From a virus: a DNA stretch of 29,454 nt. Under the pieces are notes generated by a model. That model ran no database searches, had not been told where the DNA came from, and saw only the letters and a list, made by a program, of their open reading frames with translations. The stretch lies in the IMG/VR virus record IMGVR_UViG_3300025132_000201, positions 1 to 29,454 of that record; one strand, given 5' to 3'. Position numbers and translations under genes: made by a program. Shown piece after piece: positions 1 through 29,454 of this stretch (position 1 is the first letter of the stretch; each line of letters begins with the position of its first letter).

Positions 1-12
1 TGTACTTGGCAT
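1..12 (-). CDS. Start of a downstream gene, cut by the window edge
   Basis: The last bases of the window on the minus strand read a TGA stop (of the gene at 22-471), then GATGATAAA, then ATG CCA AGT ACA. The purine-rich GATGAT stretch is a plausible ribosome-binding site, so a new gene probably begins at position 12 and runs off the left edge. Only four codons (M-P-S-T) are visible. By position after head-completion genes a tail gene is expected, but nothing in the sequence shows this. Confidence 0.45.
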
Positions 13-21
13 TTTATCATC

Positions 22-471
22 TCACGGTATTAGTTCTGCTAATATTACTACTTCTATTTGGAATGTCATTCGGAAAAGTTGCTTGCTTCTGTCGCTTAAG
101 TCGGTTCTTGTCTTGAATACGAGCCTGTCAAAATTTGTTCCATCTCCCTTACGACTGTTGTGAATTACTCTACGAACCTCGTTCTCAAGTTGTTGCAAAT
201 GCTTCCTCCCCTTAATTGTTCGCATGTCTACGGTAATATTTATGCGTGTTGTGACAAAATCATATAACAATTCCGGTGCTTCTTCATTGTGAGCAGTTTC
301 ATAACAAAGAACATAATCATGACGAGATAAATCAAGACGCTTACCTCTCTCCGGTTGTACATCTGCAATATCTAAAACTATAGGTCTAATGCCACTTGTG
401 TTGCCTCTATTCCAATTAGTTTTAAACAAGTTAATTACTGCGTCTAAACCTTCTGTCCAAGTCGCTACCAT
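22..471 (-). CDS. Probable head-tail/tail completion protein
   Basis: A 149-residue soluble protein with alternating predicted strands and one central helix. It runs from an N-terminal helix through a strand pair around YVLCYE, a strand (ITVDMRT), a helix rich in E, R and Q (roughly 85-103), and a closing hydrophobic strand near the C-terminus. This strand-helix-strand pattern and size match the tail-terminator/neck group of tailed viruses, but no diagnostic motif identifies it. It follows the adaptor gene and a small unknown gene, the normal place for such proteins. The start has AGTGAT five bases upstream. The function is inferred from length, pattern and position. Confidence 0.45.
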   Translation of the reverse strand: MVATWTEGLDAVINLFKTNWNRGNTSGIRPIVLDIADVQPERGKRLDLSRHDYVLCYETAHNEEAPELLYDFVTTRINITVDMRTIKGRKHLQQLENEVRRVIHNSRKGDGTNFDRLVFKTRTDLSDRSKQLFRMTFQIEVVILAELIP

Positions 472-475
472 AATA

Positions 476-835
476 TCACTTCTTCTGCAAATCTTTTACG
501 GATTTAGGTATTATAAGTTTATTTCTATATCTAAATCCCTCTTTATCCATATCGGGGTTTTGCCTAAGCATAGCCTCATCAGTTTGCTCTTTTAACTTTT
601 CAACTTGCTTATCTGTAGCAGGTGTTTGATTATTAAAATCAGTATAACTTCCATCATCTTCTTTTCTTAAACCTAAAGCACCGGCCTCAATTTGCTCGTA
701 TTTACCTCTAAGCGCAGGTGGATTTTTAGAAAAAAAATCTCTATATTGGGCTTGAAACTGTTTATCTTTTTCAAACATTTCAATAACTTGTTGATGAGAA
801 TTTTCACCTTTTTTATTGAACTCTCTTTGACTCAT
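476..835 (-). CDS. Small charged protein of unknown function
   Basis: A 119-residue, highly charged, Gln/Lys-rich protein with no Cys, membrane segment or signal peptide. The N-terminal half looks helical (repeated E, K and Q around residues 12-35); the C-terminal part has several basic residues and ends in Lys-Lys. Its ATG overlaps the stop of the upstream adaptor gene as ATGA, so the two are probably translationally coupled. Its place between the adaptor and the tail-completion candidate suggests a head-tail joining or accessory virion protein. No family is recognised. Confidence 0.55.
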   Translation of the reverse strand: MSQREFNKKGENSHQQVIEMFEKDKQFQAQYRDFFSKNPPALRGKYEQIEAGALGLRKEDDGSYTDFNNQTPATDKQVEKLKEQTDEAMLRQNPDMDKEGFRYRNKLIIPKSVKDLQKK

Positions 836-2439
836 TCAAACAACACCATTTCTACATAACGAGGTAATGTACGGTCTATATCTGCTTGATACAACTGAAC
901 TTTACTTGCTAAGTCAATGTTTTGTGTACCTTCCGGTATCAATACTGAACGGTCATCAGCCATCAGTAATTCAATTGCTACCATTTTTGTGCATATATCC
1001 TCTATTGCCTTTTCTAAATATCTTTCACCATAAATATACGCAACTTTAATTGCATTCCATTCAAAGAAAGGATAAGAATTATTAAAGTAAATTATACCCA
1101 TTTCCGAGTCAAACCACCAATCACGAAGTCTTGCTTGGTCGCCACTACTACTTCCACCTTGTAAGTCTATTTGGAGTATATTTTGAGTAGCAGTACCACT
1201 AGCAGGAGGGAAACCTCCCGGTGTGACATTATAACAACCTGTAAATGTTGTATCTGTTTTACCTGTATAAGCCACAATGTGTCCACTATACTCTATAACT
1301 CCCGCTTCAACAAAACCGGCAGTACTATCTACGGTTATTACACCATTACCACCAACCCCAAAAGCCCCTGTTTGTCCACTAACAGTAGCAGTACGAGTTT
1401 GAGTTTGGTCTATTTCAATATCACTTGAGTCAGTAGCAATAGTACAAGTTTCTCCGGCTTTGGTCGGCCTCATACTTGTTATTTTTACTGTGCCTGTACC
1501 ATAATCAGCGTTAGCACTTGCTAAAAATTCTTCATTTATATTTACATAATCAAATATACTTGAAGAACCCGGTACGCTAAAACCCGGATTGAACTGTACT
1601 CCACCTCTATTTGACCTTGCATCTTTATTGATTAAATTAGAAAGGCTTTGAGCCGATGTTATTTTATCAAATGCTACATTCCAAGTAGTAGAAGTTTCAA
1701 GTTGTATTGCTTGTAATCTTGCCGCACTACCATTACCCGGAGATACTACGATACTTTTATGTTGTAATTCTCTTACATTATCCGGTAATTTTATTCTTGC
1801 TTCCGCCGCACCTATCTCCCTATAGTCATCACCTTGCCATAATTCGAGGCGTAGTATCTGTTGTACATTACGAAATAGTAATGGCGCAGTACCTACATAA
1901 TCTGTATAGTATCTTCTACGGTATGGTTTGTAAGTATCAAAATTAATATATTCTGCTACTACAAGATATGGTCGCCAAGCATTGTGAGTAATATTATCTA
2001 TTTTATCTTGCATCTTTAGGATTACTTTATCCACTTTATCTTTAGTTAATCCTCTATTTCTACCATTAGTAAAAGATGCTTGATTTTGTACATAAGTATT
2101 ATCAGCAACTTGATAATTAGCATGTGATTGAAGTACAGATGTTGTAAATTCTAATTTTACACCACTAGAAGAAGATGAAATAGCAGTTAATACATGTGTG
2201 ACACCTAATGGGTCTGCATCGGAATAAATAAGAATGGTATCTCCTACGCTAAAACCATCGTTTCTGTAATCTCCGCCTGTAATAAATACTGCATTTGCCG
2301 TACTATCAGCACTTACAAGTATTGGTTCACTTGGTCCAATATCTAAGAGGTCTGCTACTTTTTGAGCCGTAGTATACACCGTTGCAGTAGGGTCAAGAGG
2401 TCGGGTTTCTACCTCGCCCGGTGAAAATACTTTTGGCAT
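832..2439 (-). CDS. Probable head-tail adaptor with large beta-rich insertion
   Basis: A 535-residue protein. The first ~40 residues include a helix typical of gp6-like adaptors (TTAQKVADLLDIG), followed by beta-rich sequence. A second helical part (KVDKVILKMQDKID) precedes an HNAWRPY segment. The C-terminus is again helical (AIEDICTKMVAIELLMADD, then a stretch ending YVEMVLFE), which is how phage head-tail connectors usually end. Between them lie about 300 Ser/Thr/Gly-rich residues that look like added beta domains. Ordinary adaptors are about 100-200 residues, so this one is greatly enlarged. Position after the capsid genes agrees. The start is preceded by GGGGGG/GAGGG. The adaptor call is an inference from the terminal helices and synteny; a neck or tail-fibre-like protein is the alternative. 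Confidence 0.5.
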   Translation of the reverse strand: MPKVFSPGEVETRPLDPTATVYTTAQKVADLLDIGPSEPILVSADSTANAVFITGGDYRNDGFSVGDTILIYSDADPLGVTHVLTAISSSSSGVKLEFTTSVLQSHANYQVADNTYVQNQASFTNGRNRGLTKDKVDKVILKMQDKIDNITHNAWRPYLVVAEYINFDTYKPYRRRYYTDYVGTAPLLFRNVQQILRLELWQGDDYREIGAAEARIKLPDNVRELQHKSIVVSPGNGSAARLQAIQLETSTTWNVAFDKITSAQSLSNLINKDARSNRGGVQFNPGFSVPGSSSIFDYVNINEEFLASANADYGTGTVKITSMRPTKAGETCTIATDSSDIEIDQTQTRTATVSGQTGAFGVGGNGVITVDSTAGFVEAGVIEYSGHIVAYTGKTDTTFTGCYNVTPGGFPPASGTATQNILQIDLQGGSSSGDQARLRDWWFDSEMGIIYFNNSYPFFEWNAIKVAYIYGERYLEKAIEDICTKMVAIELLMADDRSVLIPEGTQNIDLASKVQLYQADIDRTLPRYVEMVLFE

Positions 2440-2452
2440 TCATAGACCCCCC

Positions 2453-3019
2453 TCACTGTGATTGTTTCAATACACTCCAAGCATCTCTCATAATTGCATT
2501 ACGAGAAGTCATGATACGACGCATGTGTTCTGCCTCTTCATCGGGATTGAACTCTTCTTTTTTAGGCGGTAATCCTTCACGAAGTTTACCTTCTTCATCA
2601 AATATATCCGGTTTCTTTTCACGATTTCTTTGTAGAACTTCTTGTTCTTCCGGCTTAAGACTCGTCAAATGGTCAAACACTTGTTGTTCTTCGGGCGAAT
2701 TACCAAATTGCTCATCAATAGCGGCTCGCTCACCTTCAACATCGGGTTCACTTAACGACTCTTCCAAAGTTTGCCCTTCAAAGGGTACTCTTTCACCCAT
2801 GAATTTGATATTATGTGCTTCGGGGTTGGCTACCATATCTCGCATTAAAGCATCACGAGAAGAAGTAAACTGTTCTCCTTGTACATCTTCACCTGCGGCT
2901 CTTAAAGCGTCTGCGGCCTGTCTATTAGCAAACTGTTGTAGACGAACTTCTTGTCCATCTTGAGTAAGTACTTTTTGTCTATGCGGTCTTACCGGCATTT
3001 TAATTAATATTTTACTCAT
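2453..3019 (-). CDS. Charged helical protein with C-terminal DAW motif
   Basis: A 188-residue acidic and basic protein, Gln/Glu/Arg-rich and probably mostly helical or disordered, with no Cys or membrane segment. The last 12 residues (177-188) read MRDAWSVLKQSQ. A closely similar peptide ends the DUF5872-like protein at 17372-17821 and occurs twice inside the protein at 22892-24529, which suggests a common docking or processing signal. The gene lies between a zinc-ribbon protein and the adaptor. AGGTTGTGA precedes the start. No family is recognised. Confidence 0.55.
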   Translation of the reverse strand: MSKILIKMPVRPHRQKVLTQDGQEVRLQQFANRQAADALRAAGEDVQGEQFTSSRDALMRDMVANPEAHNIKFMGERVPFEGQTLEESLSEPDVEGERAAIDEQFGNSPEEQQVFDHLTSLKPEEQEVLQRNREKKPDIFDEEGKLREGLPPKKEEFNPDEEAEHMRRIMTSRNAIMRDAWSVLKQSQ

Positions 3020-3023
3020 TTAT

Positions 3024-3320
3024 TCACAACCTGTTTTTCTCATCTCTATTTCCTAGATTATATTCCATAGGTTTTTCACAACTACCACATGTTGCTCTCC
3101 ACATAAAATGAAGAAAACCACAATGAGTACATCTTGTACCCGAACCGATGTTGAGTATATCTCCTATATCTTTATTTCTATTTCTTTGACTACCTGTGAC
3201 ACCCTTCAATGGGTGTTCGCTATCATCTACATGTGCGGTTTTAGTGTCTAAATTTACGCCTTGTTTATTTGCACGAACTAAATCCGACAAATCCAAAGAG
3301 CGTAAATCAAAACCCATCAT
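3024..3320 (-). CDS. Small zinc-ribbon protein
   Basis: A 98-residue protein with a C-terminal four-cysteine zinc site: C64-x2-C67 and C78-x2-C81, with a Trp at 74 between the pairs, resembling a RanBP2-like or rubredoxin-type ribbon. The N-terminal 60 residues are polar and featureless. Several start codons are in frame (GTG at 3326, GTG at 3323, ATG at 3320 and 3317); ATG at 3320 is chosen, but the sequence does not decide between them. The gene sits among small head proteins. A nucleic-acid or protein-binding role is possible from the zinc site; the function is unknown. Confidence 0.6.
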   Translation of the reverse strand: MMGFDLRSLDLSDLVRANKQGVNLDTKTAHVDDSEHPLKGVTGSQRNRNKDIGDILNIGSGTRCTHCGFLHFMWRATCGSCEKPMEYNLGNRDEKNRL

Positions 3321-3329
3321 CACCACTCA

Positions 3330-3533
3330 TCAAACTTCATATGTCACAATTAAGAAAAAATTACCCAATACTTGAACTATTTCTGTATCAAGAATTTTAT
3401 TTGTACCACTAGCATTAGTGATACTACCTAATCCAGTATTAAATTTACTTTGTAAAGTTGTTATATCGCTAAATTCTTTTGGTGATACAGGACCAATTAT
3501 CTTTACTTGTGATACAATTGTTGAACTGCCCAT
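3330..3533 (-). CDS. Small beta-rich protein, probably virion-associated
   Basis: A 67-residue protein whose sequence looks like a few beta strands: IVSQVKIIG near the N-terminus and IVQVLGNFFLIVTYEV at the C-terminus. It has no Cys and no clear membrane helix, although the C-terminal strand is hydrophobic. The ATG is preceded by GGGGGTGACTAA, a strong GGTGA ribosome-binding site. It belongs to the run of small genes downstream of the capsid gene, so a minor head protein is likely. No family is recognised. Confidence 0.5.
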   Translation of the reverse strand: MGSSTIVSQVKIIGPVSPKEFSDITTLQSKFNTGLGSITNASGTNKILDTEIVQVLGNFFLIVTYEV

Positions 3534-3562
3534 TTAGTCACCCCCTAATTTAAAGTGTGACT

Positions 3563-3832
3563 TCATCCTCTAATACCAAGTGCCAACCAACGGCCTTTTT
3601 CGGTGGCTGCACATGTAAGAGTCATCCCTAAAGGTTGCCCTTCCGAATGTATAACCGCAGTAGCAGTATCATCTGTAAAAGGGCTAATATCAACATGTAG
3701 TAACTTTGAAAAATAGTCGCTTAAAAGTAAATCTCCTCCCCTGTCACTAGCAGCATCGTCATAAGTTCCGGTCACTAATAATAAATTTCCTATAACTGTA
3801 GGTCTTGGGTCTATTGTAAATGTCATTGCCAT
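3563..3832 (-). CDS. Small beta-rich head-region protein
   Basis: An 89-residue protein with a strand-rich pattern (FTIDPRPTVIGNLLLVTGTY near the N-terminus, then MTLTCAATEKGRWLALGIRG at the C-terminus). It starts with an ATG that overlaps the TAA stop of the upstream gene (TAATG) and has GGAGATGA upstream. Its location just after the capsid, decoration-candidate and HeH-like genes suggests a minor capsid or connector protein. No catalytic or metal-binding residues stand out. Confidence 0.55.
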   Translation of the reverse strand: MAMTFTIDPRPTVIGNLLLVTGTYDDAASDRGGDLLLSDYFSKLLHVDISPFTDDTATAVIHSEGQPLGMTLTCAATEKGRWLALGIRG

Positions 3833-4206
3833 TATTGTTCATCTCCTGTTTCTGTGGTGTCTTGTGTAGGACTTAAAACTTCCGCAACTACAGGTGGATT
3901 CAAATGAGATTCCACTAGAGCCAAAGCCGCCGGTTTAGTTAGATAAGTTGAGCCTGTTTTGACTCCATTATCTTTTAGCCACTTTAGAATGTCTTTACGA
4001 TTCCAAGCCTCATCCGGTATACCGTCATCTTGTAGGTCTACTGTAGCAGGTTCATCACCTTCGATAGTAAAGTTTCTTCTCAAAGCCTTTCTATTTGCTT
4101 CAAGCCATTCTTGAGAAACCTCTACAGGTTGTCCTCTCAACCACGGTTCACAGGTGTCCTTTCTACGAGCCTCGTAATAAGGACCATTGTAGGTCACTGT
4201 AGGCAC
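3832..4206 (-). CDS. HeH/LEM-like domain protein in the head cluster
   Basis: A 124-residue protein. The N-terminal 50 residues resemble small phage proteins that carry a Tyr/Arg-rich strand region. Residues 69-103 (NRKDILKWLKDNG, a short loop, then LTKPAALALVESHL) look like a helix-extended loop-helix, the HeH/LEM/SAP-like fold found in phage head or termination-factor-like proteins. The C-terminus is Thr/Glu-rich and probably disordered. The GTG start at 4206 is favoured by GAGGTG seven bases upstream. In many tailed viruses a protein of this kind follows the capsid gene; a connector or DNA-binding role is an inference. Confidence 0.5.
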   Translation of the reverse strand: MPTVTYNGPYYEARRKDTCEPWLRGQPVEVSQEWLEANRKALRRNFTIEGDEPATVDLQDDGIPDEAWNRKDILKWLKDNGVKTGSTYLTKPAALALVESHLNPPVVAEVLSPTQDTTETGDEQ

Positions 4207-4216
4207 TTAAAGCACC

Positions 4217-4621
4217 TCAATTGTAAAATACAATAAGTTGTCCACTTGTGACTGTACCCGAAGTTTCAAGGGTAATAGTAAGTCCAGTATGATTACCGCC
4301 AATGGTTTGAGCCATGTTTGCAGTACCCGCCGATACTATATGTCCTAGAATAGAAGTTGCACCGCCACCAAGAATGATAGTTTGTCCATCAGTTGTTGAG
4401 CCAAGTGTAATCAAAGCCATCTTAGGTGCAGGGTCATATCCGTTTGCTCCATCAGTACCGTTTACTGCACTAAATGTACCCGGACCACCGCCCGGATAAG
4501 ATACATCTGCTGCTCCATCAAGCCATTCTGTAGTTCCATGTGAACCTGCTCTTAATTCCCATGCTCCTATTAAAGTTGCATTTCCAGCCGCAGTTCCGCT
4601 AATTGTTAATTCTTTTACCAT
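4217..4621 (-). CDS. Probable capsid decoration or minor capsid protein
   Basis: A 134-residue Gly/Thr/Ala-rich protein, almost certainly all-beta, with no Cys, few charged residues and hydrophobic strands at its end (LIVFYN). It lies directly downstream of the major capsid gene, where lambda gpD-like or other head-stabilising proteins commonly sit. Composition and position support a decoration protein; no family motif is visible. GAGATGATGA precedes the ATG. Confidence 0.5.
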   Translation of the reverse strand: MVKELTISGTAAGNATLIGAWELRAGSHGTTEWLDGAADVSYPGGGPGTFSAVNGTDGANGYDPAPKMALITLGSTTDGQTIILGGGATSILGHIVSAGTANMAQTIGGNHTGLTITLETSGTVTSGQLIVFYN

Positions 4622-4657
4622 AATTCATCATCTCTTAATTTTTTTTCTCCATTAACC

Positions 4658-5833
4658 TCAAACCAAGTCTCTAATCGAACCTTGACCTCCAAAGAAAGTT
4701 GTCCATACTTCTCCCATTGAACGGTACATACCTTCTTGTCCAAGACGGTTAATAGCGAATGGGTCACCTGTCTCAATACCGGACTCAAAGTATTGAGTTG
4801 GTATAGCAGTTGAGAAATACAAGTAGTCTGTGTCTAAGAAGTAAAGTCTGCTTAGACCGTCTTTTGTAATATCCTTAGATGGAATGATTGGTACACCATT
4901 GTAGGTTGCTACGATGAAACCGGCTTCAATACCCGGTACACCCTTAACACCGTTGTAGGTAGGTGTGACTCTCTTCTCTTCCATGAATCTTTGTTGGCTT
5001 TGTAGTAGTTGTTGAAGTCTCATTAGAGTATCATATCCTGTTAGAATAACCTTTGGATTACCACCACGAACCCATGTCTTTTGGAACATTGAGTCCAAAT
5101 GGTCAAGACTTAGAGTTCTTTCAGTAAGACTTGCATCTGTAGCAACATCAACTTCTGCATTAGACCAAGTGTTAGCACTTCTGTCAATGGAATAAATATC
5201 TACATCGCTTGCAGCACTGATATGTGCAGTGTTAGTAGTTTGAGAACCTGCCGCTACCGGACCTGTACCTGTACTGTCCAAAGTAGAAGAAGCAGTAATT
5301 CTGTCTAGTGATTCAAAGTCATTACCTGCCGGTGTATCAACATCTTGTGTTAGCATTTTGTTGATGTGTTCAGCGTGGTGCTTACCCATCTCTTCCTTCA
5401 AGACTGAACGAATGTCGCCTAGTCCGTCATCTTTGTCAGCCAAAAACATAGCAGTTTCGCTCATATCGAATGTGTGAACAACTGTCTTAGGTTTTGCCGC
5501 AATATGTTGGAAGGTAGGTTTAGTAGTTTCCGGTAGAGTAGCGTTTTCTGCAACTCCGCCACCAACAGTAAATGAAGGTCGAGCAGTAATAACTCTCCAA
5601 CCACTTCTCTCCCACGGTCTTTTAGGTAGTACGCTAAATGCGTTAAATTCTTGGTTCAATTGTGACCAAACTTTTCTACCGTAAATTGCTTGGTATGTAC
5701 CCGCAGTTGTACTCAACATTGGTGCATCTGCTTTCAATAACTCACTACCGGAGTAGGAATAGCCCATAGCGTTTCCTGCACCGTAAAAGTATCTTTCCAT
5801 ATCTGTTATGTTTCTTATGTAATCTCTTGCCAT
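4658..5833 (-). CDS. HK97-fold major capsid protein
   Basis: A 391-residue protein that forms the icosahedral shell. It immediately follows the prohead protease gene. An N-terminal helical arm is followed by an A/E-loop-like region with Trp/Arg/Gly-rich strands (PKRPWERSGWRVITARPS), a segment with FQHIAAKPKTVVHTFDMSE typical of the P-domain entry, a long helix (GDIRSVLKEEMGKHHAEHI) and a late A-domain region (NPKVILTGYDTLMRL). Length and order match HK97-fold capsids. An upstream in-frame ATG (5842) would leave no spacing from its AGGAG, so ATG at 5833, with GGAGATGA eight bases upstream, is chosen. The N-terminal arm is short (no ~100-residue delta domain), consistent with a scaffold supplied by the protease extension or another gene. 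Confidence 0.85.
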   Translation of the reverse strand: MARDYIRNITDMERYFYGAGNAMGYSYSGSELLKADAPMLSTTAGTYQAIYGRKVWSQLNQEFNAFSVLPKRPWERSGWRVITARPSFTVGGGVAENATLPETTKPTFQHIAAKPKTVVHTFDMSETAMFLADKDDGLGDIRSVLKEEMGKHHAEHINKMLTQDVDTPAGNDFESLDRITASSTLDSTGTGPVAAGSQTTNTAHISAASDVDIYSIDRSANTWSNAEVDVATDASLTERTLSLDHLDSMFQKTWVRGGNPKVILTGYDTLMRLQQLLQSQQRFMEEKRVTPTYNGVKGVPGIEAGFIVATYNGVPIIPSKDITKDGLSRLYFLDTDYLYFSTAIPTQYFESGIETGDPFAINRLGQEGMYRSMGEVWTTFFGGQGSIRDLV

Positions 5834-5867
5834 CTTTTTCATCTCCTATTTTTTAATTATTTTTTAC

Positions 5868-7268
5868 TCATGCGCCCCTGTAAACACTGTTTGCCAATGA
5901 ATGCACTTCATCCCAAGACATGTTGTTTAGGTCTTGAGTGCTTGGGATATTTACATTAGTGGAAGTATCAGCCTTAGCGATAGTTGTTCCTTCTGTAGTT
6001 AGGTTGTCAATTCTTTCAGTTAATCCTTCAAGAGCCTTCATTACTTCACTAATTGGTTGGCGAGCATCGAATTGTGCTTTTTCTGCATTAGACTTTGCGA
6101 TTTGTTGCTCCTTAGCGAATCTTGCAGAAAACTCTCCTTCAAGACTTCCTCGGAATTGTTGTTCCAAAGCCGCCGCCTTGTATACTTCATATGCTGCTTC
6201 AATATCAGTTGAAGAAACATTTGAAGGGTTAATGTATTCTTTTGAAAGTTTAGCAGGTCCAAGTGCGCCCGCAGGTTGCTTTCCACCGCTTGTACTTACT
6301 GCGCTGATAGCACCTGTTGATGGTCCACCATTCTCTTGTCCTCTTCCTCTAACTTGTCCACCAAAGTAATCAGCACCATCTACTGAATCCGGGTTATCGA
6401 ATCCACCAAGTTGTGCTTTTTCCATTTGGTCAAAGTGTAGTCTTGCTTCTGCGGTATTTACACCGGCAGACTTTAGAGTATCTTCCATCCAATTTAGGTA
6501 TTCTGCACTAATTATATCGCTATATTCACCTTTTGCATACATTTTATCATCTTTCATTTTATCATCTTCTTTTTCATCATCTTTTTTATCAGCAAATGGA
6601 TTTTCTTTCTTTTCTTCTTTAGGCTCGTCACCTTTCTTTTCTGCTATAGCCTCTTTTAGAGCCGGTGGCATTTCGCCTTTTTCCATAGCATCAAGTCTTT
6701 GTTCAAGTCTGTTCATTACTTCGTTTAAATCATTATCTATATCTGTCATCTTACTCACATCTTCTTTTAAAATTCTAAATTGCGCTTCCGGGTTTATTCC
6801 TTTTTCACAAATTGTTATTTCGTGGAGTTCCATCTTACTTATTTCTTGATATTCTCCATGTTCTCCATCAGCCTTCCTAACACGCTTAAAAGCCTGTCCA
6901 CCAATAGAGAATCCCTGCAAGTTGCCCTTGCGTATTTCTGCGGCTACTTCACGAGCCTTTTCTATATCGTTTCGTAGTTTACATACTACAAACATTCCTG
7001 TGTCGTCTACTTCGGACTTCCACATTCTACCATTGGAGTCTACATAGTTATCTATAACTTCTCCAACTTGTATATTAGAGTGAGCCAATTGTACATTTCT
7101 GTACTTGTCACTCTTCATAAAACCATCAAATGCATTCTTTAATGCACCACGAGTAATTAAATCTCCTTGCTTATCTACAAGTTCTACAGATGCATAACCG
7201 GCGACAACTAAATCAGTACCACTCTTTAGGACAGATAGCCCTGTGGATGGTCGCTGGATGGTTAGCAT
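5868..7268 (-). CDS. HK97-type prohead protease with scaffold-like extension
   Basis: Residues 1-165 form a prohead serine protease (S78/U35 group): VAGYASVE and DKQGDLITRGA open the domain, the catalytic His is in QLAHS (H63), the nucleophile Ser is in GFSIGGQ (S121), and E150 in MELHEITI would complete the triad, with spacing close to HK97 gp4. The remaining 300 residues are acidic/basic, Lys/Glu-rich and coiled-coil-like, then Gln/Gly-rich, and look like an attached scaffolding domain. The last 19 residues contain NMSWDEVHSLAN, echoed in the protein at 13524-13862. The gene precedes the capsid gene. Fused protease-scaffold proteins that cleave themselves and the capsid are known; self-cleavage here is inferred. 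Confidence 0.85.
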   Translation of the reverse strand: MLTIQRPSTGLSVLKSGTDLVVAGYASVELVDKQGDLITRGALKNAFDGFMKSDKYRNVQLAHSNIQVGEVIDNYVDSNGRMWKSEVDDTGMFVVCKLRNDIEKAREVAAEIRKGNLQGFSIGGQAFKRVRKADGEHGEYQEISKMELHEITICEKGINPEAQFRILKEDVSKMTDIDNDLNEVMNRLEQRLDAMEKGEMPPALKEAIAEKKGDEPKEEKKENPFADKKDDEKEDDKMKDDKMYAKGEYSDIISAEYLNWMEDTLKSAGVNTAEARLHFDQMEKAQLGGFDNPDSVDGADYFGGQVRGRGQENGGPSTGAISAVSTSGGKQPAGALGPAKLSKEYINPSNVSSTDIEAAYEVYKAAALEQQFRGSLEGEFSARFAKEQQIAKSNAEKAQFDARQPISEVMKALEGLTERIDNLTTEGTTIAKADTSTNVNIPSTQDLNNMSWDEVHSLANSVYRGA

Positions 7269-7333
7269 TAATCCAAAGAACCTGTTGTCATGGTATTTAT
7301 ACTAAACCCATACTTTCCTTGTTAAAGAAAATA

Positions 7334-10300
7334 TTAAAATTTGTTAAAATCAGATAACTGCGAAGCATTATTACTCGTTTCTATATGTTTTATGGGTTTT
7401 TTCTTTTTCTCATTACTTTTAGGCTGAATTTCTTTTTCATCACTTCTCTTTCTTCCATCATAGTCCGGTAAAGTTTCTTCATTTGCTAAACGAGTAGGTC
7501 CACTTGGCGACTCTATAGGTGTAGCCAAATCTATACCTAATCCTTTTGGACCTGTCCATGTGATTTTTTCTTTAGAAAGTTGGTCTAAAACACGAGATAT
7601 TATTTCTAATGCTTTCTTAGTAGTTGGTTTTAGTAATCTATTATCATCTTTAGAATCAAGAATACCTGCTGATTGTTTATCTTGTCTTTCACGACTTGGT
7701 GGTTTACTTATATCTATATCAGTTTTTTGGATATGCCCACTAAACATTAATGGTGCTACAGAAGACCAATACGGCAATATGCTTTCAGCAAGAGTAATTG
7801 GATAACTTGTTTTTCTTAAATCACTTAATGAAGTATAAGGGTTTTCTAAATACCAACCGTTATCTACAGATACTACATCATATTCTACAGTATCTATATT
7901 TTTTATTATAACACTCAATTTATTATTTTCATATTCTATATCATGTGGGATTAAAATTGGACTGAAAGATTTTGTGAGTATATCTAAAGATTCTGCACTC
8001 GCCGCACCTTCTCCTTCTCCTTGACCTAATATCTCTTTCATTTGTACATTAAATATATTTCTTCCACCACGAGTCTTTTTAGTAATACCTGTTATAGAAA
8101 CTCTAACTATATCACCTACTTTGTATAATTCTTTTTGATTGTGTATAGTGCCTATATCCATATATTCATTATCTTTTATTGAAACTGCTCTATTACCTAA
8201 CTTAGAACCGTCAAGTATCGGACCTGCACCTAACTGATATGTGTAAGTGTTTTTTCCTTTTACATTTAAAATAATAAAATTATAATCTTTAGTCTTTCTA
8301 AGTACCATCCATTTAGGGTGTCTTCTTTCTCCTTTCATGTATGTAGACTTACTATCTCTAAGTAATATCACTTCGTGTTCTTTTTGTAAACTATCTACTG
8401 CATCTTTCAAACCTTCTTCATCAGTTAGTTTAGTATCATGTGGACCGGGTATGATAATATTTTCATGACTGTCAAATTGACTTCTTAATAATTTCATTCT
8501 TTCATATAGAAGCATATCACTCACATTATTATCATCGTAATTTAAAACATCAAAAATATTTATTTCGTCTTCTCCTAAAATACCATCAATAACATAGTTT
8601 CTCTCATTTAATTTAGATAAGTTTTCTTTAAATTTCTTTTTTAATCCTACTTTTTTACCATTTTCATCATATGCCGTTATACCATCGTCATTTACAATTA
8701 TGATTCTTTTGCCATCATACCACTTACTTACTACCCAAGAACCACTAAAACCTCTCATATGTTCAAGGTCATTTAATTCAAAAATACGATGCATAGGTCT
8801 TATTGGTGGTGACCATTTAACATCATCACTTTTAGTTAATAATACATCGGGATTAAGTAATGATGTAATGTATGTAGAAATTTCACTCATAGCAATTGTA
8901 GAGGGGTCATCGGAAGGAGATAGATAAGTTTCCATGTTTATACCTTGATGTGCAGACAATGGATTTTGAGGTGGAGGTAAAGTTGTAAGAACTTGTTGTG
9001 TAATATCTTTACCATGTAAATTATTCAAGGCTTCTTCACTTACTGTGTGATATAATCCTTCTTGAGCGTTTTCACCAACTATAGGCTCTCCATTCATATT
9101 AGTTTCAATTCCAAATGTAGGACTTGCTACTGTACCTTCGTGTATTGCACCACCACCAAATACATTATACATAGTAGCATTAGAAGGATTTACTTTACCT
9201 ATCTTAGTATTAGTCATTGTAGCAGATGATACTATTTCATTTTGTTGAGGCATAAATGCATTGTCAATGAAATTACCTTGTTCATCATGTAGCATTCTTT
9301 CATCTAATACTACTAAAGAATCAAGATTGTTTTTAGTTTGAAAAGTATTTCTTTTAATTCCTTTACCTGCGGTTTTTACTCCGTGTACATCAAAATCATT
9401 AGCATGAAATAATTCTAATCCACTATTTTTCATAGATGCTCCGTACTGTTGAGAATTTAATAATCGAGGAAACATTTGAGATATAGCGTGTATTTTATGC
9501 GCTTTCCAATTTTCATTTTCTTTACCTGCTCTTTTTTGGGCTAAGTTAATTGCTTCATGTAAATCTGTATCATGTAAGTCAAAATGGAATTTATCAGCAC
9601 TACTAAGATTTTCATAGTTAGAAGTCATAATATCTTTGTTAGGATTCTGCATATGTGAAAAATCCGCATTACCTATTTTAGAAATTGGTCCATTTCTAAG
9701 TAAATCGTTTATAGTAGATACATATAACGGGGCTTCTCTTTTATTAGATTCATCGAGTAAATTCCTTACATGTTCTTTCATAGCAGGGTTCTTTTGTAGT
9801 TTTAATGCGTCAATTACTTCATCAACAGACATATTACCGTCTATTACATTTCCATTATTAATTAAATGACCTGCTATAGCATTATGCTCATTAAGTTGTT
9901 TATTTTCTTTAATATCGAATTGTCTACCATAATTAGTAGTTGATAGATTATGTGCGTTAGTACTCAATATATGCTTTTGTGTATCAGCCAATAATTTTTG
10001 AGTATTATGTATGAATTTTACAGGGTCACTTGGGTCAAAAGCATCGGGTTGTTGTTCAATAACTAATGGCATTATTACATTTTTAGCATAGTCTACAATG
10101 GTATCATGATGAGCCTTGAGTGCTGATAAAGTTTGATTAGCACCTATTTTCCAATGAGATGAAGGTTTATCTTTTCTTTGTTGTATTTTATTTAAACCAC
10201 TTACTGCTTGCTTCATATCATCTCGTAAGCCCATTACATCTTCTTGAGATAAATTAGGATTTAATAGCATCTCATTAATTGAATCTATAGTTTCTCTAAA

Positions 10301-12883
10301 TCTGTTTTCTTTTTCAGTAGAAAGTTGTGTTCCTCCAAATTGTAATATTTGATGTATACCATCAAGTGTAGTTGTTTTAACTTTAGTAGGTGTATTAGAT
10401 TTCTCTTTCTTTTCTTGGTGCATACTTTGAACTATATTATTAAGACCGTTTTTTGCCTCTTCTAAATTTATAGGGTCAAAAGCAGTAAAATTATGATTCT
10501 CCATATAATAATCATGAAGTTTTTTGTAATCTTCGTTATTTTTATCTTGTTCTAAATTATTAATAAATGTGTTAATTGCTCTTGCATCTTTTGTACCTAG
10601 TATTTTACTTACAGAATTAATAAATCTTGTAGTAGGATAGTCTTTCATCTGCATTGTGTTTTTTACATTTGAATATGTCATAGGTTTAGAATCCCAATTC
10701 AAATAATCTTTGAGTTCTTGTAATTCTAAACCCGCACTTATTGATAAGTCACCATTTAAAAAATCTTTTAGTTGCCCTATTGCTTTTTTAGGCGGAGTGA
10801 AAGGATGGTGAGTTCTGCCTAAAAATGTATTAAAAATATGTGATTTAATTGCTTTTTCGTGCAAACGAGTATCACTTGGATTAGAACCATAATATGTTTC
10901 GGGCATAGGGGATATAGTAGGATTATGAGATTTATGACTAGCCATATGTATGTTAGAACTACCTAATTCTTTCTTTTCTTGTGGAGTAGCAGTTCTCATA
11001 AAATATTCATATTTAGGATTTAATGAAGACTTGTGTTCTGTATAGTTATTTTTATCACTTAAATTACTACTTTTACTTGTAGCAAAGGGAGAAAAAATAT
11101 TCACCATAGGATTAGGTAGGTTAGCATAGTCAAATTGCATTTTATCTGCTAAAAATTTACCTATTTCTTTTGTTTCCATAGGTGCAAAATGCATACCTAA
11201 AATAGTATTATTAGAATTTGTTTTAAAGAACTGCTTATTTGTCTTGTCCATTTCAAACATCGGTGATGTATTTTTATCGTGAGATGTTGAGTGATTCATC
11301 TCCATCCATGTAGCAGGTGCTAAATTCATTCCCGGTAGGTTTGCATATAATTGTTCATAGAATTTACCCGGTCCATAAGTAAATCCGTCTTTATCTGTAC
11401 GCCAATACTTAGGTTTTTCTTCATCGGGATGAGGACCATGTGGAGAAGTAAAGAATGAGCGATGGTTTCCCATATCTTTTGCTTTTTGTTGGAGTGTACT
11501 ATTGTTTTTTGCTTCTTCTTCTAACTTTCTTAAAATATCTATATTAATAATAGGTCCATCCATACTTCCATGTATAGGGTGATTTGACATTGGTTGATTG
11601 GTATTTGGGTCATAACCTGCTAAAAATAATACATCTTCCATAGAAAGTCTTGGTATTCTAGCCCCTCTTCTTAAATCTATTAAACCATATTCATCTTTAA
11701 AATCTTCTTTATGTAAATTTAATGCAGGTAATCTTTCAAATGGTTCTTGTTCTTCACTTATATATTTATTATTTATTTCATCTAAAATATATTGTGATAC
11801 AGGTTTATCTAAATAATTATTATTATCATGCATTACTTCTGCAACGGAAGATTGAATAAATCTATTTTCACCTTGACTATAATCTTCTTCATTAGATTGT
11901 TGTCTGTAATTAGAGTTTCTTCCAAAATGAGCATTAGACCTAATCATAAAATTCATTTCCGGTGTTCTTCTCAATAAATTATTATACGCAATACGAGCAG
12001 TAGGAATTTTTTCTCCATTAGGTAATGTAAGTGAAGACTTATCATCTATACCTTCATCTATGTGGTCTTGAATTGAATGTCTTTCTTCGGGAGTAAACCA
12101 TTCAAGACCATACATGAATCCATCTAAACCTAATTGACCATCTTTACTTGACCACTCTTTGACTTTATCATTAAAGTGCATATCTCTTAATTCATCTTCG
12201 GTAATGCTTTCATCTTGAGGATTTTCTTTTCGCCATCTTCTAAAATCTCTTTCATACAAATCGTATTGATGATTACCAACAGTACCGAATGTATTTATAT
12301 CTCCTAAAATTGGTATAGTCTTTTTACCTAATTTATATCCTGTCACTAATGGACTATTAGCCTCGGTCATTTCTTTAAACCACGCTCGCTCCATATCTTT
12401 TTCTTCTTTCCCATAACCACCCGGTCCTAAAGCCCTAAGTATCTCAAACATATTTGGTAAACCACTATGAGAATTTATTTGTCTTAAAGGATGATTCATT
12501 TCATGATAAGGAAAATGATGGTCTTTGTATGAAGAAGTAGGTTTAGCCATATATTTAGGAAAAATACTATGACTTCTACCTTCATCTTTAACTAACCCGT
12601 TTGCCCATACATGATTAGTAGGTTCACCAAATGTAGGCTTTGAAGCCAACATATACCCTTCACCTTCTTTCAAAGGAATATCTACTTTATATTCTGCTTC
12701 TTCATCTTTTTTGAGTATACTTTCAGCAGTATCTTTAAGACTTAAAGATAAATTATCTTTGGGAGATTTTTCTAATGTTTCCCAAGCCATTATGTATTCT
12801 GCGGCATTACGAGATAAATCTAAACCATCATGTAATGAGATTAAGAACTCATTTTTAGAAATATTAAATTCATCTTCAAACAT
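7334..12883 (-). CDS. Giant 1849-aa virion-cluster protein with degenerate DNA-ligase-like domain
   Basis: The largest gene in the window. Residues 1-1350 are rich in Asn, His, Met and Lys, helical, and match no family I recognise. Residues ~1365-1610 resemble the nucleotidyltransferase and OB domains of ATP-dependent DNA ligases: KWYDGKR (1387-1393, motif I), YDENGKK, YVIDGILG (motif III), INIFDVL (IIIa), EVILLRD (IV), and WMVLRK (V), then an OB-like strand region. Key residues differ: the motif I Lys is displaced by one position, the motif III Glu of DGE is Ile, and the motif IV and V Lys are Arg or Val. The C-terminal 230 residues are Lys/Ser-rich. It lies between portal and protease, so a virion protein, possibly DNA-associated, is likely; an active ligase is not indicated. 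GGTGA precedes the ATG. Confidence 0.7.
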   Translation of the reverse strand: MFEDEFNISKNEFLISLHDGLDLSRNAAEYIMAWETLEKSPKDNLSLSLKDTAESILKKDEEAEYKVDIPLKEGEGYMLASKPTFGEPTNHVWANGLVKDEGRSHSIFPKYMAKPTSSYKDHHFPYHEMNHPLRQINSHSGLPNMFEILRALGPGGYGKEEKDMERAWFKEMTEANSPLVTGYKLGKKTIPILGDINTFGTVGNHQYDLYERDFRRWRKENPQDESITEDELRDMHFNDKVKEWSSKDGQLGLDGFMYGLEWFTPEERHSIQDHIDEGIDDKSSLTLPNGEKIPTARIAYNNLLRRTPEMNFMIRSNAHFGRNSNYRQQSNEEDYSQGENRFIQSSVAEVMHDNNNYLDKPVSQYILDEINNKYISEEQEPFERLPALNLHKEDFKDEYGLIDLRRGARIPRLSMEDVLFLAGYDPNTNQPMSNHPIHGSMDGPIINIDILRKLEEEAKNNSTLQQKAKDMGNHRSFFTSPHGPHPDEEKPKYWRTDKDGFTYGPGKFYEQLYANLPGMNLAPATWMEMNHSTSHDKNTSPMFEMDKTNKQFFKTNSNNTILGMHFAPMETKEIGKFLADKMQFDYANLPNPMVNIFSPFATSKSSNLSDKNNYTEHKSSLNPKYEYFMRTATPQEKKELGSSNIHMASHKSHNPTISPMPETYYGSNPSDTRLHEKAIKSHIFNTFLGRTHHPFTPPKKAIGQLKDFLNGDLSISAGLELQELKDYLNWDSKPMTYSNVKNTMQMKDYPTTRFINSVSKILGTKDARAINTFINNLEQDKNNEDYKKLHDYYMENHNFTAFDPINLEEAKNGLNNIVQSMHQEKKEKSNTPTKVKTTTLDGIHQILQFGGTQLSTEKENRFRETIDSINEMLLNPNLSQEDVMGLRDDMKQAVSGLNKIQQRKDKPSSHWKIGANQTLSALKAHHDTIVDYAKNVIMPLVIEQQPDAFDPSDPVKFIHNTQKLLADTQKHILSTNAHNLSTTNYGRQFDIKENKQLNEHNAIAGHLINNGNVIDGNMSVDEVIDALKLQKNPAMKEHVRNLLDESNKREAPLYVSTINDLLRNGPISKIGNADFSHMQNPNKDIMTSNYENLSSADKFHFDLHDTDLHEAINLAQKRAGKENENWKAHKIHAISQMFPRLLNSQQYGASMKNSGLELFHANDFDVHGVKTAGKGIKRNTFQTKNNLDSLVVLDERMLHDEQGNFIDNAFMPQQNEIVSSATMTNTKIGKVNPSNATMYNVFGGGAIHEGTVASPTFGIETNMNGEPIVGENAQEGLYHTVSEEALNNLHGKDITQQVLTTLPPPQNPLSAHQGINMETYLSPSDDPSTIAMSEISTYITSLLNPDVLLTKSDDVKWSPPIRPMHRIFELNDLEHMRGFSGSWVVSKWYDGKRIIIVNDDGITAYDENGKKVGLKKKFKENLSKLNERNYVIDGILGEDEINIFDVLNYDDNNVSDMLLYERMKLLRSQFDSHENIIIPGPHDTKLTDEEGLKDAVDSLQKEHEVILLRDSKSTYMKGERRHPKWMVLRKTKDYNFIILNVKGKNTYTYQLGAGPILDGSKLGNRAVSIKDNEYMDIGTIHNQKELYKVGDIVRVSITGITKKTRGGRNIFNVQMKEILGQGEGEGAASAESLDILTKSFSPILIPHDIEYENNKLSVIIKNIDTVEYDVVSVDNGWYLENPYTSLSDLRKTSYPITLAESILPYWSSVAPLMFSGHIQKTDIDISKPPSRERQDKQSAGILDSKDDNRLLKPTTKKALEIISRVLDQLSKEKITWTGPKGLGIDLATPIESPSGPTRLANEETLPDYDGRKRSDEKEIQPKSNEKKKKPIKHIETSNNASQLSDFNKF

Positions 12884-12894
12884 TTTTTCACCGC

Positions 12895-13068
12895 CTATGT
12901 AAGCGGTTCAAATTGAGGGCAAGCGTGTATATCCATACCCCTGTTCAAATTGCATCCTTCGGTATTAGTACCGCCGCATTTCCTACAAATGATTGGTAAG
13001 CCCGCTTCTCCCGCTTCTCTAAATTGAGAATTAATGTTAGCCTTTTTGATTGCGATAGGCTTCTTCAT
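12895..13068 (-). CDS. Small four-Cys zinc-ribbon-like protein
   Basis: A 57-residue protein. It starts MKKPIAIKKANINSQF, then has C-R-K-C, and ends in a Cys-containing loop (EGCNLNRG and HACPQF), giving four Cys likely to bind one zinc. AAGGTGATTCT precedes the ATG, the strongest GGTGAT-type site in the window, which supports the start. It follows the Cys-rich gene at 13078 and precedes the giant gene. No family is recognised; a zinc-binding role is inferred. Confidence 0.6.
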   Translation of the reverse strand: MKKPIAIKKANINSQFREAGEAGLPIICRKCGGTNTEGCNLNRGMDIHACPQFEPLT

Positions 13069-13077
13069 AGAATCACC

Positions 13078-13527
13078 TTAATAACCGGACTTATCAAATG
13101 ACTCTTCTCTTTCTACTCCGCCACCCTCATGAGGGTTCATTCTTTGAGATAGTTTTTCTGTACTAAACGCTTTATCGCCTTTCTTCTTAGGTTTAACATC
13201 TTCTGTTTCAATGGTTCTTCCATTAGTAGTGTAGTAGGCATTACGGGTTTGACCGCCGGATTCTGCTACAAAGTGTGGGTTTATATCAGTAATTTTTTCT
13301 GCTTTAAATCCGGGTTCTGCTTTAGCCATTTTACCACCGCATCCCATCTTCATGCACCCTGCTTTAGCCATTTTAGAACCACAAGATGGACAATCTTTAC
13401 ACTTACATGGTTTTTCACCACAGTCACACTTGGCTTTTTCTAAAGTATTTAATCTATCATTCATGATTTTTGCTTTTTCAAGCATAAGTGTAGTTTCATA
13501 ACTTACTTCTTCATATCTTGGCTTCAT
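13078..13527 (-). CDS. Cys-rich protein next to portal
   Basis: A 149-residue protein. Residues ~1-32 are a likely helix, followed by a Cys cluster (CDCGEKPCKCKDCPSCGSK, then CMKMGC) with ten Cys, probably binding two or more metal ions. The C-terminal half is Lys/Glu/Thr-rich and looks disordered. Its ATG overlaps the stop of the upstream gene as ATGA; GGAGATGATTCA precedes the start. It belongs to the portal-proximal group of small proteins. The function is unknown; the Cys cluster resembles small zinc-binding virion proteins rather than a metallothionein because the spacing is uneven. Confidence 0.55.
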   Translation of the reverse strand: MKPRYEEVSYETTLMLEKAKIMNDRLNTLEKAKCDCGEKPCKCKDCPSCGSKMAKAGCMKMGCGGKMAKAEPGFKAEKITDINPHFVAESGGQTRNAYYTTNGRTIETEDVKPKKKGDKAFSTEKLSQRMNPHEGGGVEREESFDKSGY

Positions 13528-13862
13528 TGAATCATCTCCTTTTCTTTAGATTTATTTGCTAACTCGTGAATATCATCCCAATCCATATTATGGAACTCTT
13601 CATTAGTTTGTGGAATAAATGAATTTTGTCCTTTTAGAATACTATTATCGTTAAGGTCATTTCTAAATGGGTCATTTTGTACATCTTCTGTAAAAGGAGT
13701 AGTAGTTTTTACCATACCCATTTTTCTTAGTAATCCTTGTGGATTGTTAAGAAGATTTTTAAGTCGAATATTTTCTTGCTTTAACAATTCAATACTATTA
13801 TCCATAACTTCCATTTTAGTAATTAAAGCATTTACTAAACGCTCGGAGTTGTCATCAGTCAT
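13524..13862 (-). CDS. Coiled-coil protein with C-terminal MDWDDIHELAN motif
   Basis: A 112-residue acidic helical protein. Residues ~8-40 have a heptad-like pattern (LVNALITKMEVMDNSIELL and following). Residues 91-103 read HNMDWDDIHELAN, nearly the same as NNMSWDEVHSLAN at the C-terminus of the prohead protease. Coiled coil plus a shared C-terminal motif suggests a scaffold or internal assembly protein acting with the protease or capsid, which is inference. GAGGTTTTAAT precedes the ATG. Confidence 0.55.
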   Translation of the reverse strand: MTDDNSERLVNALITKMEVMDNSIELLKQENIRLKNLLNNPQGLLRKMGMVKTTTPFTEDVQNDPFRNDLNDNSILKGQNSFIPQTNEEFHNMDWDDIHELANKSKEKEMIQ

Positions 13863-13871
13863 ATTAAAACC

Positions 13872-14228
13872 TCAATTAGAATAACGACCAAAAGTACCTG
13901 CACTACGAGTGAAGTTTGATTTTCTTATACCCGATGTAATAGAACCCGGAAGTCTTTTTCCTTCAATAGAACCTTGTCTTCCTCTTCCTTCTGTAAACTT
14001 CATTACAGGTACTCCACCTGCATAAATGTCATTTGGTCCATTCGCTGATGTAGATTTACTAATTACAGTATTCAAGTCATCAGCAAGAAAATCAGCAAGT
14101 TTTTGAACTTCTGTCAAATGTTGCTTTGCTACTTCTGCATTGTCGCCTTCAAGAGCCGTTAAAAACCCTTTTTGCGCTATCTCTAATTTACGAGCCATTG
14201 GGTGCATTTTCAATAAATCCATCTTCAT
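13872..14228 (-). CDS. Helical portal-adjacent protein of unknown function
   Basis: A protein of about 118 residues. Residues ~10-55 form amphipathic helices (KLEIAQKGFLTALEGDNA, then AKQHLTEVQKLADFLADDL); the C-terminus is Gly/Arg/Ser-rich and disordered. An in-frame GTG upstream (14243) gives a slightly longer protein; ATG at 14228 with GAGATGG upstream is preferred. It follows the portal gene directly. No family is recognised; a scaffold or internal head role is possible. Confidence 0.5.
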   Translation of the reverse strand: MKMDLLKMHPMARKLEIAQKGFLTALEGDNAEVAKQHLTEVQKLADFLADDLNTVISKSTSANGPNDIYAGGVPVMKFTEGRGRQGSIEGKRLPGSITSGIRKSNFTRSAGTFGRYSN

Positions 14229-14267
14229 CCCTAACCATCTCACATAGTCCTATAATAAAAGCGTTTC

Positions 14268-16055
14268 TTATGCACCTCTAAATCTTCGTGCATTTTGGAG
14301 AGCATTAACATTTTGTTGTCCAAGTGATTGAGGCGGTCCTCTTTGTTGTACACTTGTCACAGGCGCACCGCTTCCCGGTGATGTTCTTCTTTGGGGTGCA
14401 GCAGGTCCACGGTTGCGTATTCCCATACCTTCACCGCCGGGTTGAGAAGGTGGCATTGGCATTGTACCTTGTGGCATACCCGGTGGCATTCCTCTCATCA
14501 TTGGTGCGCCACCCATAGGCATTCCACCACCCATAGGCATTCCACCACCCATAGGCATACCCGGTGGCATTCTACCTCCGCCCGGAGGCATACCGCCCGG
14601 AGGCATACCGCCCGGAGGTGCGCCTTGTTGTGCTTGAGGTTCGGGTTTACGATATACAAATTTAATATCATTACTTGAATCACCATCAATAAGTTCGGGT
14701 ACAAATCCGAGTTGAGCCATTCTTTGAGCCACATTCAACTCTTGTTCATCTCGGCGTAGTCTTGTAATTTCATCTTCTTCTTCATTTGGATAAAGAGTTA
14801 ATTTCCAATCAAATACCCCCATTTGTTTTAAAATCTTAGGAAATAATAATTCTGTATATATTTTTTGTCCAAACTCTACTGCACGATTTGTGACAAGAAT
14901 TTGTAATCCTTCATTATTTAAACCACCCGATTTACCGTTGTCTACCATAAATATACTCGATACACCATAATATGCGGCAATACGATTTCTTATTTCATCA
15001 CGAACTGCCATATATTGCATTTCTTCTAATGTGTCCATAAATTTTATCCAATTCACTCCACCTCTTCCTGTAGATGATTCAATACCAACTTTAGGGATAT
15101 AGTGAGGGTCACGCTCCATTTTTTCATCAACTGATTTCCAAAAAGATTTCATAGATTCAAGGTTATCTGTTGTGACTGATATAATTCCTTTAGGCATTCT
15201 TCTCTTTTGATAAGCAGTATACATGTAGTTATCCATAGCAGTAAGTGTCATGGCTTGCCTCCACATTGTATTAACAGGTGAGCGACCATAGAGTTTTGAT
15301 GGATTATATTTACTTATATGTATGACTTCTCCCTCTACAAAATATTGTGTTTTACCACTACCCGCCATATTCACATAATGTACATCTTGTAAATCACTAC
15401 CACAAATCTCACATTTATCATCTTCTGCATGAGTCTTTACTTGGTCACGATGGATTAAACATGTCTTATAGCGACCTCCCCTTACACCTCTTTTATCCGC
15501 TACTATACGCATAAAGATAGGGTCACCTCTAATTAATTCTTTAACACGATAAAAAGATACTTCTTTAGATTCGGGGTCAATATAATATTCTTTAACAAAT
15601 ATTAAAAATGCATCATCAACAATATTTAAGTCATTTTCAATTTCATGTAAAACATGCATAAACTGTTGTTCCATACTGTTTTCTTGTTTTAATAACCACT
15701 TAGCATAAACCATTTCATCTGCATCGGGTTTTCTTACCGGACTTTCACAAATATTACATTGTTGCACTTCATGTTGAAATTCTTCTCCACATTCTGTACA
15801 TTTTTGATGAAAGGTTTTTTCCCAATAATAACCTCTTCTAAACATTTCTTGACGGAGTTTAGATAATACAGTTCTAAGAATTAGACATTCTGTACTCACT
15901 GCATACAAAGCGGGAATAGTAATTCCTTGCGCCATAACAGGTTCTTGAATACCACTTGTCCAAAGTGGCATAGTAGGAGTAGGTGATGACTTACGCTTGA
16001 ATGGTTTACTTAATGTCGTTAAGAAACGACTTATTCTACTTTCATCATCTGCCAT
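14268..16055 (-). CDS. HK97-type portal protein with zinc-ribbon insertions
   Basis: A 595-residue portal, the dodecameric ring at the packaging vertex. Residues 30-80 carry the usual N-terminal pattern (LWTSGIQEP, then STECLILRTVLSKLRQE). Two Cys/His sites interrupt the body: C86-x2-C89/C100-x2-C103 and C199-x2-H202/C215-x2-C218, each probably binding zinc. Residues ~240-440 follow the standard wing and stem (YFVEGEVIHISKYNP, YGRSPVNTMWRQAM, YYGVSSIFM, a long helix and crown-entry segment). Residues ~475-565 are Pro/Gly/Met repeats. Its start overlaps the stop of the LAGLIDADG gene (TAATG). The gene is the normal portal size apart from the insertions and tail. Confidence 0.8.
   Translation of the reverse strand: MADDESRISRFLTTLSKPFKRKSSPTPTMPLWTSGIQEPVMAQGITIPALYAVSTECLILRTVLSKLRQEMFRRGYYWEKTFHQKCTECGEEFQHEVQQCNICESPVRKPDADEMVYAKWLLKQENSMEQQFMHVLHEIENDLNIVDDAFLIFVKEYYIDPESKEVSFYRVKELIRGDPIFMRIVADKRGVRGGRYKTCLIHRDQVKTHAEDDKCEICGSDLQDVHYVNMAGSGKTQYFVEGEVIHISKYNPSKLYGRSPVNTMWRQAMTLTAMDNYMYTAYQKRRMPKGIISVTTDNLESMKSFWKSVDEKMERDPHYIPKVGIESSTGRGGVNWIKFMDTLEEMQYMAVRDEIRNRIAAYYGVSSIFMVDNGKSGGLNNEGLQILVTNRAVEFGQKIYTELLFPKILKQMGVFDWKLTLYPNEEEDEITRLRRDEQELNVAQRMAQLGFVPELIDGDSSNDIKFVYRKPEPQAQQGAPPGGMPPGGMPPGGGRMPPGMPMGGGMPMGGGMPMGGAPMMRGMPPGMPQGTMPMPPSQPGGEGMGIRNRGPAAPQRRTSPGSGAPVTSVQQRGPPQSLGQQNVNALQNARRFRGA
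14509..14620. repeat. In-frame tandem repeats in portal C-terminus
   Basis: Two imperfect tandem arrays lie inside the portal gene: an 18-base unit (CCACCCATAGGCATTCCA-like, from ~14509 to 14560) and a 15-base unit (CCGCCCGGAGGCATA, ~14577-14620). They encode Pro/Gly/Met repeats. The units are multiples of three, so copy-number change would keep the frame. Confidence 0.75.
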
Positions 16056-17362
16056 TACAAACTCTCCGCATAACTACCTATTGTATCTGCATCCAAGTTC
16101 CATTTACTCAAGAAACTATCGGCCTTTTTCTTATCATCTTTCCAATTATTATAAGTCACAAGTTGATACAATTCATTTTTTCTCATTTTGTCTTTTTCAT
16201 CTACAAAAGATAATACCGCTTTAGCCTGTAAAGACTTCATCTTTAGATGGGGTAAAATCCCTTTTAGTAATTGTCTTAAATCATTTTTAGATGAGAATAT
16301 AAGTCTATGTTGGCTTCTTACACTTTTTTTATGTATTCTTTGATTTAGAACTAAACGACCACAACCTAATGCTTTGTGTAGTTCTTCACATTGTAATCTA
16401 CCTCTATCACCTGTAGCAATAAAAGTTGCTCTTGGTTCGCCTCTTTCAGTAATAAATATACTACCGTCAGCATCAAGAAAACCTGCGGCATAAGCCCAAA
16501 TATCTTTTATAATTAAACCATGAGTATCTAACTTAACATAATTACCACGAGAAGAGGCTTTGTAAATATCTACTTCTTCTCCATACATTTTAATTAACAT
16601 ACTTATTTTACTTGGTGTAATAGATTTATGAAGCACCCCAACCCCTCTACGCACTAACTCTCGACTACCTAAAGAACCCGATTTAGTAAGTTCTTCGGAA
16701 ATAAACTCTAAAGCGTTTTTATCACTTTTAGAGAGTGAATCTATTTGATGTAATGTGTTAGACCACATTTTACGAGCATCTTTTTTTAGTTGTAAAGCAT
16801 TAGCCCATTCTTTCTGTTCATCAATACCCCAATCTGTATTATCATTTAATACATTTAAAACAGTCATTGATTTAAGATATAATTGACAGGCTTTTTGTAA
16901 TGATGATGAGCGAGATTCACCAAACTTACGGAGTGCTTTTAGACTCCTATCATTAAGGCCGATGTTTTTTATTACATCTTCTAAACCTTCACTCCAAGAT
17001 AAATTATTAATTGTAGCATTTACTTCCATCGCTTTTATAGTACGAACATCATCTATAATAGCATCAATACTTTCACGGTTATTTTTATCTACCCTTCGCA
17101 TTTTTCTACACATACGAATAATAGAATTAGCATCTTTACCATATGTACTTTCTAACCAACCATCACCATTAGGTGCAAAATTATAAGATTTAATATCATC
17201 ATTAAAGAATATACTTGAAGATTTTACCACAGGTGCTTTATTTACATTAAAATTTGGGTGTTGAGATAAATTCGATAATACACTTTTAGTTAAGTCATCA
17301 GCAGGGTGTATACCTAAATCGTACTCATCTCCGAGTAAAGCACTTCCCCACATATTGACCAC
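16055..17362 (-). CDS. LAGLIDADG-domain protein with unrecognised N-terminal region
   Basis: A 435-residue protein. Residues ~285-405 contain AYAAGFLDADGSIFI, a clear LAGLIDADG motif, then a strand-helix pattern (ATFIATGDRGRLQ, ELHKALGCGRLVL, HRLIFSSKNDLRQLL, HLKMKSLQAKAVLSF), typical of one LAGLIDADG half-domain. Only one such motif is seen, so it would act as a dimer if it is an active endonuclease. Residues 1-280 are mainly helical and unfamiliar. It is neither within a split gene nor bordered by visible intron ends, and it sits in the portal gene cluster with coupled translation to portal. A domesticated structural or regulatory role is possible. Starts at GTG 17362 or ATG 17353. Confidence 0.65.
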   Translation of the reverse strand: MVNMWGSALLGDEYDLGIHPADDLTKSVLSNLSQHPNFNVNKAPVVKSSSIFFNDDIKSYNFAPNGDGWLESTYGKDANSIIRMCRKMRRVDKNNRESIDAIIDDVRTIKAMEVNATINNLSWSEGLEDVIKNIGLNDRSLKALRKFGESRSSSLQKACQLYLKSMTVLNVLNDNTDWGIDEQKEWANALQLKKDARKMWSNTLHQIDSLSKSDKNALEFISEELTKSGSLGSRELVRRGVGVLHKSITPSKISMLIKMYGEEVDIYKASSRGNYVKLDTHGLIIKDIWAYAAGFLDADGSIFITERGEPRATFIATGDRGRLQCEELHKALGCGRLVLNQRIHKKSVRSQHRLIFSSKNDLRQLLKGILPHLKMKSLQAKAVLSFVDEKDKMRKNELYQLVTYNNWKDDKKKADSFLSKWNLDADTIGSYAESL

Positions 17363-17371
17363 GAAATTGTC

Positions 17372-17821
17372 CTATCTATTTAATCTATTCCAAGCGTCAT
17401 CGAATGCTTTTTTCTTATCATCAGCATCCATAGTCTTAGTAGGTGCTTTTGGAGGTTTGCCTCCAACTGCTATTACTACTACCATGCCTTTCTTTTTCTT
17501 TTTATCATCTTTCATTTCTTTCATCTCCTTTACAATTGTAGGTTTACCACCGACTCCTTGCTTCTTTGCTCGCTTTCTTTTAGTAGCGGCTTGCTTTTGT
17601 CCTTCGGACATTGAGCCGGAAGTTTTTGGAGTTTTACTTGAAACCTTTACACTTGGTCTGCACTTTGGGTAGCCTTTGCTTGATTTACTTGCTTTACTAC
17701 GACCACAGGGTGGATGAGAACCATCTTTTTTCTTTCGACTAACATCAACCCACTTTTCTTTAAACCATCGGTTTAAATTTTTAACGATTAAAATATCGTG
17801 GCAGGTACATCTATCAGTCAT
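17372..17821 (-). CDS. DUF5872-like basic protein with C-terminal DAW motif
   Basis: A 149-residue, strongly basic protein. Residues ~15-85 match the DUF5872-like pattern seen in tailed viruses: WFKEKWVDVSRKKKDG, then HPPCGRSK, KGYPKCRPS, and MSEGQKQAATKRKRAKK. A Lys-rich stretch leads to a short hydrophobic run (MVVVIAVGG). The last 11 residues read AFDDAWNRLNR, a variant of the DAW motif in two other proteins here. AGGTGATTAT precedes the ATG. DUF5872 has no established function; binding DNA or a nucleic-acid-linked virion role is a guess from its charge. Confidence 0.7.
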   Translation of the reverse strand: MTDRCTCHDILIVKNLNRWFKEKWVDVSRKKKDGSHPPCGRSKASKSSKGYPKCRPSVKVSSKTPKTSGSMSEGQKQAATKRKRAKKQGVGGKPTIVKEMKEMKDDKKKKKGMVVVIAVGGKPPKAPTKTMDADDKKKAFDDAWNRLNR

Positions 17822-17825
17822 ATAA

Positions 17826-17987
17826 TCACCTTACTGCAACCATTTTTTTAATATTTTTTTGTTTATCCATCAATGCATAACAAGGACATTTAGGTGAAGA
17901 AGCAGAACATTGATTACCTTCTATCATGCAAACACATGGTGTTTTTTTAGTTCCACCACAACAACATTTATCTTTTTTAAGGTTCAT
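17826..17987 (-). CDS. Cys-rich microprotein
   Basis: A 53-residue protein with nine Cys in its first 36 residues, including CCCGG, CVC, and CPC, followed by a basic helix-like end. It starts MNLKKDKCC and its ATG overlaps the stop of the gene at 17984-18169 as ATGA. A metal-binding role is likely; no family is recognised. The short run of similar genes next to it, each overlapping or closely spaced, supports it as a true gene. Confidence 0.6.
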   Translation of the reverse strand: MNLKKDKCCCGGTKKTPCVCMIEGNQCSASSPKCPCYALMDKQKNIKKMVAVR

Positions 17988-18169
17988 TTTTTCTTCCCCT
18001 TTTTCTTAAACTTACCACGGCAGTATTGCACCGCCCATCCGTTTGCATAGGCTGACGGATAAACATCAAACTTTTCCTTAGCCGCCGCTTTTCCGGCAGG
18101 GCATAATTTCTTTTGCATATAATCCCAAGCATCTCCCATGCCTGTACAATGTTCACAATTACAACTCAT
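17984..18169 (-). CDS. Small phage protein with YPSAYAN motif
   Basis: A 61-residue basic protein. It opens MSCNCEHC and has C23 plus C50 later; residues 37-50 read YPSAYANGWAVQYC, a motif I recall from small proteins of tailed marine viruses, and the end is Lys-rich. Residues 12-19 contain GDAWDYMQ, a weak DAW-like stretch. The ATG at 18169 overlaps the terminase stop (ATGA) with GGGTGATACC upstream; a TTG at 18181 is in frame but less likely. The function is unknown. Confidence 0.65.
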   Translation of the reverse strand: MSCNCEHCTGMGDAWDYMQKKLCPAGKAAAKEKFDVYPSAYANGWAVQYCRGKFKKKGKKK

Positions 18170-19653
18170 GGTATCACCCAATCATTTTTTCCGTGGTTTC
18201 TATGTGGTTTCCCCGTTAGCCATTCATCAAATCCGGGCATTACATCATCGAGTAATACTACTGAACCTTTGAACTCTTTTGTACCCCAATTAGCCAAAGC
18301 CAAAGCCATAGCCAAGTCATCGTGAGTACCTACTGATTCTAATTTACCATTCTTTTGCATACCAAATCTGTTTAATTCGGATTCTAACTTATGGGTAAAT
18401 TCACGACTACGCTCATCTCCATAAGGAGTTTTAATTTGTCCTTGTTCAAACGCCATAAGAAGTGACATAAACATACTTTCTTTTCTTTGGCGTGTTGTCA
18501 TAAATGTACGAATAGGAATATCCCCTCTCATATCTTGAAGTTCTGCGGCGAACATACGCTGAAAGTTATTTCCTTCAAGTTCAATTAAATCCGGTTGAAA
18601 CCTGTTATTTAACAGTAAAATATGTTTCTTCTGTGCCGCACCGCCTAAACCTTTCTCGTGAACTATACCTACAATTTGTTTTATATTATCTTCGGGTGGT
18701 GTTCTTAATACTAACATAGCCGTGTAGTCTGCGTTTTTATCGGATGCTATTGCAGTGTCCCATCCGATAAAATGTTGTCCAAATACACCTGCCGAATTTC
18801 CTTCTTCATCATACTCGGTGTCTGCTCTATCAAGAAGCACTAACTCTTTATCACGAGCCGCCTCAAGAATTGTAGCAGGAAACATACTCGCTACATCGTG
18901 GATAGGTTCACAAAGATACTCACGGCTAAATTGTATAGCGGGCATTGATAATCGTCTTTGTTCAAGAGCCTCAAGATTCCATCTTTCCGGCCAAAGAGCC
19001 ACACCTTCTGCATTAATAGCAGGGTAAGTTTCAACAGTAAAAGTTTCTTTTTGTTCTAATTCAGCGTATAAATCGTTATAACTAAACGGTGTACCTACCA
19101 TCATAAGTCTTGCCGAGTGGTGCAGTACAGGAAGTAATACACCATAGAACCAATCGGCGGCTCTTTGGAGTTCTCCACCTGTAGTACCCCATAGAATATC
19201 ATCACATACTACTACATCGGGGTGAAAACCACGAGTAGCACCACCAACCGACTTAGCCATTATACGACTACCATTGGTGAACTCAAAGTAAGACTTAGCC
19301 CACGGTCTACCTTGTTCGGGTTTTAAATGTCTAAGTACATCTGCACCTTCTATACTATTACGAATAAATCTCATATGTTCAAGAGTCTGTTCTAAAGAGT
19401 GAGAGAAAATCATAATGTGAGTACCGGGGTTAAAAGCCGCTATCCATAAAGCATAGGACATAAAAAGAGTAGATTTACCGTGGTCACGACTCGCTTTAAC
19501 ACAATAATATCTTTGGCTTTTCAAACCTTCATCCCACATTTTATGATGATGACTGTAATGAAAATCAAGTATTTCTGTAAAAAAGAATTTAAATGACTTC
19601 TCCGCCATTTTTCTATCCATATCAAGGATAAACTCTTTCATATTCTCGCTCAT
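18166..19653 (-). CDS. terL: Terminase large subunit
   Basis: A 495-residue DNA-packaging motor with ATPase and nuclease halves. ATPase: a Walker A variant in KASRDHGKST (G59-K60-S61-T62), Walker B with acidic pair DVVVCDD (D151-D152), and a coupling motif around VGTP (186-189). Nuclease: D299 in FIGWDTA, E358/E360 in DLIELEG, and D445-D446 in THDDLA supply the metal-binding acidic residues. Length and domain order match ordinary large terminases. It docks on the portal encoded five genes downstream; the upstream zinc/helix-turn-helix gene may be its small partner. Starts at ATG 19653 with GAGTTGATAGT upstream. Confidence 0.92.
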   Translation of the reverse strand: MSENMKEFILDMDRKMAEKSFKFFFTEILDFHYSHHHKMWDEGLKSQRYYCVKASRDHGKSTLFMSYALWIAAFNPGTHIMIFSHSLEQTLEHMRFIRNSIEGADVLRHLKPEQGRPWAKSYFEFTNGSRIMAKSVGGATRGFHPDVVVCDDILWGTTGGELQRAADWFYGVLLPVLHHSARLMMVGTPFSYNDLYAELEQKETFTVETYPAINAEGVALWPERWNLEALEQRRLSMPAIQFSREYLCEPIHDVASMFPATILEAARDKELVLLDRADTEYDEEGNSAGVFGQHFIGWDTAIASDKNADYTAMLVLRTPPEDNIKQIVGIVHEKGLGGAAQKKHILLLNNRFQPDLIELEGNNFQRMFAAELQDMRGDIPIRTFMTTRQRKESMFMSLLMAFEQGQIKTPYGDERSREFTHKLESELNRFGMQKNGKLESVGTHDDLAMALALANWGTKEFKGSVVLLDDVMPGFDEWLTGKPHRNHGKNDWVIP

Positions 19654-19657
19654 ACTA

Positions 19658-20725
19658 TCAACTCAATTTTAAGAATGTATATGCTGATACCATAGCGATT
19701 TGATGTGGGTTCATTTTGTAAACTGTGTCTGCACCCAACTTTTCCATAAGTGTAGAAGCGAAGAACTCCGCTTTATTATTCATCAATTCATCTTCATGAG
19801 CCTGTTGTTGAAGTAAATTATGTGTAAAAGGGTCTTCTGCTTCATTTGTGTTTTGTACTTGAGGATTTTGTTCTTGTGGAAATGGGTTAAGTGTAGTTTG
19901 TACCGTTGATTGTTCAATAGGTGCTACAGGTTGTGCCATCTGTTCAACAGGTTGTGCCATCTGTTGAACAGGTTGTTGCATTAATTGTGATGGAAGAGGT
20001 TGTGGTTGAAGTTCGGGTCTTCTATATTGGCTCATCGCATTCACTTTTGCGTTTAGTGCATTTACTTTTGCATTAGTATCACCCAATACAGGACTTACTG
20101 CTACAGGTGCAGGTGGTCCTCTTCCTTGTGCTTTCATTTCATCTTGTCGTTGCTTCATTTTTTCTGCCATTGGGGGTGAAACTGCAACAGGAATACCATC
20201 ACTACCCATTTGATACATCGGAGCAGGTGCTTGTGGAGTAGGTGCTTGTGGAGCAGGTGCTTGTGGAGCAGGTGCTTGTGTAGATTGATTAGGTAATGCT
20301 ACATTTTGAGTCACATTTGGTAATGGTACAGTTGGTACATTTGCTCTTTGTTCTTCTACAGATGGTGTCGGTGGTGCTTGTCCTTGAATTGCAGTTGCAG
20401 TTCTTGTTCCTGTTGGGTCATTTGCTTCAAAAGTATAACCCGCACCAAGAGCCGCATTAAGAGGATTACCCGCTTGTGCCTGTTGTGCCACTTGATTTAC
20501 AGTTTGTAATCCCGCTAAACCTTTACCGGCTATACCTGCTAAACCTGCAAGTCTTCCACCCATACCTACAGGATTACCGCTAGTACCTTGTCCTTTAACT
20601 CCCGCATTCCATAAATCCATAAAAGAAGGCGCACCTTGTGGTGTTTGATACAATGTTGGTCCAACGCCAACATTTTTTACCAATACATCTTTTCTTTTAG
20701 ATTTCATAACTAATATTTGTTCCAC
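19658..20725 (-). CDS. Gln/Pro/Ala-rich low-complexity protein
   Basis: A 355-residue protein, largely disordered, with a Pro/Gln/Ala repeat run (QAPAPQAPAPQAPTPQ) and a Met/Gln/Pro repeat (VQQMAQPVEQMAQP). Only the C-terminal ~60 residues (from DPFTHNLLQQQAHEDELMN onward) look folded and helical. Starts at GTG 20725 with GAGGTGATTGT. It is next to the terminase gene. No family is recognised; its composition suggests a flexible scaffold or internal protein. Confidence 0.6.
   Translation of the reverse strand: MEQILVMKSKRKDVLVKNVGVGPTLYQTPQGAPSFMDLWNAGVKGQGTSGNPVGMGGRLAGLAGIAGKGLAGLQTVNQVAQQAQAGNPLNAALGAGYTFEANDPTGTRTATAIQGQAPPTPSVEEQRANVPTVPLPNVTQNVALPNQSTQAPAPQAPAPQAPTPQAPAPMYQMGSDGIPVAVSPPMAEKMKQRQDEMKAQGRGPPAPVAVSPVLGDTNAKVNALNAKVNAMSQYRRPELQPQPLPSQLMQQPVQQMAQPVEQMAQPVAPIEQSTVQTTLNPFPQEQNPQVQNTNEAEDPFTHNLLQQQAHEDELMNNKAEFFASTLMEKLGADTVYKMNPHQIAMVSAYTFLKLS
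20221..20282. repeat. 15-base tandem repeat in low-complexity gene
   Basis: Four near-perfect copies of a GGAGCAGGTGCTTGT-like unit encode the Pro/Gln/Ala run of the 355-residue protein. A second in-frame array of about 20-24 bases, GGTTGTGCCATCTGTTCAAC-like, lies at ~19930-19980 in the same gene. Confidence 0.75.
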
Positions 20726-20729
20726 ACAA

Positions 20730-22895
20730 TCACCTCATGTTTAATTTGATTACTTTTACAACTTTAGGTTTTACATTATACGCCTTAGCGATTTTATGCC
20801 AATCACCCATTGTTTCATTAATTGAATTTACTTCACTACTTGTTAAACCTACATGCTTTGCTAAATACGCTACATCGGGGAATACATTTCCATGATTAAT
20901 AGTAGTATCTAAAGTCGCTTCATGTTTTTGCATTCTTTCTAAAGCCTTTAGTGTTCTATCCATAATTGGTAAATAACTATCTTCGGCTTTCATATATTGA
21001 GTAAGTAATTGTTGTCTTGGGTCGGCAAGAGCAGTTTGCGCTCTTTGTTCAATCGGAGTAAGTTCGGGTGTGGTTGCTTCGGAAGGTCTATTCACATATT
21101 GTCTAAACCTATCGGGATTCATTGAAGCAATATGCGGCCTAAGTTCTTGGAATTGTGCAGGTAGTTGTCTTGGTGCTTGTGACACGGCCACAGGAGGTGT
21201 CCTACCGGAAGGTAAAGAAACCGGAGGTTGAGGTGCAACATTGAGTGTAGGTGAGGGTGTTGCTAAACCGCCTTCCGATAGGACTTCGGGTTGTGGTGGA
21301 ATAGGCATTCCATCACTTGGGGCATAATCTTCTATGCCGTTTAAATAAGCATCCATATGCGGGTCTAATGAAACATCAGCCCCCTCTTGTGGATAACCAT
21401 GAATGTCAAGGTTTTGCATTGGTTCAGTAGGAATGTCACCAATTCCCATTTTTACATTGTGACCTCTTGCCCCTGCTTGATGGTCTGCGAGTGCTTCTAA
21501 TATACCACGGAATCTATCTACATGACCCATAGCCCCTTCGCTATATGGTACTTCCATCGCTTCTAATTCATCCGATGTAATTTGATGTTCTCCGAATTTA
21601 CTTCGTTCTTCATTACTCCCTATACCGGATTTACGGGCAAGAGCCATTATTTTACCGGCAGTACTGTGCATACCTTGACCGCCTTTTTCTCCGGGTTGGA
21701 AGAAACGCATGTGGTCTTCATGAGATAGAGGGCCTTCTTGTACGCCATATTTTTTCATCATATGATTATATAGATTCTTGAAGTCTCCTTGAAAACTTCT
21801 ACCAAATAAAAACATCATAGCGGGTACATGTACTAAATCTTTGATTAATGCCTCACGCATGTCCGGTGTTTGTAATACTTCTCTTAGTGGTCTTTGTACC
21901 ATATCGGGGCTACTCATTTTACCCGATTGATTGTATGTGATGTTAATATCCGGTATATGTTCTGTTCCATTTGCTATTGCTTGGTCTATCATAGCGTGTG
22001 CCGCTTGATATAATTTAGTAGGTACTTTACCGGGTTTATTTCCCGCTTTGTTTAATTTAGGATAAAAGAAAGCATCGGGTAAGTGATGTAATGATTCCCA
22101 TGTATGTACATTTACAGTACCCGGAAAATACCCTTCCGGTGCGCCACTCATCATATCCGATGTGACTTGTCCGGGGTGTTCTTTGTGTTGGCTTCTTATG
22201 TAAGAGCGAATACTCCCGTTTTCATCTTGTACCATAGGAACTGTATAGTGTGCATACATGTATGGATATTTTACAAATGGTAATGATTTCCACATTTCCG
22301 GTGACATACCGTGTTGGTCTTCAAGAACATGTTGTAATTGCTCATGAAAAGGAATTGAATATGATTCTATGAATCTCCCCATAGGAGTTTTTTCATAGTT
22401 TTTATTAGTATATGCAGTAATTAATGTACCTTTATTAGTACGAGTAGGTCTTATTGCTTCTTCTCTTGTACCTTTACCGGGTGGTAATACACCTGCACGA
22501 ATTTTTCTCCAAGCCATATTATCAAACATAGGTAATTGATGGTCTTTATCATTGGTGTGAGTACCATTAAATTGTTTAATTGCTTGATTAATTATTTCTA
22601 CAGGACTTCTATTAATACTGTGTCTACTTAAAAAAGCCCCCATATGACTCGCTAAAGCATCAATACCATGTTGAAAAGCACCTAATTTAGTGTTGTAAAT
22701 TAGTTCTCCATGTTCACCATTTGTCCATTCACCGGGTAATGATTTACCTCTACCATCATGTGCAAATAATGGTAAGTCTTTTTCACTTGGTGGTGTAAAA
22801 TGTGTTGGGGGTGGATTGCGAAAAGCAGTTGGACCTTCGGGGGTATAACCCACCATACTCCATGCTTTCTGTATTAGAGGTTTTATTCCTATCAA
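20730..22895 (-). CDS. 721-aa unknown protein, possibly virion-internal
   Basis: A 721-residue protein with His, Met, Pro and Asn enrichment. Its first ~450 residues are mixed helical with conserved-looking Trp/Pro/His segments (for example HIPDINITYNQ and LFGRSFQGDFKNLYNHMMKK); residues ~470-600 are Pro/Gln-rich and disordered; the final ~100 are helical (MGDWHKIAKAYNVKPKVVKV). Composition resembles the N-terminal part of the 1849-residue protein, but no alignable homology can be claimed by eye. The TTG start overlaps the stop of the upstream gene (TTGA). It could be an internal or injected virion protein; the function is unknown. Confidence 0.6.
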   Translation of the reverse strand: MIGIKPLIQKAWSMVGYTPEGPTAFRNPPPTHFTPPSEKDLPLFAHDGRGKSLPGEWTNGEHGELIYNTKLGAFQHGIDALASHMGAFLSRHSINRSPVEIINQAIKQFNGTHTNDKDHQLPMFDNMAWRKIRAGVLPPGKGTREEAIRPTRTNKGTLITAYTNKNYEKTPMGRFIESYSIPFHEQLQHVLEDQHGMSPEMWKSLPFVKYPYMYAHYTVPMVQDENGSIRSYIRSQHKEHPGQVTSDMMSGAPEGYFPGTVNVHTWESLHHLPDAFFYPKLNKAGNKPGKVPTKLYQAAHAMIDQAIANGTEHIPDINITYNQSGKMSSPDMVQRPLREVLQTPDMREALIKDLVHVPAMMFLFGRSFQGDFKNLYNHMMKKYGVQEGPLSHEDHMRFFQPGEKGGQGMHSTAGKIMALARKSGIGSNEERSKFGEHQITSDELEAMEVPYSEGAMGHVDRFRGILEALADHQAGARGHNVKMGIGDIPTEPMQNLDIHGYPQEGADVSLDPHMDAYLNGIEDYAPSDGMPIPPQPEVLSEGGLATPSPTLNVAPQPPVSLPSGRTPPVAVSQAPRQLPAQFQELRPHIASMNPDRFRQYVNRPSEATTPELTPIEQRAQTALADPRQQLLTQYMKAEDSYLPIMDRTLKALERMQKHEATLDTTINHGNVFPDVAYLAKHVGLTSSEVNSINETMGDWHKIAKAYNVKPKVVKVIKLNMR

Positions 22896-24529
22896 CCGAA
22901 ATGCCCCCTCTTACCGGATAAATGCCCCGCAGGGTCAAGACCTAAACGACTTGAATTTGTTTCTAAATTCTGTGTTGGTCCATCATTCTTTTCTTCTTCA
23001 TCTTCATGTTGTTGTACACCGGCAGGGTGAGTAGGTACATGTCCATCTTCAAAAGCAGAACCTCCACCTTGAACATATTTCATTAATTTATTTCTTTTTC
23101 TTGATGCGGCGATTAATCTACGCATAAGTTCTAACATTTCAGTTCTATTAGCGTAGCGATTAGTTTTGAGTATATCACTTTGAGTTCTTTCTTCACTCAT
23201 CATCATAGTAGAGGATGGTGCGGGCATACTTGGTACGCTACTCATAGGTGGTGCAACTTGAGGTGGCATAGGCGGTGCAGGTGGCATAACAGGTCTAATT
23301 CTTGGCATACGAGGTCGGCGTAGTCTTGTAAGAGATGGTTGTCTCATTTGCCCTGCTTGTCCGGGTAGCATTCCTGTAAGTCTACCTCCACCTGTAGGTC
23401 CGGCTTGAAAACTTCTTGCACTATGTCTTGCATGTGGTGAAAATGTATTTCTTACACCACCAAGAATTTTTTGTGCTTCTTGTTGCCCCATATATTGACG
23501 ATATTTTTGTGGGTCTTTACTCATAGGTTGTTTTGTAGCAATACCACGGTGACTCATTTCAACAGATAAATGTGGTTTCATTAAACCTGTTTTTCTTCCA
23601 CCTTTGATACCACGCATCCTTGATTTAAACCGGCGCATAGTAGCACCTGCACCGCCGGATTGTCCACCGGGCGGTTTCTTGAATTGTCCTGTAGATGGTC
23701 TAAATTGTTGTCTTGCTTCACGGCGACGGCGAGCCTGTATAGTTTTTGGAGTTTCACGCTTTAGTAAATCACTCCAAGCATCATTCATCGGTTTACTTCT
23801 GTGGAGGTCTTGAAAATTGGTATCAAAGCCAGTATTAGAAACAGGATTACCTTGAGCGTTCAAATCGTTTTCAACTATTCGGTAGTTGTACTCATCAGTT
23901 AAATCCGCATCAAGTGGCTCACCACCCATAACCATGTCATTTATCTTTTCCTTTAATCTCTTATTATTCATCAACGCATGAGGTCTTGGAGTGTTGGGAT
24001 TCATTACTTCGGGTCTTACTTCCTCGTCAAAGTATCGCTTAGTATCTTCATCTGTACCGTCGCCAACATCATGCGTATCACAGGGTTTTTCCTTCAACAA
24101 CTCACTCCAAGCATCTTCCATTGGTTCGCCTGTTCTAACTGCGGAATTACCCGTACCCATCGCTGAACCTGTGCCTGTTTTTGCACCTGTGGCTAAGTCA
24201 AGTAAATGTCCACGACTACCTGCCGGTCCACCTTGAAGTCCTATCTCACGCTCGTCATCACGCTTATTCCCATCATCTAATCCTTCTTCTGTAGGTAATG
24301 ATGGACCGCTACCTAATCCTTGAGATGGTTTAATTTTAATATGCTTAATATCCTTTAATTTGGTTCGTCTTTCTTCTTCTTTAATTTGTTTATCCTCTCG
24401 ACGCTTATCTGCATCTTCGGGAGAAGTAGGGCTATATTTATCGCCGTCTTCATTTGCTGATGAATACATAGTAGATGATTCACTTCTTGGTGAATACATT
24501 CTTGTGTCCGAACCACGACCCATAACCAT
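22892..24529 (-). CDS. Disordered Pro/Met/Arg-rich protein with two DAW motifs
   Basis: A 545-residue protein with little predicted fold. Residues ~1-250 are charged and Ser/Gly-rich; residues ~260-360 are Arg/Gly-rich basic (MRRFKSRMRGIKGGRK); residues ~395-450 are Pro/Met repeats. The motif PMEDAWSELLKEKP (from M137) is repeated at M248 (PMNDAWSDLLKRETP), an internal duplication with the peptide found at C-termini of other proteins here. The start overlaps the stop of the upstream gene (TAATG) with GGGGTAGAATA ahead. A scaffold-like or DNA-condensing role is suggested by composition only. Confidence 0.6.
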   Translation of the reverse strand: MVMGRGSDTRMYSPRSESSTMYSSANEDGDKYSPTSPEDADKRREDKQIKEEERRTKLKDIKHIKIKPSQGLGSGPSLPTEEGLDDGNKRDDEREIGLQGGPAGSRGHLLDLATGAKTGTGSAMGTGNSAVRTGEPMEDAWSELLKEKPCDTHDVGDGTDEDTKRYFDEEVRPEVMNPNTPRPHALMNNKRLKEKINDMVMGGEPLDADLTDEYNYRIVENDLNAQGNPVSNTGFDTNFQDLHRSKPMNDAWSDLLKRETPKTIQARRRREARQQFRPSTGQFKKPPGGQSGGAGATMRRFKSRMRGIKGGRKTGLMKPHLSVEMSHRGIATKQPMSKDPQKYRQYMGQQEAQKILGGVRNTFSPHARHSARSFQAGPTGGGRLTGMLPGQAGQMRQPSLTRLRRPRMPRIRPVMPPAPPMPPQVAPPMSSVPSMPAPSSTMMMSEERTQSDILKTNRYANRTEMLELMRRLIAASRKRNKLMKYVQGGGSAFEDGHVPTHPAGVQQHEDEEEKNDGPTQNLETNSSRLGLDPAGHLSGKRGHFG

Positions 24530-25209
24530 TATTCTACCCCCATGTTTTCAGCCAACTGCTTTTTAATTCTTGTCCAAGTTTCCGGGCTTTCTTTACCAAG
24601 TTCTAATTGTAGAATATTGATAGTTTGATTAACTTGTTGATTATCAGTCTTAGCCCCCCATTGGTCTTGAAACCGTAGTAGGTCTTTTACCGTTTCTCTA
24701 ACTTCTTTGTGAAGTATTACTGCATCACGAACAAAACCATCTTCATGAACTGTACCTTCATCTAATAGTTCGGATAACTTTTGATTTAATTTTTCTGCAT
24801 TTGAGCGAAGTACTTGTATTTCTTGACCGGCGGCTAATGCTACTTCATATGCCGCAGTTTTTTGCACTAAAGGTTGAAAATGATTTTTCATATGATTATA
24901 AACTGTTCTTTCAGCAATTCCGAGTTCATCTGCTATTACTTGAGTATCTGCGCTACCTTGAAAATATTCATTTTCATATTCTGCTCTTTTAGGACTAGCG
25001 CATACAGGACAAGAAGGATTGGCCGCCATATGGTAATCTCCCATATGATTACGGAAATGTCTATCAGCAGTATTGGCTCTCCATCCCATTGTTTTATCTA
25101 ATTCTTTAGGTGAAATATGACCGTTGAGAAGTTGTTCTTCTATTTCATCTCTACTTTCACTTGTACAAAGTTTACAAGACCGTTTAACAACACGCTCCGC
25201 CCCCTGCAT
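24529..25209 (-). CDS. Duplicated zinc/helix-turn-helix protein, terminase small-subunit candidate
   Basis: A 226-residue protein. Residues 12-55 and 67-110 are tandem copies of one unit: C12-x2-C15...H51-x3-H55 and C67-x2-C70...H106-x3-H110, with all four ligands offset by exactly 55. In the second copy the residues before the His pair (VIADELGIAERTVYNHM) are a clear helix-turn-helix; in the first it is altered (ELDKTMGWRANTADRHF). Residues ~130-190 are coiled-coil-like. The C-terminus is acidic/polar. It is the first gene of the assembly operon, before terminase. Small terminases bind packaging sites with helix-turn-helix domains, so the role is plausible; a transcription regulator is an alternative. 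Confidence 0.6.
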   Translation of the reverse strand: MQGAERVVKRSCKLCTSESRDEIEEQLLNGHISPKELDKTMGWRANTADRHFRNHMGDYHMAANPSCPVCASPKRAEYENEYFQGSADTQVIADELGIAERTVYNHMKNHFQPLVQKTAAYEVALAAGQEIQVLRSNAEKLNQKLSELLDEGTVHEDGFVRDAVILHKEVRETVKDLLRFQDQWGAKTDNQQVNQTINILQLELGKESPETWTRIKKQLAENMGVE

Positions 25210-25243
25210 GTACGGGCTTAGGTGTACCCCTTACAAAACGCTT

Positions 25244-25561
25244 ATGGATAAATATAACTTGGAAAGTACTATGTGGAGGGCTAAGAGAGTAGCGGGTGTA
25301 CCATTGAATATGTATACATTGAAAAGTTTAACTCAAGCAGTAAAAGATACTGTAAAAGGTGATATTTGTCCACCTGTATTATATGATTTAAGAAAGCAAG
25401 TTTGTGAATCATGTCCTTACGGCGGTAAAAGATGTGACTTGTGTGGTTGTTATATTAACACTAAAATAAACTTACTAAATTCCACTTGTCCTATTAACAA
25501 ATGGCCTTCACCGAGTAATACGAGTATAAATGCTAGTAAGCATAATAAAACTAGCAAATAA
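25244..25561 (+). CDS. Cys-rich phage-type protein, sole plus-strand gene
   Basis: A 105-residue protein. Residues 1-50 are helical and basic (MWRAKRVAGVPLNMYTLKSL); residues 54-82 contain C54-x2-C57, C64-x2-C67-x-C69 and C82, followed by PINKW. This CxxC...CxxCGC...CPxxKW pattern is common in small proteins of tailed viruses and would bind zinc. The start is uncertain: ATG at 25244 is chosen, but ATG at 25208 is in frame and its bases overlap the start codon of the divergent gene. It runs into the 3' end of the gene at 25508-25759 by 54 bases. Divergent orientation sets it off from all neighbours; the role is unknown. Confidence 0.6.
   Translation: MDKYNLESTMWRAKRVAGVPLNMYTLKSLTQAVKDTVKGDICPPVLYDLRKQVCESCPYGGKRCDLCGCYINTKINLLNSTCPINKWPSPSNTSINASKHNKTSK
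25248..25257 (-). promoter_or_regulatory. TATA-box candidate for assembly operon
   Basis: On the minus strand TTATATTTAT lies about 43 bases upstream of the ATG at 25209. An archaeal TATA box typically sits about 26 bases before transcription start, giving a leader of about 15 bases. It falls within the first codons of the plus-strand gene. The match is short and could be chance. Confidence 0.35.
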
Positions 25562-25759
25562 TCCCACTAAGAAATATGATACTGTAGTTGAAGGCATAGA
25601 ACCTCCTTTGAATATAAGTATCATACCCATACATACAATCATAGAAATTAATTGTACCATAATCATATCAATAATTACGCTTCTATTCGGATTAAGTACA
25701 TCTAATGTGGATGCTGCAAATGATTGTGGTATGTATGTTGTGTAATCTTTATCTATCAT
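25508..25759 (-). CDS. Two-helix membrane protein
   Basis: An 83-residue protein with two membrane segments, residues ~28-50 (VIIDMIMVQLISMIVCMGMI region) and ~57-77 (SYFLVGLFASFIMLTSIY), joined by a short KGGSMPST turn. The N-terminus is polar and ends before the first helix; the C-terminus is short and basic. AGGAAGATAAT precedes the ATG. It ends operon A. A small hairpin membrane protein in a virus could be a holin, but nothing specific supports this; the final overlap with the plus-strand gene is 54 bases. Confidence 0.6.
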   Translation of the reverse strand: MIDKDYTTYIPQSFAASTLDVLNPNRSVIIDMIMVQLISMIVCMGMILIFKGGSMPSTTVSYFLVGLFASFIMLTSIYTRITR

Positions 25760-25760
25760 A

Positions 25761-26384
25761 TTATCTTCCTCCTGTTATTATAGAGCGAGCGAAACTACCT
25801 ACTCCGCCACCTACTTTTTCCATCATTCCTTCACTTTGTAATGCGGCTAAAGCCCCTCCCATCATAGACTGTTGGGCTAGTGCGGCTAATTGTTGTTGAG
25901 TCATATCACTTTGATTCACTACTTGTTGTGCTGATGCTTGTAAATTAGTAAATTGACTTTCTATATTTTCTGCGCTCATAGTTTGTAAATTAGCAGGTAA
26001 AGTAGTTGTATCTAATTTTAATGTACCATCATCTTCATTTATAACAAATGTAGCACCTCTTAATATTTCTAATACACTTAGTGTCACAACACTACTCATC
26101 ATTTCAATTAATACTCCCATTTGACTACTAGCAACATATCTTTCAATAGTTGCTTGTTGTTTTAATAATTCCATTTGAATTTCTATTTCACTCGGTGGTT
26201 GAATAGGTTGTTGTACATATTGATTGGCTTGTTGTTGTCCTCCAAAGATACCTGCTACAAATGGACTTACTTGTTGTTGTTGCCCCCACGGATTAGCATT
26301 TTGCACCGGCATTTGTCCTTGTTGAGATGGTACACCTAAGTTTAGTGTACCTGTATTTTGGTTATTTCCGTTCAATCTTAACAT
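25761..26384 (-). CDS. Gln-rich protein of operon A
   Basis: A protein of about 207 residues. Residues 1-65 are Gln/Asn/Pro/Gly-rich and disordered; the middle (IEIQMELLKQQATIERYVAS onward) forms amphipathic helices with a hydrophobic stretch (MGVLIEMMSSVVTLSVLEIL) that is borderline for a membrane helix; the C-terminus is Gln/Ala/Met-rich and Gly-rich. ATG at 26384 has GGAGTGAT upstream; GTG at 26393 overlaps the stop of the upstream gene and is an alternative. No family is recognised. Confidence 0.55.
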   Translation of the reverse strand: MLRLNGNNQNTGTLNLGVPSQQGQMPVQNANPWGQQQQVSPFVAGIFGGQQQANQYVQQPIQPPSEIEIQMELLKQQATIERYVASSQMGVLIEMMSSVVTLSVLEILRGATFVINEDDGTLKLDTTTLPANLQTMSAENIESQFTNLQASAQQVVNQSDMTQQQLAALAQQSMMGGALAALQSEGMMEKVGGGVGSFARSIITGGR

Positions 26385-26389
26385 CTCTA

Positions 26390-27328
26390 TCACTCCATCG
26401 GAAGGGTATCTACCATATTTGTGTTTTGATTAACTACTTCTTCTACTTGTTGGTTTAACATGGCTTGAAAAGCAGGTGTAGGTTGATTAAACATAGCCAA
26501 CTCATGCTGAAATATTCTTAAATCAAAACTTACAATAGTAATATCATTTTGATTAGTCATAGGATTAGTATAATACTGAATGTTAATTCCTTTAGTTTTT
26601 CTTGCATCTTTTTCTAATTCAGCAAAAAATGGCTCGTATTTTTTCAACATTTCCGGTGTAGGGTCGTTTTTCTTTATTGCAGTGATAGGAACTGTGACAA
26701 TTGATACTCCTTTTTTTACTCTATCTCTAAGTCTTCTTGGATTCGATTCACTTAATTTATCTTCTTCTGCTTCCCACTTACAAAGTAAATGGTATAAATG
26801 CATGTGTTCGGGGCAGTATGTACCACGCATTTTACGGCCACTTGTCACTTTTTCACGAGCAACAAACGCTTCCGGCTCTCCTGTGACCGGATTTTTCCAA
26901 TACAAATCCCAAAGCGATTCTCCTGTATCTTCATCAGTAATTTTAGCATATAAATTATCATATTGAATTAAATTAGCACAATCACAACCGTCTACAACAC
27001 ATACATGACTTTGTTTATTATAACGATATTTTCTTCCAAAAAATAACCTAAAAGGATTAAATATATTTCTTTTAGCAGGTGTAAGTAATTTGTATGCTTG
27101 TTTAATGTCTTTTCTTCTTGCTTTATGTGGGTTAGGGTGTCTACTTGGATAAAAATTTACTTTAGGAACTTGTAAATCAGTTTTTTGTGATGCTTCTTGC
27201 ATCGCCGCCTGTGCAGTTGCTTGTTCTATTAACGCTCTATGAGTTAAAGTATCATTACCTTGTTGGCTTAAAGAAAGTAAATGCGCTTGGTTTACTTGTG
27301 CTAAACTTTGTTGATTACCATTGTACAT
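26390..27328 (-). CDS. Cys/His protein of operon A, probable zinc site
   Basis: A 312-residue protein. Residues 1-50 are Gln-rich helical. A basic region (~60-105) precedes a Cys/His site: C110, C115 and C117, then C172-x2-H175-x-H177 and C183. This CxxxxCxC...CxxHxH...C arrangement suggests one or two zinc ions. Residues ~220-290 have a strand-like end (NIQYYTNPMTNQNDITIVSF). The C-terminus is Gln/Asn-rich. AAGGAGGTTTGAAT precedes the ATG at 27328, so that start is favoured over the in-frame TTG at 27334. The function is unknown. Confidence 0.6.
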   Translation of the reverse strand: MYNGNQQSLAQVNQAHLLSLSQQGNDTLTHRALIEQATAQAAMQEASQKTDLQVPKVNFYPSRHPNPHKARRKDIKQAYKLLTPAKRNIFNPFRLFFGRKYRYNKQSHVCVVDGCDCANLIQYDNLYAKITDEDTGESLWDLYWKNPVTGEPEAFVAREKVTSGRKMRGTYCPEHMHLYHLLCKWEAEEDKLSESNPRRLRDRVKKGVSIVTVPITAIKKNDPTPEMLKKYEPFFAELEKDARKTKGINIQYYTNPMTNQNDITIVSFDLRIFQHELAMFNQPTPAFQAMLNQQVEEVVNQNTNMVDTLPME

Positions 27329-27330
27329 AT

Positions 27331-27501
27331 TCAAACCTCCTTATTTACTTCAAGATAAAATTTTCCATTATCAGTTTTTAGTTTCCAAGATATTTTATCC
27401 CCTGCTTTTATACCTAATAATTCAGCCATTGGATTAGGTACTACGGTTCTTACGCACTTTGTGTTTTTATTTACTGCTATAATTTTTGTTATTTTTTTCA
27501 T
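27331..27501 (-). CDS. AbrB/SpoVT-type DNA-binding regulator
   Basis: A 56-residue protein, a single swapped-hairpin AbrB-like domain: MKKITKIIAVNKNTKCVRTV, then VPNPMAELLGIKAGDKISWK, and KFYLEVNKEV. The Val-Pro-x-x-x-x-x-x-L-G-I-x-x-G-D core is diagnostic, and such domains bind DNA as dimers. AGGTGATATT precedes the ATG, which is chosen over a longer in-frame start inside the upstream gene. Such proteins often act on their own promoter; the ATGAAC repeats at 29083-29193 upstream of operon A are possible targets, but this is inference. Confidence 0.75.
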   Translation of the reverse strand: MKKITKIIAVNKNTKCVRTVVPNPMAELLGIKAGDKISWKLKTDNGKFYLEVNKEV

Positions 27502-27509
27502 AATATCAC

Positions 27510-28226
27510 CTATGTTGATAATAAATCTATTAATGTAGTTTCTACATTCCATCCTATTCTTGTTGCCATAAAAGACCTACGAGTAGGAATACCGGCTTTT
27601 TGTAGTCTCACTAAGTCATCTCTAAATGGGTCAAACACTTTATGTTCACCTATTCTGTTTTGTTGCCAAAGCATAGCGGCAGTATCATCAAAAAATCTAT
27701 CAGCCTTATTTGCTACAAGCATAACAAGTTTTGGTGCATATTTTTTTCCTTTCCATCTACTACGCAAATTACGATACCTATACTGTCTGTTAATTATACA
27801 ATCTACTAAGTATTTGAATCCCGCTATTTGTTGTAATGCTTCATCTCCACCTTTGAATGCTCTTTCATCAAACATATAGACTACTGCTTCTACTTGACGA
27901 TTAACCATGTCATCTATCCATAATGACCAAAAACGCTCTTGTCCACCTAAGTCAGCAGAATATACTACTCTTCTATCTCCTTTCCAAGATATACGCTTTC
28001 TTGTAGGCTTGGGTAAAAGATATTTACCTAGTAATCTAAAATGAGCCGTTCTATCTTCTTCGGGTATTTCTTCCATTTCACCCGGAGTAGTCATATAACG
28101 GTCAAGAGTAGTTTTACCTACCATAGCCGCACCGTATATTCCGACTTTTCTTGGTCGCCATGAATTATATAGATTCTGCCCCCATACCGCCACACCAACT
28201 AAAGCAGTACCGGCAGGTTCAACCAT
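27510..28226 (-). CDS. Ras/Arf-like small GTPase
   Basis: A 238-residue GTPase. G1: GAAMVGKT (G32 to T39, GxxxxGKT). G3: SADLGGQERF (D92-x2-G95-Q96), with Gln at the position of Ras Q61. G4: VANKAD (N173-K174-x-D176). G5-like: FMATRIGWN (A221-T222-R223). G2 is not obvious. The inserts between strands (for example after G1, and residues 120-165) are longer than in Ras. Residues 5-20 are hydrophobic and could touch a membrane. GGTGACTAAA precedes the ATG. It sits between a one-helix membrane protein and the AbrB regulator. Such switches act at membranes in eukaryotes and some archaea; the partner here is unknown. Confidence 0.8.
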   Translation of the reverse strand: MVEPAGTALVGVAVWGQNLYNSWRPRKVGIYGAAMVGKTTLDRYMTTPGEMEEIPEEDRTAHFRLLGKYLLPKPTRKRISWKGDRRVVYSADLGGQERFWSLWIDDMVNRQVEAVVYMFDERAFKGGDEALQQIAGFKYLVDCIINRQYRYRNLRSRWKGKKYAPKLVMLVANKADRFFDDTAAMLWQQNRIGEHKVFDPFRDDLVRLQKAGIPTRRSFMATRIGWNVETTLIDLLST

Positions 28227-28227
28227 T

Positions 28228-28470
28228 TTAGTCACCACTAATCCAATTATCTATTTTATTCCAAAACCATTCAACTGTATTTTCCCATATTGAATCACCG
28301 GATTTTAATTCAAAAGCACTTGTAGTAAGCACCGCAATTAAAACAAAAAGTATAGTTCTTAACCAACCTACGCCTTTTTCATAATATGTATCTAACATAT
28401 TTTGAGTATGCATAGCCCGTAATGTTGCTTCTGTAGAATCATCAGTAGGCGTTTTGAAAATACGACCCAA
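28228..28470 (-). CDS. Single-helix membrane protein
   Basis: An 80-residue protein with one membrane segment at residues 35-53 (GWLRTILFVLIAVLTTSAF). The N-terminal 34 residues are polar; the C-terminal ~27 are acidic and Trp-rich (WENTVEWFWNKIDNW) and could lie along a membrane surface. The TTG start has GAGGTGTTAGT upstream. It ends two bases before the GTPase start, and could serve as its membrane partner, which is inference. Confidence 0.6.
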   Translation of the reverse strand: MGRIFKTPTDDSTEATLRAMHTQNMLDTYYEKGVGWLRTILFVLIAVLTTSAFELKSGDSIWENTVEWFWNKIDNWISGD

Positions 28471-28479
28471 ACTAACACC

Positions 28480-29034
28480 TCACTTTTTCTTTTTAGTGTC
28501 TTTGTCTTCTTCTTCATTAATTCCTAAATTAATAGGTTGGTCTACTTCAACATCATGATTAGGAATACCGGGATTAAACTGTCCAGTATCGTATTGTGAA
28601 ACTATAGATTGTGAACCACCCGGTACACCCCAACTTGGAGGCATTTTACCGGGGTTTTGTTCCATCCAACGCAATTCACGCTCAAGTTGTGCTTCTTGCA
28701 TTCTCATTTCCATTTCTACTCTACGATTATCAAAATTACTTTGCATTTGTTTATATCTTAACTCTCTTGATTTTTGCATTCCGGTATTTCTTACTCTTTC
28801 TTGCATTTCTTGTTCAAAAAACATCTTAAAGAAATAATATGCTATACCTTGTACAAAAAATGCGGCCATAGCGTAAGTAAATCCATTTAACATAGCGGTT
28901 TCACTTTTTAACCAAAGGTCTGCATCAAATACACCTATTCCTAATCCTACTAAGGCTGATTGGGCTAAAATAAGCCCCATAAGTCTAATTTCTGCATCCG
29001 AGTCTTGTCCTGTTCCTTGCATGTTGCTCACCAT
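28480..29034 (-). CDS. Two-helix membrane protein with cytoplasmic coiled coil
   Basis: A 184-residue protein. Two hydrophobic segments (about residues 16-36, LMGLILAQSALVGLGIG region, and 49-70, GFTYAMAAFFVQGIAYYFF) precede a long charged helix (~72-125, with QEMQERVRN, MQSNFDNRRVEMEMRMQE) and a Gly/Pro region ending in Glu and Lys runs. It is the first gene of operon A. Two starts are possible: ATG 29034, with a TATA-like box 18-25 bases upstream (leaderless), or ATG 29022, with GGTGA at the right spacing. The long helix could bind a partner such as the GTPase. No family is recognised. Confidence 0.6.
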   Translation of the reverse strand: MVSNMQGTGQDSDAEIRLMGLILAQSALVGLGIGVFDADLWLKSETAMLNGFTYAMAAFFVQGIAYYFFKMFFEQEMQERVRNTGMQKSRELRYKQMQSNFDNRRVEMEMRMQEAQLERELRWMEQNPGKMPPSWGVPGGSQSIVSQYDTGQFNPGIPNHDVEVDQPINLGINEEEDKDTKKKK

Positions 29035-29051
29035 TGGTCAATAAATTAGTC

Positions 29052-29059
29052 ATTATAAA
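29052..29059 (-). promoter_or_regulatory. TATA-box candidate for operon A
   Basis: TTTATAAT on the minus strand lies 18-25 bases upstream of the ATG at 29034, the spacing expected for a leaderless archaeal transcript. ATGAAC repeats sit just upstream at 29083-29100. The match is short but the position is right. Confidence 0.4.
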
Positions 29060-29082
29060 CATTTCTGTTCATTATTCACTTT

Positions 29083-29100
29083 GTTCATGTTCATGTTCAT
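29083..29100. repeat. Tandem GTTCAT hexamer repeat
   Basis: Three perfect copies of GTTCAT run without gaps. A fourth copy is at 29068-29073 and two reverse complements are at 29179-29193. The arrangement suggests a binding site for a dimeric or multimeric protein. Confidence 0.7.
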
Positions 29101-29202
29101 TATTTTGACTATACAAATATATTATATTATTATTAGAGAGTAGTGAATAAATGAATAGTCATTTTATTGACTAATGTAATGAACATTATGAACATTTGAG
29201 TA

Positions 29203-29448
29203 TTACAAGAGAGTTCCTTTGTCCTTAAAATGTCTTGCCCGATTGGTATGAGGGCTTTCCGGTACAATGGTATGGTCTTTGGTGTGACTCATATCCGGCC
29301 CACCCCTACCCATAATGTGTCTACGCCTACGCTCACGGTTCAACTCTTCACGGTACTTTACTCTCTCCGGTGAAGATTCATATTTCTTGTCGTACTCTAA
29401 CTTGTGTCGCTTGGCTTCGGGGCTTACACGCTCTTTGAGCAGTTGCAT
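29203..29448 (-). CDS. Small conserved phage-type protein
   Basis: An 81-residue, very basic protein. The run ERVKYREELNRERRRR, followed by IMGRGGPDMSHTKD and a C-terminal HTNRARHFKDKGTLL, matches a small protein common in tailed marine viruses, where it often lies in the structural region; its function is not known to me. It starts at ATG 29448, six bases from the window edge, so upstream sequence is not visible and the start is not certain. It is on the same strand as, and separate from, operon A. Confidence 0.65.
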   Translation of the reverse strand: MQLLKERVSPEAKRHKLEYDKKYESSPERVKYREELNRERRRRHIMGRGGPDMSHTKDHTIVPESPHTNRARHFKDKGTLL

Positions 29449-29454
29449 AGCAAT

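Follow-up and report, generated by a model that had tools for sequence, protein, structure and literature searches.

The DNA analysed here, called the window throughout, is a stretch of 29,454 nucleotides of viral origin (positions 1 to 29,454 of IMG/VR record IMGVR_UViG_3300025132_000201). Near its end, an ORF of 238 codons on the minus strand (27510..28226) is predicted to encode a small GTPase of 238 aa, on the basis of the reading frame, of the small GTPases matched in fold and profile searches, and of its retention in two virus clades. The ATG is located at 28226 and the stop codon at 27510-27512, and a GTG at 28238 is a possible alternative upstream start. A plus-strand reading of 27510-28226 was ruled out because it contains 17 stops. 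The original prediction had listed the G1, G3, G4, and G5 motifs at this locus without naming a strand. Their order and positions were confirmed on the minus strand, where the motif residues read G32-x4-G37-K38-T39, D92-L-G-G-Q96, N173-K-A-D176, and A221-T-R223.

From the N-terminus, the protein begins with a predicted hydrophobic helix (residues 4-23; 28158..28217, minus strand, as for all the following motifs) that carries small residues at positions 6, 11, and 16. This helix was placed by the hydrophobicity scan, by conservation, and by a low-confidence part of the structure model (pLDDT 52-65), and is weakly amphipathic (moment at most 0.32). It is followed by the G1 motif or P-loop, GAAMVGKT (residues 32-39; 28110..28133), and then, past the P-loop helix and ahead of switch I, by a T-x-G-E motif (residues 47-50; 28077..28088). 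A candidate G2 Thr/Ser is residue 75 (28002..28004). The G3 motif DLGGQ (residues 92-96; 27939..27953), the G4 motif NKAD (residues 173-176; 27699..27710), and the G5 motif ATR (residues 221-223; 27558..27566) complete the set.

When the ordered motifs G1...G3...NKxD were searched for with a loose pattern, only one of the 35 stop-free frames of at least 100 aa in the window contained them, and this frame was the GTPase ORF. By chance, the same set arose 20 times when the residues of this ORF were shuffled 200,000 times, and 15 times among 70,000 shuffled window ORFs. Conservation across 92 diverged homologues from the two clades is stronger proof of a GTPase than these shuffling statistics. 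In all 92 sequences, G32, G37, K38, T39, T40, L41, T47, G49, and E50 were invariant, as were D92, G95, W100, W103, D106, N173, K174, and D176. With T47, G49, and E50 invariant in both clades, T-x-G-E is a mark of this viral GTPase family's own. Within the N-terminal helix, G11 was invariant and G6, L9, and V10 were nearly so in both clades. Residue 75 was T or S in every sequence and falls right before strand beta-2 in the model; its assignment to switch I (G2) is a guess. In the second clade, G4 reads NKYD or NKFD and G5 reads SAK, which are the textbook forms of these motifs. The median dN/dS values were 0.036 and 0.048 for sequence pairs 90-99.5% identical, so the GTPase is under purifying selection, with dN/dS of about 0.04.

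A Gln matching Ras Q61 had been pointed out in the protein; it is not a feature of the family. Position 96 varied within the first clade (n = 60; Q in 28, E in 24, D in 7, and H in 1), and it was E in 32 of 32 second-clade sequences. In many members, E, D, or H takes the place of the catalytic Gln; together with a switch I that the model depicts as rebuilt by an insert, this would be consistent with a pseudo-GTPase, that is, a nucleotide-binding structural protein that has lost GTP hydrolysis. We consider this very improbable, since the P-loop Lys/Thr, the G3 Asp, and NKxD are all invariant, and since Rup group 1 also lacks this Gln, its supply in trans by a GAP having been suggested (PMC4316618).

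The structure was modelled with AlphaFold2 using an alignment of both clades, and this model (pLDDT 83.6, pTM 0.83) replaced an earlier one made from 55 close relatives (pLDDT 74). In a Foldseek search against the PDB, the top 50 matches were all of the Rab/Rho/Ras type, with E of about 1e-8 to 7e-7 and a probability of 1.0. The TM-scores against PDB small GTPases were 0.4-0.6; these low values are probably due to the inserts that the model contains at two sites, from the P-loop to beta-2 and from beta-4 to beta-5. The combined profile of the family matched SRbeta, Rab33B, an archaeal GTP-binding protein, and Arl8/Arl10 at E of 0.002-0.06, and it also reached small GTPases of Asgard archaea with E down to 1e-9. 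The Pfam families Roc (17.1 bits vs a cut-off of 27), MMR_HSR1 (20.9 vs 21.9), Ras, SRPRB, and Arf (PF00025; 10.9 vs 22.3) matched the GTPase, every one below its cut-off, and small_GTP scored 18.8 bits vs 42.5. These cut-offs are a convenience of the curated library and not a biological criterion of the Ras superfamily. The remaining Pfam matches were few and evident chance hits.

No competing P-loop family was found in the profile matches or among the top 50 Foldseek matches in the PDB. This included packaging and partition ATPases, a match to which had been named at the outset as the result that would speak against a small GTPase. The profile search and the structure prediction that had been proposed as checks both pointed to small GTPases. 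The family is almost certainly a real family of small GTPases, and its motifs and its modelled fold indicate that the protein is a genuine, divergent member of the Ras superfamily. The label "Ras/Arf-like small GTPase" is therefore kept in part: fold and profiles agree with a small GTPase of the Ras superfamily, and "Arf-like" is not retained because the Pfam matches all lie below cut-off. Placing the protein in a single family (Ras, Arf, SRbeta, or Roc) was given up because the profile scores were too close.

The comparison with known groups illustrates this position. As in Arf, Sar, and SRbeta, a D-x-G-G-[QE] G3 motif is followed by W (LW in the first clade), the P-loop reads GKTT, and a helix is predicted at the N-terminus; SRbeta and Arl8/Arl10 are also among the best profile matches. 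The N-terminal helix of the Arf family is amphipathic and myristoylated, and the one predicted here is weakly amphipathic. Unlike those proteins, the viral GTPase stays below the Pfam cut-offs, is matched by Foldseek preferentially to Rab/Rho/Ras, and has an insert between the P-loop and switch I. With Rup and MglA it shares being a prokaryotic GTPase of the Ras superfamily, and with Rup group 1 also the missing G3 Gln (PMC4316618). MglA itself was ruled out by the invariant G3 Asp (D92), which MglA lacks (PMC4316618), and no MglB-like family was present among the neighbour genes scanned. Separately, Asgard genomes (L375, L376, and L377) were observed to encode proteins of about 300 aa in which a small domain at the N-terminus is combined with an Arf-like GTPase domain; the G3 region of the latter, DxGGQxDFWxLW, is close to the viral DxGGQERFWNLW.

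The window also encodes a terminase large subunit (phrog_38, E 4e-63), a portal (phrog_18178, E 3e-67), a major head protein (phrog_24667, E 1e-56), and a prohead protease. The portal, terminase, and major head protein bear out the original view that the GTPase is encoded in the genome of a tailed virus. This head protein shares about 33% identity with its counterpart in Druskaviridae (HCTV-5, HVTV-1). PolB and a chaperonin were found in 20 of 20 relatives 91-115 kb long, and one first-clade chaperonin that was checked is a thermosome, adjoining a TFB-like gene. Second-clade contigs carried a chaperonin in 15 of 15 cases, which was GroEL in the one checked. Magroviruses are viruses of marine group II archaea, and one of their clades has a thermosome and others have GroEL (PMC5332604; PMC10768690). 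The features that define Magrovirales, namely an HK97-type head-tail module, PolB, a chaperonin, and a genome of 90-115 kb, were all found in this group, the window itself being a 29-kb fragment. The window thus comes from the genome of a magrovirus (order Magrovirales), with Poseidoniales as the predicted host.

Next to the prohead protease gene, the virion module contains a gene for a protein of 1849 aa (7334-12883, minus strand) that has no PHROG match. An ATP-dependent DNA ligase domain lies near its C-terminus (residues 1441-1525, E 4e-6), and from this ligase domain next to the protease, together with the features above, the window was placed with the thermosome-bearing magroviruses; it probably belongs to magrovirus group A (Apasviridae-like). 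The portal protein (14268-16055, minus strand) contains an internal CxxC stretch that resembles a zinc ribbon (at about residues 80-110), and it ends in a long tail of Gly/Pro/Met-rich repeats. Between the portal and terminase genes, a protein of 435 aa (16055-17362, minus strand) has a C-terminal half resembling a LAGLIDADG-type homing endonuclease (GFLDADGSI; phrog_5046 'HNH endonuclease', E 5e-8) and an unrelated N-terminal half. One second-clade contig, IMGVR_UViG_3300021958_000021, is 184733 bases long, about twice the usual length, and bears two chaperonin genes 90 kb apart; it is probably two joined genomes or an assembly repeat.

The GTPase gene belongs to a late cassette of five genes, which encode a two-TM protein, a one-TM protein, the GTPase, a zinc protein, and p210; in the window, these genes lie on the minus strand. 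The gene for the one-TM protein (80 aa; 28228..28470), identified by a hydrophobicity peak, ends 1 nt ahead of the GTPase ATG and adjoins the GTPase gene in 198 of 200 first-clade loci. It is preceded by the gene for a membrane protein of 184 aa (28480..29034), in which hydrophobicity predicts about two TM segments (one clear peak) in the hydrophobic N-terminal part, and the tail is charged and probably helical. The positional equivalent of this protein in the second clade has 128 aa. On the other side of the GTPase gene, a Cys/His protein of 314 aa with the pattern C...C...TYCPEH (26390..27334) is probably zinc-binding; it matched no Pfam family, and hhalign aligned it to its second-clade counterpart with a probability of 95% and E 3e-8. 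The last member, p210 (25761..26393), has no assigned function, was present in 199 of 200 first-clade loci, and matched p217 of the second clade weakly (hhalign E 0.002). Thus, the zinc proteins of the two clades are homologous and p210 and p217 perhaps so. Between the TM proteins of the two clades no sequence homology was detectable by hhalign (probability <1%); they agree in size, topology, and position.

Directly after the GTPase gene, the window has an optional gene for a putative AbrB/MazE-like small DNA-binding protein (27331..27501, minus strand; MazE_antitoxin E 0.0015, below cut-off), which was found in 105 of 158 loci. Beyond p210, a protein of 83 aa with two TM segments predicted from hydrophobicity (25508..25759, minus strand) is the conserved next gene in the first clade according to the locus comparison. 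The packaging/head genes then begin with a putative terminase small subunit (24529..25209, minus strand; phrog_2538 E 5e-4 and HTH matches). A small Cys-rich ORF (CESCP...CDLCGC / CEICP...CRECGC) was also noticed between the 83-aa protein and the terminase small subunit. It lies at 25124-25561 on the plus strand, opposite to the late-gene strand, and a distant relative has it in the same place (L061, 12575-12829, minus strand).

The core cassette genes were found in 198-200 of 200 first-clade loci. The first-clade order, that is, two-TM protein, one-TM protein, GTPase, (AbrB-like protein), zinc protein, p210, 83-aa TM protein, and terminase small subunit, was kept in 157-158 of 158 loci; in both of these locus counts (158 and 200), certain contigs appear repeatedly. 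The second-clade order, two-TM protein, one-TM protein, GTPase, zinc protein, and p217, was observed in 81-83 loci, out of 283 loci counted for both clades together. In the first clade, the cassette is located upstream of the terminase genes and opens the packaging/head operon. In the second clade, it follows the genes for the protease and the major head protein and a further three small genes, and the connector (phrog_17057) and tail genes come next. The same gene order at different sites of the virion module indicates that the cassette moves as a unit, and the most fitting interpretation is that it functions as one in the late phase of infection.

Relatives of the GTPase numbered more than 170 in IMG/VR, with identity down to about 56% within the first clade. 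The second clade comprised 188 viral stretches, about 32% identical to the first, on contigs mostly of 92-97 kb. The search for homologues in other virus contigs that had been proposed initially therefore located the GTPase in two magrovirus clades. Every long contig examined of the window's clade had the gene. Among 22 contigs chosen by the head protein, it was present in 6 of 6 longer than 70 kb and in 5 of 16 shorter ones. The eleven contigs that bear the MCP and lack the GTPase were all at most 66 kb long, and none had the neighbouring zinc gene; hence, the region most simply lies outside those fragments. By tblastn, no GTPase homologue was found in cultured phages in about 50,700 phage records, a set that does not include the named magrovirus records ON649702 and OR863078.

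A profile of the first clade alone recovered two copies of the GTPase on additional MAG contigs (E 4e-29 and 2e-28), and these copies led to the second clade. They are the clean evidence that the GTPases of the two clades are related; the hhalign score between the two GTPase sets is inflated, as each set included sequences from the other clade. Some matches came from MAGs labelled 'Asgard' and 'Maricaulis' (L082, L083, L285, and L286). A cellular origin was rejected, as these contigs hold the whole virus cassette, which means that they are mis-binned magrovirus contigs. Owing to such mis-binning, a database search would wrongly call the viral GTPase alphaproteobacterial or Asgard.

The position of the cassette bears on the role of the GTPase. 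One explanation is that the protein acts in virion assembly and has no membrane role, either as a morphogenesis factor or as a virion component, and may serve as a checkpoint when heads are completed or joined to tails. The second-clade cassette lies directly between the head genes and the connector/tail genes and the first-clade cassette opens the packaging/head operon, in line with this explanation, and a chaperonin in 35 of 35 long contigs tested indicates that these viruses supply assembly helpers of their own. However, the two small membrane proteins directly adjoin the GTPase in both clades, and Druskaviridae, whose head protein is related, showed no such gene by tblastn. Moreover, to our knowledge, known tailed-virus morphogenesis uses no Ras-type GTPase. 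We regard a role in assembly alone as unlikely, albeit with an appreciable chance of being correct.

A second explanation arises from cellular archaea. In Haloferax, the small GTPase ArvA (OapA) drives vesicle formation, and its gene cluster also encodes ArvB and the zinc-ribbon protein ArvC, for which a GAP role was proposed (PMC10927574). Like ArvA, the viral GTPase is a single-domain protein in a euryarchaeal setting, with a (predicted) N-terminal helix before the P-loop and a zinc protein in the gene cluster; unlike ArvA, it is viral and not cellular, and its cluster includes two small TM proteins. ArvB (PF09846) and ArvC (PF09845) were detected in none of 22 long magrovirus contigs, and both were detected in the Haloferax volcanii controls. 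By this analogy, the viral cluster appears to resemble the ArvA cluster in outline and not to be a member of the same kind. The GTPase might nevertheless compete with or reprogramme the small-GTPase system of the host, such as that for vesiculation, division, or motility, as the function of euryarchaeal ArvA in vesicle formation (PMC10927574) and the Ras/Rab homologues of giant viruses (PMC4569851) would allow. Such host manipulation seems improbable, because the gene is part of the virion module, near-universal, and slowly evolving, unlike a typical accessory takeover gene, and because the ArvB and ArvC families are absent from the virus genomes.

The best explanation overall, for which we judge the chances to be about evenly balanced, is a GTP switch at the host membrane that belongs to the late gene set of magroviruses. 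A membrane switch in assembly or exit is suggested by the predicted N-terminal helix, by the TM proteins encoded alongside, and by the placement among late genes, and a role in membrane assembly or egress is put forward tentatively, at somewhat less than an even chance. The GTPase would alternate between GTP and GDP states at the host cytoplasmic membrane. It would be brought there by its hydrophobic helix at the N-terminus and by the two small membrane proteins that its neighbour genes encode; the helix likely contacts the membrane or the TM proteins. In the GTP state, it may recruit or order a partner, the candidates being the zinc protein and p210, and the step acted on would be particle assembly at, or release through, the membrane. 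GTP hydrolysis would then reset the switch; as the family does not conserve the catalytic Gln, a partner probably assists in this step. The analysis found no effector, GEF, or GAP for the viral GTPase. The synteny of the cassette with the virion genes may, against a membrane role, reflect no more than late expression. A more specific proposal, which is rather doubtful, is a virus-specific, Arf/SRbeta-like membrane switch in which the TM proteins are anchors and the zinc protein is the analogue of a GAP or GEF, forming an egress or membrane-assembly machine that archaeal tailed viruses would possess and that has no bacteriophage counterpart.

Virus-encoded small GTPases have been described in other settings. 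When predicted structures of viral proteins were searched, the best 50 matches to the GTPase were, as listed, giant-virus proteins, mostly Ras/Rab/Ran or translation GTPases. The mimivirus Rab GTPase R214 has been proposed to help the virion acquire its inner membrane (PMC4569851), and mirusviruses, for which a phylum has been proposed and whose virion module links them to herpesviruses, carry Ras-related GTPases (PMC10132985). The magrovirus protein resembles the Rab/Ras/Ran GTPases of giant viruses, including R214, in being a small GTPase encoded by a virus. Those proteins derive from eukaryotic Rab-type genes and belong to another viral realm, whereas the magrovirus family is distinguished by the T-x-G-E motif, the inserts, and its place in the core of its virus group. 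The original statement that no tailed virus is known with a Ras-family switch accordingly stands for tailed viruses of prokaryotes and fails for viruses at large, given the giant viruses and mirusviruses (PMC4569851, PMC10132985). No description of a small GTPase in tailed viruses of prokaryotes was found, and an earlier annotation in the main magrovirus papers is possible; the magrovirus literature searched, which did not cover Philosof 2017, Zhou 2023, and Prabhu 2025, contained no mention of a GTPase.

With this family, the range of Ras-type switches, described in the giant viruses of eukaryotes and in mirusviruses, comes to include archaeal tailed viruses. In the surface ocean, magroviruses are a widespread group of archaeal viruses, and the near-universal, slowly evolving GTPase with its membrane proteins provides a concrete set of candidate genes for their assembly or exit. 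Taken together, the findings point to a so far undescribed switch that these viruses use in the making or release of their particles.
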